From Verrucomicrobiaceae bacterium (lineage in GTDB: Bacteria > Verrucomicrobiota > Verrucomicrobiia > Verrucomicrobiales > Verrucomicrobiaceae), in NCBI GenBank assembly GCA_947458455.1, contig CANGYJ010000001.1, positions 434,001 to 498,000 on the forward strand: a DNA stretch of 64,000 bases, given 5' to 3'. Numbering within the stretch: position 1 is the stretch's first letter; each line of letters starts with the position of its first letter. Position numbers and translations under genes: made by a program. Under the pieces are notes generated by a model. That model was given only the letters and a program-made list of their open reading frames with translations. It was not told where the DNA came from and ran no database searches. Shown here piece by piece: positions 1 through 64,000 of this stretch.

Positions 1-1470
<1,470 letters not shown>

Positions 1471-1507
1471 GGAGGGGCGGAGTTTGGGCGCAAACGAGGA
1501 AGTTTAA

Positions 1508-1528
1508 AGTTCCAAGTTTCAGGTTTCA
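1508..1528 (+). repeat. 21-nt dispersed repeat, copy 1
   Basis: The 21 bases beginning AGTTCCAAGTTTCAGG recur exactly, on the opposite strand, at 56675-56695. Here they lie in the short gap between the start of glnS and the end of the PIN-domain gene. A degenerate relative occurs near 55399-55425. This is read directly from the sequence; calling it a genome-wide family is inference. Confidence 0.7.
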
Positions 1529-1564
1529 CGCACCCGACGCTTCCGCTGAAGGTTTCGCAACCGC

Positions 1565-2002
1565 TCAAGGCAGCACGACCAGACCTTCCCTGGCGGCCAG
1601 CTCACCCTGACGAAGATCAAAGGACAAAAAGCCGGATGCCTTCAGATGAAGAGCGGAGGCAATATGAAGAATATCCAGCGCCCCGAAGGCCGCGTTTGTT
1701 GTGTGATGCTGGCTCAGCCTCGCGGCGGCAGGAAAGAGCTGATGCTCGGAAATGCCGCGTTGATTCAAGATGCCTTCCAGCCTCGCTCTGCGGATACCCT
1801 CCAACGCCAACCGACCTTCCATGGGGCGGATTTCACGGGCTACAACGAGAGCTCGAACGGTGTTCTCCGCCTCAAAAACGCCAAGCCGCGTCACCGTGAG
1901 TATCGGCCCCTGTTCCGCACGCCACCATTGCCACGCTCGCTGCCAGTGCTCATCCTCTCGCACAAACAACGCCACGATGAAGCTGGCGTCCGCGTAGATC
2001 AT
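1565..2002 (-). CDS. PIN-domain ribonuclease toxin, VapC-like
   Basis: A 145-residue protein of PIN-domain size. Family members are Mg-dependent RNases, and in toxin-antitoxin pairs they cleave RNA when free of antitoxin. The acidic residues expected in the active site are present: Asp5 in MIYADASF, Glu44/Glu46 in the FEAEN text, Asp110 in ALDILHIASA and Asp129 in LSFDLRQ. Its ATG overlaps the stop codon of the small upstream gene by four bases (ATGA), so the two are probably translated together. The fold and residue pattern make the PIN assignment firm; the RNA target is unknown. Confidence 0.85.
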   Translation of the reverse strand: MIYADASFIVALFVREDEHWQRAWQWWRAEQGPILTVTRLGVFEAENTVRALVVAREIRPMEGRLALEGIRRARLEGILNQRGISEHQLFPAAARLSQHHTTNAAFGALDILHIASALHLKASGFLSFDLRQGELAAREGLVVLP

Positions 2003-2166
2003 GCCTCACCGCGACGGAGTTGAACAAGCAGGGAAACCGCACCCACAACACGCTTCGGCTCATGATCTGCCGAGGGGCCAAAGTCCTTCGACAGTCGGTC
2101 AAAGACTGCGGAGAGCTTTTTTCCTTTCCGGGAGGCCGTTGTCCGCGTGGAAGTGATCGTTTTCAT
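1999..2166 (-). CDS. Small protein upstream of the PIN toxin, probable antitoxin
   Basis: A 55-codon frame starting with ATG at 2166 and reading MKTITSTRTTASRKG, ending in a TGA that overlaps the ATG of the PIN-domain gene. An in-frame TGA lies a few codons upstream of the ATG, so the start cannot be much earlier. The position, size and ATGA coupling are those of a VapB-type antitoxin. The sequence is basic (several Arg/Lys near the N-terminus and again at KRVV), but I do not recognise an AbrB, RHH or Phd signature. The antitoxin role is inferred from context only. Confidence 0.6.
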   Translation of the reverse strand: MKTITSTRTTASRKGKKLSAVFDRLSKDFGPSADHEPKRVVGAVSLLVQLRRGEA

Positions 2167-2190
2167 GGAACGGATTCTACTTTGCGGCCA

Positions 2191-3174
2191 TCAACTGGCA
2201 AGTCGTCGCTCAGCCTTCTTCCGCCGCTCATTCCAAGCCCCGAGCAGCCAAGAGACCGCGAAAAGCCCGGAGAAGATGGCCAGGACGCCGCCGACGTGCT
2301 GGGTGGGACCGATGAGGTGCTGCAAGGGCTGCCTGGGCAGCGGGATCGAGTGGATCAGCATTAGATGAGCGACGTAGAGCAGCAGCGATTCACGTCCGGC
2401 GAGTCGCAGCCAGCCGGTGAAGGGGCTCACCCGAGCCGCCACGACGGCGACAACGACCGCCGCCATCATCACCCAGCCGAGGCGTTCCAAAAAGAAGGCG
2501 GGCGGGCCACCGGGCCACGGCGTGTTGGAAAGTCCCCAGGCGAACAAGGCACCCGCGAGCATCACGCCCGCGGCCGAGCGATTCAGTCGCCCATCCCAGG
2601 CACGGCGCGTGATGAAGCCCGCGAGTCCAAAACCCACCCACGGAAACAGGGCGAACTGCGAGCCGTGGAGGCGGTTGAAGTATTGATCGAGCACCAAGAC
2701 GCCCGTTTGCCATTCACGAGCTGATTTTTCCAAACTCACGAAAACGAGCAGCAGGACCAGCGCGGCGGCTTCCCTGCCCTTCCCCAGCTTTTCCACAGCC
2801 AGCAGAATCAAGCCGGAGACCGCCAGAAAGTGCAGCACATCCACCGTGGCGACCGCACGCATGGCTTGAGCATCAAACAGGTGATCCCACGGCACATGCA
2901 TGAGGTAGCCGATGAGCCAGACGAGCAGCAGGCGCTTCGCCACCGGCCACGCGGGCTTCGTTTTGCCCATCGTGACATGCGCCCGGGCATAGCCAGCGAT
3001 CCAAAAGAATGCCGGAGCGATCAGGCCGTGATACGAGGTCAGCATCTCAAACCAAGACGAGGCCTTCAGCTCCGGTGTGAGGAAGGTGTTCGCCGCATGC
3101 GTCCAGACCATGCCGAGCACGGCCAGACCTCGAAAGAGATCGAGCCATTCGAGGCGCTGGGAGGTGGGCGGCAC
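2191..3174 (-). CDS. Membrane acyltransferase-like protein (DUF1624/HGSNAT family)
   Basis: A 327-residue polytopic membrane protein with about nine or ten hydrophobic segments. The N-terminus RLEWLDLFRGLAVLGMVWTH followed by FFWIAGYARA is the hallmark of the heparan-alpha-glucosaminide N-acetyltransferase-like / DUF1624 family, in which conserved D, R and H residues of the first helices are thought to take part in acyl transfer. The C-terminus carries a basic tail (NERRKKAER). It is divergent from the DUF1501 gene that follows, with a gap of 65 bases. The substrate cannot be told from sequence; an OpgC- or acyltransferase-3-like role in surface glycan modification is the alternative. Confidence 0.75.
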   Translation of the reverse strand: MPPTSQRLEWLDLFRGLAVLGMVWTHAANTFLTPELKASSWFEMLTSYHGLIAPAFFWIAGYARAHVTMGKTKPAWPVAKRLLLVWLIGYLMHVPWDHLFDAQAMRAVATVDVLHFLAVSGLILLAVEKLGKGREAAALVLLLVFVSLEKSAREWQTGVLVLDQYFNRLHGSQFALFPWVGFGLAGFITRRAWDGRLNRSAAGVMLAGALFAWGLSNTPWPGGPPAFFLERLGWVMMAAVVVAVVAARVSPFTGWLRLAGRESLLLYVAHLMLIHSIPLPRQPLQHLIGPTQHVGGVLAIFSGLFAVSWLLGAWNERRKKAERRLAS

Positions 3175-3239
3175 GCGGCGAGCATGTCACAATCTCCATC
3201 GCATGCAAAAGATGCCACCGCGCCGGACGTAGAAGTCTC

Positions 3240-4676
3240 ATGCTACACACTCGTCGCTCCATTTTGAACCGCTCTGCCTACGGCATCGGTGGTATTGCCT
3301 TGGCCACACTGCTGCAAGAGCAGGGACTGCTAGCCACTTCGGAGCGTGCAGCCACGCAGCACTACGATCTCAAACCGAAGCAGCCGCACGGTTTTGGCCG
3401 GGCGAAGGCGATGATCTCGATGTTCATGCAGGGCGGCCCGAGCCACATGGACCTCTTCGACCCGAAACCCGAGCTCACGCGGCTCGACGGTAAGGAATTC
3501 CCCGGCGAAGTGAAGTATGACGATGCCGCCGGAGCCAGTCGCGAGGTGATGGGACCGCCTTGGAAGTTCAAAAAGCACGGTCAGTGCGGCATGGATGTGA
3601 GCGAACTGTTGCCGCACTTTTCGCGAATCGTGGATGATGTGACGCTCATCCGCTCGATGCACACGGGCGTGAACAATCACGGCCAAAGCATCTCCGCCCT
3701 CATGAACGGCCAGGTCACCGGCGGCAGGCCCACGCTCGGCTCATGGATCACTTACGGCCTCGGCAGCGAGAACCAGGACCTGCCCGCTTATGTGGCGCTC
3801 ACCGATCCGCGAGGCGTTCCGGTGCTCGGCGTGGATAATTGGAGCAACGGCTGGCTCCCCAGCCTCTTCCAAGGCACCGTCATCCGACCCAAAGAGCCGC
3901 GCATTCCGAATCTCGATGCGCCTTTGAGCCTCAAAGGCGATGCGCAGGCCCGCTATCTCCAATTCGTGGACCGCCTCAACCGCGAGCACCTCGAAGCTCG
4001 TCCTGGCGAGGCCGATTTGGAGGCTCGCATCCAGTCCTTCGAACTGGCCGCACGCATGCAAACGGCAGCCAAAGAGGCGCTCAACATCTCTCAAGAAAGC
4101 GCCGCCACAAAGAAGCTCTACGGCCTCGACAATCCCGCTGCAGCCGAGTTTGGCACCCGCTGCCTCATCGCCCGCCGCCTCGTCGAGCGTGGCGTGCGCT
4201 TCGTGTCGCTCTTCACCGGCAATCAAACCTGGGATCACCATTCGAGCATCCTCACCGGCTTGCCTGCGGCCTGTTTGTATGTCGACCAAGGTGCCGCTGC
4301 TCTCGTCAGTGATTTGAAGCAACGCGGCCTGCTCGATACCACCATCGTCCACTGGGGCGGTGAGATGGGCCGCCTACCCGTCATTCAAAACCGTGCCGGA
4401 GCGAAGGACCGCAAAACCGTGGGCCGCGATCACAACACCTACGGCTTCAGCATGTGGGTGGCCGGTGGCGGCTTCAAAGCCGGCCACATGCATGGCGAGA
4501 CGGATGACTTCGGCCACCACGCCATCAAAGACGTGGTGAACCACTACGACTACCACGCCACCCTGCTGCACCTTTTCGGTCTCGATCCCAAGAAGCTCAG
4601 CTACAAGCGCAACGGCACCGATCAGGTGCTCGTGGAGAATGAGAAAGCCCGCGTGGTCTCAGAAGTACTGATGTAA
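3240..4676 (+). CDS. DUF1501 family secreted protein
   Basis: A 478-residue protein of the DUF1501 family, a group related to alkaline phosphatase/sulfatase folds and greatly expanded in Planctomycetes and Verrucomicrobia. The N-terminus HTRRSILNRSAYGIGGIAL resembles a Tat signal with the twin arginine near residue 4. Family text includes MISMFMQGGPSHMDLFDPKP, MGPPWKFKKHGQCGMDVSELLPH, MHTGVNNHGQ and the late GRDHNTYGFSMWVAGGG. DUF1501 genes usually sit beside a PSD1/PSCyt cytochrome gene; here the only such gene is about 47 kb away, so this copy is on its own. The reaction is unknown. Confidence 0.88.
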   Translation: MLHTRRSILNRSAYGIGGIALATLLQEQGLLATSERAATQHYDLKPKQPHGFGRAKAMISMFMQGGPSHMDLFDPKPELTRLDGKEFPGEVKYDDAAGASREVMGPPWKFKKHGQCGMDVSELLPHFSRIVDDVTLIRSMHTGVNNHGQSISALMNGQVTGGRPTLGSWITYGLGSENQDLPAYVALTDPRGVPVLGVDNWSNGWLPSLFQGTVIRPKEPRIPNLDAPLSLKGDAQARYLQFVDRLNREHLEARPGEADLEARIQSFELAARMQTAAKEALNISQESAATKKLYGLDNPAAAEFGTRCLIARRLVERGVRFVSLFTGNQTWDHHSSILTGLPAACLYVDQGAAALVSDLKQRGLLDTTIVHWGGEMGRLPVIQNRAGAKDRKTVGRDHNTYGFSMWVAGGGFKAGHMHGETDDFGHHAIKDVVNHYDYHATLLHLFGLDPKKLSYKRNGTDQVLVENEKARVVSEVLM

Positions 4677-4687
4677 GCCTCGCTGTC

Positions 4688-7429
4688 TCAATCAATCTGC
4701 ACCAGAATCTCGCGTGGCTTCGCTCCATCACCAGGACCGATGATGCCGCGAGCCTCAAGAAGATCCATCATGCGAGCGGCGCGGCCATAGCCGAGGCGCA
4801 GACGACGCTGGAAGAGACTGGTGGAGGCTTTCTTTTCCTGACGGATGACCTCAATGCATTGTTCCAGGGTCTCAGCTTCCTCAGAGCTTATGCCACCGCC
4901 TTCGCCGTCCTCTTCACCGTCAGCGAGGAATTCGCCGCTGTTGGCATCCACTTTGACATCGAAGACGGGTTTCCCCTGCGCCACGCAATGCTCAACGATG
5001 GCGTGAATTTCGTCATCGGTAACGAAGGCACCCTGGCTGCGGATCGGCTGGGCACCGCCGGGCGGTACATAAAGCATATCGCCTTTGCCAACGAGGTTCT
5101 CGGCCCCCTTGCGGTCGAGAATGACGCGGCTATCGAGAGCGGAAGAGACCTGGAAGGCGATGCGTGTGGGGATGTTCGCTTTGATGACGCCGGTGATGAC
5201 GTCCGCACGCGGCGTTTGGGTGGCGACGATGAGATGGATGCCAGCGGCGCGAGCCATCTGCGTGATGCGGGCGATGCAGACTTCGATGTCCGCAGGCGCA
5301 GTCTGCATCAAATCGGCCAGCTCATCGACGATGACGACGACATAAGGCAGCGTGTCCGGCACCGGCGGTCGGTAGTCACGCTCGGTGGTGGTGGGTGAGG
5401 GCGGAGGCTGCGAATCACCCAGCCAAGCACCGCTGGCATCGCGAAGCTGGTTCTTCATCTCGATGTCGAAGTCTTCCAGCTCGGCGTCGAGATCGAATTC
5501 CTCGTCCTCTCGCTTTAACGACACCGCATGGGTGAAAACAGGTTCGCGGGTCATCAGGGCCGCAGCGCCCGTGGGCATCAAATCAGGCTCGACGACCTTT
5601 GGCGAGGCTTTGGCAGGTTTGGCGGCGTTGGCAGCCGTGGTGACAGGTTCAGGAGCGGCAGTGCCAGCGGCGGCCGCAGCGGCTCGTTTGGCGTCCTGAT
5701 CGGCTTTGCGCTTGCGGTTGCGGTTGTTGAAGGTCTCGAAGTTTCGGCAGCCTTCTTGGGCAAAGATTTGATAGCGGTTTTCCATCTCCTTCACCACCCA
5801 GCGAAGAGCGAGGAGTGCCTTTTTCGGATCGGTGACGACGGGAAGCGCCAGGTGAGGCAGTTCCTCGTAGTTTTGCATTTCGACGACCTTCGGGTCGATC
5901 ATGATGAAACGCAGCTCATCGGGGGCAAAACGGCAGATGAGGCTCGTGACGATGCTGTTGATGCAAACCGATTTACCTGAGCCCGTGGCACCGGCGACGA
6001 GCAAGTGTGGCATGGCGGCGAGATCGCCAATGATCGTCTTGCCATACACATCCTTGCCGAGGGCGACGGGAAGCTTGGCCTTGCCATTGATGAAGGCATC
6101 ATCTTCCAGCAGCTCGCGAAGCGGGACGACGATCTTCTCTTTGTTCGCCAGTTCGATGCCGACGGTGTCCTTGCCAGGGATGGGAGCGAGGATGTTGATA
6201 CGCTCAGCACGCGTGGCACGGGCGAGATCCGCATCGAGATTCGCGATACGGCTGACGCGGAGGCCATCCACAGGCCGCACCTCGTAGCGAGTGATAGCAG
6301 GACCACGGGTGATGTCTCCCGGCTCGACGGTGATGCCAAAGCTGGAGAGTGCTTTGACGATGGTGGCCTGAGTGGCGAGGAGCTCGACTTTATCCGTCGG
6401 TGCGTGCTGCTCCACCGGCCAGTTGAGGAGGTCGATGGGCGGCAGTTTGTAGTCTTTGAAACGAACCGTGAGATTCCCCAGCGAGCCGTGCGGAGCCTGC
6501 TCGATCTTTTGCGCCCGCTTCTTCTCCCAAACCTCGGTGAGCTTGGGTTTATCGGCATTGTCCTCGTGGGAACGCGGAGCGGAGGAATCGATGATCTTCG
6601 GCGGCGGTGGCGGATCAAACTTGAGCCCCAGCTCCGGCGTGACGAGACCCGTCTCGGCGGCCGTTTTGGCCATCTCAGCCAGAGCGGCGGCCGTCGCGGG
6701 ATCTTTGGCACCACGCTTCTTTTTGCGCAATTCCTCGGGAATGGGGGTGAAGGTGCCGGGAATGGTGTTCGCGGCTTCCTCAGCCAGTTTTTCGGCAATT
6801 AAACGGCGCTGCTCGCACTCCTCCTGCCACTTGGCGAATTCGTAGCGAATGCTCTGCAGGGCCGAAAGCGGATGAATGCCCGTGACCATGAAAAGGGAGG
6901 TGATATAAACACTGCCAAAAAGCATCACCGAGCCGCCTTTCCCCACCACAGCGAGGCTCAAATCTCCCAGCAGCCTGCCAATGAACCCGCCACCGCCCTC
7001 GGGTAAGAAGTTGTTATCTGGCTCAAACAGCCTCAGCGCATGCAGAAGAACCGCCGCCGTGACGGTGAGAATGAACGTGCCGAGTATGCCCAATCGCGTG
7101 GTGGGCGTCTTGGTATGCAGCTTGCACACGCCGAACCACGTCAGGCAGATCGCAATAGCATAGGCCGCGAGGCCAAGGAGGTAAAAGGACCATCCGGCGA
7201 CCCAAGCCCCCAACCAGCCCATGAAATTTTGCGTCGATTCATTGTGGGCGTCTCCATGCCCCAGAGTGGCATCCGGCCCCAAATCATAAGAGTCATAGGA
7301 AACGAGAGCCAAGAGCAGCATCGTGGCCGCCATGAGCAGGAGGATGCCGATGGGATCATTCCACGGGCTCACCTTTTCATCGGTGGACCGTGAGCGTGCG
7401 GGGCGGGAGGCAGCAGCGGCGCGATTCAT
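4688..7429 (-). CDS. ftsK: DNA translocase FtsK/SpoIIIE
   Basis: A 913-residue septal DNA pump that moves chromosome ends during division. Four hydrophobic segments fill the first 200 residues, followed by a linker, an alpha domain with TRGPAITRYEVRP, the RecA-like motor with Walker A GATGSGKS at 480-487 and Walker B VVVIVDELADL near 697-706, and a C-terminal winged-helix gamma domain (QRRLRLGYGRAARMMDLLE) that reads KOPS-type sites. Between the two Walker motifs sits an unusual stretch of about 125 residues rich in Ala, Pro, Lys and then acidic residues, where E. coli FtsK and SpoIIIE have far fewer. It ends 12 bases from the convergent DUF1501 gene. Confidence 0.95.
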   Translation of the reverse strand: MNRAAAASRPARSRSTDEKVSPWNDPIGILLLMAATMLLLALVSYDSYDLGPDATLGHGDAHNESTQNFMGWLGAWVAGWSFYLLGLAAYAIAICLTWFGVCKLHTKTPTTRLGILGTFILTVTAAVLLHALRLFEPDNNFLPEGGGGFIGRLLGDLSLAVVGKGGSVMLFGSVYITSLFMVTGIHPLSALQSIRYEFAKWQEECEQRRLIAEKLAEEAANTIPGTFTPIPEELRKKKRGAKDPATAAALAEMAKTAAETGLVTPELGLKFDPPPPPKIIDSSAPRSHEDNADKPKLTEVWEKKRAQKIEQAPHGSLGNLTVRFKDYKLPPIDLLNWPVEQHAPTDKVELLATQATIVKALSSFGITVEPGDITRGPAITRYEVRPVDGLRVSRIANLDADLARATRAERINILAPIPGKDTVGIELANKEKIVVPLRELLEDDAFINGKAKLPVALGKDVYGKTIIGDLAAMPHLLVAGATGSGKSVCINSIVTSLICRFAPDELRFIMIDPKVVEMQNYEELPHLALPVVTDPKKALLALRWVVKEMENRYQIFAQEGCRNFETFNNRNRKRKADQDAKRAAAAAAGTAAPEPVTTAANAAKPAKASPKVVEPDLMPTGAAALMTREPVFTHAVSLKREDEEFDLDAELEDFDIEMKNQLRDASGAWLGDSQPPPSPTTTERDYRPPVPDTLPYVVVIVDELADLMQTAPADIEVCIARITQMARAAGIHLIVATQTPRADVITGVIKANIPTRIAFQVSSALDSRVILDRKGAENLVGKGDMLYVPPGGAQPIRSQGAFVTDDEIHAIVEHCVAQGKPVFDVKVDANSGEFLADGEEDGEGGGISSEEAETLEQCIEVIRQEKKASTSLFQRRLRLGYGRAARMMDLLEARGIIGPGDGAKPREILVQID

Positions 7430-7481
7430 GGCGACGATTTTGGCAGCAGAAATTATTTAAGGCTACTGAAATATTTAGGTT

Positions 7482-7498
7482 GCCCAGATTATCTGGGC
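7482..7498. promoter_or_regulatory. Perfect short palindrome between divergent ftsK and cytochrome genes
   Basis: GCCCAGATTATCTGGGC is a 7-bp perfect inverted repeat with a 3-base centre, lying in the 174-base divergent gap between ftsK and the small cytochrome c gene. It is flanked on the ftsK side by an AT-rich stretch (AATTATTTAAGG, AAATATTTAGG) that could hold promoter elements. Position and symmetry suit an operator or a small hairpin; no regulator is identified. Confidence 0.35.
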
Positions 7499-7603
7499 TT
7501 GCTTCCCTCGCCTCGAAAGCTCCCGCAGCAGCCTCTGGCTTGCAGCTTGACGCTTTCCTCACCTCGCCCATCATCGCATCTGCGCATACCGCACCATCTC
7601 TAT

Positions 7604-8032
7604 ATGAAGAAAACCATCGCCCTCTCCCTCGCTGCGGTTCTCGCCGCCGCCATCATCCCCACCAGCAGCGCCCAAGACGCCGGCAAGGTGGACTTCGAAA
7701 AGCAGATCCTCCCCATCCTGAAGGAAAGCTGCTTCAAATGCCACGAGAAGGAACACGAAGAAAACGGCAAGGTGAAGAAGCCCAAAGGCAAGCTCCGCCT
7801 CGATAGCGCCGCGACGATCATGAAAGGCGGCAGCGAGTACCCCGATGAAAACGTCGTCGCAGGCAAACCGGACGCGAGCTGGCTCGTCAAAACGATGACT
7901 CTCCCCGACTCCGATGACCTCGCCATGCCCCCCGAAGGCAAGGGCGACCGCGTCAGTGCTGCGAACATCGACCTGATCAAGAAATGGATCAGTGAAGGTG
8001 CTAGCTTCGATGCCTGGAAAGGCGTGGAATAG
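7604..8032 (+). CDS. Secreted planctomycete-type cytochrome c domain protein
   Basis: A 142-residue exported protein. The first 23 residues (MKKTIALSLAAVLAAAII..) are a Sec signal peptide, which is why ATG 7604 is preferred over upstream starts. The heme motif CFKCH at residues 43-47 sits in the PSCyt1 context FEKQILPILKESCFKCH with the family's later KGKLRLDS and MPPEGKGDRVS text. Such domains are usually fused to PSD1 modules; here the heme domain stands alone and would be a periplasmic electron carrier or sensor. A hairpin terminator follows directly, so the gene is monocistronic. Confidence 0.88.
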   Translation: MKKTIALSLAAVLAAAIIPTSSAQDAGKVDFEKQILPILKESCFKCHEKEHEENGKVKKPKGKLRLDSAATIMKGGSEYPDENVVAGKPDASWLVKTMTLPDSDDLAMPPEGKGDRVSAANIDLIKKWISEGASFDAWKGVE

Positions 8033-8054
8033 CCTTCCCACCCCGATTTCACGA

Positions 8055-8083
8055 AAGCGGAGCCACCTCAGCTCCGCTTTTTT
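8055..8083 (+). terminator. Rho-independent terminator after the cytochrome gene
   Basis: A 9-bp perfect stem AAGCGGAGC/GCTCCGCTT with a 7-base loop (CACCTCA), followed by a T tract ending at 8083. It lies 22 bases past the stop codon at 8032. Confidence 0.85.
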
Positions 8084-8120
8084 GTGCCCAAAATCCTCGT
8101 TTTTAGCCTGAAATCCCCGC

Positions 8121-8148
8121 TTGCATTCAAAGGCGGACCCCGCATTAT
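8121..8148 (+). promoter_or_regulatory. Possible sigma70-type promoter for rpoA-rplQ
   Basis: TTGCAT at 8121-8126 and CATTAT at 8143-8148 are separated by 16 bases, in the gap between the upstream terminator and the rpoA start at 8265. With the terminator upstream, rpoA needs its own promoter here. The 5' leader would be about 110 bases. Identification is by eye. Confidence 0.4.
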
Positions 8149-8264
8149 CCACGCCCCTCGCGAGTAGCCTCCCTCTACCATTCGCCGTTGGTCTCCGTGC
8201 CTGCCTCCCTCTGGGATAAGCAGGATACTCGTCCGGAGGTAACCCGGCCTCATATAACCACACC

Positions 8265-9380
8265 ATGTCAGCACGTCTTGCTCGATTCGAAATGCCGAGT
8301 CGTCTCGTTAAAAACGAGGCCACGGCCACCGAAACCTACGCCCAGTTCGTCGCCGAACCCTTTGATAAAGGTTACGGTCACACCATCGGCAACAGCCTCC
8401 GCCGCGTCCTGCTTTCCTCCTTGGAAGGCGCCGCTATCACCTCCGTGAAGATCCGCGGCGTTGAGCATGAATTCTCCACCCTGCCCGGCGTGCTCGAAGA
8501 CGTCGTCCAGATCGTTTTGAACCTCAAGAAGGTGAAATTCCGCCACAACAGCGAGAGCAAGGAGCCACGTCTCCTCTCCCTGATCGTCGAAAAAGAAGGC
8601 ACCATCACTGCTGGCGACATCAAGGACGACAACCACTACGAAGTCATCAACAAGGACCAGGTCATCTGCACCATCGCCAAGAAGACCAAGTTTGAAGCCG
8701 AGTTCGAAGTCCGCGTGGGCCGTGGTTTCGCCTCCTGGGAAGAAAACAAGCGTGCCGATACCCCCATCGGCGTGATCCCGATCGACAGCATCTACTCCCC
8801 TGTCACCCGCGTGAAGTATGGCGTGGAAACCACCCGCGTCGGCCAGAACACCGATTATGACAAGCTCGTGCTCGACGTGTGGACCGATGGCCGCATCTCC
8901 CCGCAGGATTCCCTCCTGCAATCCGCCGCCATCCTTCGTCACCACCTCGATGTCTTCGTGAACTACGACGACAAGGCCGTCGAATTCGAAGCCGCCCCGG
9001 AAGCTCAGAGTGAGGAAAACGCCGAACTCCGCAAGCTGCTCAACATGAGCGTCAACGAGATCGAACTCTCCGTCCGCGCCGCGAACTGCCTCAACAACGC
9101 CAACATCACCTCCGTCGGCCAGCTCGCCATGAAGACGGAATCCGAAATGCTGCGCTACCGCAACTTCGGCAAGAAATCCCTCACCGAGATCAAGGAAAAG
9201 CTCGCCGAACTCGGCCTGTCCCTTGGCATGAAATTCGATCCTGCGCTGCTTGAGCCCATCCCCGGCGGCGTGTCCCTCCTCGCCCGCAGCAGCATGCTGG
9301 CCGATGACGAAGAGGACATCGCCGATGCCGCTGGCTTCACCAAGCTGGTGGACAGCCATCTCGACGACGAAGACGAGTAA
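8265..9380 (+). CDS. rpoA: RNA polymerase alpha subunit
   Basis: A 371-residue alpha subunit of RNA polymerase. The N-terminal dimerisation domain is clear (AEPFDKGYGHTIGNSLRRVL, ITSVKIRGVEHEF, LPGVLEDV) and the C-terminal domain carries LSVRAANCLNNANITSVGQL with the helix-hairpin-helix text RNFGKKSLTEIKEKL. It is about 40 residues longer than the E. coli protein, the extra part being an acidic C-terminal tail (DDEEDIADAAG and DDEDE). rplQ follows 38 bases downstream, the usual order, but the usual upstream rpsM-rpsK-rpsD genes are missing; the gene before it is a cytochrome. Confidence 0.97.
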   Translation: MSARLARFEMPSRLVKNEATATETYAQFVAEPFDKGYGHTIGNSLRRVLLSSLEGAAITSVKIRGVEHEFSTLPGVLEDVVQIVLNLKKVKFRHNSESKEPRLLSLIVEKEGTITAGDIKDDNHYEVINKDQVICTIAKKTKFEAEFEVRVGRGFASWEENKRADTPIGVIPIDSIYSPVTRVKYGVETTRVGQNTDYDKLVLDVWTDGRISPQDSLLQSAAILRHHLDVFVNYDDKAVEFEAAPEAQSEENAELRKLLNMSVNEIELSVRAANCLNNANITSVGQLAMKTESEMLRYRNFGKKSLTEIKEKLAELGLSLGMKFDPALLEPIPGGVSLLARSSMLADDEEDIADAAGFTKLVDSHLDDEDE

Positions 9381-9418
9381 GATCAACCCAACGAAGAATA
9401 GGAACGCACTAACAGGAC

Positions 9419-9931
9419 ATGAAACACGGAAGGAAAACCATCAAACTTCAGCGCAAGCAGGACCATCGCGATGCCCTGCTGATGAACCTCGTCATCTCGC
9501 TCATCGAGCACCGCCGCATTCGCACCACCCTCGCCAAGGCCAAAGCCGTCCGCCCATTCGCGGAAAAAATGGTCACCATCGGCAAGGCGGGCACGCTGCA
9601 CGCACGACGCAATGCGTTGCGCTACCTCCGCCACAAAGATGTGGTGAAGGAGCTCTTCGAAGAGATCGCCCCGGCCTCCAAGGAACGTGCAGGTGGCTAC
9701 ACCCGCATCACCAAGCTCGGGCAACGCCGCAGCGATTCCGCCCCGATGGCCTACATCGAATGGGTGGACGCCTTCGTCCCGAAGGCCGCTGCTGCTCCAG
9801 CTGAAGTCGCCCCTGAAGGCGATGCCGCACCGGCCGAAGAAGCCGCACCGGTCGCCAAGAAGAAGGCTCCAGCCAAGAAAGCCGCTGCTAAAAAAGCTCC
9901 GGCCAAGAAAAAGGCCGCTGCTGCCGAGTAA
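9419..9931 (+). CDS. rplQ: Ribosomal protein bL17
   Basis: A 170-residue large-subunit ribosomal protein. The first about 120 residues match bL17 (MKHGRKTIKLQRKQDHRDAL, then NLVISLIEHRRIRTTLAKAK and the final YTRITKLGQRRSDSAPMAYIE). The remaining about 50 residues are an added low-complexity tail of Ala, Lys and Pro (repeats of APAKK and AAAKK) like eukaryotic histone H1 tails. Such Ala/Lys tails on bL17 are seen in several phyla and probably contact RNA, which is inference. It forms a two-gene unit with rpoA and is closed by the terminator at 9954. Confidence 0.97.
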   Translation: MKHGRKTIKLQRKQDHRDALLMNLVISLIEHRRIRTTLAKAKAVRPFAEKMVTIGKAGTLHARRNALRYLRHKDVVKELFEEIAPASKERAGGYTRITKLGQRRSDSAPMAYIEWVDAFVPKAAAAPAEVAPEGDAAPAEEAAPVAKKKAPAKKAAAKKAPAKKKAAAAE

Positions 9932-9953
9932 TTCGAGCATCCATCATCCCACA

Positions 9954-9986
9954 CGCGGGAGCCTCTTCAGGCTCCCGCGTTTTTTT
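9954..9986 (+). terminator. Rho-independent terminator after rplQ
   Basis: A 10-bp perfect stem CGCGGGAGCC/GGCTCCCGCG with a 6-base loop, followed by seven T residues. It starts 23 bases after the rplQ stop codon and is the strongest terminator in the window. Confidence 0.93.
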
Positions 9987-10073
9987 ATGCCCTTCATCCG
10001 CTTTGCAGGCCAGTCAGACACATCAAAAGCGCTCACTTGAATTGGCCTTCTTTTGCAGCTACCACGCCCACCG

Positions 10074-11045
10074 ATGCCTGCCTGCCAGATCGAATACTAT
10101 TCTGACAACGCCGCTTCGCGGGACGAGCTGATCCCCTGGCTCATCGCCAGTGATCCAGAACCTCTGAGCGAGGCAATGTGGCAGCGGCGGCTAGCGCACT
10201 GGTGGGATGAGAATCCTTTCGCATCCCTCGCGCCATCTCGCGGCTGGGTTTTGCGTCATGAAGGCAGGATCGCAGGCTTCATGGCGCTCATTCCTGCCGG
10301 TTATGCCGCCGGTGGTAAGCTTAATGCCGCCTACATCGCCTCCACCTGGCGGGTGGATAAAGACCATCGCAATGCCAGCCTGCCCATGCTCATGAAGCTG
10401 CGGCGCCTCGCAGCCAGCGCCCTGATGGCTGACACCACCCCCACGCCAGACGTGCAGCTCATGCTGCAAAAAAGCGGCTGGCTCCCGGCTACGGCCATCA
10501 CGCGCCATTTTGTGCCCCTCGGCCTCTTCAGCATGCTCGCGGGAAAAAAATGGCCGCAGCTTCCCGCAGGCAAAAAACTCACGCGTGATCCTTTTGAGGT
10601 CAAAAGCATCGCAGCAAGCTTTCAAAGGCCTGACAGCATCGAAAAATGGATCACGCCCGAGTATCTGCGTTGGCTCTCCGCCGCCCCGATGCGGCGTCAT
10701 GAGTTCCTCGGTGTGCTCGATGAGGCCGGCTGCCTCACCAGCTACCTTTTCCTCACGCCGAAGAACATCCGTGGCATCCCCGCCTGGATGGAAATCGATC
10801 ACTTCACGGTCAGCCATAGCTTCACCGAGCTCCACGCCCTCGTCGGTGAACTGGTGCGAAGGCCTTCCCTGCTCGGCAGCGAGCGTCTTCTCTCCCTCGC
10901 CAGTTTTCCCGGTGATGTCTCATGGGATGAAGCCCCCACTCTCCACCACCGTGAAGAGCAAGTGACGCATCACTTTTCGATTCCTGAACCTCTGAAGGTT
11001 CTGCCCAAACACAGCGTCCTCTCTGAGGGCGATTGGGGCCTTTAA
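10074..11045 (+). CDS. GNAT-like acyltransferase, about 323 aa
   Basis: A soluble protein of 323 residues from ATG 10074; a TTG at 10053 is an in-frame alternative. The segment WVLRHEGRIAGFMALIPAGY followed by AAYIASTWRVDKDHRNASLPMLMKLRR looks like the beta4-beta5 and acetyl-CoA-binding helix region of an N-acetyltransferase, and the second half (LGVLDEAGCLTSYLFLTPK) could be a second, degenerate lobe. No close family is recognised. It converges on the carrier-protein gene with a 4-base overlap of the two stop regions, and the neighbours suggest it might use an acyl or aminoacyl group carried by that protein. This link is inference. Confidence 0.6.
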   Translation: MPACQIEYYSDNAASRDELIPWLIASDPEPLSEAMWQRRLAHWWDENPFASLAPSRGWVLRHEGRIAGFMALIPAGYAAGGKLNAAYIASTWRVDKDHRNASLPMLMKLRRLAASALMADTTPTPDVQLMLQKSGWLPATAITRHFVPLGLFSMLAGKKWPQLPAGKKLTRDPFEVKSIAASFQRPDSIEKWITPEYLRWLSAAPMRRHEFLGVLDEAGCLTSYLFLTPKNIRGIPAWMEIDHFTVSHSFTELHALVGELVRRPSLLGSERLLSLASFPGDVSWDEAPTLHHREEQVTHHFSIPEPLKVLPKHSVLSEGDWGL

Positions 11046-11290
11046 CTGAGTTTCTCGATCACCGCGAGGAGGTGATTCCCTGTGGAAAAAGTATCCACGG
11101 TCATCATCTCATCCGGAATCTGCACACCGAGTTGGTGCTCGATTTCCATCAGGAGATCAATGGAGGCCATGGAGTCGAGACCGAGCTTGCCAAGGTCTTC
11201 ATCCATGGGCACAGCGGCATCGGCGGAGAGGAAGCGGAGCTTCGAGCGGAGGATTTCCTGAAGTTTCGGAGTGAGATCGGCAGCGGTCAT
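11042..11290 (-). CDS. Acyl carrier protein
   Basis: An 82-residue carrier protein. The phosphopantetheine attachment serine is Ser40 in LGKLGLDSMASIDLLMEIE, and the flanking helix pattern is that of an ACP/PCP. ATG 11290 is chosen because it gives a normal ACP N-terminus; a GTG at 11314 would overlap the previous gene. It is the last gene of a three-gene set (ligase, decarboxylase, carrier protein) on the minus strand, starting 13 bases after the decarboxylase stop. A carrier next to an AMP-forming ligase and a PLP decarboxylase is unlike the fatty-acid ACP, which sits with fab genes; this one probably holds an amino acid. Confidence 0.88.
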   Translation of the reverse strand: MTAADLTPKLQEILRSKLRFLSADAAVPMDEDLGKLGLDSMASIDLLMEIEHQLGVQIPDEMMTVDTFSTGNHLLAVIEKLS

Positions 11291-11303
11291 GGGGGAGAAC
11301 GAA

Positions 11304-12527
11304 TTAAACAGCACGATAAGGGTTATGCCAGCACTGGAAGACCCACTTTTCGACCACCTCGTGGCCGCGATAGGCCACTTCTTCCGGGGTCTCGTGGCTC
11401 AAAAAGCCGAGCAGGCTGGCGGTGAGGCCGTAAGCGCCCACATTCGGCACGGCGAGCACATCCCCCACCTCGACGGGCGACATCTTTTGGCCTCGCGCCA
11501 GGCTATCGAGCGGGCTGCAAAGCGGTCCGACAACATCGGCGACCATCTCCCCCTCTCGCCTCGCGGTGAGATTGATCAAAGTCAGCGCCGCACGCGGAAT
11601 GCGGCCGAGGCCAGACATGCCGCCGAGGTGATGAATGCCCGTGTCGAGCACGATGTAGGTCTTCGTTCCGGCTTTCTTCACATCGAGTACCGTCGTGAGC
11701 AACGTGCCGCTGCTGGCGCAGAGGTAACGCCCGCTCTCAAAACAGAGCTGCGCCTTGCCATGCATCGGCGAGGCCTTCCACACAGCCTCCAGAGCCTCAC
11801 GCAAACCCGCAAGATCGCTACCCGCTGCCTCGCTGGCGTAGGGCCATGGAAAACCGCCGCCCACATTGATGACCTCGCATTCAAGGCCCAGCGCACTCGA
11901 AACACGCGCCGCTGTCTCCAGCGCACACTGGGTGTTCTTGGCCAGTGCCTCCACCGAGGCCACCTGGGTGCCGAAATAGACATGCACACCATTGATGGTG
12001 AGGTTCGGCAGCTTCAAACGATCCGCCGCACCTTCAGTGAGCAGCAGCGTCTCATCGAAGCCGAACTGGCTCTCCACCCCACTCATCGCCAATCGAGCAT
12101 CGGGAGCCTGCTGCGGATTCACTCGCAGCATCGCCTTGATCTGCACACCAGCCTCCACGGCCAACTTCGAGAGTCGTGCAGCATCCGTGAAGCTCTCGCA
12201 GGAAAAATGCGTCACGCCATTCTCCAGCATCCTCGCGATCATCGACTCCGATTTGCCGGGTCCGCCGAAGACGATGCCGTCCTCGAAACCTGCGTTCTGA
12301 GCCGCCAACAACTCCCCATTCGAGGTGATCTCCGCCCGCACTCCTTGCTCACGCAGTTCACGGGCGATGGCTGGCAGCGGATTGGCTTTGAAGGAGTAGT
12401 AGAGCCGTGATCCCTGCGGCAAAGCGGCGAGCAGCGTTTGCGCCCGGTGCTTCACCGCGTCCAAATCATAGGCGTAAAGCGGCGAGCCATGTTTCTCGAT
12501 CAGTTGATGGGCGAAGGCAGTGTTCAT
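11304..12527 (-). CDS. PLP-dependent fold-type III decarboxylase, DAP/Orn decarboxylase family
   Basis: A 407-residue alanine-racemase-fold decarboxylase. The PLP lysine is Lys48 in LYYSFKANPLPAIA; glycine-rich phosphate-binding text VINVGGGFPWPY, the FESGRYL segment, the active-site GPLCSPLDSL motif and the VGAYGLTASLLGF tyrosine follow in family order. ATG 12527 is preferred to 12533 because GAGGAG lies at proper spacing from it. In a lysine or polyamine pathway such an enzyme would decarboxylate meso-DAP or ornithine, but beside an ACP and an AMP ligase it more closely recalls BtrK of butirosin biosynthesis and the exosortase-A-associated decarboxylase family, which act with carrier proteins. 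Substrate unknown. Confidence 0.88.
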   Translation of the reverse strand: MNTAFAHQLIEKHGSPLYAYDLDAVKHRAQTLLAALPQGSRLYYSFKANPLPAIARELREQGVRAEITSNGELLAAQNAGFEDGIVFGGPGKSESMIARMLENGVTHFSCESFTDAARLSKLAVEAGVQIKAMLRVNPQQAPDARLAMSGVESQFGFDETLLLTEGAADRLKLPNLTINGVHVYFGTQVASVEALAKNTQCALETAARVSSALGLECEVINVGGGFPWPYASEAAGSDLAGLREALEAVWKASPMHGKAQLCFESGRYLCASSGTLLTTVLDVKKAGTKTYIVLDTGIHHLGGMSGLGRIPRAALTLINLTARREGEMVADVVGPLCSPLDSLARGQKMSPVEVGDVLAVPNVGAYGLTASLLGFLSHETPEEVAYRGHEVVEKWVFQCWHNPYRAV

Positions 12528-12570
12528 GGTCATCTCCTCGATAGCTGTCGATTTTGAACGATCACTTCAA

Positions 12571-12690
12571 GGACTGCTCGCCAGCAGGGCTGGCTCCGAA
12601 AAGCGGCAGCAGGCTGCCGCAGTCCAAAGACTTCGTCATTCGAGATTGGGCATTCTTTCGTCATTCGGTATTCGGAATTCGTCATTGCTC
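12571..12690. repeat. Nested palindrome plus AATGACGAA-type repeats
   Basis: The 148-base gap between decarboxylase and ligase is almost all repeat. GGACTGC at 12571-12577 pairs with GCAGTCC at 12619-12625, enclosing a second hairpin GCGGCAG-CAGG-CTGCCGC at 12603-12620. From 12631 the minus strand carries degenerate copies of AATGACGAA/GAATACCGAAT units, and the stop codon of the ligase gene (12682-12684) lies inside one of them. Confidence 0.75.
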
Positions 12691-14214
12691 CGCCAGGAGT
12701 CCCCTCAGGGCTTTTCGATCCACCTTCTGGTTTCCCGTCTTGGGAAGCTCTGGAAGGAAAAACACGCGGTTGGGTACTTTAGCGGGTTCGAGCTTGACAC
12801 TGAGTGCCTGGATGATCTTGGACTCATCGAGCGAAGAGTCTGAAACACTCACAAACAAGCACAGCAGATCCTTCACCTCGTCTTTGACGCAACCCGCAGC
12901 CACGACGCCGAGCATGCGGCAGGCTTCTTCTTCGACCTCCGCCGGGCTGAGGCGATGGCCTTTGTGCTTGATCAGGAAATCACTGCGCCCGTGGATGAAG
13001 AGAAAGCCGTCCGCATCCACGCTGCCGTAGTCTCCACTGCGCAGCGTACGCATGCCATCGAGCATGGGATAGCGCTTCGTCGTCTCCTCCGGTGCCCGCC
13101 AGTAGCCAGGAGCTAGATGGGGGCCGCGCACGCAAAGCTCACCCCTCTCACCGGGCGGCAGGCGCTGGCCATTCTCGTCGATGGCAAAGACCTCCGTGCC
13201 ATCGAGCGGCCTGCCGACGGATTCGGGCTTCGCTTCAAACTCCTCAGGCAGGAGGATGGAGACGCGTTTGCACTCCGTGAGGCCATACATCGGATGCACT
13301 CGAGCCTGCGGAAACAGCTCACGAAGGCTGGCGATGTAGCTTTGAGGCAAATGATCGCCGGTGTTGGTAATGACGCGAATCTTGGGCAGCGGCATCGGCC
13401 GGTAGCGCTGCATCTTGATCAGCCCGCCATACAAAGTCGGCACGCCCGGTAGCACGCTGATCTCCTGCGCCGCGAGGATGCGCGGCAGCTCCGGCCCGGC
13501 CATCTCCGGTCTGCCGATGAAGACCGAGGCACCCGCGATGGCTGCGTAGAAGAGCTGGTAGAGGCCGTAATCGAAGCTCAGTGGCAAAAAGATCGCCACG
13601 CGATCCTCCGGGCGATATTGAAGTCTCGCCTGAATGGCGGCCGACACGAAGCGCACATTGTCATGCGTCAAAATCACCCCGCGAGGTGTGCCCGTGGAGC
13701 CGGAGGTGAAAACGAGGAAGGCTGGATCATCACCCGCACCCGGAAACGGCACCTCCGCAGGCTGTGAATCATCCGGCAGGTCTTCAAAGCGTAGCGCCTC
13801 ACCTTCACTAGCCGTCCAGAGAATCGGCGTGCTACCAAAAACATCTCGCAGGGAAGCCGTCGCAGGCTCCAGCAGGCCCAGCTTCGGCTCCGTCTGATCC
13901 AGGATGCGCTGAAGGCCCTCGGGCTTCATCTGCGGATGCAGGATTACCGCGATCCCACCGATCTGCGCCACAGCAAAAAACATCAGCACCGTCTCGATGC
14001 GGTTCTCCATCACGATCACCACGCGGTCACCATGCCCGATGTCGCGAGCCCGCAGCCACGAAGCGATGCACGCCACGCGCAGCCACGTTTCCGCGTAGGT
14101 CAGTACGCGAGAACCGTCCCTCAAATACTCCCGCTCCGGCCACTGGCGTGCGCCCTCGCGCACCAAGGAAGCGAGGTCGGAATGAGGTGGAATGGGGGTG
14201 GGAGAGCGCGTCAT
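12682..14214 (-). CDS. AMP-forming acyl/aminoacyl ligase (ANL superfamily)
   Basis: A 510-residue adenylate-forming enzyme. Core motifs are in order: FTSGSTGTPRGV (A3, residues 169-180), YGLTEC (A5), RSGDYG (A7), GRSDFLIKHKGHRLSPAEVE (A8) and PKTGNQKVDRKAL with the C-terminal catalytic lysine. No condensation or thioesterase domain is present, so it is a stand-alone adenylation enzyme, expected to activate a carboxylate with ATP and load it on the small carrier protein at 11042-11290. It is similar in architecture to the acyl-CoA ligase family tied to exosortase A systems. It is first in the ligase-decarboxylase-ACP set, separated from the decarboxylase by a repeat-filled gap. Confidence 0.9.
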   Translation of the reverse strand: MTRSPTPIPPHSDLASLVREGARQWPEREYLRDGSRVLTYAETWLRVACIASWLRARDIGHGDRVVIVMENRIETVLMFFAVAQIGGIAVILHPQMKPEGLQRILDQTEPKLGLLEPATASLRDVFGSTPILWTASEGEALRFEDLPDDSQPAEVPFPGAGDDPAFLVFTSGSTGTPRGVILTHDNVRFVSAAIQARLQYRPEDRVAIFLPLSFDYGLYQLFYAAIAGASVFIGRPEMAGPELPRILAAQEISVLPGVPTLYGGLIKMQRYRPMPLPKIRVITNTGDHLPQSYIASLRELFPQARVHPMYGLTECKRVSILLPEEFEAKPESVGRPLDGTEVFAIDENGQRLPPGERGELCVRGPHLAPGYWRAPEETTKRYPMLDGMRTLRSGDYGSVDADGFLFIHGRSDFLIKHKGHRLSPAEVEEEACRMLGVVAAGCVKDEVKDLLCLFVSVSDSSLDESKIIQALSVKLEPAKVPNRVFFLPELPKTGNQKVDRKALRGLLAEQ

Positions 14215-14364
14215 CAGTGCAAAAAGCCTAAAAATCTAAGGGGAGCATTCTGACCGTGCAAGCTGCGGAGGCTATTTTTTGTAGTTCTTCGGTCATATAT
14301 CGTCTCGCTCAGCGTCACGAAGACTCGCAACCACGCCTCAACCCGGTGGTTCAGCCTGCCAAAC

Positions 14365-16518
14365 ATGAAACCCGCCCTCTTTCTGCTCCTCGCCACGGCC
14401 GCTTCCGCGCAAACAGCGGCGGATCTCGCCTTCCAGAAATACGATGCCGATCAGGATGGCAAGGTCACGCCCGCCGAGCTCACGCAAACCTCCATCTTCA
14501 AGCGTTACGACCTCAACGGCGACGGTCACATCACCCTCGAAGAAACGCGCAGCGTCATGAACGGCTCGGAAACGTCCAGCAGCATGCCCACCGACCTCAA
14601 CCAAGGCCGCAAGCTCTGGCAGCGGCTCGATCAAAACAAAGACGGCAAGCTCACCCGCGACGAAGTGCCGCAATCCACCGTTTTCGCCCGCTTTGACCTC
14701 AATAACGACGGCGTCATCACACAAGAAGAAGGCAAGCAAGTCGTCCAAAACGCCCTCAAGCCAAGTGATGCGGGCACTCCTGCCCGCAGTGCATCATCCA
14801 CCTCCGTCTTCACTTCCGGTTCCAAGGTGCTCAAAGGCACCGAACATGGCATTGGCCGGCAGATCGCCGATGTGACCTTCACCGATCTCACTGGAGGCAC
14901 ACACAAGCTCAGCGAGTTCAAATCCGCCGTCATTGCCATGACCAGCGCGACGTGCCCCGTGAGCAAAACATACCTCCACAGCCTCACCAAGCTCGACACC
15001 TACCTCCGCGAGCAAAACATCGCTCTCCTCCTCGTGAATCCCTTCGCCAGCGAAACGGCAGACGAGATCAAAGCCCAGCTCACCGAGGCCAAGATCACCG
15101 CCACCTACTGCCACGATCAAGACAAGGCCTTCGCGTCCGCACTCGATGCGCAGACGACGACGGAAGTCTTCCTCATCGACTCAAAACGCACGCTCATCTA
15201 TCGCGGTGCTCTCGATGACCAATACGGCATCGATTACAGCCACGACGCCCCGCGCTCCACCTACCTTCGCGAAGCCATCGTCGCCATGCTCGCCGGACGC
15301 CAGCCCGTCATCACCGCCACTGCTGCGCCTGGCTGCGAGCTGGATCTACCTTCCAAGAACCTCACTCAAACCGCCGTCACCTACCACCGCGATGTCGCCC
15401 GCATCCTTCAGCAAAACTGCGTCACCTGCCATCGTGACAACGGCATCGCGCCCTTTGCTTTGACCGATCTCGACGAGGTCACTGACCGTGCGAAAGTCAT
15501 CAAACGCGTCATCACCGAAGGCACCATGCCACCGTGGTTCGCGGCACCAGTCGCCGAAGGCAAAGAGAACCCCTGGGCCAATGATTGCAGCCTCAGCCGC
15601 CGCGATAAAGCCGACCTCCTTGACTGGCTCGAAAGCGCCAATCGTCCGCTCGGCGATCCTGCGGATGCCCCTGCCCCGCTCGTCTTTGAAGACGAATGGA
15701 CCATCGGCAAGCCGGACCTCATCGTGCAGCTCCCGCGTCCCGTTTCCATCAAGGCGGATGGCTACATGCCCTACCAGTTCCTCACCGCGCAGACCACGCT
15801 CACGGAGGACCAATGGGTCAGCGGCTACGAGATCGTCCCCACGGATCGCACCGTCGTCCATCACGTCATCGTCAACGTGCATGCCAAAGGCGGTAAAGTG
15901 AGAGATCGCGATGAAGGCAGCAGCGGTTATTGGGCCGCGTATGTGCCTGGCAACGCCTCGCAGGTCTATCCCGCTGGCTTCGCCCGCAAACTCCATGCGG
16001 GAAGCACCGTCAGCTTCCAGATTCATTACACGCCCAGCGGCAAAGCCACGCAGGACCAGCTCCGCATGGGCCTCCTCTTTGCCAAAGAACCGCCACGCTA
16101 CATCGTCGAAACCATCGGCGTGCCCAAGCGCAAGCTCAGCATCCCGCCCGGCGAGGCGAACCACCTCGAAACCCACCTCCAGACCGTGCCCAGTGACCTC
16201 AACGTCATGGCCTACATGGCCCACATGCACGTCCGCGGCAAAACCTTCAAATACGAGCTCATCACCGCTGATGGCACCGAAACGCTGCTCGACATCCCCC
16301 GCTACGATTTCAACTGGCAGCTTCGTTACGACCTCGCCCAGCCCAAAGTGCTCCCTCGCGGCTCCCAACTCAAAATCACCGCCCACTTCGACAACAGCCC
16401 CGCCAACCAAGCCAACCCTGACCCCACCCAAACCGTCAAATGGGGTTCCCAAACCTACGACGAGATGATGATCGGCTACATCGAGACCTTCAGGCCGCTG
16501 GATGCAGGTGCGGAGTGA
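14365..16518 (+). CDS. Secreted EF-hand / redoxin / cytochrome c / Cu monooxygenase-like fusion
   Basis: A 717-residue exported multi-domain protein. A signal peptide (residues 1-16, cleavage near ASAQ) is followed by four EF-hand loops at 27-38, 49-60, 89-100 and 111-122 (DADQDGKVTPAE, DLNGDGHITLEE, DQNKDGKLTRDE, DLNNDGVITQEE). Then comes a thioredoxin/redoxin-like domain (about 160-315) with a single cysteine in TSATCPVSKTY, a heme site CVTCH at 352-356, and a C-terminal half resembling copper type II ascorbate-dependent monooxygenases, with HHVIVNVHAKG and YMAHMHVRGK as likely copper ligands. A short palindrome encodes residues about 135-142. The gene appears monocistronic. Probably a periplasmic oxidase or electron-transfer protein; substrate unknown. 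Confidence 0.85.
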   Translation: MKPALFLLLATAASAQTAADLAFQKYDADQDGKVTPAELTQTSIFKRYDLNGDGHITLEETRSVMNGSETSSSMPTDLNQGRKLWQRLDQNKDGKLTRDEVPQSTVFARFDLNNDGVITQEEGKQVVQNALKPSDAGTPARSASSTSVFTSGSKVLKGTEHGIGRQIADVTFTDLTGGTHKLSEFKSAVIAMTSATCPVSKTYLHSLTKLDTYLREQNIALLLVNPFASETADEIKAQLTEAKITATYCHDQDKAFASALDAQTTTEVFLIDSKRTLIYRGALDDQYGIDYSHDAPRSTYLREAIVAMLAGRQPVITATAAPGCELDLPSKNLTQTAVTYHRDVARILQQNCVTCHRDNGIAPFALTDLDEVTDRAKVIKRVITEGTMPPWFAAPVAEGKENPWANDCSLSRRDKADLLDWLESANRPLGDPADAPAPLVFEDEWTIGKPDLIVQLPRPVSIKADGYMPYQFLTAQTTLTEDQWVSGYEIVPTDRTVVHHVIVNVHAKGGKVRDRDEGSSGYWAAYVPGNASQVYPAGFARKLHAGSTVSFQIHYTPSGKATQDQLRMGLLFAKEPPRYIVETIGVPKRKLSIPPGEANHLETHLQTVPSDLNVMAYMAHMHVRGKTFKYELITADGTETLLDIPRYDFNWQLRYDLAQPKVLPRGSQLKITAHFDNSPANQANPDPTQTVKWGSQTYDEMMIGYIETFRPLDAGAE
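14769..14788. repeat. Palindromic repeat inside a reading frame
   Basis: TGCGGGCA-CTCC-TGCCCGCA is an 8-bp perfect inverted repeat within the EF-hand fusion gene. It lies in the linker between the last EF hand and the redoxin domain, where it encodes part of SDAGTPARSASS, and does not break the frame. Confidence 0.7.
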
Positions 16519-16533
16519 CGACAACCTTGCGCC

Positions 16534-17307
16534 TTACAGCACATTCACCGCCGCGCCGCCATCGACGACGATGCCTTGGCCGGTGATGTAGGCACCGGCT
16601 TCGCTGGCGAGGAGAAGAGCTGGACCGGCGAGTTCTCGTGGAGCGGCCCAGCGTTTGAGGGCGGTGCGGTCGGCGAAGTATTTCTTTTCCTCGTCGTTGA
16701 GGAGCTTGCCGGGCATGTCGGTGAGGAAGGGGCCGGGGCAGAGGCAGTTCACGGTGATGCCGTAGGGTCCGAGGTCGAGCGCACTGGCACGCGCGAGGCC
16801 GATCAAGGCGGCTTTGCAGGCGCAATAGACGTTTCGCTTCAAACGGCCGCCGACACCGAGGACGCTGGAGATGTGAATGACGCGACCCCACTTCCGCTGC
16901 TTCATCGCAGGCACGAGCGCCCGCGTGAGCGACATGACGGCAGTGAGGTCCACTTCGACGTTTCGATCCCAGACCTCATCGGTGATCTCATCAATGGCCT
17001 GCGGATTGTTGATGCCGGCATTGTTGACGAGGATGTCGATCTTCCCGAGACGCTTCTGCGATTCTTCGGCGAGGGCTTTGACCTGCGCACGATCCGCCAT
17101 ATCCGCCACCATCCATTCGACTTTGACGTTTAATCCCTCGCGAATCTCAGCGGCGGCGGCTTGGAGTTCCTCGGCGTTGCGGCTGGAGATGAAGACATCG
17201 GCTCCAGCTTCGGCAAAGCCGCGTGCCATGGCTTTGCCGAGGCCTTTGCTGCCGCCGGTGACGAGAGCGCATTTACCGGAGAGGTCAAAGAGAGGGGTGG
17301 AGGGCAT
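16534..17307 (-). CDS. Short-chain dehydrogenase/reductase
   Basis: A 257-residue classical SDR that would reduce or oxidise a carbonyl/alcohol with NAD(P). TGGSKGLG at 17-24 binds the cofactor, NNAGINN follows, and the catalytic Ser (HISSVLG), Tyr and Lys (YCACK) are present. The late CPGPFLTDM text and the closing YITGQGIVVDGGAAVN are typical of gluconate 5-dehydrogenase / FabG-like enzymes. It is last of a minus-strand run after sppA and the CPBP protease, 44 bases downstream of the latter. A degenerate GATGAAGGATGAAAGATGA tract lies just upstream. Substrate cannot be assigned. Confidence 0.9.
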   Translation of the reverse strand: MPSTPLFDLSGKCALVTGGSKGLGKAMARGFAEAGADVFISSRNAEELQAAAAEIREGLNVKVEWMVADMADRAQVKALAEESQKRLGKIDILVNNAGINNPQAIDEITDEVWDRNVEVDLTAVMSLTRALVPAMKQRKWGRVIHISSVLGVGGRLKRNVYCACKAALIGLARASALDLGPYGITVNCLCPGPFLTDMPGKLLNDEEKKYFADRTALKRWAAPRELAGPALLLASEAGAYITGQGIVVDGGAAVNVL

Positions 17308-17351
17308 GGGAAGGAAAAGATGAAGGATGAAAGATGAAAACTAAAAAGTGC

Positions 17352-18197
17352 TTAACTCGGTGCATTCCAGCCCATCATCATGGCGATGAGGCTGGTGGAA
17401 TTGAAGATGGCGTGGAGGATCATCGGGGCGAGGAGACAGCCGGTGATCTCGTAAGCGGCACAGAAGAAAAGAGCGAGCACCCAGAGCGGCAGGAGGCTGC
17501 CGGTGTGCATGTGGATGATGGCAAAGAACAGGCCGGAGATCAGCGCCGCGAAGGGCGCATCGGTGTAACGCTTTAGCACGCCATAGATAAAGCCGCGGAA
17601 GAGGATCTCCTCCACCACCGGGGCCACGATGGCGGCGGCGATGATGATGAGAACTCGAAGCAGCATGTCATCCGTCTTCACAAAGGCACGCACGAGTTCC
17701 TGCTCCTCGGCACCGGGGGCGAGGCGCTGCATCCAGTCATTCGAGAACACCGCTGTGCTACCAACGACGAGGAACATCGGCAGCAACGCGAGGGCGAGAG
17801 TGATCGCAAGAGCCTTCCAACGAATGACGGCGAAGCCGAAAAGCTCCACCGGATGCAGGTGACGGATCTGGGAGAGATACACGAGCAGCACACAGCAAAG
17901 CATGAGCTGAACAAAAATCCCCAGAGCCACCTCGCTCACGCCAGGCGTAATCTTCGGGCCGCCCACCACCTCCGAAAGCGGCTGCATGATGCCAGAAAGT
18001 AGCAACCCGAGACCGGCGGTGAGTGCGACGAGATCGAGATCGCCATACTGCTGAGAAGCCACGAGGCCTTCGTGATTCCACGCTGCCTCCGGCCGTATGA
18101 GACGCATCCATTTGTAACCCAGCAGGCCGAGAAAGAACGCCAGCCCGGCAATGCAGGTGAAGTCTTGCAACACGGCGATGTTCGCGATTTCCGGCAT
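17352..18197 (-). CDS. CPBP (Abi/CAAX-like) family membrane metalloprotease
   Basis: A 281-residue protein with about seven membrane segments. The CPBP motifs are present: motif 1 VEEILFRGFIYG with the Glu-Glu and Arg, motif 2 FFAIIHMHTG with a His, and motif 3 APMILHAIFNSTS with His and Asn. Family members are glutamate-type or metallo-endopeptidases related to Rce1 and are linked to bacteriocin immunity or protein sorting in other bacteria. It begins 8 bases after the sppA stop, so the two membrane-peptidase genes probably share a transcript. Confidence 0.88.
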   Translation of the reverse strand: MPEIANIAVLQDFTCIAGLAFFLGLLGYKWMRLIRPEAAWNHEGLVASQQYGDLDLVALTAGLGLLLSGIMQPLSEVVGGPKITPGVSEVALGIFVQLMLCCVLLVYLSQIRHLHPVELFGFAVIRWKALAITLALALLPMFLVVGSTAVFSNDWMQRLAPGAEEQELVRAFVKTDDMLLRVLIIIAAAIVAPVVEEILFRGFIYGVLKRYTDAPFAALISGLFFAIIHMHTGSLLPLWVLALFFCAAYEITGCLLAPMILHAIFNSTSLIAMMMGWNAPS

Positions 18198-18205
18198 GAC
18201 AGAGT

Positions 18206-19246
18206 TCAGCGAGCGTAGGTGGAGGAAAGGTAATACGGCACGCCGGGCTGCAAACGGGGCAATGCCGAGCCGCCGCTGAGATTCAGTTCCAGCTTTGCAG
18301 GCTGCTGGCGGGCTTTCAGCGAGGCTTCAGCAAGGCCCAACGCATCGAAGAGGCCGTGCTCGTGCTTGTAGCGCACCACAGCGGCTCCGGGAGCTTTGCC
18401 TAGCTCACGGGCCAAGGCGCGGGCGTCTTCGATGTATCCGATTTGATCCACGAGCTTCGCCGCGAGCGCCTCGCGGGCGATGACGACACGGCCATCGGCC
18501 ACAGTGCTCTTGAGCAGATCCTTGGGCTGCTTCCGTGCCTCGCTCACGATGCCGAGGAAGCGGTCATACATCTGCGTGACCAGGTTTTGAATGTAAGCCT
18601 TCTCATCGTCACGCATCGGGCGGGCACCACTGAGGCTGTCCTTGAAGGCACCACTGGTGAAGGTGTTCATGCCGAGCCCCACTTTGCCGAAGAGATCGGC
18701 GTAATTGATCGATTCCATGATGACGCCGATGCTGCCGGTGAGCGTCGTCTCGCTGGCGACGATCTTGGTGGCTCCGCAGGCCACATAATAGCCACCGGAG
18801 GCGGCGATTGAATCCATGTGGACGACGACGGGCTTGACCGCCGCCACCTTCTTCACGGCATTGTAGAGCACATCACTGGCGGTGACCTCGCCACCTGGGG
18901 AGTTGATGCGAAGAACGATGGCCTTTACCTCGCTGTCACCCGCCGCCTGTTCGAGCTGATGCTTCAAATTTTCGATGCTGGGCATCGCCTCGGCAAAAAG
19001 GCCTTCCGACGAAAACGACGAGATGATGCCATCGAGGTCGATCTGAGCGATTTTGGCCGTCGCCTTCTCCTTGGCAGGTTCGAGGAGGTGTTCGCGGAGT
19101 TTGGGAAGTGGCTTCGCGGGCGAGGCAAAGGTCACGCCGGTCTCCACACCGCCTGAGAGCATGGCGAACTGGCCCAAATTGCAGGCCAGGCTCAGAAAGA
19201 GGAGGATGATCACGAAGGCGAGAAGGCAGCCGTATTTTTTGCTCAT
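18206..19246 (-). CDS. sppA: Signal peptide peptidase SppA, S49 family
   Basis: A 346-residue membrane-anchored serine protease that degrades cleaved signal peptides. One N-terminal membrane segment (residues 8-28) anchors it. The substrate-binding strand IVLRINSPGGEVTASD precedes the nucleophile Ser150 in DSIAASGGYYVA, and the conserved lysine is expected in TSGAFKDSLSGARPM near residue 202. Length fits the short SppA form (one S49 domain, as in Bacillus) and not the double-domain E. coli enzyme. The C-terminal 60 residues are less conserved. First gene of the sppA-CPBP-SDR run. Confidence 0.92.
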   Translation of the reverse strand: MSKKYGCLLAFVIILLFLSLACNLGQFAMLSGGVETGVTFASPAKPLPKLREHLLEPAKEKATAKIAQIDLDGIISSFSSEGLFAEAMPSIENLKHQLEQAAGDSEVKAIVLRINSPGGEVTASDVLYNAVKKVAAVKPVVVHMDSIAASGGYYVACGATKIVASETTLTGSIGVIMESINYADLFGKVGLGMNTFTSGAFKDSLSGARPMRDDEKAYIQNLVTQMYDRFLGIVSEARKQPKDLLKSTVADGRVVIAREALAAKLVDQIGYIEDARALARELGKAPGAAVVRYKHEHGLFDALGLAEASLKARQQPAKLELNLSGGSALPRLQPGVPYYLSSTYAR

Positions 19247-19312
19247 GGGCTACGATGCTACCGCGTGGCTTCCGGGGCTTCAACCCCCGGCTTGTCATTC
19301 GCAGCGAGGAAA

Positions 19313-20989
19313 TCAAGGCGCAGCCAGCTTCGTCACCACATGGCTCATGTAGGGGAAGAGCTGTTTTTTGCGGCTCACTACGCCAGGCATGTCATAGACG
19401 TGCTCTTTGGCCTGCGGGTAATCGATGGAGGCGATGACGCGATCGTCACCCGCCACGAGCAGAACGCTGTGATGGCGTGTGATATCCGTGACCATGAGGC
19501 AGGCAAAGTGAAGACTGTGCTTCTGCAGAAGCGAGTGCAAGGCGGCCTGGAGGTCTTTTTCACGCTTCCAGAACTCGTCGAGGCCCAGTTCCTCGATCTG
19601 GCTGATGCTGATGTGCCAGCCGTTTTCCTCGAAGACCTTCCGATCACTCTCCAAAGCACGATCCGGAGTGTTTTCGCGGAGCATGGAGCCTGCCGCGAAG
19701 AAGTCCTTCACAAACTGGGCGCTATCAATGCCGCCAATGCCAGCGAGCCAGGCGAGGATCTCTTTGTCCGTCTCCGTCGTGGTGGGGCTGGTAAGGTGGA
19801 GCGTATCGGAAATGATGCCCGCGCAGAGGCAGATGGCGGTGCCCTTGTTGGGTGCCGCTCCACGCATGCGATACATGATGCCCACGATGGTGGAGGTGCT
19901 GCCGACAGGCTCGTTCAAGAAGCGAATCGGCTCTTTCGTGCGCAGATTGCCGCTCAAACGATGGTGGTCGATCACCTCAATAATCTCCGCCTCATCCGCA
20001 CCCGCCACGGCTTGGGCGAATTCATTGTGATCAACGAGTACGAGCTTCGCTCGCGGGGTGTCGATGAGGTCGGACTTGGAGAAGACGCCAATGAGATGCT
20101 GCGTCTCCTCATCCACGACCGGGAAAAGCGGCTGCGCGGAGTTTTGCACCGCATGCACGATCTCCTTCAGTGGGACACGCGAGCCGAAGGAAAGGAAGTC
20201 CTCCGTGAGGGCCTCGCCGATGGGGCGGGAGAAGCGCAGGAGCTGCGAGGTGCTGGCGGTATCGTGTGGCGAGCAGATGATGGCCACGCCTTTCGTCTTC
20301 GCCTGATCCAAAATGCTTTCCCAGGGATTGAACCCACCGGTGATGATCAAACAACGCGCCCCTAGCTCGATGGCGAGCGCATGAATCTCCGGGCGATCTC
20401 CGGTGACGAGGGCCACATCACGCGAGGCAAACTGCATGGCCCGCTGGCGGGAGGTTTCCACACTCGATGCGGCCACGACGAGCACGAATTCCTGCACTTT
20501 ATCCGCCCCGGTGGTATCTCCAGCCAGAGTGCCACCCAGCGCGGCGACGATGTTTTGCAGACTCGTGGGCACGGCGCGGTTCCCGGCATGCGAGCCAGCC
20601 TCCGCAGGGAGGAAAAGCTGCGCCATATCTTGGATGGATGGCACGCCGAGCAGGCAGCCCTCATCATCCACCACTGGGATGGAACGGAAACCGTGCTCGA
20701 TCATCTTGCGATACACGGCGAGGAAGGTCTCCGCCGGTTTCGCGGTGAGCACATCCTTGCGGCAAATCGTGGTGGCCGTGGGGCGCACATCGAGGAGCAG
20801 CTTGGGAGCTTCCACGCCTGCGGTGTGCAGCACCCAATTCGTGCGCACGCTCACCTCCCCGCAGCACGCGGCCACCGCATTCATCTTCCGCACATCCCGC
20901 AAAAACGCCGCGTAACCAATGGCGGAGCAGATGGCGTCGGTATCCGGGTTTCGATGCCCGATAACGAAAATGGGGTCCGGGGAGCTCAT
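19313..20989 (-). CDS. Mn-dependent (family II) inorganic pyrophosphatase with CBS-DRTGG-CBS insert
   Basis: A 558-residue DHH-family enzyme that hydrolyses pyrophosphate to phosphate. The N-terminal metal site GHRNPDTDAICSA at about 11-23, the VLVDHNE and VIDHHR motifs and the C-terminal substrate site SRKKQLFP are all present. Two CBS domains (one with SIPVVDDEGCLLGVPSIQD, the other with LFPVVDEETQHLIGVFSKSD) flank a DRTGG-like region (about 145-250), the arrangement of CBS-PPases that are regulated by adenine nucleotides. An adenine-nucleotide-regulated soluble PPase is therefore the best call. It reads away from the repeat region at 20999. Confidence 0.93.
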   Translation of the reverse strand: MSSPDPIFVIGHRNPDTDAICSAIGYAAFLRDVRKMNAVAACCGEVSVRTNWVLHTAGVEAPKLLLDVRPTATTICRKDVLTAKPAETFLAVYRKMIEHGFRSIPVVDDEGCLLGVPSIQDMAQLFLPAEAGSHAGNRAVPTSLQNIVAALGGTLAGDTTGADKVQEFVLVVAASSVETSRQRAMQFASRDVALVTGDRPEIHALAIELGARCLIITGGFNPWESILDQAKTKGVAIICSPHDTASTSQLLRFSRPIGEALTEDFLSFGSRVPLKEIVHAVQNSAQPLFPVVDEETQHLIGVFSKSDLIDTPRAKLVLVDHNEFAQAVAGADEAEIIEVIDHHRLSGNLRTKEPIRFLNEPVGSTSTIVGIMYRMRGAAPNKGTAICLCAGIISDTLHLTSPTTTETDKEILAWLAGIGGIDSAQFVKDFFAAGSMLRENTPDRALESDRKVFEENGWHISISQIEELGLDEFWKREKDLQAALHSLLQKHSLHFACLMVTDITRHHSVLLVAGDDRVIASIDYPQAKEHVYDMPGVVSRKKQLFPYMSHVVTKLAAP

Positions 20990-20998
20990 GGGGCGGGA

Positions 20999-21117
20999 AA
21001 TGACGAATTCAGAATTCCGAATGAGGAATGAATGTCGAAGCTCGAATGACGAAAGGCCTCGTGAATGGAACTTCAGGCGTCATTCGTCAATCTACATTCG
21101 CCATTCGTGATTCTCAG
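20999..21117. repeat. Degenerate inverted AATGACGAA-type repeat cluster
   Basis: The whole gap between the pyrophosphatase and leuD is filled by two arms of AATGACGAATT/GAATTCCGAATGAGGAATGA-type units on the plus strand and CATTCGTCAATC/CATTCGCCATTCG units toward leuD, roughly mirror images that could fold into a long imperfect hairpin. The leuD stop (21114-21116) sits at the edge of the last unit. Confidence 0.7.
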
Positions 21118-21719
21118 GCGGGGTTGGCAAAGCCAAGTGCCGTGAGGCGATCATGCACGGCGGCCTTGTTGTCCAAAAGCTCGGCAATCGGGTCCCACTT
21201 GCCGCTGAGGAGGCCTTCGCGGGCGGTTTCAGGCATGGCGATGGTGAAATTCTCGCTGCCGAAGAACACACGCTGCGCCTCGACATCCACTTTGACCTCG
21301 ATCTTCGGGTCTTTTTCGATGGCGGCGGCCAGCTTGGCGATGTCCTCGGCCGTGGCGCAGACGCAGGGGATGCCGAGCGTGGTGCAATTGCCGAAAAAGA
21401 TCTCCGCGAAGCTCTGAGCAATGATGCCGCGGAAGCCGAAGCGGTAGAGAGCCTGCGGGGCGTGCTCACGGGAGCTGCCGCAGCCGAAATTCTCGCCAGA
21501 AAGCAGGATGGAGGCCCCGGCAAAGCGCTCGTCATTGAGCGGATGGGCGATTTTTTTGCCGTCCTTGTCGAATCGCACGTCGTAGAAGGCGAATTCGCCG
21601 AGTCCGTCAAAGGTGACGCACTTCATGAAGCGGGCGGGGATGATGCGGTCGGTGTCGATATCCGTGCCAGGCACGTGGACGCCGCGACCGGAGACTGAGG
21701 TGATTTTTGCGAGGGCCAT
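21114..21719 (-). CDS. leuD: 3-isopropylmalate dehydratase small subunit
   Basis: A 201-residue small subunit that pairs with LeuC to isomerise 2-isopropylmalate to 3-isopropylmalate in leucine biosynthesis. The swivel-domain text VPGTDIDTDRIIPARF, GENFGCGSSREHAPQAL and SFAEIFFGNCTTLGIP is diagnostic. ATG 21719 gives the usual N-terminus MALAKITSVSGRG; a longer frame upstream is not supported. leuC is not in the window, so the two subunits are encoded apart. The protein matches the bacterial LeuD type and not the archaeal short form. Confidence 0.95.
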   Translation of the reverse strand: MALAKITSVSGRGVHVPGTDIDTDRIIPARFMKCVTFDGLGEFAFYDVRFDKDGKKIAHPLNDERFAGASILLSGENFGCGSSREHAPQALYRFGFRGIIAQSFAEIFFGNCTTLGIPCVCATAEDIAKLAAAIEKDPKIEVKVDVEAQRVFFGSENFTIAMPETAREGLLSGKWDPIAELLDNKAAVHDRLTALGFANPA

Positions 21720-21831
21720 GGGAGCGCGGAGGCTAGCAGCGAACAACGTGAGCGCAAGAGCAGCCAAGCCTGAAACATCCCGCGCCTTGCGCAGCCTCCC
21801 CAGCCCTGCAATGATTCATGCCGTTCCCCCC

Positions 21832-22245
21832 ATGCAGTCCCAGATCAGTTTTGGTGAGGCCATCCACCTCAGCCTCGAAAAAGACCCCCGCTACCACCCC
21901 GCCGCCTACGAACTGGTGCGGGATGCCCTGCATCACGCCTGTTCGAAATTCCGCGATGGCGCGGACGACAAGCATGTGAGCGGCCAGGAGCTGCTGGAAG
22001 GCTTCCGCGAGCATGTCATCCGTGAGTATGGCCCCATGGCCTCCACCCTTCTCGATGAATGGGGCCTCACCTGCGGTCTCGATGTGGGCCACATCGTTTA
22101 TAATCTGATCGACGTCGGCTACTTCGGTCGCAACGAAGGCGATAGCCTCGCCGACTTCGATGGCGGCTACGACTTTGCTACCGCCTTCAGCGAGCCGTTT
22201 CTGCCCTCCTCGCAGCGGCCGAAGGCCAATTCGCCAAGCTTGTGA
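21832..22245 (+). CDS. Minf_1886 family protein
   Basis: A 137-residue soluble protein (ATG 21832; ATG 21811 would add seven residues). The text DPRYHPAAYELVRDALHH, HVSGQELLEGFREH, MASTLLDEWGL and DVGHIVYNLIDVGYF matches a family widespread in Verrucomicrobia and Planctomycetes and known only by the Minf_1886 name. No function is known. The C-terminus DFDGGYDFATAFSEPF is acidic and aromatic. It is followed 31 bases later by the histone-deacetylase-like gene and may share its transcript. Confidence 0.85.
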   Translation: MQSQISFGEAIHLSLEKDPRYHPAAYELVRDALHHACSKFRDGADDKHVSGQELLEGFREHVIREYGPMASTLLDEWGLTCGLDVGHIVYNLIDVGYFGRNEGDSLADFDGGYDFATAFSEPFLPSSQRPKANSPSL

Positions 22246-22276
22246 AAGTGGCCGCGCCGGTTTTGTTGGGGCTGCT

Positions 22277-23215
22277 ATGACGGCACTCCTCCTCGATCCG
22301 ATCTACCAGCAGCATGACACCGGCCCCGGCCATCCCGAGAGCATCCAGCGGCATGTGGCCGTCACCAAGGCGCTCGTGGAGGCCGGGCACGCCGAATCCA
22401 TGCTGCGCATCGAGCCACGAGCGGCCACGCGGGCGGAGTTGGAACTCTGCCACACCCGCCGCTACATCGAGACGGCTGAAGACGATGTCAAAGCCGGACT
22501 CGACGATCTCAGCACGGGCGACACCACCCTTTGCCCGCGTTCCTTCGAGGTGGCCAGCCAGGCTGTGGGAGGCGTGCTGAATGCCGTGGAGGCCGTTTTT
22601 GCCGGAAAAGCCGCGAACGCCTTCTGCGCGGTGCGTCCGCCCGGCCATCACGCCCGTCCGGCGCAGGGAATGGGCTTCTGCCTCTTCAACAACATCGCCA
22701 TCGCCGCTCGTCATGCGCAGCGTAAGCATGGCGCAGGCAAGGTCGCGATCATCGACTGGGACGTGCACCATGGAAACGGCACGCAGGACATCTTTTATGA
22801 GGACGGCAGCGTGCTCTTCGTGAGCACGCATCAGAGTCCACTGTATCCTTTCACGGGTCACGCCGAGGAAACCGGCTCCGGCAAAGGCATGGGCAGCACG
22901 CTCAACCTCCCATTCCCCGCCCGCACCGGCATCGAAACCATCGGAAAGGCCTTCACGGATCGCATCTTGCCTGCTCTCGATCGCTTCAAGCCGGAGGTGA
23001 TCTTCATCTCCGCCGGCTTCGATTCCCGCATCGACGATCCACTCGGCCAATTCCGCCTCACCGATGCCGATTTCATCACCCTCACCCGCCACCTCCTCGA
23101 AGCCGCCCAAACGCACTGCGAAGGCCGCCTCATCTCCGTGCTCGAAGGCGGCTACAACCTCAGCGGCCTCGCCAAAGCTGTGACCGTGCATGTGGGTGAG
23201 TTGAGGAACGCGTGA
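22277..23215 (+). CDS. Histone deacetylase / AcuC-like deacetylase
   Basis: A 312-residue zinc hydrolase of the arginase/deacetylase fold. Motifs include VRPPGHHARPAQGMGFCLFNN (catalytic His pair), IIDWDVHHGNGTQ (zinc Asp and His), and ISAGFDSRIDDPL (second zinc Asp), closing with SVLEGGYNL. Bacterial members act on acetylated proteins such as acetyl-CoA synthetase (AcuC), on polyamines or on acetoin-related substrates; the substrate here is unknown. ATG 22277 is used as it begins the family's N-terminal strand MTALLLDPIYQQHDTGPGHP. Confidence 0.93.
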   Translation: MTALLLDPIYQQHDTGPGHPESIQRHVAVTKALVEAGHAESMLRIEPRAATRAELELCHTRRYIETAEDDVKAGLDDLSTGDTTLCPRSFEVASQAVGGVLNAVEAVFAGKAANAFCAVRPPGHHARPAQGMGFCLFNNIAIAARHAQRKHGAGKVAIIDWDVHHGNGTQDIFYEDGSVLFVSTHQSPLYPFTGHAEETGSGKGMGSTLNLPFPARTGIETIGKAFTDRILPALDRFKPEVIFISAGFDSRIDDPLGQFRLTDADFITLTRHLLEAAQTHCEGRLISVLEGGYNLSGLAKAVTVHVGELRNA

Positions 23216-23270
23216 AGTCTGGCACCAAGCAAGACAACACATCGGCCACGCAGCATCTGCCGAAGTGTTT

Positions 23271-23617
23271 GCCGCAAAGGGGCAGAGGAGCAGAGGGCGC
23301 AGAGTACTGGAACTCTTGGCGGCTCGATTGTGGGACAGAGGGTAAATTCCCTCAGATTCAAGGCGGCCCGCAGATTATTCAGAAACCAATCTGAGGGCCG
23401 CTCTGAATCTGAGGGGAGTTTTCCGAGCTGTTTGTCTCTTCATTTATTCAGGAGAACGGACTGCCGCGAGGCTGGCTGGTAAAAGATTTTGGGTAAAAGA
23501 TCAGAAACAACAGTTCTCATTTTTTACCCCGAATCTTTTACCAGCTACCTGCCAAGTAAGCCGGGAGAAAAACAGAAAGAAACCTCTGCGTCCTCTGCCT
23601 CTTCGCCCCTCTGCGGC
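23271..23617. repeat. Three stacked inverted repeats in a 421-base gap
   Basis: The intergenic stretch 23216-23636 holds no gene that I can support. It has an outer inverted repeat (23271-23304 with 23584-23617, about 34 bases, rich in GCAGAGG units), a second with 28-base arms and an 11-base loop (23349-23376 with 23388-23415, 25 of 28 matching), and a third (23476-23501 with 23519-23544, TGGTAAAAGATT... arms). All are imperfect but clear. Copies elsewhere in the genome are expected but cannot be checked here. Confidence 0.8.
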
Positions 23618-23636
23618 CAAGACGAGCGTGAGAAAC

Positions 23637-24299
23637 TCAGGCGAGAAACCGTTCCGCCATGGCGATGTCACCCGGAAGCGTGATCTTCGGATTCGGGGTG
23701 TTGTTTTCGAAGACAAAGACGGGCTCACCGAGGTGCTGAACGGCGGAAACTTCATCGGTGACGAGGACGCCATCCCGAAGGACGGCGTCGTAAGCGCGGC
23801 GAATGAGGTCCTGGCGGAAAATCTGCGGGGTTTCCATGACCCAGGCGTTTTCTCGCTCGATGGAACCGGTGATGCGACCTTCGGCATCGGCACGTTTCAT
23901 GGTTTCAGTGACGCGGCGGGCGCAGGTGACCGCACCTTTGAAGCGAGCGGCTTCGATGCAGCGGGAGATTTGCCCCACATCGACGAGCGGACGTGCGCCA
24001 TCATGAATGGCGATGACATCACAATCCGCTGGCACAGCATCGAGACCGGCTTTGACGGAAAAGTGCCGCTCGGTGCCTCCGGGGATGATTTGGGCCAGTT
24101 TGGGCACGTCCCATGTTTTTGCCGCCTCTGCCACTTCATCGCCTGCGACGAGGATGATGGTGGAAACTTCGTCACAGGCCTCAAATGCCCCCAAAGTGCG
24201 GCGCAGGACAGGCTCGCCACCGAGGGAAGCGAGGAGCTTGTTGAAGCCCATGCGGCGGCTGCTGCCGGCGGCGACGATGATGACGGCGCAGCGGCTCAT
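23637..24299 (-). CDS. ispD: 2-C-methyl-D-erythritol 4-phosphate cytidylyltransferase
   Basis: A 220-residue enzyme of the MEP isoprenoid pathway; it transfers CMP from CTP to methylerythritol 4-phosphate. The nucleotide-binding start VIIVAAGSSRRMGFNKLL, the VIAIHDGARPLV core, and RVTETMKRADAEG with the Lys/Arg pair are typical; the late segment TPQIFRQDLIRRAYDAV and VTDEVSAVQHLG complete the fold. It is last in a minus-strand set with yqeY, dgkA-like and the 25221 gene, six bases after the yqeY stop. ispF is not adjacent. Confidence 0.94.
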   Translation of the reverse strand: MSRCAVIIVAAGSSRRMGFNKLLASLGGEPVLRRTLGAFEACDEVSTIILVAGDEVAEAAKTWDVPKLAQIIPGGTERHFSVKAGLDAVPADCDVIAIHDGARPLVDVGQISRCIEAARFKGAVTCARRVTETMKRADAEGRITGSIERENAWVMETPQIFRQDLIRRAYDAVLRDGVLVTDEVSAVQHLGEPVFVFENNTPNPKITLPGDIAMAERFLA

Positions 24300-24305
24300 G
24301 CGAGA

Positions 24306-24758
24306 TCAGGCGAGGCGTTTGGTGACTTCGGAAGAGAGCGTTTTGCCATCGGCACGGCCGGCGGCACGCTCCTGGAGCACTTTCATGACGGCTCCCATTT
24401 CCTTCTTCGAGGTGGCTCCGACTTCGGCGATGACGGCTTCGACGAGTTTCACCAGATCCTCCGCGCTCATGGCAGCGGGCAGATATTTTTCGAGCACAGC
24501 GATCTCGGCCTTTTCGGTATCGGCGAGGTCCTGACGGTTCGCAGACTCGTAGCTGGCGACGCTGTCCTGACGTTTTTTGATCTCCTTGCGCACGACAGCG
24601 AGGGCATCGGCATCCGCAAGTTCACCTTCGGCTCCGAGCTTTTCGATGGCGGCATACTTAATGGCAGATTTGAGACCACGGACGACGTTGAGGGCCACGG
24701 TGTCCTTGGCCTTCATGGCGGTCTTGATGTCTTCGGTGAGTTGGGCGGTGAAGCTCAT
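24306..24758 (-). CDS. GatB/YqeY domain protein
   Basis: A 150-residue all-helical protein matching the YqeY family, which is related to the C-terminal domain of GatB, the tRNA-dependent amidotransferase subunit. Recognisable text: LTEDIKTAMKAKDTVALNVVRGL, AVVRKEIKKRQDSVASYESANRQDLADTE, ILEKYLPAA-like KYLPAAMSAEDL, and GAVMKVLQERAAGRADGKTLS. It has no amidase activity itself in known cases and may bind tRNA. Lies between dgkA-like (75-base gap) and ispD. Confidence 0.9.
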   Translation of the reverse strand: MSFTAQLTEDIKTAMKAKDTVALNVVRGLKSAIKYAAIEKLGAEGELADADALAVVRKEIKKRQDSVASYESANRQDLADTEKAEIAVLEKYLPAAMSAEDLVKLVEAVIAEVGATSKKEMGAVMKVLQERAAGRADGKTLSSEVTKRLA

Positions 24759-24833
24759 GGGATTGGGAAAGGTTGGATCAGTTTCGTCGGAGGCTTTCTA
24801 AAGCCCGTGTGGTCCTCAAACGAAAGCGTTTTA

Positions 24834-25205
24834 TCAGGCCAGCAGGCGCGGGAGGAAGATGACGGCACCCACCGCCGCTGAAGCGAGGCTAGCGGCGAGC
24901 ACCGCACCTGCAGCGGCATCCTTGACCACTCGAATCGCCTCCTCGCGTTCCACCGAGACACGGTCGGCGAGGCGTTCGATGGCGGTGTTAAGCAGTTCAG
25001 CCGCCCAGACGAGGCCGCAGGAAATCAAAATGGCGCACCACTCCCAGCGCTCGATTTGAAACACAAACCCAAGCACGATCACGCCGAGCGTGGCGAGAGC
25101 ATGGACCCGGAGGTTTCGCTGCGTGTGAAGTCCGAAGAGGATGCCGCGAAACGCATGGGCGAAACCTTGGAGAAAGGCTCGCAGCGCAGCGGGGCGGTCG
25201 CTCAT
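24834..25205 (-). CDS. dgkA: Diacylglycerol/undecaprenol kinase, DgkA family
   Basis: A 123-residue small integral membrane lipid kinase with three membrane segments. It carries FLQGFAHAFRGI at the N-terminus, the catalytic region AAELLNTAIERLADRVS with the metal-binding Glu pair, and KDAAAGAVLAASLASA. In Gram-positives and many other phyla the homologous enzyme phosphorylates undecaprenol to recycle the peptidoglycan lipid carrier; in E. coli it acts on diacylglycerol. The substrate here is not decided by sequence. Starts 15 bases after the gene at 25221. Confidence 0.9.
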   Translation of the reverse strand: MSDRPAALRAFLQGFAHAFRGILFGLHTQRNLRVHALATLGVIVLGFVFQIERWEWCAILISCGLVWAAELLNTAIERLADRVSVEREEAIRVVKDAAAGAVLAASLASAAVGAVIFLPRLLA

Positions 25206-25220
25206 GAAGGGGTGGCAGGT

Positions 25221-26225
25221 TTACTGGCCGGAGGGGGCGGCGGCGCCTTTGGATGGATCCATGGCGGTGCGTAGCTCGGCGACCCAGCGGGGTGCATCAG
25301 GATGACCTTGATAGGCGGTGATATGATCGAGCATATCTTTCATCGCATTGAGCGGGGTGGGACCATTGCGAAGGAGGTAATTGGCGCGGTCCCATTTGAG
25401 TTCCGGCAGCTCTTGCTGGCCCCAAATCATGAATTCAGGCTCTGGGAGCATGCCTTTGCGCATGGCTGTCTCGGCGGAGATGCGGGTATCATACTGGGCG
25501 GCCAGGGTTTCGGGATTCTTTTCCTTCACATGAGGCAGAATGAAGCGTTCCCACATATCGGCGAAGTCCACAGGGCGCGTGGCCCAATCGCCTCCAACCT
25601 GGAGGAAACGCTCAATCTGATAGGCCTGCGCGATGACGCTGCCGCCAATATCGCGACTGAGGAACTGGCCGGAGCGGCCTTTGAGCTTTTCGGCATTGGA
25701 GACGACATCCTGGATGTAAGCGGCAAGCTTGGGGAGGAGGTTCCCACGGTCCGCAGGCTTCGTCTCACGAGCTTCGAGCGTGAGAATCATGTACTGAATG
25801 TGCAGCCGGGCGGCGGTGCCCATGTCGCCATCCTGGTCCTCCACTTTTTTATCGGTGCGGCGTTCGGCATTGCGATCCACCTGCTCCTTGCGCGCACGCT
25901 CCTCGGCCTTGTCGAGTCCCTTGCGCTCGATGTTCACGAGCTTTTCGCTTTCGAGGAGGAGGTTCAGTGCGGCGGCATCACTGGCGGTGGCGGAGCGGAG
26001 CTTTTGGGTGACGGCACTGAGAGCATCGCCACGCTTGTTCTGAATTTGCTTTTCGAGATCAGCGAGCTGTTTGGAGATGATTTCGATCTGCTGAGGCGTG
26101 AGCGGGATGGAGGGCAGCGGAGCCTGCGGCACTGGAGGCTGATCTGGACGGCCACCGCCCCGCTGGGCGAAGGCGGGAGCAGCAGAGAGAATCAAACCGG
26201 CGAATAGGAGGCTGGGAAACTTCAT
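25221..26225 (-). CDS. Secreted hypothetical protein, coiled-coil rich
   Basis: I do not recognise this gene. It encodes 334 residues from ATG 26225, beginning with a signal peptide (MKFPSLLFAGLILSAAPAFAQ) and a short Gly/Pro-rich stretch (RGGGRPDQPPVPQAP). The middle is a long charged helix (LADLEKQIQNKRGDAL, AEERARKEQVDRNAERRTDK), then a globular part with several Trp residues (WATRPVDFADMWER, MIWGQQELPELKWDR) and a final YQGHPDAPRWVAELR. It precedes dgkA-like, yqeY and ispD on the same strand, separated by 15 bases from the first. Likely periplasmic. Confidence 0.7.
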   Translation of the reverse strand: MKFPSLLFAGLILSAAPAFAQRGGGRPDQPPVPQAPLPSIPLTPQQIEIISKQLADLEKQIQNKRGDALSAVTQKLRSATASDAAALNLLLESEKLVNIERKGLDKAEERARKEQVDRNAERRTDKKVEDQDGDMGTAARLHIQYMILTLEARETKPADRGNLLPKLAAYIQDVVSNAEKLKGRSGQFLSRDIGGSVIAQAYQIERFLQVGGDWATRPVDFADMWERFILPHVKEKNPETLAAQYDTRISAETAMRKGMLPEPEFMIWGQQELPELKWDRANYLLRNGPTPLNAMKDMLDHITAYQGHPDAPRWVAELRTAMDPSKGAAAPSGQ

Positions 26226-26373
26226 GGTGATGGAGAGGTGATTGGTTCTAAACCGCCGCTGAAACGAATGGAAGCAGGAAAAAGTTAGCGGCAAAGGTTT
26301 GGGGGTATTCTGGAATGCAGGGCCTGCAACCGGGCATTGCCAGCGGCCAATCGCGGCCTAACCTCGGCACCTC

Positions 26374-26934
26374 ATGAAATTGCATCATTTTGCGCTCGCT
26401 TTGCTGACGCTGCTCCTCGGCATCACCGGATACCTCGCCTGGGAAGGCCAGCAGGAAGCACGTGGTCAGAAGCAGGAGCTGGAATTCATGCGCAAGCAAC
26501 TCGATGCCCGCGAGTCGGCCTATCCTAAAAAGCCCGTCAGCGCTTTCGCCCCCATGTCCACCGCCCCAGTGGTGACACCAACGGCTCCCACGACGGCCAC
26601 GAGCACGCCCGCGCCGATCACGGCCGCCTCTCCGGACAGTATTCCAGCCCAGCTCACCACCCTTCAAAAGCAGGTGCTCGGCATGCCGGTGCTGGCAAAG
26701 ATCACGCAGGTGGAAAAGGACCAGGGCTTTGTGGTGGTGAACGCGGGCAAGAACAAGCAGTTCACCCAGGGCCAAAAATTTGATGTGCGCCGTGGCGATA
26801 GCGTGGTGGGCCGCGTGAGCATCTCAGACGCCATCGAGGAAAAAGAAGCCGTGGGAGACATCGATCCGCTGATGCGCCTGCCAGGCGTGAGCATTCAGGT
26901 GGGTGATGAATTGATCCTCCCGGTGACGAAGTAA
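26374..26934 (+). CDS. Membrane-anchored hypothetical protein
   Basis: A 186-residue protein with one N-terminal membrane segment (residues 5-23), a coiled stretch, a low-complexity Thr/Pro/Ala linker (about 55-88) and a C-terminal beta-type domain of about 90 residues. That domain reads GMPVLAKITQVEKDQGFVVV, then NAGKNKQFTQGQKFDVRRGD and VGRVSISDAIEEKEAVGDI, resembling the FlgT C-terminal-like fold or other small SH3-like barrel domains with a conserved G-x-F-x-V pattern. tlyA follows 8 bases downstream, suggesting one transcript. Function unknown. Confidence 0.7.
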   Translation: MKLHHFALALLTLLLGITGYLAWEGQQEARGQKQELEFMRKQLDARESAYPKKPVSAFAPMSTAPVVTPTAPTTATSTPAPITAASPDSIPAQLTTLQKQVLGMPVLAKITQVEKDQGFVVVNAGKNKQFTQGQKFDVRRGDSVVGRVSISDAIEEKEAVGDIDPLMRLPGVSIQVGDELILPVTK

Positions 26935-26942
26935 TTTCCCAC

Positions 26943-27683
26943 ATGCCCCGCCAGGACCGCATTGATCTTATCCTCGTCCGCCGCGGGCTGGTGCCCTCAC
27001 GCGAGCAGGCGAAACGCCTCATCATGGCGGGTGAGGTCTTTGTGGCGCAGCGAAAGATCACCCAGCCCGGCTGGCTGGTGCCGATGGACAGCGAGATCCT
27101 CGTGCGGCAGCCGCAGAAATTCGTCGGGCGTGGTGGCTTGAAACTCGAAGGTGCCCTGGAGAGCTTCGGCGTGGATGTGACCGGCCTCACGGCGATGGAC
27201 ATCGGCGCTTCGACCGGCGGCTTCACCGATTGCCTCCTGCAACGAGGAGCCGCCAAGGTCTTCGCCTTTGATGTGGGCACCAATCAGCTCGCTTGGAAAA
27301 TCCGCAGCGATCCGCGAGTGGTCAGCCGGGAGAAGTTCAATGTGCGTCACATGCGCCGGGAAGACGTCGGCGAGGAGGTGGATCTCATCGTGGCGGATGT
27401 GTCCTTCATCTCCCTCACGCTGGTGCTTCCGCCGGCCTTTGAAGTGCTGCGTCCGGGCGGTCAGGCCGTGGTGCTGGTGAAGCCGCAGTTTGAGCTCTCG
27501 CCTGAGGAAGTGGGCAAGGGCGGCATCGTCCGCGAGCCAGAGCTGCATGCAAAAGCCTGCGCCAAGATCGAGACCTTCATCCGAGCCAATCCAGCTCTCG
27601 AATGGCTCGGCCTCATCGAGTCCTCCATCCAAGGCACCGAGGGAAATCGCGAGTTCCTGGCGCACTTCCGCCGAGTGGGGTGA
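26943..27683 (+). CDS. tlyA: TlyA family 2'-O-rRNA methyltransferase
   Basis: A 246-residue enzyme with an N-terminal S4 RNA-binding domain (residues 1-65, IDLILVRRGLVPSREQAKR) and an FtsJ-like SAM-dependent methyltransferase domain. The SAM-binding region is MDIGASTGGFTDCLLQRGA, followed by ADVSFISLTLVLP and a catalytic lysine in LVKPQFELSP. TlyA of Mycobacterium methylates C1409 of 16S and C1920 of 23S rRNA; homologues are often annotated as hemolysins for historical reasons. It converges with the esterase gene at 27723. Confidence 0.93.
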   Translation: MPRQDRIDLILVRRGLVPSREQAKRLIMAGEVFVAQRKITQPGWLVPMDSEILVRQPQKFVGRGGLKLEGALESFGVDVTGLTAMDIGASTGGFTDCLLQRGAAKVFAFDVGTNQLAWKIRSDPRVVSREKFNVRHMRREDVGEEVDLIVADVSFISLTLVLPPAFEVLRPGGQAVVLVKPQFELSPEEVGKGGIVREPELHAKACAKIETFIRANPALEWLGLIESSIQGTEGNREFLAHFRRVG

Positions 27684-27722
27684 GTCCACGGTCAGAACTC
27701 GCGAGGAAACGGGCACACGGAA

Positions 27723-28571
27723 TTATTTTAACAAACCGGTATCCGTGAGCCATTCGACGAGCCGTTGAGGCCAGCGGGAGGCGGCGGTGGGTTTGGCGTC
27801 GGGTTTGTAGCCGAAGCCGTGGCCGGCATTCGCGTAAAGGTGGAGCTCGGCGGGGACTTGGGCGGCTTTGTATTTGAGGTAGAGCGTGGCCATGCCTTCG
27901 GAGATGTCTGGGCGGTCGTGAAAGCCGGCGGCGATGAAGAGTGGGGGCATGCCTTTTTCGGCGGAGAAGAGGCCGGAGGTGCCGGGGTAGATGAGGGCTT
28001 GGAAATCGGGGCGGGAGCTTTGGCGCTCGATGGGATCGGCGGCGTCTTTTTCGCCCGGGTCGTTCTTCATCGCGGCAAAGGCGGCGAGTTCGCCCCCGGC
28101 GGAGAAGCCGAGAATGCCGAGTCGGTCGGTTTTGATGTGCCAATCACCAGCGCGGCTGCGGATCAGGCGGATGGCGCGGCGGGCATCGGCCATGGCGTGA
28201 TCTTGAATCGTGTAGGTGCTGCCCTTCTCACGGGCGAGACGGTATTTCAGCACGAAGGCGGCGATGCCGCGCTCCTGGAACCACTCCGCCAGCGCATAGC
28301 CTTCGTGGCCGAGGCAGAGCTTCTGATGACCGCCGCCGGGGCAGATGATGACAGCCGTGCCGGTGGCTTTGTCCGCTGCAGGCACAAAGGGCGTGAGGGT
28401 GGGCTGGTGGACGTTGCACACGTTGGAGCCTTCGACCTTCTCCGGCTCGGCTTGGCGGGCTTCGGAGCCGGGAGCGCCTTTTTCCCAAAGCGGGATGGCG
28501 GGAGGTGTTTCAGCGGCGAAGGCGGCGGCGGCGATGAAACCAGTAACAAAAGCAGCAAAACGGGGATTCAT
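27723..28571 (-). CDS. Secreted alpha/beta-hydrolase, BD-FAE/acetyl esterase-like
   Basis: A 282-residue hydrolase from ATG 28571; longer upstream frames are unlikely because a signal peptide (MNPRFAAFVTGFIAAAAFAAETPP) begins here. The nucleophile elbow is GFSAGGELAAF, an oxyanion-type region VIICPGGGHQKL precedes it, and the catalytic Asp (FHDRPDI) and His (NAGHGFGY) follow. This order is that of xylan acetyl-esterases and feruloyl-esterase-type alpha/beta-hydrolases used against plant polysaccharides. An acyl-ester substrate is likely, but the sugar or lipid is not decided. Lies convergent with tlyA. Confidence 0.87.
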   Translation of the reverse strand: MNPRFAAFVTGFIAAAAFAAETPPAIPLWEKGAPGSEARQAEPEKVEGSNVCNVHQPTLTPFVPAADKATGTAVIICPGGGHQKLCLGHEGYALAEWFQERGIAAFVLKYRLAREKGSTYTIQDHAMADARRAIRLIRSRAGDWHIKTDRLGILGFSAGGELAAFAAMKNDPGEKDAADPIERQSSRPDFQALIYPGTSGLFSAEKGMPPLFIAAGFHDRPDISEGMATLYLKYKAAQVPAELHLYANAGHGFGYKPDAKPTAASRWPQRLVEWLTDTGLLK

Positions 28572-28742
28572 AAGGGTGACGAAACTGACAGAAAGCATCG
28601 CTGGCCGCCAGCGGCTTTCCTTGAAGTTTCGGCCCGGTTTCTGACGGCTGTTCTGACGCATCTTTTTAGTGGGCTTGTGACGGAATGGCGGGTATAACTC
28701 GGGTACCCTACCCCCAAATGCCGTCGCGGCATGTCTCGCTGA

Positions 28743-29972
28743 ATGAGCCGTCCCATCACATCCATCCGTTTTCCAGGTGAGAGCACCTGGGAGGTCTGGC
28801 GCAGCAATCGCGCCGGAAAGTGGGAGCATGTGCTGATGGCGGAGGTGAACGACAAGGCGGGCATCCATGCCCTGCCCTCCGTGCATGTGGATAGCTCCCC
28901 CTTCTGGTCCGCCACGCAGGGCGAGGAGGTGCCGGAGCCGGATGATGTCTCCGTGCTGCGCTGGGAGGCCTCTGGCGTGAGTGACCTGGAAGGAGCTCGC
29001 CAATCCGCCTGCTGGAAGGTTTTGGAGCAGCCACACCGTCACCTGATCGGCTCGATGGCCATCGCGGCGGATATGCTGGACGATGAGAGCCTGGGCCTAC
29101 CGGCGGAGCGGTATGAGATCAGCGCCCGCATGCTGCCGCTGCCTCCGAATGGCATCGCGATCTGGAAGGAAAGCGGCCGCTTCGTGATGGCTTTCACGCG
29201 TGAGGGGCAGTTGCTGCATGTGACGCTGCTGGCCTCGCCGATGCTGGATGCCGATGCGGTGCTGGAAATCCGTGATGGGCTGGTGGCGCTGGATGCGCAT
29301 GAGTTTCTCGACCAGATCAACGAGGTGAAAATATGGACGGACTGCGAGCCGGATTTCGTAGCCGCCCTTTCGAGCATGCTGAGCACCAGCGACGTGCAAA
29401 AAGAGCCGCGTCCGGCCCCCATCGTGCCCACGAGCTTCATCGACCTCGTGCCGATGCAGGTGGCGCTGGTGCGTGGTGAGCAGCAGCGGCGGCAGCGGCT
29501 CGTGCAGATCGCCACGGCGCTGGCGGCGGTGTTCGTCGTGGTGTTTGCCTCTTGGGCCTTCCTGCTGTGGCGTCAGGAGCAAACAATCCTCGCCGAGGAA
29601 AAGGCGCTGCAAAACCTGGGTCCGCAGGTCTTTTCCGTGCAGGAGGCGAAGCAGGCCTGGATGGCCATGGAGGGGGCGGTGAACCCGGATCTGTATCCGG
29701 TGGAGCTTTACCATCAGATCATCTCCCTGCTGCCACCATCTGGCGTGCGCCTGAACGAATTCCAAATCGAAAACGACACGCTTACCGTGCATGGCGAGGC
29801 TTCGGATACGCAAAAGGGCCTCGATTTCCGTGAGCAGCTCACGAACAGCCCCGCTCTCGGCCGCTTTGAGTGGAACATCCCTGTCCCGAAGAGCCTGGAC
29901 GGCACGCGAGTGCAGTTCGATGCGGTAGGAACCTACAAACAGATCGAGGAGGCACCCGATGAAGGCCAGTGA
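28743..29972 (+). CDS. Type II secretion/type IV pilus-like membrane protein (GspL/PilN-like)
   Basis: A 409-residue protein with a cytoplasmic N-terminal part of about 250 residues, one membrane segment (about 255-277, ALAAVFVVVFASWAFLLWR) and a periplasmic C-terminal part containing SGVRLNEFQIENDTLTVHGEASDTQK. That C-terminal pattern is shared by PilN and GspL proteins, whose periplasmic ferredoxin-like domain pairs with PilO/GspM. The N-terminal half is divergent from the actin-like PilM/GspL cytoplasmic domain. The next gene overlaps it by 14 bases and is GspM/PilO-like, then comes a Pro-rich gene and the secretin. Assignment rests on topology, the C-terminal pattern and context. Confidence 0.72.
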   Translation: MSRPITSIRFPGESTWEVWRSNRAGKWEHVLMAEVNDKAGIHALPSVHVDSSPFWSATQGEEVPEPDDVSVLRWEASGVSDLEGARQSACWKVLEQPHRHLIGSMAIAADMLDDESLGLPAERYEISARMLPLPPNGIAIWKESGRFVMAFTREGQLLHVTLLASPMLDADAVLEIRDGLVALDAHEFLDQINEVKIWTDCEPDFVAALSSMLSTSDVQKEPRPAPIVPTSFIDLVPMQVALVRGEQQRRQRLVQIATALAAVFVVVFASWAFLLWRQEQTILAEEKALQNLGPQVFSVQEAKQAWMAMEGAVNPDLYPVELYHQIISLLPPSGVRLNEFQIENDTLTVHGEASDTQKGLDFREQLTNSPALGRFEWNIPVPKSLDGTRVQFDAVGTYKQIEEAPDEGQ

Positions 29973-30519
29973 ACAACGCCTCGTGCTCGTGCTGATCATC
30001 CTCGTGGCCGTTTTTGCCACGGGTTTCACCGCCATGCGCATGCTGGGCTGGCAGCGCACGTTGGATAAGAAAGCCCGCTCGGTCGTGATGCGAGCGAATG
30101 AAACGAAGCAGCTCCTCACCGAGGCTCCGATGTGGGAGGAGCGGCTCGCCTGGTTGCGCACGGCCCAGCCGCAAATGACCAGCGTGAACAAGGCCAACAA
30201 CGATCTGGATCAATCCCTCGTCGAGACCGCCAAGAACAACAATGTCACCATCGAAAACAAGCAGCTTCAGGAGCCTGCCGAGACCGCCTACTTCCATCAG
30301 GTGGGTGAGACGGTGATCGTGAAGACGGAGGTGAAGCAGCTCTTCCAGTGGCTGCACGCGTTGCAGACGCCGGAGAGCTTCACGCTCGTCTCCCACCTCA
30401 CCATCCAGCCCGTGCCGGAGGATACCACCAAGGTGACCGCCACCGTGCATGTTTCCCGCCTTTTTTCACTCACCAAGACGCCCACTGAAAACACGGTCGA
30501 AACCACCAAAACCCCATGA
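29959..30519 (+). CDS. GspM/PilO-like inner-membrane protein
   Basis: A 186-residue protein with one N-terminal membrane segment (LVLVLIILVAVFATGFTAM), a coiled stretch and a C-terminal domain (VKQLFQWLHALQTPESFTLVSHLTI) typical of PilO/GspM. It overlaps the end of the preceding GspL/PilN-like gene by 14 bases and its stop overlaps the next start by 4 (ATGA). The two proteins would form the heterodimer under a type II secretion or pilus platform. Assignment is based on size, topology and position. Confidence 0.7.
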   Translation: MKASEQRLVLVLIILVAVFATGFTAMRMLGWQRTLDKKARSVVMRANETKQLLTEAPMWEERLAWLRTAQPQMTSVNKANNDLDQSLVETAKNNNVTIENKQLQEPAETAYFHQVGETVIVKTEVKQLFQWLHALQTPESFTLVSHLTIQPVPEDTTKVTATVHVSRLFSLTKTPTENTVETTKTP

Positions 30520-31400
30520 AAACAGCCCTCGCCTTCATCACGATGACGCTGGGAGCCGCTTCGGGCCTCCCGGCGGTGGAAAATGCCTCTGCGTCCGGTT
30601 TTGAGCCGCCAAAGAAATACGGCGCCGAACGCTACATGGCCGGTTGGGAGCGGAATCCCTTTGCCGTGCCCACCCCGCCAGCCCCACCTCAAGCGGTGGA
30701 ATCCCAGTTCAAAGACCTCGCCATCAAATCCATCTACGGCCCGAAGGACAGCCCCATCTTCTCGCTGGTGAACACCAAGACGCATGAACGCATGCGCATC
30801 ACCATGGAAAAGCCGACCAAGGACGGCGTGGAGTTGAAAAGCTTCTCCCTCGCTGAAAACCGCCGTGAGACCACCATCGAGGTCGCCAAAGGCATAGAGA
30901 CGGCCACGCTGAAATATGCCACCGACTATGTGCCACCTGCGGCAAATGGTGCTCCAGGAGCCAGACCGGGAATGCCAGGCATGCAGAGTGCTCCAGGCAT
31001 GCCCGGAGGAGCCAATCGCATCCCCATTCCCCAAGTCAGTTCGGCCAATCCGGCTGCCAATCGTGGCCTACCCGGCCAGCCAGCCGCCCCAGCGAATCGC
31101 GGTGCTCTTCAGGGCAGTCCTGTCGCCATCGGAGCACCGGGTGCCAATACGGCCGCCACCAATGCCGCCGCCCGCCGACGCATCATCCCCGGTGTGGTAG
31201 GCACTGCCAATCCCGCCGCCGGTATCCCCGCCGTCAATGTCGGCGTCGGAAACAATGGCTCTCCCACCATCACTCTCGGCACGATGGGCAGCAATACCTC
31301 CGCCCCACAGCCTCAGAATACGGGTGCCCCCGGCGAGATCACCCCCCCCATCGTGCGGCCACCGCCCTCGATCTACCTCGATGGCAGCCGGCAGCAGTAG
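30516..31400 (+). CDS. Secreted Pro/Gly/Asn-rich protein of the secretion operon
   Basis: A 294-residue exported protein in the operon, between the GspM/PilO-like gene (4-base overlap) and the secretin (18-base gap). Residues 1-20 form a signal peptide. The N-terminal half has GSP-C or PilP-like size and text (WERNPFAVP..., FKDLAIKSIYGPKDSPIFSLVNTKT), as seen in pilotin or PilP-like proteins that contact the secretin. The second half is low complexity (Pro, Gly, Ala, Asn). I cannot name the family with certainty; a PilP/GspC-like linker between platform and secretin is the best guess. Confidence 0.6.
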   Translation: MKTALAFITMTLGAASGLPAVENASASGFEPPKKYGAERYMAGWERNPFAVPTPPAPPQAVESQFKDLAIKSIYGPKDSPIFSLVNTKTHERMRITMEKPTKDGVELKSFSLAENRRETTIEVAKGIETATLKYATDYVPPAANGAPGARPGMPGMQSAPGMPGGANRIPIPQVSSANPAANRGLPGQPAAPANRGALQGSPVAIGAPGANTAATNAAARRRIIPGVVGTANPAAGIPAVNVGVGNNGSPTITLGTMGSNTSAPQPQNTGAPGEITPPIVRPPPSIYLDGSRQQ

Positions 31401-31418
31401 CCTCACCTTCATCCTGTC

Positions 31419-34097
31419 ATGAAAGCATCGTCTCATCTGGCCCTCGTGGCACTTTTCGGGCTCCTCGCCGTGCAAATCCCGGCACAAACACCTGCGCCGC
31501 CCGCCATCCCAGCCCGCCCGACCACCCCGCCGAACATTCCGCGCCCCGTTCTGCCACCAGGCCTCCAGCGCCCCGGCATCGCCAATCCAAACGCCGTGCC
31601 CCCCGCTATCCCTGGAGCCGTGAACCGCCCAGGCCTACCCGCTGGCGTTACCGGTCCAAAGCCCGCCATCCCCCCGCCCCCTCCCACCGGTGCTCCTTCC
31701 GCAGTCCCCGCAGGCAACACGCCAAAGCCCCCGCCCGCCGTTCCCACCGCGAAGCCCGGTGAAAAAGCGCCCAATTTCATCGCCTTCGACGCCGAGACCG
31801 TCGATGTCGTCCTCGAAGAATACTACCGCGTGACCCAGCGCCGCGTGCTCAAAGATCGCGGCCTCGAAGCCACCACCGTCACCATCATGGTGCCCGGCGA
31901 GTTCACCGATGAGGAGTATCAGGACATCATCGAAAAAGGCCTCCTCATGCACGGCCTCGCCCTCGTGCCCAGCGGCTCGAGCCTTTGGAAACTCGTCGCC
32001 GCCGAGACCGGCTCCAGCCCCGGCCAGCAGCAGCTTCCGATGGTACTCGATGCCGAAAAACTACCGGAAACCGATCAGGTCGTCGTCCACGTCGCCACGC
32101 TGAATTACCTTTCCGCTGAAGATGCCGCCACCACGCTTCAGAGCGCCATCCCACCGCATCCGTATGGCAAAATCGTCGCCGTGCCGAATGCCCGCTCCCT
32201 CGTCATCACCGAGGCCTCGCAGACCATCCGCGCCTATCTGGACCTCATCAAGCAGCTCGACCTCCCGCCTAGCCAGACCCTGCAAAAGACCCTCAAACTC
32301 GTCCGCACCGATCCTGAGGAAGTCGCCAAGCAGCTCGAATCCCTGCTCGACCTCAAAAACGGAGGTGACAGCGGCACCGGCTCAGCCAGCCGACCCGCCA
32401 CCCCTCCTGCCACGCCCGTTCCGCCACGAGCACCCACCGTGCCCGGCATCCCGCAGCAGGCCGGTCAGCCAGCCGCTGCCGCCGCACCCGTCGTCTCCGC
32501 CAGCGGCGGAGGAGCCACCGCCGAGGGCCCCAAGCCGGTCATCCTTCCCATCACCCGCACGAGCAGCCTCCTTATCATTGCCCGGCCTCACGATATCGAA
32601 CTCATCGAAAAACTCGTCGCCGAAATTGACGCCGAGGTCACCGCGAATCGCTTCGTCTCCCGTCGCCTCAATTACATCGACCTGACCGCCTTCCTCGGCC
32701 TCGCTGAAAAAGCGCTGATGCGTTACGACAAAAGCGCCACCGGTAGCACCAGCACCACGCTCGGCTCCAACAGCGGTAACAACTCCACGAGCAACACGAA
32801 CAACAACAGCTTCGGCAACAGCGGCTTTGGAAACAGTGGTTTCGGCGGCAGCAGCTTTGGTGGCGGCATGAGCGGCGGACTCGGCGGAGGTGGTTTTGGC
32901 GGAGGTGGTGGCGGCGGCGGCAGCTTCGGCGGTGGCGGTGGTGGCCCCAAACTGGATGTCACCACCAAGGCCAGCAGCGTCCTTATCAGTCGCACACTCG
33001 TCATCATCGATCCCGGCAGTTCCAAATTCTTCGCCAGCGGACCGCCCGAGCAGCTTCAGATGCTCGAAGACCTCGCCGACGAGCTCGATGTGCGTCCGCG
33101 GCAGATCATGCTCGCAGCAGTCATTGGAGAATTCACGCTCTCAGATCAGTTCAAGTTCGGCCTCGACTGGTTAAATACGCTTCAGAACATCGGCGGCGAA
33201 AGTGGTCGTCAGGCTGGTGGCGGGATTAACACGAGCGGAACCTTCTTCGACCCAGCCAAGCTGGCAAATCCCGCCAGCTTCATAGGAAGCGCCGCCGCAT
33301 CCGCAGGTGGCATCACAGCCTACGGACACATCGCACGGAATCTGCACGTCTTCATGAACACCGTCGAAGATACTGGACGCTTCAGAGCCTTGCAGAAGCC
33401 GGTCCTCACGACGCTGAATCATCAAAAGGCGCAGATTTTCATCGGCGAGCAGATTCCCATCGCAGGCAACAGCTTCAGCAGTGGTGTCGCGGGTGGTTTT
33501 TCCACCTCGACGCAATTCATCCCAGTGCGAATCCAGCTCGATATCACCCCACACATCTTCAACGACCAGGAGGTCATGCTTGAGTTCAGTCAGACCAACA
33601 ACTCGAGGGGCAAAGATGTCACCGTCAGTCCTGGCGTCGTCGTCCCTGGCATCCGCGAACAAGGAATGGCCAATGCGCTCATCGTTCCGGATCGCAGCAT
33701 TGCGATGCTCGGAGGACTCATCTCCGAGGACAACCGCAATGACAGCGTTGGCGTGCCCTTTGTGTTTCGCCTGCCGCTGATCAAATACCTCTTTGGCAGT
33801 GTGGATAAGGAAAAGAACCGCAAAGAGATCATGATCTTCGTCCAGCCCATGATCATGCCGGATGGTGCCACGCACATGAGCGAGCAAACACGTTTCATGA
33901 ACAACAGCCCGGAGTCTGAAGCCATCTTAGATTTTGGAGGACGCCCCGAAGAACCCCTCCCGCCCGCAGGCCCCAACTTCTACAACAAGGGCATGCCTCG
34001 CGTGCAGGAAGACCTCAACGCTACACCGCCGCCCCCAGCCGAGGAAAAACGCGGCATGTGGGACAAGTTCAAGGGCCTCTTCAAAAAACAGAAGTAA
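31419..34097 (+). CDS. Type II/III secretion-type secretin (GspD-like)
   Basis: An 892-residue outer-membrane channel. A signal peptide (1-23) leads into a Pro-rich stretch (24-115). Two or three ring-forming N domains follow, with EDAATTLQSAIPPHPYG, ITEASQTIRAYLDLIKQLDL, and later text. A Gly/Ser/Asn-rich insertion around residues 477-509 contains repeated GFG and GGGGG units. The secretin beta-barrel is recognisable from PRQIMLAAVIGEFTLSDQFK, then VLTTLNHQKAQIFIGEQIP, VRIQLDITPHIFNDQEVML and MLGGLISEDNRNDSVGVP. The C-terminus ends in the basic KGLFKKQK. It is last in the four-gene operon; the ATPase and pseudopilin genes are not here. Confidence 0.92.
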   Translation: MKASSHLALVALFGLLAVQIPAQTPAPPAIPARPTTPPNIPRPVLPPGLQRPGIANPNAVPPAIPGAVNRPGLPAGVTGPKPAIPPPPPTGAPSAVPAGNTPKPPPAVPTAKPGEKAPNFIAFDAETVDVVLEEYYRVTQRRVLKDRGLEATTVTIMVPGEFTDEEYQDIIEKGLLMHGLALVPSGSSLWKLVAAETGSSPGQQQLPMVLDAEKLPETDQVVVHVATLNYLSAEDAATTLQSAIPPHPYGKIVAVPNARSLVITEASQTIRAYLDLIKQLDLPPSQTLQKTLKLVRTDPEEVAKQLESLLDLKNGGDSGTGSASRPATPPATPVPPRAPTVPGIPQQAGQPAAAAAPVVSASGGGATAEGPKPVILPITRTSSLLIIARPHDIELIEKLVAEIDAEVTANRFVSRRLNYIDLTAFLGLAEKALMRYDKSATGSTSTTLGSNSGNNSTSNTNNNSFGNSGFGNSGFGGSSFGGGMSGGLGGGGFGGGGGGGGSFGGGGGGPKLDVTTKASSVLISRTLVIIDPGSSKFFASGPPEQLQMLEDLADELDVRPRQIMLAAVIGEFTLSDQFKFGLDWLNTLQNIGGESGRQAGGGINTSGTFFDPAKLANPASFIGSAAASAGGITAYGHIARNLHVFMNTVEDTGRFRALQKPVLTTLNHQKAQIFIGEQIPIAGNSFSSGVAGGFSTSTQFIPVRIQLDITPHIFNDQEVMLEFSQTNNSRGKDVTVSPGVVVPGIREQGMANALIVPDRSIAMLGGLISEDNRNDSVGVPFVFRLPLIKYLFGSVDKEKNRKEIMIFVQPMIMPDGATHMSEQTRFMNNSPESEAILDFGGRPEEPLPPAGPNFYNKGMPRVQEDLNATPPPPAEEKRGMWDKFKGLFKKQK

Positions 34098-34118
34098 GCC
34101 TCAGTCGGTCGCCTTCCC

Positions 34119-35423
34119 TCAACGCATCACCACGGGTTGGCCGGTGCATTCGAGAACGCTGTGCCAGAGTTCCTGAGTGGGATCGACCTTGCGGCGGCCG
34201 TGGATGACGAGTTCCAACGGCAAGTGGATGAAGGAGCCGTGCCAACGGCCCACGAGCATCCCGGTCTTCCCCGCCATGGCGGCATGCACAGCGGACTGGG
34301 CGAGGCGAGAGCAATAGACATTGTCCTGCGCATTCGCTGGCACACTGCGGACGATGTAACTGGGGTCGATGTATTTGATGTTCACTTCGTTTTTGCGGGC
34401 TTTGAAGAAGCCGTTGATGCGATCCTTTAAAAAGGCACCGATGTCGCCGTAGCGCTGGTTGCCGGAGGCATCGGTGGCGTCACTGGCCGCCATGAGGTGC
34501 TGACCAGCCCCCTCGGCCACGACGATGACGGCGCTGCCGCGCTTCATGAGGCGATGGCGCAGGCATTCGAGCAGGCCCCCCTCGCCTTCGAGCTCGAAAG
34601 GCACCTCCGGGATAAGTACGAAATCCACATTGCTACCCGCCAGCGCCGCGTAACAGGCGATGAAGCCGGAATCGCGGCCCATGAGCTTCACGAGCCCCAC
34701 GCCATTGACGGCTCCGGTGGCCTCGACGTAAGCGCATTTCACCGCCTGCACAGCGGCGTCAAAGGCCGTCTCGAAGCCAAAGCTCTTGTCGAGGTAGCGG
34801 ATGTCGTTGTCGATGGTCTTCGGAATGCCCACGACGGCCTTTTTGAGTCCACGCGCCTCGATTTCCTTCACCAAAGCCGCCGCGCCACGCAGCGTGCCAT
34901 CCCCGCCGATGACGAAGAGGATGTCGATGCTCATCTCTTCGAGCGTATCGACCATCTCACCGATGTCCTGCATGCCACGCGAGCTGCCCAGCATCGTGCC
35001 GCCGAAGTGGTGCGCCTGCTCCACGGAATGCGGGCGCAGCAGCAGCGGCGTGTGGCCGTAGCGCTGAACCAGCCCTTCGTAGCCGTAACGGAAGCCATAG
35101 GTGCGGGTGACGCCGTATTGGAGGTGAAGACGGTTCACGAGGCCGCGGATGATGTCATTCAGACCAGGGCACAGACCTCCGCAGGTCACGATGCCCACGG
35201 TGGTGCGTGCCGGGTCAAAATAGACCATCTCCCGAGGGCCAGCCTCCTCGTAGCTCGGCACCGAGCAGTCCCGACCGTCCTCCAGCAGATGGCTGTGGTA
35301 GAGGATGCGGTCTGTGTCGTCGGTTTTATACGGGGCCTCGACACCGCCGATGCGGTGGAGAGGCGAGGGATAGCGGCAGGCGCCGAGCGAGGGGATGCTC
35401 GTATCGTGAGGGGCGGGGGTCAT
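34119..35423 (-). CDS. ATP-dependent 6-phosphofructokinase
   Basis: A 434-residue phosphofructokinase from ATG 35423 (an in-frame upstream ATG at 35510 would add 29 hydrophobic residues, but is not a normal PFK N-terminus). Substrate motifs GIVTCGGLCPGLND, IGGDGTLRGA, GIPKTIDNDI and GRDSGFIACYAALAG are present. GGDGT with Gly, not the Asp of PPi-type enzymes, points to ATP use. It is of the long plant/trypanosome-like PFK type common in Verrucomicrobia. The gene converges on the secretin gene, 21 bases apart. It is the committed glycolytic step from fructose 6-phosphate. Confidence 0.92.
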   Translation of the reverse strand: MTPAPHDTSIPSLGACRYPSPLHRIGGVEAPYKTDDTDRILYHSHLLEDGRDCSVPSYEEAGPREMVYFDPARTTVGIVTCGGLCPGLNDIIRGLVNRLHLQYGVTRTYGFRYGYEGLVQRYGHTPLLLRPHSVEQAHHFGGTMLGSSRGMQDIGEMVDTLEEMSIDILFVIGGDGTLRGAAALVKEIEARGLKKAVVGIPKTIDNDIRYLDKSFGFETAFDAAVQAVKCAYVEATGAVNGVGLVKLMGRDSGFIACYAALAGSNVDFVLIPEVPFELEGEGGLLECLRHRLMKRGSAVIVVAEGAGQHLMAASDATDASGNQRYGDIGAFLKDRINGFFKARKNEVNIKYIDPSYIVRSVPANAQDNVYCSRLAQSAVHAAMAGKTGMLVGRWHGSFIHLPLELVIHGRRKVDPTQELWHSVLECTGQPVVMR

Positions 35424-35644
35424 GGCTGGTTGGGAGTCTTTACCAGCAAGAGGGATGCCAGCCAGAAATGCCAACGCTGTCGAAAGTGCACACAATAGCA
35501 TCTGAGCCAAGCATTCACCATGGCTGAGCGAATAATTGAGATAATCTCGAAGACGCGGGTTGAACGGCCTGTGTTCAAGGAAAAGACGGCAAGTGTCTCC
35601 GTTGATCAGAGGAATACCTCACTACTCTACTTCCGCATCATATC

Positions 35645-36445
35645 TCACCAACACCGCTTGAACACGAAGTACAGCACAGTAAGCACCACGATCATAAACG
35701 CAGCAATACCCCAATACCTAATCATTACAAAATCAGAGTTCTGCGTCATTGGTGCAGGCTTGGTGTTCGGCACTGACGTTTGCATAACTAGTTGTGGCTT
35801 GAAGTCTTTGGAAACATCTAAGCTGACCCGCTCAGCCGAGGACACAGAGGCCTTGAGCAGAACTTCGGCTCGGATGCCTACCCCCGTTTTAAACTCGCTG
35901 CCAGTTCTAAACGAAGTGGGATCCCATTCCACCAGCAGCCGTTTACCTCTCCTCCATCGTTCGCCGTAGGCTTCCGTGAGGTTAAGCGTGAACTCCAGCG
36001 ATTCATCCGGCTTGATCGCACGAATCTGGTGATACCTCACATCGTGGGTATATGGCATGTTTCCCCATTCCCATTCAGGGTCGAGGTCAATTTTATGACC
36101 GCCCGCATCATAAAGAAAGAAGACGAATCCCTGAGTGATGGACCGAACAGAGTACCGAACATCAAATTTATTATGATTGACCAAGCGGCATGTCATCTCG
36201 CTTCCGAAACCGGCCTGACCATCCGTCGGCTTCACAACTAGTTCGAGGCCGTCTTTGGATGGCAATGGAGCTTTAGAGGCATTTTCAGATAAGAACAGCG
36301 CACGCCGTTCTGCGAGTTCTTGCAGTTGAGCATTTGGCATTTCTGCTGCTTGCGGCGGAGTAAAATTTTGAGCACCAATTGGTGCTTCACTAAGACAAGC
36401 CGTAAGACAGGCAAAAAAGATCAAATTCAAAAGTTTGGTTTTCAT
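35645..36445 (-). CDS. Probable lipoprotein with C-terminal membrane anchor, unknown
   Basis: I do not recognise this 266-residue protein. It begins at ATG 36445 with a signal that has a possible lipobox (LTACLSEAP) and ends with a membrane segment (YWGIAAFMIVVLTVLYFVF). In between is a beta-rich domain (SEMTCRLVNHNKFDVRYSVRS, TQGFVFFLYDAGGHKIDLDP) like a copper- or sugar-binding DUF. It is third of a three-gene operon joined by ATGA overlaps. Its base composition is AT-richer than the surroundings: three lines I counted at 35641-36180 gave about 42-48% GC against about 72% in a line of the neighbouring phosphofructokinase. Confidence 0.65.
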   Translation of the reverse strand: MKTKLLNLIFFACLTACLSEAPIGAQNFTPPQAAEMPNAQLQELAERRALFLSENASKAPLPSKDGLELVVKPTDGQAGFGSEMTCRLVNHNKFDVRYSVRSITQGFVFFLYDAGGHKIDLDPEWEWGNMPYTHDVRYHQIRAIKPDESLEFTLNLTEAYGERWRRGKRLLVEWDPTSFRTGSEFKTGVGIRAEVLLKASVSSAERVSLDVSKDFKPQLVMQTSVPNTKPAPMTQNSDFVMIRYWGIAAFMIVVLTVLYFVFKRCW

Positions 36446-38427
36446 GGGACTGGTTTGAAGAATCCGCTCGTAACGTTTTTCGCCCACTCAGGGTGATGAC
36501 TTGTTTCAACTGAGGTCCCAGATGATTGATCGGCATTCACCAAGGACCAGACTTCATCTAGTTTTGATGCAGCTCCGCTCCATTCCCAGGCTAGCTTTCG
36601 TAGAGGAACATATCGCGAGGCTGCTCCTGGCGGCAGAAACATGACATATGTTTGGAAAGCCTCGGCATTGATGCTCACGAGCTTGCTTCCAGCGAGGCCA
36701 TTGTCGGGCATATCGTGTGCCTGATTAGTTGTGTTTGTTTGATAGCTCCCGGCATTGCCGGGATGGCTGCCAAGTGGTAACGGTGCATATGGGAAGGTGG
36801 TATCCAGAACTTGTTCCCCGTTGAGCGAATACACCTTTTCACTACCGTCATCTTTAGTGAGAGCGCGGCTCGGTGTGACAATCTGAACCCAATTCCATTT
36901 ACCTTGGGGCCATCCTGTCGGCATGGTAACAGTGCCAGAATAATCGATACCATACGAAGTGCCATTTGCAGGCAACAGAGCAATGAGGCCTGCTCCAATG
37001 TTTAAGGCTGTGGCACCAATATTCGCTGTTAGATCGCTTGAAGGCTTCTCCACCGTGATGGTCGTATTCAGAGTTTGCGCCACGCCGTTGACCTGGAAGT
37101 TCACCTGAATGCTCTTGGTTCCCGAATCCGCGAAGTAAAAGCTGCATGATACGCCCTGCTTGTCGCCTACGCTCATTTGAGTGAGTGTTCCATTCGTCTG
37201 GCTAGCGGTGTAGTCTTTGAAAACCTTCTCCGGCAGCGTCCACTCAAAGTTGTTGAAATACACACCTACCGGAAGGGTTCCAACATGCACCTTGAGATGA
37301 ATCCACTGACCCGGCAGTGCTTTGAGGTTCGATCCGCTCATCGGTAGAAAGTTTGTCACACCCGTCCCGCTCAACTCGTCGGGATCACGCCTGATCTCCA
37401 ATTGCTGCACGCCTGCCGCGCCCACCGAAATCTCGGCGGAAGAACTCACGACCTGCGCGGTTTGTACCGCAAAGTCACTCGTTTGAGTCAAGCCGGGCGG
37501 CAGGACGGCGGTGATGTATTGCTGGCCGCCTCCCCCGGCACCCGTGCCGTCCAGCCGCAACCACGCGATGCGCGGGCGCGTGCTCGCAAAGTTGGCCTCC
37601 AGCCGCAGCTGGGCCCAGGTGTAGTCATACTCCGCCTCCTCCACCACATTGTATTCCAAATCATGGTGATAGCCCGAGGCCAGAGGATTGTCCGAATAAG
37701 GATCAAAGATGCTCCAGCCATTGAAGCTCACCGCATAAAAATTAGGTACGGCGGGCAAGGCTGGTAGCTGCGGGCGTTCAGGGTAAGACTGCACCGGTTG
37801 GCTCGTGAATCCTGGTATGTTGGAGTATGACTTTCTGAGCGTGAAAGTCTGCACCCCTAGCACTGGCTGAGAGACGACATGCCTCGCAGAAAGATATGTC
37901 CGGTTAGCCCGCAGCTTGTAAGAACCACCGTTGTAGTCAGGATTGGAGGAGCCATTCACCGGGCTGTAACCACCACCCCATTCCACCGAGTCCGAAAAGC
38001 CATCGTCATCCGTATCGGAATTGAGTGGATTGCTCCGCGGGCCGGAGGAAGCCACTTCCTGCGCGTTGGTCAGCCCATCGCCGTCAAAATCCGCTAGGGA
38101 TGCGCTGCCAGAAAAGAGCTGATCCGTATAGACCAGCCGCACAAACATCCGCTGCCCCGTCGTGCTCAGGTTCCAGGAATGCACGGCACTGGTGCCTGAC
38201 TCCACCACCGGCATGTAGGACCAGGTATTCGGGTTCAGCGTCGGATTGCTCTGCACAAAGTAAGTGCGCCCCGTCCTGCCCCACCATTTGACCGCTCTCA
38301 CATTGGGTGTTTCGGTCGCTTCAATCCGCAAACCCTCGCCCGGATCATCCGCCGTTTGGCCGGAGGCAGACGAAACCATCACCGCCACCGCGAATGCCAC
38401 GCGGCTCCATGCTTGGATCGTGCTCAT
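36442..38427 (-). CDS. Secreted protein with thrombospondin type 3-like repeats
   Basis: A 661-residue exported protein, start ATG 38427, preceded by a clear GGAGGA ribosome-binding site six bases upstream. The signal peptide ends near ASGQ. Residues about 113-150 hold two calcium-binding TSP3-type loops (LADFDGDGLTNAQEV and SDTDDDGFSDSVEW). The rest has no family I know: a beta-rich region around FNGWSIFDPYSDNPL and the C-terminal half with VTMPTGWPQGKWNWVQI. It overlaps the previous gene's stop and the next gene's start by 4 bases each. Part of the operon is AT-rich. A secreted, possibly surface-layer or matrix protein is likely. Confidence 0.68.
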   Translation of the reverse strand: MSTIQAWSRVAFAVAVMVSSASGQTADDPGEGLRIEATETPNVRAVKWWGRTGRTYFVQSNPTLNPNTWSYMPVVESGTSAVHSWNLSTTGQRMFVRLVYTDQLFSGSASLADFDGDGLTNAQEVASSGPRSNPLNSDTDDDGFSDSVEWGGGYSPVNGSSNPDYNGGSYKLRANRTYLSARHVVSQPVLGVQTFTLRKSYSNIPGFTSQPVQSYPERPQLPALPAVPNFYAVSFNGWSIFDPYSDNPLASGYHHDLEYNVVEEAEYDYTWAQLRLEANFASTRPRIAWLRLDGTGAGGGGQQYITAVLPPGLTQTSDFAVQTAQVVSSSAEISVGAAGVQQLEIRRDPDELSGTGVTNFLPMSGSNLKALPGQWIHLKVHVGTLPVGVYFNNFEWTLPEKVFKDYTASQTNGTLTQMSVGDKQGVSCSFYFADSGTKSIQVNFQVNGVAQTLNTTITVEKPSSDLTANIGATALNIGAGLIALLPANGTSYGIDYSGTVTMPTGWPQGKWNWVQIVTPSRALTKDDGSEKVYSLNGEQVLDTTFPYAPLPLGSHPGNAGSYQTNTTNQAHDMPDNGLAGSKLVSINAEAFQTYVMFLPPGAASRYVPLRKLAWEWSGAASKLDEVWSLVNADQSSGTSVETSHHPEWAKNVTSGFFKPVP

Positions 38428-39164
38428 GGCTGCTCCTCCTTCCAAAACTGGATAATGACATCCTGCGGAGCCGGAGGCGGCTCAGGATGCGCCGCCTTGT
38501 AGGCCGCCTCCTTTACCTTTTGTGCCTCACGCTGCACACGACGCTCGTGCAGTGCCTCCCAATTCGCCTCCACATAAGCATGCAGCGCATCCAGCGGCGC
38601 ACAGGCCACCGCTTCATCCTGCGGCGCACCCGGATATTCCATCAGCACATACCAAGCCCGCATCCCCTCAGGCACTGCTGCGAGCACCTCCGCTGGAAAA
38701 GCAGGCCACGGGCGCTGCAATACCACTCCAGCCGGAGGCTGCCGGTGCGTCATCGTGATGGACATCAACCGCCTCGTCACCCCATCGTGCTCAAACTGCG
38801 GGATCGCCTCCAGCAGACGAAAATCAATGCTGCTCCAAGCCCGGCATTCGACGCCGTTATGAAGCCATTTGATCTCTGTCAACGTGCCCTCATAAACGCG
38901 AGCCGTGACACTCAAGATCGGCGGCAGAGGCACAGCAGGTGCCGAAGAAACCAGCGGAGCCGGTTGAAGCGCCGCGAGCTGTGCCGCCGTCGGTGGCTCG
39001 ATACGCTGAAAAGTCGTCGTGCCGCCATCTGCATTGCGCACCGTGCTCGAATACAGGATACGCGGGTTTTGTATCAGCTTCGGCGGTGCCTCTTGGGCGA
39101 AAGCTCCGCCTGCAAAGACCAGCAGCAAACAGAAGATCGAATGATGAAACGGCAGTGGATTCAT
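38424..39164 (-). CDS. Secreted protein of unknown family, first gene of the coupled operon
   Basis: A 246-residue protein from ATG 39164 with a signal peptide (FHHSIFCLLLVFAGGAFAQ). The body includes PRILYSSTVRNADGGTTTFQ, WLHNGVECRAWSSIDFRLLE and MRAWYVLMEYPGAPQDEA, with a basic helical region near the end (RRVQREAQKVKEAAYK). I do not recognise the family. Its TGA overlaps the next ATG. First gene of an operon of three secreted proteins; the gap of 442 bases upstream carries a hairpin at 39219. Confidence 0.65.
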   Translation of the reverse strand: MNPLPFHHSIFCLLLVFAGGAFAQEAPPKLIQNPRILYSSTVRNADGGTTTFQRIEPPTAAQLAALQPAPLVSSAPAVPLPPILSVTARVYEGTLTEIKWLHNGVECRAWSSIDFRLLEAIPQFEHDGVTRRLMSITMTHRQPPAGVVLQRPWPAFPAEVLAAVPEGMRAWYVLMEYPGAPQDEAVACAPLDALHAYVEANWEALHERRVQREAQKVKEAAYKAAHPEPPPAPQDVIIQFWKEEQP

Positions 39165-39218
39165 GACTTGGGAATCAGTTGAGGAGACAAAGTCTTCCTT
39201 TTGTTTCTTGGGCAGAAA

Positions 39219-39246
39219 AGAGGGCGCGAACTTGTTCGCACCCCTC
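39219..39246. repeat. Hairpin repeat in the gap before the TolC-like gene
   Basis: GAGGGCGCGAAC-TT-GTTCGCACCCCTC is a nearly perfect inverted repeat, with a single G-T mismatch. The rest of the 442-base intergenic stretch 39165-39606 shows no gene that I can support; it must hold the divergent promoters of the coupled operon and the TolC-like gene. The palindrome resembles, but does not match, a LexA box (two bases between GAAC and GTTC instead of four). Confidence 0.6.
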
Positions 39247-39606
39247 GTCCTGGCACCGTCAAGCGCCCGCTCGAACAGGCACGGCAAGCCGCGCCCCGGT
39301 CGGGCGCGCTTCCCATGAAGTTTCGAGCATAGGGCATTCAAAATTGACGGTTTCGGACGAGGCCCCGCCGCCCTCCCGGGCGGCACGCAAATTGGTTTAT
39401 GTCAGTGAGAAAAAATCAGTCGATAGGCAGAAAGCATGTGGATGGACTCAAATGTTTTACCGGAAGGCCGTCTCGCTGGCAATGGATTCTTCAAGTAGTA
39501 AAAAATGCGCTGAGACGGTGAGGGGGGCAGCGGCTCTGATTTGGGTGCGTAAAAGCTCAGAGTTCCCGAAGGCAAAGTTTCGATAGATTCTCCTTCGCGA
39601 TCTCGT

Positions 39607-41364
39607 ATGAAGAAGGCCCCAAAAACCCACCCCACGCCAGACGATCCCCAATCCCGTCCAGCGGCCCCTTTTTGCATGGTCACCCAGGCTTGTCTCACCC
39701 CGTCCCTACGTCTCGCGCTCCTCGGCGCGATGCTCGTGACGATGTGCGGATGCAAAACCTCGATGTATAAAAACTGGGCGGACCGGGAGGTCTTTGGCCT
39801 GCTGAAGAAAAAGACCAGCAAGGTGCCCAATTCCGGCCAGCACCTGCTCGACATCACCCCGCCGCCGCCCGTTTCCATGAAGGAACTGGCGAAGAACCTG
39901 AAGACGGTCGAATTCCTCGGCGACCGCGCCACCATCGAAAAAGACGCCCGTGTGATCGCCCTGGCGGATGCGCTGAACTTTGGTGTGCATCGCAATCGGA
40001 ACTACTTGCTGCAAAAAGAGGTCGTTTACCTCGCCGCGCTCGATTTGACGCTCACGCGGCAGAATTTCTCCCCCATCCTCAGCGGCAGCGGCTCCGGCAC
40101 GATGGACCGCAGCAAGGTGAGCAACGGCGTGACCACGCTGGTGAACACCAGCACCCTCACCGCCAGCGGGGACATGGGCTTTAGCGTGCTCACCCGCACC
40201 GGGGCACGCCTCGCGGCGGATCTGACGACGGATTTTGTGCGCTTCATCACCGGCGGCCTGCGTGACACCGGCGATTCGCGGCTCGCCTTCACCCTTTCGC
40301 AGCCTCTCCTGCGCGGCGCGGGCTACCTCGCGGCCTCCGAATCGCTCACTCAGGGAGAGCGCACCGTGCTCTACAACATCCGCACCTTCACCCAGCAGCG
40401 GAAGTCCTTCGCCGTGGAGGTGGCCACGCAGTATTTCCGCGCCATCCAGAGCCGCGAAACGGCCCAGAATTCCTACCTCGGCTACATGGCCTTCAATTCG
40501 GTCGTCGAGCGTGAGCAAGCCATGGCCGAAGCCAATCTGCGCAGCCGCTCTTCCCTAGGCCAGCTCCTCCAGGCGCAGATCAATTTCCAACGCACCTGGA
40601 CCAATGCCATCCGCAACTACGAGCAGGCTCTCGACGATCTCAAAATCACCCTCGGCCTGCCGGTTACCGAACGCATTGTGCTGAACTACAAAGACCTCGA
40701 CGATCTGCAAATCCTCACGCCGCCCGGCACATTGGATGATGCCATGCAGACGGCACTCACCACGCGGCTCGATCTTTGGAATACCCGGGATCGTGCCGAG
40801 GATGCCACCCGCCGCGTGCTCATCGCGAAACAGGACACGCTACCCACACTCAACGCCGTCGTCTCCCACCGCACGCTCGACGATCCCAACGTGAATGACT
40901 TCAGCCTGCAAACCCGCAATCGCGGCGTGAGCATCGGCCTCAACACCGATCTCAATTTGAACCAAAAGCCCGAGCGCAACACGCTTCGTGCCGCCATGGT
41001 GGCCGAGCAACGCACCCGTCGTGAGCTGGAACTGGCCGAGGAGCAGGTGCGCAATGCCGTCCGCACCGGCTGGCGAGATTTGGAAGTGGCTCGAAAGCAG
41101 TATGACTTCGCCAAGCGCGGCATGGAGATCAGCATGAACCGCCTCGAAGTCGAAGAAGCCTTCATGGCCGAAGGCCAGGGCACGGCCCGAGACCTCATCG
41201 AGGCCCAGCGTGACCTCAACACCACTCGCGACCTCATGGTCTCTACCCGCATCAATCATAATCTCGCCCGCTTGCAGCTCTGGCGGGACATGGGCGTGCT
41301 CTTCATCGAGAAAGACGGCTCGTGGGTGGACGTATTAAACAAGGAGAAACCGAAGGGAGAATGA
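39607..41364 (+). CDS. TolC-family outer-membrane efflux protein
   Basis: A 585-residue outer-membrane channel of the TolC/OEP family. The hydrophobic leader around residues 24-50 ends in CGCKTSM, so a lipobox-type signal is possible, and ATG 39676 (Met24) is an alternative start. The two OEP repeats are visible as long alpha-helical parts (YLAASESLTQGERTVLYNI, REQAMAEANLRSRSSLGQLL, VRNAVRTGWRDLEVARKQYDF, TARDLIEAQRDLNTTRD) and beta segments. It pairs with the adaptor gene at 41361, whose ATG overlaps its TGA. No inner-membrane transporter is encoded next to them. Confidence 0.9.
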   Translation: MKKAPKTHPTPDDPQSRPAAPFCMVTQACLTPSLRLALLGAMLVTMCGCKTSMYKNWADREVFGLLKKKTSKVPNSGQHLLDITPPPPVSMKELAKNLKTVEFLGDRATIEKDARVIALADALNFGVHRNRNYLLQKEVVYLAALDLTLTRQNFSPILSGSGSGTMDRSKVSNGVTTLVNTSTLTASGDMGFSVLTRTGARLAADLTTDFVRFITGGLRDTGDSRLAFTLSQPLLRGAGYLAASESLTQGERTVLYNIRTFTQQRKSFAVEVATQYFRAIQSRETAQNSYLGYMAFNSVVEREQAMAEANLRSRSSLGQLLQAQINFQRTWTNAIRNYEQALDDLKITLGLPVTERIVLNYKDLDDLQILTPPGTLDDAMQTALTTRLDLWNTRDRAEDATRRVLIAKQDTLPTLNAVVSHRTLDDPNVNDFSLQTRNRGVSIGLNTDLNLNQKPERNTLRAAMVAEQRTRRELELAEEQVRNAVRTGWRDLEVARKQYDFAKRGMEISMNRLEVEEAFMAEGQGTARDLIEAQRDLNTTRDLMVSTRINHNLARLQLWRDMGVLFIEKDGSWVDVLNKEKPKGE

Positions 41365-43151
41365 TGAAAAAGGGAAAAACCATCACCTGGCTCATTCTGA
41401 GCACCATCACCGCCGCCCTCATCTGGCAGGCCTGGGACTGGTTCGCTGGCTCTGGCACCACCGAGCAGGAAGTACCCACCTTCGCCGTCCAACGTGGCGC
41501 TTTGGAGATCAATGTCCTGCAAGGCGGTGAAATCCGCGCCCTGCAAAACCTCGAGCTAAAATCCGAGATCGAGATCCCCACCAAGATCCTCTCCCTCATC
41601 CCCGAGGGCTACCTCGTGACCGAGGAAGATGTGAAAAACGGCAAGGTACTCGTCGAACTGGATGACACCGAGGTGAAGCAGAAGATCCAAAACCACGAGA
41701 TCGAATTCCAAACCACCGTCTCCGCCTTCATCGATGCCGATCAGGCCCGCGAGATCCAGAAAAGCGAAAACCAAAGCCTCTTTCGCGCCATCAAAGAGAC
41801 CGGCATCTTTGCCCTCATGGACTTTGAAAAGTATCTCGGCCGTGAAGTCACTGCCGCGATCCTCACCAAGGCAGGCCTACCCAAGGACGTGACCGATTTC
41901 GAGAAATACGCCGCCGTTTTAGAGACTCAGGCGGACACCCCAGTGAACCCCGATGTCGGCAAACCGAAGGCCGCCGCCGATAAAACCGCCAAAAAGACCG
42001 CTCCTAAGCCCATCAGCGAGCGCATCGACTTCGCCCCCTTCCTTGAAGCCAGTACCTCAGCCGATGGCGAAGCGCAGCAAAAGCTCCGCCAGCTTGATGA
42101 CGAGCTTCTGCTCCGCAAAGCCGAACTAGCCGTGGCGAAGCAGAAGGTCGAGGCATCTGGCCGTCTGGCAGGTAAAAACTACATCTCCAAGGCCCAGCTC
42201 GAAAACGACCAGGTCACCCACGAAAAGGTGGAACTCTCCGTCAAGACCGCCGAGACGCAGCTCCACCTTTTTAAAGCCTACGAGTTCAACAAGCAGTGCT
42301 CCACGTTCATCTCCGTTTACCGCGAGGGCATTAACAAGCTCCAGCGGACCATCCGCGAGAACCGCAGCCGTCTGGCCCAGGTGGAAAGCCGCTTCCTCAC
42401 CGCCAAACGCCGCCATGAAATGGAGATCACCCAGCGTGAAGACCTCGACCGACAGCTCAAAGCCTGCGTCATCAAAGCCAGTCAACCGGGCCTCGTCGCT
42501 TACGGCGATCTGAACGCCTCCTCCGCCTACAACTACAGCAACAGCATCGAAGAAGGTTCCTCCGTCCGCTTCCGCCAGACGATCCTCACCATCCCGGACA
42601 TGAGTCAGATGGGCGTGAAAGTGAACGTCCACGAGTCCCAGGTGAAAAAGGTCCACATCGGTCAGCGGGCGCTCGTACGTGTGGATGCGGAGCCCGGCAA
42701 GCTCCTCGAAGGCAAGGTGGCCGAACTCGCCATCCTGCCAGATAGCAGCAGCAGCCGTTACACCCCGAATTTGAAGGTGTACCCAGCCACGATCCACATC
42801 GACGGCTTCCATCCATGGCTCAAACCCGGCATGAATGCCAAAGTCGAGATCATCATCAATCTCCTCGCCGATGTGCTCTACGTCCCCGTGCAGTCCATTG
42901 AGGTCGATGGAGATGACCACCACTTCTGCTATGTGAGCAAAGGAGGTGGCCTGGAGCGTCGCTCCATCGTCACCGGCCAGTTCAACGAAGAATTTATCGA
43001 GGTGCGGGATGGCTTGGTGCATGGCGAGGATGTAGCACTCTCCCTGCCGAAGAAGGCCGAGCTTGAAGATCAGCCCTCACCTGCTCCCAATCCCACCGGC
43101 AAGCCCAAAGACGCCAAAGGCAAGGAGAAGAGCATCGCGGCGGCGAAGTAG
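41361..43151 (+). CDS. HlyD/MFP-type efflux adaptor, large
   Basis: A 596-residue membrane-fusion protein. ATG 41361 has GAAGGGAG upstream and overlaps the TolC stop (41362-41364). After one membrane segment (residues about 8-24), a biotinyl-lipoyl-like part (VQRGALEINVLQGGEIR, KNGKVLVELDDTEVKQKI) leads into a coiled hairpin about twice the usual length with an insertion carrying KPKAAADKTAKKTAPKP. The returning half carries IKASQPGLVAYGDLN, the beta-barrel (RFRQTILTIPDMSQMGVKV, SQVKKVHIGQRALVRVD) and a C-terminal VGDDHHF region. It is paired with the TolC-like gene only. Confidence 0.88.
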   Translation: MMKKGKTITWLILSTITAALIWQAWDWFAGSGTTEQEVPTFAVQRGALEINVLQGGEIRALQNLELKSEIEIPTKILSLIPEGYLVTEEDVKNGKVLVELDDTEVKQKIQNHEIEFQTTVSAFIDADQAREIQKSENQSLFRAIKETGIFALMDFEKYLGREVTAAILTKAGLPKDVTDFEKYAAVLETQADTPVNPDVGKPKAAADKTAKKTAPKPISERIDFAPFLEASTSADGEAQQKLRQLDDELLLRKAELAVAKQKVEASGRLAGKNYISKAQLENDQVTHEKVELSVKTAETQLHLFKAYEFNKQCSTFISVYREGINKLQRTIRENRSRLAQVESRFLTAKRRHEMEITQREDLDRQLKACVIKASQPGLVAYGDLNASSAYNYSNSIEEGSSVRFRQTILTIPDMSQMGVKVNVHESQVKKVHIGQRALVRVDAEPGKLLEGKVAELAILPDSSSSRYTPNLKVYPATIHIDGFHPWLKPGMNAKVEIIINLLADVLYVPVQSIEVDGDDHHFCYVSKGGGLERRSIVTGQFNEEFIEVRDGLVHGEDVALSLPKKAELEDQPSPAPNPTGKPKDAKGKEKSIAAAK

Positions 43152-43247
43152 AGAGAGCCGAACGGCACTTTCTGTGCTACGCCGCGGCCATGTCCGCCTT
43201 GCATTGGACGCAGCGAGCGCTCATGGTGGCCGCCCGTTTCCTCTCCC

Positions 43248-44519
43248 GTGAGTCCTCCCACTCCCAAAATCGTGATCATCGGTGCCGGCCTGGCAGGGCT
43301 GGCCTGCGCCCGTGTGCTGGCGAAGTCCGGCGTGCCTTTCACTTTGCTGGAATGCTCGAATGGCGTCGGCGGTCGCGTGCGCACGGATGTGGTGGACGGC
43401 TTTCGGTTGGATCGCGGCTTTCAGGTCTTCCTCCCTGCCTACCCGGAGGCCCGCCGCGTGCTCGACTACGCCGCACTCGATCTCCGTCCCATTTTTCGCG
43501 GAGCGGATGTGTTTGTGAAGGACCGCTTTCATCGCGTGGCGGATCCGGTGGGGCATCCCATTGGCGCCTTCAAATCCCTGTGGGATGAGGAAGTCGTCTC
43601 CATACGAGATAAATGGTTCATGCTAGTGCTTCGCAAAGAAGCCTTCGGACTCAAAGAACCGCCTCGCGGCCTGCCGGAGATGGAGGCGGAGGACTACCTG
43701 CGGGAGTTCGGCTTCTCCGAGCGGATGATCGATCGTTTCTTCCGGCCCTTCTTCGGCGGCATCTTCCTTGAAAAAGACCTCCGCACCTCGGCGCGGATGC
43801 TTCTTTTCCTCTTTTCCATGTTTGATCGTGGCGGCAGCGCCCTCCCGGCGCAGGGCATGCAGGCCATTCCAGACCAGCTCGCCGTGGCTCTCCCACCGGG
43901 AACCCTCAAGCTCAACACGCCCGTCGCCCATGTGCGCCGTGGTGAGGTGGGCCTCGAAAGCGGTGAACTCATCCAGGCCGATCACATCGTGCTCGCCGTG
44001 AGCGAGCATGCGGCCTTCCGCCTGCTGCCCAATGGCGTCGTCAACATGCCAAAACCCTCCCGCTCCACCACCTGCCTCTACTTTGCGGCGAACGAGGCGG
44101 ACATGCCGCTGAAGGACCCCATCCTGCATCTCGATGGCGATGGCCGTGGCCCGGTGAATTCCATCTGCGTCCTCTCCCGCATCGCGCCGGAGTATGCGCC
44201 GCCGGGCCAGCATCTCATCTCCGCCTCCATCATTGGCATGCCTTCCAGCGCCGAGCTGGAGGATGTGGTCCGCGATCAGATGACCCGCTGGTTTGGCCCC
44301 TGCGTGAGCCGCTGGCGTCATCTGCGCAGCATCCAGGTGCGTCATGCGCAGCCGGAGGCACGCCAACTCAAGCTCGGTGAAGCCTCACTCGCTCCCGAGA
44401 TCGAGCCTGGCCTCTATCGCTGCGGCGATTGGTGTGAGGATGTCTCCATCAATGGCGCACTCCTCAGTGGTCGCCATGCAGGCGAGGCACTCCTGCGAGC
44501 CATTGGCGAGCCGGTTTGA
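43248..44519 (+). CDS. FAD-dependent amine-oxidase/phytoene-desaturase-type oxidoreductase
   Basis: A 423-residue flavoprotein, GTG start at 43248. N-terminal dinucleotide-binding fold IVIIGAGLAGLACARVL with the glutamate-ending strand LLECSNGVGGRVRTD; C-terminal FAD-contact motif YRCGDWCEDVSINGALLSGR. It belongs to the protoporphyrinogen oxidase/amine oxidase superfamily. No carotenoid or heme genes adjoin, so the substrate is unknown. The plain motifs give confidence for an FAD-dependent oxidoreductase. Confidence 0.88.
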   Translation: MSPPTPKIVIIGAGLAGLACARVLAKSGVPFTLLECSNGVGGRVRTDVVDGFRLDRGFQVFLPAYPEARRVLDYAALDLRPIFRGADVFVKDRFHRVADPVGHPIGAFKSLWDEEVVSIRDKWFMLVLRKEAFGLKEPPRGLPEMEAEDYLREFGFSERMIDRFFRPFFGGIFLEKDLRTSARMLLFLFSMFDRGGSALPAQGMQAIPDQLAVALPPGTLKLNTPVAHVRRGEVGLESGELIQADHIVLAVSEHAAFRLLPNGVVNMPKPSRSTTCLYFAANEADMPLKDPILHLDGDGRGPVNSICVLSRIAPEYAPPGQHLISASIIGMPSSAELEDVVRDQMTRWFGPCVSRWRHLRSIQVRHAQPEARQLKLGEASLAPEIEPGLYRCGDWCEDVSINGALLSGRHAGEALLRAIGEPV

Positions 44520-44568
44520 TTCCCGCCCCAGCGCAAGGCAGCGCCATCGCGGGCTTATTCCACGCACC

Positions 44569-44643
44569 ATGAACGTGCCCACCACCTCACGCCGTCGTTT
44601 CCTCGCTACCTCGCTCGCTGGCGCTGTCTCACTCCCCGCCTGA
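44569..44643 (+). pseudogene. Tat leader of a MocA-type oxidoreductase cut off by TGA
   Basis: ATG 44569 starts MNVPTTSRRRFLATSLAGAV, a textbook Tat signal (SRRRFL), but the frame ends after 24 codons at TGA 44641-44643, just past SLPA. The same frame continues directly into the oxidoreductase body (SAPRGANGDIRVAVIGFRG). A single C-to-T change (CGA to TGA) would give this. The sequence therefore shows a leader separated from its protein by one in-frame stop; a sequencing error is possible. Confidence 0.7.
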
Positions 44644-44676
44644 TCCGCACCTCGCGGTGCCAATGGAGACATCCGC

Positions 44677-46020
44677 GTGGCCGTCATCGGCTTTCGCGGT
44701 CGTGGCAGCGGTCACATCAAAGAACTGCTCAAAGTGCCCGGCGTGCGCCTCGTGGCCCTTTGCGACGCCGATCAGGCCGTCATCGACAAAAAGATGGCTG
44801 ATCTCGCCAAGGACAACATCCAGGTCAAAACCTACCGCGACTTCCGCGAGTGCTGTGCCGACAAAGACATCGATGCCGTCACCATCGCCACACCGAACCA
44901 CAGCCATGTCTTGATCGCCTTGACCGCTCTCCAGCACGGCAAGCACGTCTATGTCGAGAAACCGGTGAGCCATAATGTGATCGAGAGCGCCAAACTCATG
45001 GCCGCCGCCACCAAAGCCGCCGCCAAGGGACTCATCGTCCAGCACGGCATGCAGCGCCGCTCCGATGAAGGCTGGGCCTCCGCTATGCAATGGGTCAAAG
45101 AAGGCCACATCGGCAAGCCCAAACTCTCCCATGCCCTCGTGCATGGCCTCCGCATGAGCATCAACAAAGTGGATGCCGCCCAGCCACCGCCAAGCACCGT
45201 CGATCACAAACTCTGGTCCGCCCCGCGACCGGAGATGCCCGTCATGCGCAAGCAGTTCCACTACGACTGGCATTGGCAGTGGCCGTATGGCAATGGCGAT
45301 ATCGGCAATCAAGGCCCGCATCAATACGACGTGGCCCGCTGGGCGCTCGGTGATCCCGACACGCTGCCAAAGCGCGTCATGAGCTTCGGCAACCGCTGGG
45401 GTTACACTGATGACGCTCACAGCGCCAACTGCCAGATCGCCTTCCATCCCTACGAGCCCGTACCGCTCATCATGGACAAGTTTGGCCTGCCAGCTCGCAA
45501 CGTCGATCCGAAGAGCGGTGAGCCACCTTACAAAGCCATCCGCACCGGCAACATCATCCACTGCGAAGGCGGCTACGTGGCCGAATCCAAAGCCTACGAC
45601 CACGAAGGCAAGCCCATCACCAAATTCGAAAACTTCCTCATGGGCCCGGACCACATGAAGAACTTCATCGACAGCATCCGCGCCGGAAAATACACCAAGG
45701 ACGTGCTGCACATACGCCACGGCCACCACGCCGCCTGCCTTGCTCATCTCGCCAACGTCTCCTACCGCCTCGGCAAAGCGATGAAGGCCGAAGAAATCAA
45801 CGAGCGCCTCCAAGGCGACAAATTCGGCCAGGAGCTGCATGCCGAATTCCTCAAAAACCTCGCCAACAACGACATCGACCTCGCCAGGCAGCCCATCACG
45901 GCGGGCCCCTGGCTCGATTTCGATCCCGCCAGCCATCAATTCACCGGCGAGTTCGCCACCGAGGCCAACAAACTCTGCGTCGAAGACTACGCCGCCGGTT
46001 TTGAACTGCCGGACGTGTGA
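44677..46020 (+). CDS. Gfo/Idh/MocA family oxidoreductase, separated from its Tat leader
   Basis: The 447-residue body of a NAD(P)-dependent oxidoreductase. The dinucleotide fold begins VAVIGFRGRGSGHI; family text includes DIDAVTIATPNHSH, HVYVEKPVSHNVIESAKL with the catalytic Lys, and GPHQYDVARWALGDPD. GTG 44677 is the first in-frame start after the TGA at 44641, and starts at the first beta strand, so a cytoplasmic form might still be made. With the leader read through it would be exported in folded form by Tat, as many verrucomicrobial relatives are. A second family member follows, end to end. Confidence 0.85.
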   Translation: MAVIGFRGRGSGHIKELLKVPGVRLVALCDADQAVIDKKMADLAKDNIQVKTYRDFRECCADKDIDAVTIATPNHSHVLIALTALQHGKHVYVEKPVSHNVIESAKLMAAATKAAAKGLIVQHGMQRRSDEGWASAMQWVKEGHIGKPKLSHALVHGLRMSINKVDAAQPPPSTVDHKLWSAPRPEMPVMRKQFHYDWHWQWPYGNGDIGNQGPHQYDVARWALGDPDTLPKRVMSFGNRWGYTDDAHSANCQIAFHPYEPVPLIMDKFGLPARNVDPKSGEPPYKAIRTGNIIHCEGGYVAESKAYDHEGKPITKFENFLMGPDHMKNFIDSIRAGKYTKDVLHIRHGHHAACLAHLANVSYRLGKAMKAEEINERLQGDKFGQELHAEFLKNLANNDIDLARQPITAGPWLDFDPASHQFTGEFATEANKLCVEDYAAGFELPDV

Positions 46021-46025
46021 TCACA
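46016..46025. other. Palindrome formed by two convergent stop codons
   Basis: TGTGATCACA is a perfect 10-bp palindrome made where the two oxidoreductase genes end against each other: the plus-strand TGA is 46018-46020 and the minus-strand TGA complement is 46021-46023. No base separates the two stops. Confidence 0.7.
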
Positions 46026-47172
46026 GCTCCGTCACCGGCAGCCACTTCCGCTGTTCCCAGCTTTGCAGGCCGAGTTCGGCAAGTTGCACACCTTTGGCAC
46101 CTTCACGCAGCGTCCACGGGAAGGGCGCATCCACGGCGACGTGCTTCAAAAACGCCTCCCACTGGATTTTGAAGGCGTTGTCGTAGGTCGTGGCATCCGG
46201 CACCTTCTGCCAGCCTTCGAAGAAGTTGATCGGCTGCTGGATGTCGGGGTTCCAGATCGGGCGAGGTGTCACACCCGCGCTCTGTACCCAGCAGTCACGC
46301 AATCCCACGATGGCGCTGCCGTGCGTGCCATCGACCTGCATCGTGAGCAGGTCATCACGGCGCACGCGCACCGTCCAGGAGCTATTGAACTGGCAGATCA
46401 CACCGTCTTCACATTCAAAGGTCGCGTAACAGGCGTCGTCGCTGGTACAAGCGTATTCCTTGCCGCGTTCGTCGATGCGTTTCGGGAGGTGCGTGGCCCC
46501 CATGCAGCTCACCGCCTTCACTTTGCCAAAGAGATTGTCGATCACATAACGCCAATGGCAGAGCATATCGACGATGATGCCGCCGCCGTCCTCCTTGCGG
46601 TAATTCCACGACGGACGCTGCGCGGGTTGATCGCCATCCTCGCCGGTGAAGACCCAGTAACCGAACTCACCGCGCACACTCAAAATGCGGCCGAAGAAGC
46701 CCTGATCCTTCAGCAGCTTGAATTTGCGGATGCCGCTCAGCCACAGCTTGTCCTGCACCACGCCGTTTTTCACGCCCGCGTCCTCGCAGAGCTTGGCAAG
46801 GCGCAGCGCTTCGGCTGTTTCCACCGCCGTTGGCTTCTCGCAGTAGATGGCCTTCTTCGCTTTTACGGCCTTCTCGACAAAGCCCGCCCGTTGCAGCGTG
46901 CCGCTGGCATCGAAAAAGATCTCGTCATCCGGGTTCGCGAGCGCTGCATCGACATCCGTCGTGAAACGCGTGACACCGGTGCGTGCCGCGAGTGCCGCGA
47001 GCTTTTCGTGATTGCGTCCCGTGAGGATGGGATCAGGCATCAAAGTCAGATCGTCATTCACTTTGAGGCCGCCTTGATCGCGGATCGCCTTGATGGACCG
47101 GATGAGGTGCTGGTTCGTGCCCATGCGTCCCGTGACGCCGTTCATGATGATGCCGATTCGTTGTGTTTTCAT
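46021..47172 (-). CDS. Gfo/Idh/MocA family oxidoreductase
   Basis: A 383-residue NAD(P)-dependent sugar-oxidoreductase-type protein from ATG 47172 (MKTQRIGIIMNGVTGRMGTN). The catalytic EKPTA (AIYCEKPTAVETAE) and HWRY (IIVDMLCHWRYVIDN) motifs are present. No signal peptide is seen, so it would be cytoplasmic. It is convergent with the other family member at 44677, which shares no close sequence. Its substrate, likely an inositol or sugar derivative, is not assignable. Confidence 0.87.
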   Translation of the reverse strand: MKTQRIGIIMNGVTGRMGTNQHLIRSIKAIRDQGGLKVNDDLTLMPDPILTGRNHEKLAALAARTGVTRFTTDVDAALANPDDEIFFDASGTLQRAGFVEKAVKAKKAIYCEKPTAVETAEALRLAKLCEDAGVKNGVVQDKLWLSGIRKFKLLKDQGFFGRILSVRGEFGYWVFTGEDGDQPAQRPSWNYRKEDGGGIIVDMLCHWRYVIDNLFGKVKAVSCMGATHLPKRIDERGKEYACTSDDACYATFECEDGVICQFNSSWTVRVRRDDLLTMQVDGTHGSAIVGLRDCWVQSAGVTPRPIWNPDIQQPINFFEGWQKVPDATTYDNAFKIQWEAFLKHVAVDAPFPWTLREGAKGVQLAELGLQSWEQRKWLPVTEL

Positions 47173-47268
47173 AGGTGGAGGAAAGTTCACCATGAGAACC
47201 CACACCCAGCGATTGGTAAATCAGTTCTTTCCGATGCTTATAATCGGAAATAGTGATTAAATCGCACA

Positions 47269-47700
47269 TCAATCGTTAAGCACATGACTCTGCGACATGA
47301 ATGTAAGGCATACGCCGCGCAAACTCCAAGCAGCTACACGCCACCAGTTGGTAGACACTAGCCGTTGATGGGCCTGCTTATCAAAGCCCGCGGATAGTTT
47401 TTCGTGTAGAGGGACCTGCACCAGCCAAGTGGATGTCCAGTTGAATGCCAGCGGAAGCAAACTTGCGAGGAACCATGGTTCGCGGAAGTCGGTCATCACC
47501 ATCAGTCCGGCCGTGCCGATTTCAGTGAACATTAATGGAGCTACGACCCAGGTGATTCTCTTGGTGTAGCGTTGGTGATAAGTTTGAAAAGATTCTCGCC
47601 CGATTTCGGAAAACAGGGGGTAATGGGCCAACTGAATGGTCCAGATGAGACCCACCAGCGCCCATGTCGAGCCATTGTGAAAGGTGAACAACAGACTCAT
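47269..47700 (-). CDS. Conserved small membrane protein of the photolyase-like operon
   Basis: A 143-residue protein of four hydrophobic segments (start ATG 47700, overlapping the preceding stop by four bases). Conserved-looking residues are His26 and Tyr27 in LAHYPLF, QTYHQRYTKRITWVV, HEKLSAGFD, and the final WRVAAWSLRG. The pattern of His/Trp/Arg near membrane edges is suggestive of a heme or quinone protein but no cofactor motif is certain. I do not recognise the family. It is last in a run of four minus-strand genes. Confidence 0.7.
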   Translation of the reverse strand: MSLLFTFHNGSTWALVGLIWTIQLAHYPLFSEIGRESFQTYHQRYTKRITWVVAPLMFTEIGTAGLMVMTDFREPWFLASLLPLAFNWTSTWLVQVPLHEKLSAGFDKQAHQRLVSTNWWRVAAWSLRGVCLTFMSQSHVLND

Positions 47701-48641
47701 GACGCGGCGGGCAGTTGAGCCATGGCAGTGTAGTCTGGACGATCCGCTGCATTCGCAAGAATGAAGCGGCGCATGACCCGCCCCTGTTGAATGAAAAAGA
47801 CACCCGGCAATTGGGCGCCGTCTCCTTCCAAGGCACCGGGACGATGACCGGCTAGGAAGGATTTGAACCCGCGCCACCAGACGCTGATACCAAACAGTTG
47901 GTTCAACTTGCCACGACGCAAGCCCAGTCCTCGGTAGAGCCGACGCTCGGGATCGGAGATCGCTGGCACATCGCCGAGACCGTAACTCTTGGTGAAGTCG
48001 GCAAAGGATGCTGCGGAGTCCATGTGAACGAGAGCGAGCTTGGTTCCGTTTTTCTCGATGCCCGCACGGCACGCGGCTAGGTCCGCCAATGCTTCACGAC
48101 AGAACGAGCAGCCTGATTGGCGCAGAAAGACTAGCAGCACAGGATGCTGCTGGGAAGCATCAGCGAGGCTAATGCCGTTCGTGGTCATCGTCTGGGCGAG
48201 CAAGGTCGATTCATCGGAGAGAGGAGCCGCATCGGCATCGCTTTGGTATCGGTCCCATGCGTGTCTCAGGATGAGGAGAAAGGGCACCCACCAGATGAGA
48301 TCATTGGTCACACAGTTAAGCGCAAAACCCCAGGGCAACTGGCCAGTCCAAAGCGCTTGCACCATGCCAAGAGGGCCGAACACTTTTCCGAGAAAGCCCA
48401 CTAGCACGATGGGCCAATGCTTTGCCGGATCAAAGGCCGCGATGGCATAACCGACGCCATAGACGCCGACGATCATGCCGATGCACTGCCAGAATTGCGG
48501 GTAATTGGGCTGTGGCATATCCAGCCAATTAAAAATGGCCCCAGGAAATAAGACGGCCCACGCACCCCAGAGCACATTGTAAAGTCCAGCAGCGAGAAGA
48601 ACGTTCCGCATCCAACTTGGCGACGAATTAGAGGAGGTCAT
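47697..48641 (-). CDS. Membrane protein fused to a peroxiredoxin-like domain
   Basis: A 314-residue protein. The first 130 residues hold four membrane segments (about 12-35, 50-70, 77-97, 104-127). The rest is a thioredoxin-fold domain of the AhpC/TSA_2, peroxiredoxin-like (PRXL2/FAM213) type: LLVFLRQSGCSFCREALADL with Cys178 and Cys181, then ALVHMDSAASFADF and GVFFIQQGRVMRRF. The CxxC pair suggests a thiol reductase or peroxidase activity facing the cytoplasm. The following membrane gene overlaps by four bases. It is third in the run that starts with the photolyase-like gene. Confidence 0.85.
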   Translation of the reverse strand: MTSSNSSPSWMRNVLLAAGLYNVLWGAWAVLFPGAIFNWLDMPQPNYPQFWQCIGMIVGVYGVGYAIAAFDPAKHWPIVLVGFLGKVFGPLGMVQALWTGQLPWGFALNCVTNDLIWWVPFLLILRHAWDRYQSDADAAPLSDESTLLAQTMTTNGISLADASQQHPVLLVFLRQSGCSFCREALADLAACRAGIEKNGTKLALVHMDSAASFADFTKSYGLGDVPAISDPERRLYRGLGLRRGKLNQLFGISVWWRGFKSFLAGHRPGALEGDGAQLPGVFFIQQGRVMRRFILANAADRPDYTAMAQLPAAS

Positions 48642-48703
48642 AGTATTAAAAGGTGATCAGTGCGGAGTGGTGTCGATGACAGCTGCTGCGGCAGCTCCTT
48701 GGA

Positions 48704-48946
48704 TCATTCGTCATCGACTGGGCCTTTCAAATGCTGCTCGAACAGCTTTCGATGCTTCGTCACCCTGCCGGAAACACGTTTGCGCCACATGCGAAAGCTG
48801 GAGGGCTTCAACTCACGGCGCATCACATCAATGACCTGCCTCTCGGTGAGGCCTGTGCGCTCCTCAATCTGCTCAAACGTGGTACGATCCTCCCACGCAT
48901 AACGAATGATGTGGGAGACTTGTTCAGGCGTGGCAGCCGTTTTCAT
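48704..48946 (-). CDS. TIGR03643 family protein (DUF2805)
   Basis: An 80-residue small protein. TPEQVSHIIRYAWEDRTTFEQIEERTGLTE and RQVIDVMRRELKPSSFRMWRKRV match the TIGR03643 family, thought to be a helix-turn-helix protein and commonly found in bacteria that also encode cryptochrome/photolyase-type flavoproteins. It begins 11 bases after the stop of the photolyase-like gene. A DNA-binding role is plausible from the helix-turn-helix-like text; I know of no experiment. Confidence 0.85.
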   Translation of the reverse strand: MKTAATPEQVSHIIRYAWEDRTTFEQIEERTGLTERQVIDVMRRELKPSSFRMWRKRVSGRVTKHRKLFEQHLKGPVDDE

Positions 48947-48957
48947 GAAATGGAACT

Positions 48958-50181
48958 CTATTTAAAATGGCGGCTCATCTTCACCCAGAAGGGAAAGAAG
49001 CCCGCCGTGGCAAAGGAGAAAGCGGTGGCATCAGAAACTCTCCGAATCAGAGTCAACCGAGTCCCCATCGCTGCGAAGCTGGCGCTAAGGCGTGGCAGCA
49101 TGTCGTGGATAGGTCCTATCATGGGTGCAAACGCCACCACCTCAGCAAGTTCATTCTCCCGCACCCAAGAGCAAAGGCCTGCAACCGGATCATCGGTTTC
49201 TAGGGCTAATGCGGGGCAGGCATAGTGAGCCGCCGCTCTCTCAAGACCATCGCCCAGCACCGCATGCAGTGAAGCGGCACGCTGACTGCTCAATTGGTAA
49301 GTCTGTGAATACACATAGCCGCTGAGGCACGCGGCCACGCTAACCGGGGCCAGCAAGGCCAGCGGTCCGATCTCCGGTGTGAGATCATCCGGGTGAATCC
49401 AGAGTCCTGTCCGATTGCTGGTAGGACCCAGGGCCGTTGGATACTGCATTGGCACCTTTTTTGCGACATCGCCAGCCTCCTCAACAATGCTGGCGACCAC
49501 GGCACCGTCAGCCAATCGTTCGCTGCCAGCCGTATTTCCCGTGAGATAATTGGGTGCATATTTCTCGATGTTCGACAGCTTTACGAGGTAGCTTTTTCCG
49601 CGAGTTTGCAAACCTGCAACCCACCTCCATGAAAGTGTGTTACTCGCAGGGTCTGCATCGATGAGATGTCTGAAGAAGAAATCCGCACCCAACTCCCAAG
49701 GCAACTTTTCCACATGAACCCAAAAACTCGCCCACCACATCCGAGCGTGGTTGTGGAGATAGCCCGTTTCAATCAACTCACGAGCGATCACATCCATGCA
49801 GGCAACTCCACTCTCGCCGCACATGACCGCTCGAGCCCGAGCCAAGGTTTCTGCCGGGAGTTGTTGTGGCAAAGAGCGGACGCGCTGCCGCCACTGTGTC
49901 CAAACCTGCGGGTTAATCTCAAGCCAACCTTTCCAATAGCGACGCCAACAAATCTCTTGGAGCCACTTCTCAGCGATCTGAAAAGAATGCTCTGCCAGGG
50001 TTTCTGCAATGATTTCATCTTCCAGCAAAGTCCGAAAACGGATGCTCGCCCCCAAGCGTGACACATTGTCATGTCCAGCTTGCACCCGATTCCTGGCACT
50101 CGCGTAGCTCGGCACCAAAGGGAGAAATGCCCTCCAAGAAACGAGGGCCATCTGCCGGGTTAAGCGATCAAGCGGGTGCAT
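48958..50181 (-). CDS. Photolyase-like FAD-binding protein, apparently with swapped domain order
   Basis: A 407-residue protein with the FAD-binding helical domain of DNA photolyases at the N-terminus (about residues 25-215), not at its usual C-terminal place. Typical text is DNVSRLGASIRFRTLL, WLQEICWRRYWKGWL, ETGYLHNHARMWWASFWVH, DFFFRHLIDADPASNTLSW and RWVAGLQTRG. The C-terminal half, from about residue 300, has the flavour of the photolyase alpha/beta domain: CPALALETDDPVAGLCSW, AEVVAFAPMIGPIHDM and the final AGFFPFWVKMSRHF. It heads a four-gene set with TIGR03643, a peroxiredoxin-like membrane protein and a small membrane protein. Photolyase activity is not proven. Confidence 0.85.
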   Translation of the reverse strand: MHPLDRLTRQMALVSWRAFLPLVPSYASARNRVQAGHDNVSRLGASIRFRTLLEDEIIAETLAEHSFQIAEKWLQEICWRRYWKGWLEINPQVWTQWRQRVRSLPQQLPAETLARARAVMCGESGVACMDVIARELIETGYLHNHARMWWASFWVHVEKLPWELGADFFFRHLIDADPASNTLSWRWVAGLQTRGKSYLVKLSNIEKYAPNYLTGNTAGSERLADGAVVASIVEEAGDVAKKVPMQYPTALGPTSNRTGLWIHPDDLTPEIGPLALLAPVSVAACLSGYVYSQTYQLSSQRAASLHAVLGDGLERAAAHYACPALALETDDPVAGLCSWVRENELAEVVAFAPMIGPIHDMLPRLSASFAAMGTRLTLIRRVSDATAFSFATAGFFPFWVKMSRHFK

Positions 50182-50424
50182 TGGTCAGAAATTAATAGAA
50201 CATTGGGGAATGAGGCGCGGAGCACTTGCACCTACTATATCGCTACGCTTAGCAAGCCCTTTGAGATGCATTGAGTGTGGCGAGGCCTATCCAACTTTGA
50301 AAAATCGATTTTCTGAAAAACTTCAGAACATCCATATTCCTACCTTTCTCATCACCCTGCTCGGCCAACAGGCACTTCATATCATGAATGAAGGCGGAAA
50401 AGTCGTTGGGCATTCACCACTTGG

Positions 50425-51240
50425 CTAGGCGTAGAGATTGCCGTAGCTGGAGGCGATCTGATCGAGGAAGAGGCTTTGGTCTTCGGCCCACCATTTGTGG
50501 GAGAAGATTTCGACCTCACGGTGGCCGGTGAAGCCGGTCGCATCGACCCAGTCGCTGATTTCGCGGATGTTGATGCAGCCTTCACCCATCAGGCCGCGGT
50601 CGTTGAGGAGATCAGTCGTCGGCGTTTTCCAATCACAGATGTGGAAGGCATGCAGACGGCCGGTTTGGCCCGCGAGATCAATCTGCGCCTTCAATTCCGG
50701 GTCCCACCAGACGTGATACACATCCACCGCGATGCCCACCGAAGCTGGCGAGCCGAGCGCATCGCAGATTTCATGTGCCTGACGCATCGTGTTCACCGCG
50801 CTGCGATCATCCGCATACATCGGATGCAGCGGCTCGATGGCGAGCTTCACGCCCGCGGCCTCCGCCGCAGGCAAACAAGCGGCGATGCCGTCCGTGATCT
50901 GTTTGCGGGATTCGACCAGCGCTTGCCCCGGAACGGCTCCACAAACCAAAACGATGAGAGGAGAGCCGATGGCGTGGGCTTGCTCGATGGCGAGGAGATT
51001 GTCGTCGATGGCCTTTTGGCGAACCGTAGCCGATTTGGCCGGGAAAAAGCCCCCACGGCACAAACTGACCACTTCCATGCCCGCATCGGCTGTCTGGTGC
51101 TTCACGTTGGCCAGATCACGACCTTCGAGAGCCTGCCGCCAGATGGTGATGCCGCTCACGCCACGTTTTGGGAATTCAGCGAGGCATTGTTCGAGGCTCA
51201 GCGGCTTCGTGGTGATGGTGTGGACGCACAGACGACTCAT
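50425..51240 (-). CDS. Sugar phosphate isomerase/epimerase (TIM barrel)
   Basis: A 271-residue xylose-isomerase-like TIM-barrel protein. The N-terminus RLCVHTITTKPLSLEQCLAE and the metal-site glutamate region VKLAIEPLHPM with AVDVYHVWWDPEL and GFTGHREVEIF are typical of the family. No signal peptide is seen. Such proteins convert keto sugars or inositol derivatives and are numerous in polysaccharide-degrading Verrucomicrobia. The gap on its downstream side, 50182-50424, has no feature I can support. Confidence 0.88.
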   Translation of the reverse strand: MSRLCVHTITTKPLSLEQCLAEFPKRGVSGITIWRQALEGRDLANVKHQTADAGMEVVSLCRGGFFPAKSATVRQKAIDDNLLAIEQAHAIGSPLIVLVCGAVPGQALVESRKQITDGIAACLPAAEAAGVKLAIEPLHPMYADDRSAVNTMRQAHEICDALGSPASVGIAVDVYHVWWDPELKAQIDLAGQTGRLHAFHICDWKTPTTDLLNDRGLMGEGCINIREISDWVDATGFTGHREVEIFSHKWWAEDQSLFLDQIASSYGNLYA

Positions 51241-51316
51241 GATAAAGCATGGTGTCGAGGCCTCGATGATTGGAAAAAGATTTCTTTGTTATGATGACGA
51301 TTCAAAACGCCAATCA

Positions 51317-54166
51317 TCAATCCAGGAAGCGGAACTCGGGCATCGACCAAAGCGTCTGGATGAGACGTGCCCACACACCACGCGTCTCTTCCTCGCTGGC
51401 ATTGCCAGAGGTGCTGGAGTCGAGGAACTCACGCACCTGAGCCAGCTCGGCATCACTCGGTAGACGCTGCAACGAACGCTGGAAGGCGCTGTGGATGCTC
51501 TTCATGGTTTCGACTTCCGTTTTGAGCACCAAATCAGCGGCGGCACGAGCTTGTTCGATGACCTTTGGGCTATTCATGAGGAACAAAGCCTGCGTGGCCA
51601 CGGTGCTGGTGGTGCGCTGGCCGATGGGCTGATTGATGTCCGCGAAGTCAAAGACCTCAAACAGCGGATGGCGCACATTGCGGAAGGCGGGGGTGTAAAC
51701 GCTACGGCGTGTGTCACTGAAGGTGTAGCCGTATTCGAGGTTCTGAACCTTTTGATCATTGGCATCGACAGCAGCCGCCTGTACCCCCGGGCCGCCGAAA
51801 TCACTCTTCAAGCTGCCCGCCGCCGCCAGCATGGCATCGCGGATGCATTCCGCGTCGAGGCGTTTTCGGTTCATGCGCGAGAGCAGGCGGTTGTCGGGGT
51901 CCGCGTAGGACGGGTTTTCCAACCCGTCTCCTGAACGAGTTGGAAAACTCGTTCTACTGCTCATCCGATACGTCCGGCTCATCACCATCTGCTTCACGAG
52001 GCGCTTCAAGCTCCAGCCATCCTCCATGAATTTCACGGCGAGGTAATCGAGGAGTTCAGGATGGCTGGGGACTTCGCCGGTGGAGCCAAAGTTATCCGTG
52101 GTGCGCACGATGCCTGCGCCGAAGAGCCAGTGCCAGACGCGATTCACCATGACGCGAGCGGTGAGCGGATGATCGCGAGAGGTGATCCACTGAGCGAGCT
52201 GAAGGCGACCGCTGGCATCGGCAGGAATGGCTGGAGCACCGGGACGCAGAGCCGCCTGGATAAAACCGCGTGGCACGGCGGCACCCAAATTCCGAATGCT
52301 GCCGCGGATGTGGATCTTCGCATCTTCAGGTGCCTCGTCTTCCGCCACCGCCATGGCTTCCGGACGCTCGGCACGGCCTTTTTGCCATTCTTTGAGCTGC
52401 TTTTCGAGACTGGCGAGCTTCGCTTTGATCTCCTTGGCCTTCTTGGATTCTTTGGCGACCACCGGTTCATCAGCCGATTCCTCAGCAGGCAGGAACTGCA
52501 CGGCATCGACGGTCACATACCCCTGCGAAGCGGCATTGGTGATGAGGACGAAGCCCTGACCAGTCGCCTCGAAGCGAAAAGTGCCGAGCGAGGCAAATTG
52601 CAGGCCTTTCAGGTTGCCCGTGGCGAGCTTGAAGCTCTTCAAATCTTCGCCGTCGGCATGCAGGATGGTGGCGGTGGCGCTTTCGGCACGGTTCGGACCC
52701 GCATTAAAGGCCACACGAATTTCATAGCGTCCAGCCTTGGGCAGCTTTGGCGTGAAGGTGATGGTCTTCTCGCCCTTGGCCTCGTTGTTGTCGCTCACAT
52801 AGCCTTGACCAATGAAAGGTCCAAAGTGCGTGGAGGTCTTCCAAAAGCCGACTTTCTGCGCTTCGGTGTCATCGACGACGATGCCGGGGAGGTCAGAGGC
52901 CGAGATGGTCTTCTTGCTGCGCAGGTCGGCGCTACCGGCATCGCGGAGATCGTCTTTGAGCGCGGCGATTTGTTCCGTGAGAGCCGTCACCTGCTTCTCG
53001 TGCTTTTGCATCTCCGTCTCCGCCTCGCCATCGAGCGGCAAAGGCTGGTCGATCCAGTGAGCGACGTTGTCGGTGTAGTTCTTGAGCGTCTTCGTGCTGC
53101 GGAGAATGCCAGCGAGAGCGTAGTAATCGCGGGTGGAGACGGGATCGAACTTATGATCGTGGCAGCGAGCACAGCCAATGGTCATACCGAGGAAGGCACG
53201 TCCCATCGTCTCGAGTTGCTCGTCCACGATGTCCATGCGCAGCATGCCTTTGTCCTGCTCCTCGTAGTTCGTGGGGCCGAGGGCGAGGAAACCGGTGGCC
53301 GTGAGCTGGCGGCGACGCTGCGCAGCATTTTCAAACGGCATCAAATCACCCGCGAGCTGCTCCGTGATCATGCGGTCGATCGGCGTGCTTTCGCGGATAG
53401 ACTGGAGGACGTAGTCCCGGAAGCGCCAAGCATCCTTGAAAGGCAGCGAACGGCCACCTCCAGAGGATTCGGCAAAGCGTGTGATGTCCAGCCAATGGGA
53501 GGTGAAGCGTTCCGCGAAGGCATCGGAGGCTAAAAAGTCATCGACGAGCTTTTCATAGGACGAATGCGACTGATGCGGCTGATGAGGCGGCAGGCCCGTG
53601 AGGTCAAAAGAGAGCCTTCGCAGCAAAGTCCCCGCATCCGCATCTGGTGCGGGCGAGAGGTTGTTTTGCTCCAGCTTCGCCAGAATGAAGCGGTCGATGT
53701 CATTGGCGGGCCAAGCGGTGTTTTTAACGGTGGGCGGTTCGATAACCTTGGGCGGTTGAAAGGACCAAAAGCTCGCATCGGCGCGTGCGGCTTTCGATTT
53801 GCTGCCGGAGGACGCAACTTCTTCGCGAGGATCGGGGGCACCGTCCTCGATCCACTTCTTCAAATCAGCGACCTCGCTTTCCTTGAGTTTCCTCTTCGGC
53901 GGCATCTTCAAATCGCGATCGGTGTAGCTGATGGCCTTCCAGAGGTGGGAGGTATCGAGTTTACCTGGAACGATGGCCGCGCCGGAATCACCGCCCGTTT
54001 GCCAACCGGCGCGTGAATCGAGGCGAAGGCCGCCTTTTTGTTTCTCGGGGCCGTGGCAGCCGATGCAGTTCTCGATGAGCAGCGGGCGGATGCGCTGCTC
54101 GAAATGCGTCATGTCCGCCGCCGAGGCGGAAAGGGTGAAAAGCAGCGTGAAGACGAGGGGACGCAT
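51317..54166 (-). CDS. PSD1/PSCyt-type cytochrome c protein (DUF1549-DUF1553)
   Basis: A 949-residue secreted protein. The signal peptide (MRPLVFTLLFTLSASAADM) leads into the heme motif CIGCH in RPLLIENCIGCHGPEKQKG, with KMPPKRKLKESEVADLKKW, then DUF1549 (WPANDIDRFILAKLEQ, FAERFTSHWLDITRFAESSG), a second heme-type site IGCARCHDHKFDPV, a golvesin-like beta domain, a long coiled part and DUF1553 (LTARVMVNRVWHWLFGAGIV, FGSTGEVPSHPELLD). ATG 54166 begins the signal peptide. An in-frame palindromic repeat inserts SRTSFPTRSGDGLENPSY (about 737-754) just before the ADPDNRLLSRMNRKRL motif. The partner DUF1501 gene is not adjacent. Confidence 0.93.
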   Translation of the reverse strand: MRPLVFTLLFTLSASAADMTHFEQRIRPLLIENCIGCHGPEKQKGGLRLDSRAGWQTGGDSGAAIVPGKLDTSHLWKAISYTDRDLKMPPKRKLKESEVADLKKWIEDGAPDPREEVASSGSKSKAARADASFWSFQPPKVIEPPTVKNTAWPANDIDRFILAKLEQNNLSPAPDADAGTLLRRLSFDLTGLPPHQPHQSHSSYEKLVDDFLASDAFAERFTSHWLDITRFAESSGGGRSLPFKDAWRFRDYVLQSIRESTPIDRMITEQLAGDLMPFENAAQRRRQLTATGFLALGPTNYEEQDKGMLRMDIVDEQLETMGRAFLGMTIGCARCHDHKFDPVSTRDYYALAGILRSTKTLKNYTDNVAHWIDQPLPLDGEAETEMQKHEKQVTALTEQIAALKDDLRDAGSADLRSKKTISASDLPGIVVDDTEAQKVGFWKTSTHFGPFIGQGYVSDNNEAKGEKTITFTPKLPKAGRYEIRVAFNAGPNRAESATATILHADGEDLKSFKLATGNLKGLQFASLGTFRFEATGQGFVLITNAASQGYVTVDAVQFLPAEESADEPVVAKESKKAKEIKAKLASLEKQLKEWQKGRAERPEAMAVAEDEAPEDAKIHIRGSIRNLGAAVPRGFIQAALRPGAPAIPADASGRLQLAQWITSRDHPLTARVMVNRVWHWLFGAGIVRTTDNFGSTGEVPSHPELLDYLAVKFMEDGWSLKRLVKQMVMSRTYRMSSRTSFPTRSGDGLENPSYADPDNRLLSRMNRKRLDAECIRDAMLAAAGSLKSDFGGPGVQAAAVDANDQKVQNLEYGYTFSDTRRSVYTPAFRNVRHPLFEVFDFADINQPIGQRTTSTVATQALFLMNSPKVIEQARAAADLVLKTEVETMKSIHSAFQRSLQRLPSDAELAQVREFLDSSTSGNASEEETRGVWARLIQTLWSMPEFRFLD
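51905..51957. repeat. In-frame double palindrome in the PSD1 gene
   Basis: Left arm 51905-51927 and right arm 51935-51957 are a 23-base inverted repeat matching at 20 positions, each arm itself a palindrome (ACGGGTTTTCCAACCCGT and ACGAGTTGGAAAACTCGT). It keeps the frame open and lies between two well conserved motifs of the DUF1553 domain, where relatives have only a few residues. Confidence 0.8.
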
Positions 54167-54255
54167 GAGGGCCGAAGGCAAACGAGCAGGCTCTGGAGCC
54201 TCTTTCAGGAAGGCATCGAGGTAAGCACATGAAACCACCTCCCCTGCCCCGAGCC

Positions 54256-54693
54256 TCACTTGGAGATTTCCTTTTCCAGCACGCTCCAGCCGCCTTTGAA
54301 GATGAAGGCATCTTTGACGAAGCCCATCTCCTTGAGCCGCTCCATCACCTTCCGGCTGGCTTCGCACTTTTGGCCGCTACAATAGATGATGACCGGCTTG
54401 GAGTTCATTTGCAGGGCGTCGAGGTGCTGCACGAGCTGCTCGTCAAACTGCTGCTCGCTCACGTTGAGCGCTCCGGGCATGTGGGCAGCGGCAAATTGAT
54501 CCGCAGGTCTGGCGTCGATCCATAGCACCTCGCCCGCGAATTTTTCGCGGATGACGGGCATGCTGACCTCGTCATCACGCAGCGGCTCCTGCGTCAAAAA
54601 CAGCGCCGGAGCCTTCGGATGCCAGGTGTAGGTGCCAAAAGCCGCCACGGCAGCGAGGCTCAAGAGAATGAGCGATTGCGAAATGGCTTTCAT
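54256..54693 (-). CDS. Membrane-anchored rhodanese-like protein
   Basis: A 145-residue protein with one N-terminal membrane segment (residues 8-22) and a rhodanese domain (55-140) carrying the active-site loop YCSGQKCEASR with Cys105, preceded by VLWIDARPADQFAAAHMPGALN. It would transfer sulfane sulfur or bind it, facing the periplasm. It overlaps the DUF1573 gene by four bases, and the pair is probably one transcript. A role in thiol or metal supply for the nearby cytochromes is only conjecture. Confidence 0.88.
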   Translation of the reverse strand: MKAISQSLILLSLAAVAAFGTYTWHPKAPALFLTQEPLRDDEVSMPVIREKFAGEVLWIDARPADQFAAAHMPGALNVSEQQFDEQLVQHLDALQMNSKPVIIYCSGQKCEASRKVMERLKEMGFVKDAFIFKGGWSVLEKEISK

Positions 54694-55373
54694 GGAACCT
54701 TCGGAGTCTCGGCGGGCTTGTTGTAGATGCTGAAGAAAGCGAGCTGCCGCTGATACTTGGGGATCTTGCTATCGGTCTCAATCTTCAAAGCGCCGAGTGT
54801 CACGTCCTTGGTTGTCTTGGGCTTCACCGTTACCTGATACTCCTGGCCCGGTTTGATCTCTTTCCAGGAGAAATCAACGTTGTCACGCGTGGCGGTGATG
54901 TTGGTGATCTTCATCGGCGTATCCGCGTTCATCTTCACCGTGGTGGTTTTCTCCATCAGCTCATCGCCGATCCACCACTGAAGGGTTTTGGGTTCGATGT
55001 CCACGACCGCCGGGATGTCGAGGATGAAGGTGATCTCCCACTCCTGCTGCTGCGGATCATCCGTGAGCGCGGTGAGGATTTTTTCATGTCGCCCCACAAA
55101 GGTGGAGACCTTGAACTCCGCCGTGCCGGTGCCTTCCTCGCCCGGCTGATACTCCGCCTTGTCCATCTCCGCGCTCAGGCAGGAGCAGGAGCTTTCTAAA
55201 TCGAGGATCTTGACCGGCTTGGTGCCCTTGTTGCGGAATTTGAAGCTCACCTTCACCACCTCGTCGGCGGGTTGTGGCTTCACTTCGATGGCGGGAAGCT
55301 CCGTGGCCATCTCCGCATGGGAGAGTGCCGAAAAGGCAGCGAAGAGGCAAAAAAGGGCGGCTGGGGTTTTCAT
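54690..55373 (-). CDS. DUF1573 family secreted protein
   Basis: A 227-residue exported protein from ATG 55373 (MKTPAALFCLFAAFSALSHA). The Cys-bearing text ILDLESSCSCLSAEMDK and YQPGEEGTGTAEFKV are typical of DUF1573, a beta-sandwich found in many PVC and Bacteroidota proteins. The ATGA overlap with the rhodanese gene points to shared translation. Function is unknown. Confidence 0.85.
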   Translation of the reverse strand: MKTPAALFCLFAAFSALSHAEMATELPAIEVKPQPADEVVKVSFKFRNKGTKPVKILDLESSCSCLSAEMDKAEYQPGEEGTGTAEFKVSTFVGRHEKILTALTDDPQQQEWEITFILDIPAVVDIEPKTLQWWIGDELMEKTTTVKMNADTPMKITNITATRDNVDFSWKEIKPGQEYQVTVKPKTTKDVTLGALKIETDSKIPKYQRQLAFFSIYNKPAETPKVP

Positions 55374-55448
55374 GCGGCGGAAACCTATCACATGGCGTCA
55401 AACTTTGAACCTTGAACTTTGCCCCCCAGCTCCGTACATGGCTTTCCC

Positions 55449-56261
55449 ATGCGCTACGCCATCTGCAACGAAACCTACCAGAACACCTCCTTCAACGCCA
55501 TGTGCGCCGATGCGGCCGCCGCCGGCTATGAGGGCATCGAAATCGCCCCTTTCACCCTCGCGGAGGACCCTCGTGACCTCACCCTCGCCGATGCCATCTC
55601 CTGCTGCACGAAGGCGAAGAACCACGGTCTGGAGATTCTCGGCCTTCATTGGCTGCTGACGAAGCCGTCCTGGTTTCACATCACCTCGCCGGATGCCGTC
55701 CAGCGCCGTGAAACCGCTCGTTTTGGCCGTCACCTCGTCCGCCTGTGCGCCGCGATGGGTGGCAAGATCATGGTCTGGGGCAGCCCGAAGGCCCGCACGA
55801 CCCTCCCGGAATGGAACTACGACGAGGCCTTTGCCCGCGCTGCCGATGCCGTCCGCGAGGTGGCTATCGAAGCCGGTAAAAACGGCGTTACCCTGGCCAT
55901 GGAGCCTCTCGGCCGGAAAGAGACAAACTTCCTCAACACCGCCGAGGAAACCATCCGCTTTTGCCAGCTCGTCGATCATCCCGCCTGCAAGCTCCACCTT
56001 GATGTGAAAGCCATGAGCGATGAATCCAAATCCATCCCGGACATCATCCGCGCCAGCAAGGATTGGACCGTCCACTTTCACACGAACGACGCCAACCTCC
56101 GCGGCCCCGGCCAGGGCGAGATCCAGTATGAACCCATCATCGCCGCCCTGCGTGAGACCGGTTACAACGGCTGGCTTTCCACGGAGGTCTTCGACTACAC
56201 GCCGGATGCGCCCACCATCGCCCGCCAGAGCATCGAGTATTTGAAGAAGGTCATGGCCTGA
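55449..56261 (+). CDS. Sugar phosphate isomerase/epimerase (TIM barrel)
   Basis: A 270-residue TIM-barrel protein from ATG 55449. It reads RYAICNETYQNTSFNAMCADA, AAGYEGIEIAPFTL, then GVTLAMEPLGRKETNFLNTAEE with the metal-site Glu, CKLHLDVKAMSDES and VHFHTNDANLRGPGQGE. The family includes xylose isomerase-like and inosose-type enzymes. No signal peptide. It stands upstream of ridA (20-base gap) on the same strand and differs clearly from the family member at 50425. Confidence 0.88.
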   Translation: MRYAICNETYQNTSFNAMCADAAAAGYEGIEIAPFTLAEDPRDLTLADAISCCTKAKNHGLEILGLHWLLTKPSWFHITSPDAVQRRETARFGRHLVRLCAAMGGKIMVWGSPKARTTLPEWNYDEAFARAADAVREVAIEAGKNGVTLAMEPLGRKETNFLNTAEETIRFCQLVDHPACKLHLDVKAMSDESKSIPDIIRASKDWTVHFHTNDANLRGPGQGEIQYEPIIAALRETGYNGWLSTEVFDYTPDAPTIARQSIEYLKKVMA

Positions 56262-56281
56262 GCCGCGAGCGCCTTTTCACC

Positions 56282-56677
56282 ATGACGAATCCCCTCGTTT
56301 CCTACCCGCTGCTGCCCGGCACGCCCACCTCGCATCTGCCCTTCAGCCCTTGCGTGGTCGTCGGGGATCTGATCTTCGTCTCCGGCCAGGCCTCGGTCGA
56401 TCAGGAGGGAAAAATCGTCAGCGACACCTTCGAGGGTGAGTTCCGCCGCTCGGTGGAAAACATCCGCCGCGTTCTGGAGGCCGCCGGGAGCGACCTCGCC
56501 CACGTCGTACAGACGCGGAACTACGTTCGCGATCCCGAGGACCTGCCGCTCTACAACCAGCTCTACCGCGAATACTTCCCCGAGCCACGCCCGGCCCGCA
56601 CCACCATCACCCACTGCCTGCCACCTTCCCTGCGCTACGAGATCGAGGTGGTGGCCGTGCAGCGGGTGGAAACTTGA
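56282..56677 (+). CDS. RidA family enamine/imine deaminase
   Basis: A 131-residue protein of the RidA/YjgF/UK114 family, which hydrolyses reactive enamines and imines formed by PLP enzymes. Core text GDLIFVSGQASVDQEGKIV, SVENIRRVLEAAGSDLAHVV and the final RTTITHCLPPSLRYEIEVVAV with the ring-forming Arg are present. Its stop codon is at the start of the 21-nt repeat at 56675. It is in a plus-strand run with the isomerase gene. Confidence 0.92.
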   Translation: MTNPLVSYPLLPGTPTSHLPFSPCVVVGDLIFVSGQASVDQEGKIVSDTFEGEFRRSVENIRRVLEAAGSDLAHVVQTRNYVRDPEDLPLYNQLYREYFPEPRPARTTITHCLPPSLRYEIEVVAVQRVET

Positions 56678-56695
56678 AACCTGAAACTTGGAACT
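56675..56695 (-). repeat. 21-nt dispersed repeat, copy 2
   Basis: Reverse complement of the 21 bases at 1508-1528. It begins at the ridA stop codon TGA (56675-56677), so the element supplies the last codon of the gene. Confidence 0.7.
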
Positions 56696-56725
56696 CCCCG
56701 TGACGGTGTTAGGTTCGCCGTCTTC

Positions 56726-57514
56726 ATGTCCCTCCTCTCCGTCCAAGGCCTCAAAATCCATTTCCCCGTCCGCAGTGGCCTGCTAGGCCGTGCGAAAGAT
56801 GTCATCAAGGCGGTGGACGATGTGAGCTTCGAGGTCGACGAGGGCACCACCGTCGGACTCGTGGGCGAAAGCGGCAGCGGGAAGTCCACCGTGGCTCGTG
56901 CGCTGCTGAAGCTGCTGACTCCCACGGCTGGCACGATCCTTTTTCGCGGTCAGTCCATCCTGCCGATGGCCGAGAGTGAGTTCCGCCCGCTGCGCAAAGA
57001 GATGCAGATGGTGTTTCAAGATCCCATCGGCTCGCTCAATCCCCGCATGACCATCGAGAGCATCCTCGGCGAGCCTTTGGAGATTCATTTCCCGAAATTG
57101 GGCCGCGAGGAACGCCGCGAAAAATCCGCCGCGATGCTCCAACGCGTGGGCCTGCCTACCGATGGCTTGCAGCGTTACCCGCACGAGTTCAGCGGCGGCC
57201 AGCGTCAGCGCATCGGCATTGCCCGTGCCCTAGCGGTGGAACCGAAGTTCCTCATCTGCGACGAACCCGTCAGCGCCCTCGATGTGAGCGTGCAGGCACA
57301 GATTTTGAATCTCCTCAAAGACCTTCAGGAGGAGCTGAACCTCACCCTGCTCTTCATCGCCCACGATCTGGCCGTCGTGCGCCACATGAGCGATCAAATC
57401 GTCGTCATGCATCATGGCAAGATCGTCGAAAAGGGCGGTGCCGATGCCATCTGCGAAGCGCCGCAGCACGACTACACGAAGCGCCTCTTGGCCGCCATCC
57501 CGCACCTGAATTGA
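56726..57514 (+). CDS. Oligopeptide/dipeptide-type ABC transporter ATP-binding protein (OppF/DppF-like)
   Basis: A 262-residue ATPase. Walker A GESGSGKST at residues 47-55, Q loop FQDPIGSLNPR, signature EFSGGQRQRIGIARAL, Walker B FLICDEPVSALDVS and the H-loop AHDLAVV are all intact, in the arrangement of OppF/DppF. The C-terminus is the short family extension (TKRLLAAIP). Partner permease, OppD and binding-protein genes are missing here, so it must work with distant genes or is an orphan. The rodA-like gene follows after 7 bases. Confidence 0.92.
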   Translation: MSLLSVQGLKIHFPVRSGLLGRAKDVIKAVDDVSFEVDEGTTVGLVGESGSGKSTVARALLKLLTPTAGTILFRGQSILPMAESEFRPLRKEMQMVFQDPIGSLNPRMTIESILGEPLEIHFPKLGREERREKSAAMLQRVGLPTDGLQRYPHEFSGGQRQRIGIARALAVEPKFLICDEPVSALDVSVQAQILNLLKDLQEELNLTLLFIAHDLAVVRHMSDQIVVMHHGKIVEKGGADAICEAPQHDYTKRLLAAIPHLN

Positions 57515-57521
57515 TTTCCTC

Positions 57522-58724
57522 ATGACGCCTCTCTTCAAAAAATTTCTCGGCATGCACTGGCTGCTGGTGGCCTTCACGGCCTGTCTGCTGGCCTTTGGCG
57601 TGTATGCCATCTTCAATGCTTCGGCTTACAAACTCGGCACCGACCTCGAAGACAAGTGGCGTGACCAACTGCGCTGGATCGGCATCGGCATGCCGTTCTT
57701 TTTCGCGGCCAGCCTGATGGACTACAAATGGATCCGCTGGGCCTGCTGGCCAGCTTATTTGATCGGCATTGGCGGTCTCATTGCTACGATCGCCTTCGGC
57801 GTGGAGATCGGCGGAAACAAAGCGTGGATCAAGGTGGGGCCCATCATGGTACAGCCCTCGCAGTTTGCCATCACCGCCGGGATCATGGTGCTGAGCGTCG
57901 TCTTTGGCGAACTGCCGCGCCTCATTCCCGCCTTTCGTCGGCACTGGCTGCGCCTCTTGGCAGCGGGCATGCTCGCCGCCATTCCGGCAATGCTCGTGAT
58001 CAAGGAGGATCTTGGTTCTGGTCTTGTGTGGGGTCCGGTTTTTCTCGCCATCATGCTCGTGGGCAGCATTCCGTTTCGTTATCTCATCGTGAAGATGCTG
58101 CTCGTGCTCACCGTGGCACCTCTCGTGTATGTCTTTGCCCTGAAGCCGTATCAGCAGAAGCGCATTGAAACTACCTTTTACATGTTCACCGGCCAGATGG
58201 ACAAGGTGAACATGCAGGACGAAGGCTGGGTGGCGAAGCATCTGCAAATGGCCATCGCCACCGGAGGCATCGAGGGCAAAGGCCCCGAGTCGAAGAAGGT
58301 GCCTGATCAAGCCAGCATCCACCGCACCTTCCTCCCGAACGAGGTCATCAATGACTTCATCTTTGCCGTCATCTGCGAGGAGTTTGGCTTCAAAGGAGCC
58401 TTCGGCCTCATCGTCGGCCTCGCCGGGATGATCATGCTCGGCCTCACCGTGGCCTTTTCCGCCCGCGACCAGCTCGGGCGACTCATCGTCATCGGCGTGA
58501 TGGCGATGTTTTTCGTGCACTGCTTCCAAAACATCGGCATGAACCTCGTCGTGCTGCCCGTCATCGGCATTCCCATCCCCTTCATCAGCTACGGCGGCAC
58601 CTTCATGGTCGTCACACTCTTCTTGATGGGACTCGTGCAAAGCGTGTGGGTCCACCGGCATATCTCGCCCGTGAAGAAAGCCCGCCCCGTGAATGGCGCC
58701 CGCGTGCCGGATGAGGAAGAATAA
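57522..58724 (+). CDS. RodA/FtsW/SpoVE family cell-shape or division glycosyltransferase
   Basis: A 400-residue polytopic protein, about ten membrane segments, of the SEDS family that polymerises peptidoglycan glycan chains. It has NASAYKLGTDLEDKWRDQLRW, GGNKAWIKVGPIMVQPSQFA, FLPNEVINDFIFAVICEEFG, and GIPIPFISYGGTFMVV; the NDFIFAVICEE segment is the family core. RodA rather than FtsW is suggested by the GGNKAWI and QPSQFA text, with modest certainty. It lies 7 bases after the ABC ATPase gene, which is an odd partner. A palindromic repeat begins 3 bases after the stop. Confidence 0.9.
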   Translation: MTPLFKKFLGMHWLLVAFTACLLAFGVYAIFNASAYKLGTDLEDKWRDQLRWIGIGMPFFFAASLMDYKWIRWACWPAYLIGIGGLIATIAFGVEIGGNKAWIKVGPIMVQPSQFAITAGIMVLSVVFGELPRLIPAFRRHWLRLLAAGMLAAIPAMLVIKEDLGSGLVWGPVFLAIMLVGSIPFRYLIVKMLLVLTVAPLVYVFALKPYQQKRIETTFYMFTGQMDKVNMQDEGWVAKHLQMAIATGGIEGKGPESKKVPDQASIHRTFLPNEVINDFIFAVICEEFGFKGAFGLIVGLAGMIMLGLTVAFSARDQLGRLIVIGVMAMFFVHCFQNIGMNLVVLPVIGIPIPFISYGGTFMVVTLFLMGLVQSVWVHRHISPVKKARPVNGARVPDEEE

Positions 58725-58727
58725 GCC

Positions 58728-58811
58728 CGTAGCGGAAAACGTCCGTTTTCCGAACTCGAACGTCCCATGAGCTTCGCATACGCCTTCGGCGTGCTGACGC
58801 CCGCCGCTACG
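58728..58811. repeat. Composite palindromic repeat after rodA
   Basis: CGTAGCGG (58728-58735) pairs with CCGCTACG (58804-58811). Inside lies CGGAAAACG-TC-CGTTTTCCG (58733-58752) and ACGCC-TTC-GGCGT. The element fills most of the gap between the convergent rodA and ccsA genes and might also act as a terminator. Confidence 0.7.
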
Positions 58812-58821
58812 AGAAAGAGGT

Positions 58822-60819
58822 TCACGCCTCCGCCTTCACCGCAGCCACCACGTCAGTCCGGTCAGTTTTGTCAGCCCGGTCAGCCCACACGAGCCATAGG
58901 CCATAAACGAGCAGCACCATCTGACTAAGCCAGAAGCCGTAGATCTTTGGCCAGGTGCCATCGGTGAAGCCGTAGGCGTGCAGGCCGACGCCGAGCTGGT
59001 TCACGCCGAACCACGAGAAGACCACGATGCAGCCGAGGATGAGATTGCAGTTGTGCAGGCCGACCTCGCGGATGTAGCCGCCGAGGCGGGCATGGAGGAT
59101 GACGAGGCACATGAGCACAATCATGAGCGCTCCATTCTCCTTCGGATCCCAGCCCCAGAAGCGGCCCCAACTGTAATTCGCCCAAATACCGCCCAGCACC
59201 GTGCCGACGAGCGAGAGGAACAAGCCTGCCGCGATGAAGCCGTAGGCTACACGCGTCAAAAAGCGTCCTTCCTCGGATTTAGGGCCGATCTTGCCCACCA
59301 GTCGCTGAATGAGATAAATCATCGAAATCAGGGCAGCCACCATGCACGCAGCATAGCCGAGGTTGATCATCGGCACATGCGTCGAGAGCCAGAAGTTCGT
59401 GATGAGCACGGCCTGGAGTTGCTGAAGCGTGTCCGTGGCCTCGCTGGCCTCGAATTGAATGGCCAGGAACATGCAGGCCGTGCCGCCGACGGCAGCCACG
59501 AGCAGCCCGAGGCCGCGTTTCGTCATCCATTCGGCGATCAGTCCAAACAAAGCCACCGAGGCACCGATGAAGAGGATGGTCTCATACAGTGTAGTGATCG
59601 GCGGGCGCTGCATGATGATGCAGCGGATGACCACGCCAGTCACTGCGTAACCGGTGGCCGCAGCTAGAAAGAGCCAGGCGCATACTTTGCCGACCTTTTC
59701 AAACTTCGAGCCTGGTGATATCCAGGTCAGCCCCACCGCGATAAACCCAACGAGGAAGATCCACTGCGAGTAGAAAAAGTAGTCCGCTTTCATCGCGGAA
59801 CGTTCCAGCGCCACATACTGACCTTCGCCACGAGCTTTAGCCGCATCTTGAATCTTGGTGAGCAGCGCTTTCGAGGCGGCTTTGAACTTCGCGGCATCCG
59901 GCAGGGCCAGATAAACCTCTTCATAAGCCGCCAGCCAGGCGAGCTGCTCGGCATCGACTTCTTTTTCACCGTTGATGGCACCGAAGATCGTCTCGCCGGG
60001 GCCGTGCCAGACCTCGTTGACCTTCGGGCCGGGCGGGAAGATGCGAAGCTGCTGCTCGGCATTGCCGCTCATCATGGCACCGAGAGCGCCTTTGCCGAAA
60101 TCGCGGAACCACGGGATCTGCATCGGCGGGCCGCCACTCGTGCGCACGGCATTGGCGAGGGCGTTGAGGCATTTGGAGAGGCGCAGAGGCTTTTCGATGC
60201 CAGCGGGCAGTTGATCGGCCTTATCACCGACGGGCGAGCGGATGAAATCGAAGTGTCCGGTGATCATCTCGTAGTCGAGGAAGTTCGCGGCGAGCTGCAC
60301 GATCATGCGCTGCTCCGGGGTCTGCTTCTTCGCGGGCATCTCGCGGTATTCGCTCATCTTTTCCATGAGCGTCTGGCGGGCGGGTTCGATCTCGGCAAAG
60401 GTGTATTGATCCCGCTTCGCCTTTGCCGTGAGGCCGAGCTCAGTGATGGCGGAGGAGTTATCGACCTTGAAGAGCGGCACGAGCCTCGCGATGTCCGGGC
60501 GGAACCAGCTCATGAGCAGCCACTCGGTGGCGCTGAGCTTCACTGGCTTGTCGCCATCCTTCACGATGTGCTTCTGGGTGGCCGGATCGGTGATCGGCTT
60601 GCCATCCATCTCGCCATTTTCGGTGAGCCAGATGCTTCGGCGGGCGCGGAAGCGCAGCAACCGGTAGCTGGCGATGTTTTCCAGCGGTTTGATGCGTCCC
60701 GATTCCTGCACGGGGATGGAGGCAAAGGTCTCGACGATCTCTTTGTCGCGAAGAAGATCGAGCGAGGGGAGATCGGCCGCCGGAGCCATCGATGCGGCCA
60801 CCATAAAGATGACATTCAT
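58822..60819 (-). CDS. ccsA: Cytochrome c biogenesis protein CcsA/ResC, long form
   Basis: A heme-handling membrane protein of system II cytochrome c maturation, 665 residues from ATG 60819. The C-terminal 290 residues are the CcsA domain: eight or so membrane segments with the WWD-type heme motif GRFWGWDPKENGALMIV, and histidines in YAACMVAALISMIY neighbourhood and NQLGVGLHAYGF. The N-terminal about 370 residues are a large soluble domain with MLRSWFRPDIARLVPLF-like text, not seen in short CcsA proteins. ATG 60963 would add 48 residues, largely encoded by a repeat; ATG 60819 begins a normal signal-like segment (MNVIFMVAASMAPAA), so it is preferred. It is coupled with resB upstream. Confidence 0.9.
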   Translation of the reverse strand: MNVIFMVAASMAPAADLPSLDLLRDKEIVETFASIPVQESGRIKPLENIASYRLLRFRARRSIWLTENGEMDGKPITDPATQKHIVKDGDKPVKLSATEWLLMSWFRPDIARLVPLFKVDNSSAITELGLTAKAKRDQYTFAEIEPARQTLMEKMSEYREMPAKKQTPEQRMIVQLAANFLDYEMITGHFDFIRSPVGDKADQLPAGIEKPLRLSKCLNALANAVRTSGGPPMQIPWFRDFGKGALGAMMSGNAEQQLRIFPPGPKVNEVWHGPGETIFGAINGEKEVDAEQLAWLAAYEEVYLALPDAAKFKAASKALLTKIQDAAKARGEGQYVALERSAMKADYFFYSQWIFLVGFIAVGLTWISPGSKFEKVGKVCAWLFLAAATGYAVTGVVIRCIIMQRPPITTLYETILFIGASVALFGLIAEWMTKRGLGLLVAAVGGTACMFLAIQFEASEATDTLQQLQAVLITNFWLSTHVPMINLGYAACMVAALISMIYLIQRLVGKIGPKSEEGRFLTRVAYGFIAAGLFLSLVGTVLGGIWANYSWGRFWGWDPKENGALMIVLMCLVILHARLGGYIREVGLHNCNLILGCIVVFSWFGVNQLGVGLHAYGFTDGTWPKIYGFWLSQMVLLVYGLWLVWADRADKTDRTDVVAAVKAEA

Positions 60820-60824
60820 CCAAG

Positions 60825-60926
60825 CGCGGCAGCGTCCTGGAGTGCGCCGGGCCTCCGGCGCTTTTCGAACGTCGGGCGACTCACGGAAAGCTCCAGAGGG
60901 CAGGAGCACTCCAGGACGCTGTCGCG
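60825..60926. repeat. Palindromic repeat just upstream of the ccsA start
   Basis: Arms 60825-60845 and 60906-60926 (CGCGGCAGCGTCCTGGAGTG on the left) match at 20 of 21 positions; a second hairpin GCGCCGG-GCCT-CCGGCGC lies at 60844-60861. It is open in the ccsA frame, so a gene caller may extend the gene through it. Confidence 0.8.
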
Positions 60927-60984
60927 ACTCAGATGGCTCGGAATGGAAAAGAGAGGTGTTCATGACTTACAGGCGTTGAGGAGT

Positions 60985-62295
60985 TTAAAGCAGCTTCCAC
61001 ATGGCCAGGATGAAGGCGGCGTTGAAGGCGACGATGAGGCCGATGGCGAACTTCCATGGCTCCACCTTGATGAAGCGGGCGAGCATCATGAGGAAGTGCA
61101 ACAGAAGCCCCTCGGCGACGATGAGGCAGGAGATGAGCGGCCAATGGTCGGAGGGGTTTTCCACGATCTGGAAGCCGCTGCTCTTCACGCCGCTGCCGCT
61201 GCGCGTGCCATCATCAAAGGTCTGCTGGAAGACCGCATAGCCTTCGCTGCGGACGGGTTCGTTCATGGTGATGACGCGTTTTTCTTCGCGACCATCCTCC
61301 AGCTTGGTCACCCAACTGGTGAAGCGACGCGCCCGCTCGGTACCGGGATGCTTCTCCTGCTCGGTTTTGTCGAGCTTGATGGCAAAGGGCAGCTTGTAGG
61401 TGCGGTGGACCATGGAGATCAGATACTTGTCACCACCCACGGTCACGGTCCAAGGCGCGGCGGCGAATTCCCACAGGATGCCTTTCTGTTCCGCGCTGCC
61501 TTTTTTATCCTTCACAAGGGCCACGCAGGCGCTGGCGAGCGCCTCGTCCGCCATCGCGGCACTCGATTCATCGAGCGTGCTGACTTCCTGCACGAAGTAA
61601 CCATCAATGGCATCGGCGCGGCTGCCATCACGATCCGGCTTTGGCTGCGCATGCTTTTTCCAGCCGGTGATCATGAGGTCAAAGGGCAGGCTTTCATGCG
61701 TGAAGGTGCGTCCCTTGCCATCGGTGAGGTCTTGATACTTCGACTGGTCGATCACCAGCACGCTGCGCTTGGCTTTTTCATCCGTTTGCACCTTCTCGAT
61801 CTCGATGACGCGGTCGTGGAAGCTCAGGAACTCATCGCTCGTCTCGCCCTCGCGGAGACTCATGTTGCCCTCGACAGCGAAGTGGTAACTCACCGCCCCC
61901 GCCGCGATCATGAAGAGGATGGCGAAGTGCGAGATAATGACACCGATGGTCTTCGGCGATTTGCGGATGCGAATGATGCCGCCGAGGAAGAGGTTCACGA
62001 ACAGCACCGCCATCAGCGTGTAACCACCGGGCAGAATCGGCAGCGGGAAGGTCACATTGCCGATGTCCGCATACGCATTCAGCGCCAGGGCCCGCCAGCA
62101 CGCGCCGATGTCGATGCGATCGACGAAGAAGGACTCAAAGTAACGCGCCTGACTGGCGACGAGGCCGAACTCCGCCTGCTCAAGCGTGCCCAGAAAGGTG
62201 ATGAGCAGCAGCAGCGCCAGCGTGACGGTGGCGAGGCCGAAGCTGGAGAGAAAGCTGATGAGGCGTGATAGGGGGCTTGGAGAAGAGGAGGTCAC
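60985..62295 (-). CDS. resB: ResB-like cytochrome c biogenesis protein
   Basis: A 436-residue membrane protein that pairs with CcsA in system II heme delivery. GTG 62295 is taken as the start because upstream in-frame codons come from a repeat. Three N-terminal membrane segments (GLATVTLALLLLITFLGTLEQ, then GYTLMAVLFVNLFLGGIIRI and GVIISHFAILFMIAAG with SYHF) enclose ResB text; a large periplasmic domain (130-380) and a last membrane segment (WPLISCLIVAEGLLLHFLMML, FNAAFILAMWKLL) follow. A conserved His is expected at SHFAIL. It starts the operon with ccsA, 165 bases between the starts chosen. Confidence 0.87.
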   Translation of the reverse strand: MTSSSPSPLSRLISFLSSFGLATVTLALLLLITFLGTLEQAEFGLVASQARYFESFFVDRIDIGACWRALALNAYADIGNVTFPLPILPGGYTLMAVLFVNLFLGGIIRIRKSPKTIGVIISHFAILFMIAAGAVSYHFAVEGNMSLREGETSDEFLSFHDRVIEIEKVQTDEKAKRSVLVIDQSKYQDLTDGKGRTFTHESLPFDLMITGWKKHAQPKPDRDGSRADAIDGYFVQEVSTLDESSAAMADEALASACVALVKDKKGSAEQKGILWEFAAAPWTVTVGGDKYLISMVHRTYKLPFAIKLDKTEQEKHPGTERARRFTSWVTKLEDGREEKRVITMNEPVRSEGYAVFQQTFDDGTRSGSGVKSSGFQIVENPSDHWPLISCLIVAEGLLLHFLMMLARFIKVEPWKFAIGLIVAFNAAFILAMWKLL

Positions 62296-62309
62296 GATGG
62301 GAGATTCGA

Positions 62310-62440
62310 GGCTGGGAAATGACGAAATCAGAATGGCGAATGACGAAAGAATGACGAAGGCTGAATGATGAACGCGATCAGCTCGTGCTTCGTCACTGGG
62401 CATTTATTCGTCATTCTGAATTCTGGTTTCGTCATTCCTT
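62310..62440. repeat. AATGACGAA-type inverted repeat upstream of resB
   Basis: Arms 62318-62347 and 62407-62436, each 30 bases and built of AATGACGAA/GAATGACGAA units, match at 26 of 30 positions. The stop codon of the lipoprotein gene (62432-62434) lies in the right arm. Confidence 0.8.
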
Positions 62441-63088
62441 GGGCACGTTGGGCTTGATGGATTGGCAGAAGGTACCGAAAGCGGCGGTGTTTTGCTCGAC
62501 GAGAGCTTTGGGGCCGGTGAGCTTCACGAAGATGGTGGCCTGCTCGGTGCTGTGGATGAGGCCGAGGAGGCTGTAGCCAGTCTTGGCGGTGTCGGCACCA
62601 AAGCCTTTGAAGTCGCCATCGAAGGCCACAAAGGTGGCTTCACGGTTGAAAAACGGTTTCTTCGGCAGTTTGGCGAACTCGTCGGCGGTGTAGGCAGGCT
62701 GCGCCATCTGCGTGCGCCAGCGGTTCACGTTGGCTTCAAGGCCACCGGCGGAGCCGGGCATGAGGGAGATGTAGCATTCGCCCTCCTTGTTGGGGCCAAA
62801 GCGCAGATCGACGAGGCGCAAGCCCATGGGATCAGGCGTGGTGTTTTCGCTCCAGCCATCCGGCACGCCCCAAGTGAGAAGGCTGCGGAAGTCGGGGCGC
62901 TGCTGTTGCTGCTCGTCCTTGGCGTCATCGAAGAAACGCGTGGCGCTGGGGATGTCGATGTTCGGCTTCGCGGCGTGGGTGGAGATCTCCCGTGATTCAG
63001 TGATGGCCTCACGTTCGCCAAGGCGGTCGCATGAAACGGAGAGAAGGCCGCACGCGATGGCCGCGCAGCAGTGGAAGGGGGATTTCAT
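62432..63088 (-). CDS. Lipoprotein of unknown function
   Basis: A 218-residue lipoprotein; ATG 63088 starts MKSPFHCCAAIACGLLSVSC with a lipobox (LLSVSC). The mature protein has a glycine-rich beta-type region (LTWGVPDGWSENTTPDP, RLVDLRFGPNKEGECYISLM) and the later REATFVAFDGDFKGFGADTAKTG text. Family unknown to me, but widely distributed in Verrucomicrobia by its look. Its last codons are encoded by the repeat. It lies upstream of resB-ccsA on the same strand, 136 bases from the resB start, and could belong to the cytochrome set. Confidence 0.8.
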   Translation of the reverse strand: MKSPFHCCAAIACGLLSVSCDRLGEREAITESREISTHAAKPNIDIPSATRFFDDAKDEQQQQRPDFRSLLTWGVPDGWSENTTPDPMGLRLVDLRFGPNKEGECYISLMPGSAGGLEANVNRWRTQMAQPAYTADEFAKLPKKPFFNREATFVAFDGDFKGFGADTAKTGYSLLGLIHSTEQATIFVKLTGPKALVEQNTAAFGTFCQSIKPNVPKE

Positions 63089-63136
63089 CGTGGGGAAACG
63101 CATGAGGGGGAGGGATGATTAGCAGCGCGGGGGAAA

Positions 63137-63170
63137 ATGACGAATGAGTAAATCCGAATGACGAAAGCCG
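63137..63170. repeat. AATGACGAA-type repeat, short copy
   Basis: The stretch AAATGACGAATGAGTAAATC followed by CGAATGACGAAAGCC resembles the units at 20999, 12631 and 62310. It sits between the lipoprotein and the small antitoxin gene. Confidence 0.55.
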
Positions 63171-63216
63171 ACGGGCTGCCATCACGAACTAACTACGCCC
63201 GGTCTGGGAAATGGGA

Positions 63217-63411
63217 TTACTTCACCCAACCGTGCTCTTTGGCTGCCTCCAAGAAAGAGCGGCCCTTCTGGTTCTTGGGATCTGAACGTGCCTCGCGGAT
63301 AGTACGGAGATCACGAAGATCCTCCAGCTCTTCCTGCATCTTCAAATACTGGCGATACGGAATCACCGCGAACTGTTTGCGGCCATTGCTTTCGATGATT
63401 TGGGCGTTCAT
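63217..63411 (-). CDS. Phd/RelB-like antitoxin
   Basis: A 64-residue protein beginning MNAQIIESNGRKQFAVIPYRQYLKM, the Phd/YefM-type N-terminal swap domain. It ends in a tail (RSFLEAAKEHGWVK) that would wrap the toxin. It is the second gene, six bases behind the RelE-type toxin, so the toxin-antitoxin order is reversed relative to the common one. Confidence 0.8.
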   Translation of the reverse strand: MNAQIIESNGRKQFAVIPYRQYLKMQEELEDLRDLRTIREARSDPKNQKGRSFLEAAKEHGWVK

Positions 63412-63417
63412 GGCAGG

Positions 63418-63663
63418 TTAATAGGCTTCTCGGCGGTGCTTGACGGTTTGAATGACGATCTTGTCTGGAAGGATGTCGAACAATACACGCCAATCACCAA
63501 CTCGCAGCCGATAAGCGGGCTCGTGATTGGTTAGCTTTTTGATGTCTCCTTTCAGCCCACCCTGCAAGGCCAGTATCGCCTCGACAATCCGCGTCGCGTC
63601 ACGTTTCGGAATCTTGGAAAGTTCCTTTTCAGCACGGGCGCGGATTTCGATTTCTCGAGCCAT
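63418..63663 (-). CDS. RelE/ParE-type toxin
   Basis: An 81-residue RelE-superfamily protein. The text EIRARAEKELSKIPKRDATRIVEAI and YRLRVGDWRVLFDILPDKIVIQTVKHRREAY is the RelE core with the C-terminal basic patch (the R and Y residues) used in ribosome-bound mRNA cleavage in RelE. A ParE-like gyrase target is possible. First gene of the pair. Confidence 0.85.
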   Translation of the reverse strand: MAREIEIRARAEKELSKIPKRDATRIVEAILALQGGLKGDIKKLTNHEPAYRLRVGDWRVLFDILPDKIVIQTVKHRREAY

Positions 63664-63681
63664 AAGCAGAGGAAAGGCGGC

Positions 63682-64000
63682 TCACGATCCCTTGTGCTCG
63701 CTGTGGCAGGCTTTGCAGTTGGTGGCGGTTTTGAGGTCGGGGAGACCGGCGGCGTCCTTGGCTTGCACTTTCTTCACCGCACCGATCACGGCTTGGCATT
63801 TTTTCACCCAGGCGGCCTTGTCGCCTTTCGGCGGAGAGGCGGCGCAGATGTCCTGGTAGGCTTTGAGCAGCGTGGCGAGTTCCGCATCGCTCGCGGTGCC
63901 TCCGGTGGCCTTTTTCACAATGGCATCATCTGGCTTGTGATGCTGCTTCATGACGGTTTTGATGACATCACTGCCTGCGGCGGCGGGTTTCGCGGCTGGA
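63682..64000 (-). CDS. Cytochrome c-type protein, 5' part beyond window
   Basis: The frame is open across the right edge, with 105 codons visible. It contains a Pro/Ala stretch, the VIKTVMKQHHKPDDAIVKKA helical part and a C-terminal heme site NCKACHSEHKGS (CxxCH). The helical, C-terminal CxxCH layout recalls class II cytochrome c (cytochrome c') or a small diheme-like carrier. It is the fourth c-type heme protein in the window. The 5' end and signal peptide are not visible. Confidence 0.8.
   Translation of the reverse strand, partial: PAAKPAAAGSDVIKTVMKQHHKPDDAIVKKATGGTASDAELATLLKAYQDICAASPPKGDKAAWVKKCQAVIGAVKKVQAKDAAGLPDLKTATNCKACHSEHKGS

What the first reader, a model, noticed from the sequence alone, without database searches (positions are those of the whole stretch)
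10074..14214. A compact aminoacyl-carrier-protein gene set in a verrucomicrobial genome
A stand-alone AMP-forming ligase, a PLP decarboxylase of the DAP/ornithine fold and an acyl carrier protein (Ser40) are adjacent on one strand, and a GNAT-like gene converges on them. The layout parallels the butirosin side-chain genes (BtrJ ligase, BtrI carrier, BtrK decarboxylase acting on a carrier-bound amino acid) and the ligase and decarboxylase families that accompany exosortase A systems. A likely route is ATP-activation of an amino acid, loading on the carrier, decarboxylation to an amine-bearing acyl group, then transfer to an acceptor. No exosortase, NRPS or polyketide genes are near, so this would be a new setting.
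Basis: partly seen in the sequence, partly recalled or inferred. Interest (0 to 1): 0.7.

Follow-up and report, generated by a model that had tools for sequence, protein, structure and literature searches.

The report
Carrier-bound beta-amino acid making module
Four neighbouring genes in a Prosthecobacter-like bacterium look like a small stand-alone pathway that hangs an acidic amino acid on a carrier protein, trims it to a beta-alanine-like group and passes that group to an unknown molecule, with chemistry known from antibiotic makers but without any antibiotic assembly line nearby.

Summary
A ligase, a PLP decarboxylase and an acyl carrier protein (Ser40) lie on one strand, and a GNAT gene converges on them. 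The closest characterised system is VinN/VinO/VinL (vicenistatin), a closer fit than the butirosin set. The ligase's nearest solved structure is VinN; Asp230, Lys330 and Arg331 are kept. This predicts activation of the side-chain carboxyl of an acidic amino acid, then decarboxylation on the ACP to a beta-alanyl (or GABA) thioester. The fourth gene is a real partner: it sits beside the ACP in 23 of 26 informative Verrucomicrobiaceae loci with varied flanks, co-diverges with the decarboxylase (r 0.95), and folds as an Eis/NMT-like double GNAT with an exactly conserved C-terminus. Related operons insert a luciferase-like monooxygenase, as BtrO in butirosin. I infer that the GNAT moves the acyl group from the ACP to an amine, as SbzC and SbzI do. 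The acceptor is unknown and no activity has been shown. New variant of a known kind.

The parts
10074..11045 (+). Double-GNAT acyltransferase (Eis/NMT-like fold), putative transferase from the ACP to an unknown amine; C-terminus ends exactly at EGDWGL
   Evidence: AlphaFold model pLDDT 90.5; Foldseek and VIA to Eis/NMT; chain end conserved; linked to the ACP in 23 of 26 informative loci
11042..11290 (-). Stand-alone acyl carrier protein, Ser40 in LGLDSM as phosphopantetheine site
   Evidence: PF00550 36.5 bits; one of four PP-binding proteins in the genome; distinct from the fatty-acid ACP
11304..12533 (-). PLP decarboxylase of the BtrK/VinO type (K49, H184, GGGF, ESGR, C339, D343, Y368 intact)
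   Evidence: BtrK best solved match; motif table against own lysA; tree
12682..14214 (-). AMP-forming amino acid:ACP ligase of the VinN type (D215, Y216, T285, K316, R317)
   Evidence: VinN best solved match 299 bits; pocket residues
12534..12681 (.). Ligase-decarboxylase gap with two copies of the over-represented repeat TTCGTCATTCG

Best explanation
A stand-alone beta-aminoacyl-carrier-protein module with a dedicated transferase. (1) The ligase adenylates the side-chain carboxyl of an acidic alpha-amino acid, most likely L-aspartate or a 3-substituted aspartate (L-glutamate less likely), and loads it on Ser40-phosphopantetheine of the ACP. (2) The PLP decarboxylase removes the free alpha-carboxyl from the ACP-bound residue, giving beta-alanyl-ACP (or GABA-ACP). 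(3) The convergent double-GNAT enzyme moves that group from the ACP to an amine of an unknown acceptor, probably with its own C-terminal carboxylate as general base as in NMT. In sister operons a luciferase-like monooxygenase probably hydroxylates the carrier-bound chain before transfer. Shown here: gene content, conserved order, family placement, active-site residues, predicted fold, co-divergence. Inferred: every reaction, the substrate, the GNAT's donor, and the acceptor.
For: Ligase: best solved match VinN (299 bits). The residues that hold the amino and alpha-carboxyl groups in VinN (D230, S299, K330, R331; PMC11253843, PMC7756342) align with D215, T285, K316, R317, with no gap at the shortened beta13-beta14 loop. 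D, T, K and R are invariant in the ligases of this lineage, and the CKR motif is present in nearly all ligases beside such a decarboxylase in other phyla but absent from the accompanying NRPS adenylation domains. Decarboxylase: BtrK is the best solved match (184 bits, 281 with the profile), with ESGR like BtrK where the genome's lysA has EPGR. Free-standing ACP of its own. Order LIG-DC-ACP conserved across phyla. GNAT: beside the ACP in 23 of 26 informative loci, with mostly unshared flanks; GNAT and decarboxylase distances correlate (r 0.947, 0 of 2000 permutations); linked copies all keep the P-loop Arg, unlinked paralogues do not (23/23 against 0/15, the latter one clade); Eis-type Z 16.9 and NMT Z 15.1; chain end conserved. 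Precedent for ligase + ACP + GNAT transfer: SbzB/SbzG/SbzC and SbzL/SbzI (PMC6331615). Precedent for on-carrier decarboxylation: VinN/VinL/VinO (PMC11284099).
Against: No substrate, product or acceptor is shown. VinN Phe231 is Tyr here and Ser299 is Thr, so the exact amino acid is open. The GNAT is confined to Verrucomicrobiaceae and a few other Verrucomicrobiales, while ligase-decarboxylase-ACP sets occur without it elsewhere. Three Verrucomicrobiaceae loci lack a GNAT beside the ACP (L087, L093, L107). That the GNAT uses an ACP donor rather than acyl-CoA is not demonstrated, and the last three residues of the model have low pLDDT. Co-divergence of linked genes would also arise from simple co-inheritance.
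Confidence: 0.62

Rival explanations
1. The ligase-decarboxylase-ACP set makes the beta-aminoacyl-ACP for some other enzyme elsewhere in the genome, and the GNAT acts on CoA donors, for example acetylating the product as capping or self-protection like Eis.
For: Eis-type proteins are the best structural match. The core set occurs without the GNAT outside this lineage, and GNAT paralogues occur without the set.
Against: Tight linkage and co-divergence. The classical Q/R-x-x-G-x-G/A glycines are not present in the linked GNATs, which does not favour a standard acyl-CoA site.
Confidence: 0.22
2. It is a roundabout supply of free beta-alanine for pantothenate/CoA in place of aspartate decarboxylase PanD.
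For: Four of 15 near-complete genomes with the decarboxylase lack a PanD hit, against 2 of 29 without it.
Against: The window's own genome has PanD (G000:C5), as do most carriers. A GNAT partner and a monooxygenase in sister operons are not needed for this. The counts are small.
Confidence: 0.05
3. It is part of an exosortase-A-type envelope system that merely lies apart from its exosortase.
For: The exosortase-A-associated TIGR03098 and TIGR03099 are the top NCBIfam hits. Two exosortases are in the genome.
Against: Scores are far below both cut-offs (308 of 592, 260 of 478 bits). Exosortases also occur in relatives without the module and lie on other contigs. G036 carries ligase and decarboxylase but no exosortase hit.
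Confidence: 0.05
4. The decarboxylase is an ordinary free amino acid decarboxylase (DAP, ornithine, lysine) that happens to sit beside an unrelated ligase and ACP.
For: Shared fold type III family; lysA is the second NCBIfam hit (225 bits).
Against: Below the lysA cut-off while a true lysA exists; BtrK-type motifs; order with ligase and ACP conserved over phyla.
Confidence: 0.03

Closest known systems
VinN / VinL / VinO (vicenistatin; also FlvN for fluvirucin B2, BolO/BolC/BolN for bolagladins)
   Same: Stand-alone adenylation enzyme, stand-alone ACP and PLP decarboxylase acting on the ACP-bound acidic amino acid; VinN is the nearest solved ligase, with D230/K330/R331 kept and S299 as Thr
   Different: No polyketide synthase, NRPS, VinM or VinK nearby; an Eis/NMT-like GNAT takes the place of the downstream transfer machinery
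Butirosin side-chain pathway (BtrI, BtrJ, BtrK, BtrO, BtrH)
   Same: Decarboxylase closest to BtrK; carrier-bound chain; sister operons carry a luciferase-like monooxygenase as BtrO
   Different: Butirosin transfers the chain with BtrH of papain-like fold, not a GNAT; from memory (untested) BtrJ is not of the AMP-forming family; no aminoglycoside genes here
SbzB/SbzG/SbzC and SbzL/SbzI of altemicidin/SB-203208
   Same: Adenylate-forming ligase loads an acyl group on a free-standing ACP and a GNAT enzyme transfers it to an acceptor
   Different: No decarboxylase step on the carrier; sequence relation of the GNATs was not tested
Exosortase-A-associated ligase_PEP_1 (TIGR03098) and dCO2ase_PEP1 (TIGR03099)
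   Same: Top NCBIfam models for ligase and decarboxylase
   Different: Scores far below cut-offs; no exosortase in the window
N-myristoyltransferase and Eis
   Same: Double-GNAT fold over the whole chain; conserved chain end matching the C-terminal end of NMT
   Different: Only about 8-14% sequence identity; donor inferred to be an aminoacyl-ACP, not acyl-CoA; shorter by about 80 residues than Eis

Membership tests
VinN/VinO/VinL-type beta-aminoacyl-ACP set | Ligase of the VinN kind with amino and alpha-carboxyl recognition residues | tested here: met
   D215, K316, R317 conserved; S299 is Thr, F231 is Tyr
VinN/VinO/VinL-type beta-aminoacyl-ACP set | Dedicated stand-alone ACP adjacent | tested here: met
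VinN/VinO/VinL-type beta-aminoacyl-ACP set | Decarboxylation of the ACP-bound, not the free, amino acid | not testable with these tools
   needs an assay
VinN/VinO/VinL-type beta-aminoacyl-ACP set | Product feeds a polyketide or NRPS assembly line | tested here: not met
   No PKS or NRPS seen among the window ORFs read; flanks are rpoA/rplQ and unrelated genes
BtrK-type decarboxylase | Sequence closer to BtrK than to DAP decarboxylases, ESGR motif | tested here: met
Butirosin-type AHBA pathway | BtrH-type acyltransferase and aminoglycoside genes | tested here: not met
   A GNAT is present instead; none among the neighbours read in window or relatives
Exosortase-A-associated TIGR03098/TIGR03099 | Score over the curated cut-off | tested here: not met
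   308.3 of 592.35 and 259.8 of 478.45 bits
LysA / DAP decarboxylase | Score over the TIGR01048 cut-off | tested here: not met
   224.6 of 297.9 bits; genome's own lysA 460.8
Fatty-acid ACP (TIGR00517) | Score over cut-off | tested here: not met
   24.7 of 70.45 bits; G000:C10 ACP scores 115.5
Eis/NMT double GNAT | Two GNAT domains over the whole chain | tested here: met
   Predicted model: Z 16.9 to 2hv2 (3.5 A, 287 residues), 15.1 to NMT 1iyl
Eis/NMT double GNAT | C-terminal carboxylate as base | tested here: inconclusive
   Chain end conserved as EGDxGL in nearly all rows and aligned with the NMT terminus; terminal residues of low pLDDT; catalysis not testable here

The most novel reading that the evidence does not exclude
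A new class of acyltransferase: an NMT/Eis-like double GNAT that takes a beta-alanyl (or GABA, or hydroxylated) group from a dedicated carrier protein and attaches it to proteins or an abundant cell amine, a modification system separate from antibiotic assembly lines and kept or traded as a unit among Verrucomicrobiaceae.
Probability: 0.15. Interest if true: 0.8.

Novelty: new variant of a known kind. Interest (0 to 1): 0.5.

Why it matters
Carrier-bound decarboxylation of acidic amino acids is best known from PKS, NRPS and aminoglycoside clusters. A four-gene, self-contained version with its own transferase, recurring in an understudied phylum, would show the chemistry used for something other than antibiotic assembly lines and gives a small, fully assayable set for finding the acceptor. 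It also offers a possible further case in which a GNAT uses its own chain end as the base, now with an ACP-bound donor.

Tried and rejected
panD replacement: own genome has PanD. Exosortase-A membership: cut-offs not met, exosortases also in relatives without the module. Defence system: no PADLOC hits. Plasmid-borne relatives of the GNAT: none in PLSDB. Sequence-only search for the GNAT among solved structures gave only weak NMT hits (E 0.013), so a fold was predicted. Neighbouring genes in relatives were annotated in search of an acceptor; they differ between genomes (DUF1501, sulfatase, creatininase, oxidoreductase and others) and give no answer. TIGR03099 reference loci from another order could not be searched, so the tree holds no exosortase-A decarboxylase. 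The VinN structure paper (PMC4223343) is not held; its residues are cited through two other papers. No paper on this module in Verrucomicrobiota was found.

Full report
Observation. The ligase (12682-14214 -), decarboxylase (11304-12533 -) and ACP (11042-11290 -) run on one strand, and the GNAT-like gene (10074-11045 +) meets the ACP tail to tail, the stops overlapping by 4 bp. Pfam supports the ligase, the decarboxylase and the ACP. The ACP serine is residue 40 in LGLDSM, as reported.

The ligase. Its nearest solved relative is VinN (3wvn, 299 bits, E 3.7e-88), well ahead of NRPS A-domains and acyl-CoA ligases. VinN activates 3-methylaspartate as a beta-amino acid: Asp230 holds the amino group, and Ser299, Lys330 and Arg331 sit in the pocket with a shortened beta13-beta14 loop (PMC11253843; Asp230 and Ser299/Arg331 roles also in PMC7756342). 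In the window's ligase these are Asp215, Thr285, Lys316 and Arg317, with no gap in the loop; Phe231 is Tyr216. Asp, Thr, Lys and Arg are invariant in the 15 ligases of this lineage. In a wider set the CKR motif is present in nearly all ligases beside such a decarboxylase, from Streptomyces to Okeania, while the accompanying NRPS adenylation domains lack it; a small Acidobacteria/Verrucomicrobia subgroup has TEAFRS instead. I read this as an acidic amino acid activated at its side-chain carboxyl, with the alpha-carboxyl left free. Asp against Glu is not settled.

The decarboxylase. BtrK is the best solved match (184 bits; 281 with the family profile), clearly ahead of DAP decarboxylases. It fails the lysA cut-off (225 of 298), while a true lysA sits on another contig (461 bits). 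It carries ESGR like BtrK where lysA has EPGR, with the PLP lysine, histidine, glycine loop, catalytic Cys-Asp and Tyr in place. The exosortase-A model TIGR03099 is its top NCBIfam hit but is far below cut-off (260 of 478). The phylogeny groups it within Verrucomicrobiaceae, with actinomycete, Myxococcus and gamma/cyanobacterial sets outside; no exosortase-A sequence was available for that tree.

The carrier. The genome has four PP-binding proteins; the fatty-acid ACP is on contig 10 (116 bits) while this one scores 25. One phosphopantetheinyl transferase was found.

Conservation. Ligase-decarboxylase-ACP in this order is found in Verrucomicrobiaceae, Okeania, Marinobacter, Myxococcus, Acidobacteria and many actinomycetes. 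In Marinobacter the set sits between an AurF-type oxygenase and an NRPS gene, and the Okeania and gammaproteobacterial loci have the same arrangement by homology; no NRPS or PKS was seen among the window ORFs. Hence the 'new setting' claim holds in the sense of a stand-alone set, not in the sense of new chemistry.

The fourth gene. Of 26 Verrucomicrobiaceae module loci in which the stretch beyond the ACP can be read, 23 have the GNAT facing the ACP (counted, duplicates of one contig merged; two further loci end too early). Genes further out are mostly not shared, so the unit travels or persists as a block. One genome (G021) carries two divergent copies, each with its own GNAT. GNAT and decarboxylase distances correlate at r 0.947 (21 loci, 0 of 2000 permutations); plain co-inheritance would also give this, so it shows a stable unit rather than function. 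In two Verrucomicrobiales operons (L098, L102) and in L045/L046 a luciferase-like monooxygenase lies between ACP and GNAT, as BtrO acts in butirosin (PMC2922099). In G036 ligase+GNAT and decarboxylase+ACP are on two contigs. Across 388 genomes of the phylum only 5 have the GNAT at this threshold, all in the window's family.

Fold and mechanism of the GNAT. AlphaFold gives pLDDT 90.5. The best matches are Eis-type proteins (2hv2 Z 16.9, 3.5 A over 287 residues; Eis2 16.6) and then NMTs (1iyl Z 15.1, 6.5 A). In NMT the C-terminal carboxylate is the catalytic base (PMC4964394 and PMC7048800), and F402 at the Eis chain end is proposed as a remote base. In this family the chain ends at the same place in nearly every member (EGDxGL then stop, one residue longer in the most distant), and the model's end aligns with the NMT ends (451, 455, 496). 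This is a reasonable but untested parallel; the last three residues are of low confidence. All 23 linked GNATs keep an Arg at the P-loop start, and 15 unlinked or distal paralogues lack it; those paralogues form one clade, so this is one event. A GNAT taking acyl groups from a ligase-loaded ACP is established for SbzC and SbzI (PMC6331615).

Rivals. A CoA-dependent GNAT is the main one. PanD replacement is unlikely because the genome has PanD. An exosortase-A link is unlikely because cut-offs are missed and exosortases occur with and without the module.

Verdict. The acceptor is the open question.

Noticed in passing
12632-12667, 21018-21107, 62337-62438: Repeat TTCGTCATTCG is over-represented (11 matches with up to one mismatch against 1.7 expected), often in close pairs.
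   Followed up: partly
L118, L119, L120, L148: A variant set in Acidobacteria and Verrucomicrobia has ligase motif TEAFRS and decarboxylase motif GPTDYALD without the usual Cys; in L118-L120 an NTP_transf_5-type gene is near.
   Followed up: partly
L097, L099, L105, L106, L108, L113: Verrucomicrobiales loci with decarboxylase and ACP beside a glycosyltransferase-type gene but no ligase of this type within reach.
   Followed up: partly
L103, L110, L121: Okeania, Marinobacter and a gammaproteobacterium share an AurF-type oxygenase, ligase, decarboxylase, ACP and an NRPS gene in a row: a probable shared natural-product cluster.
   Followed up: partly
L061-L070: GNAT paralogues without the module often lie near DUF1501 and DUF1549/DUF1553 genes.
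   Followed up: partly
L045, L046, L098, L102: Luciferase-like monooxygenase inserted between ACP and GNAT; best NCBIfam hits are alkanesulfonate monooxygenase but far below cut-off.
   Followed up: yes
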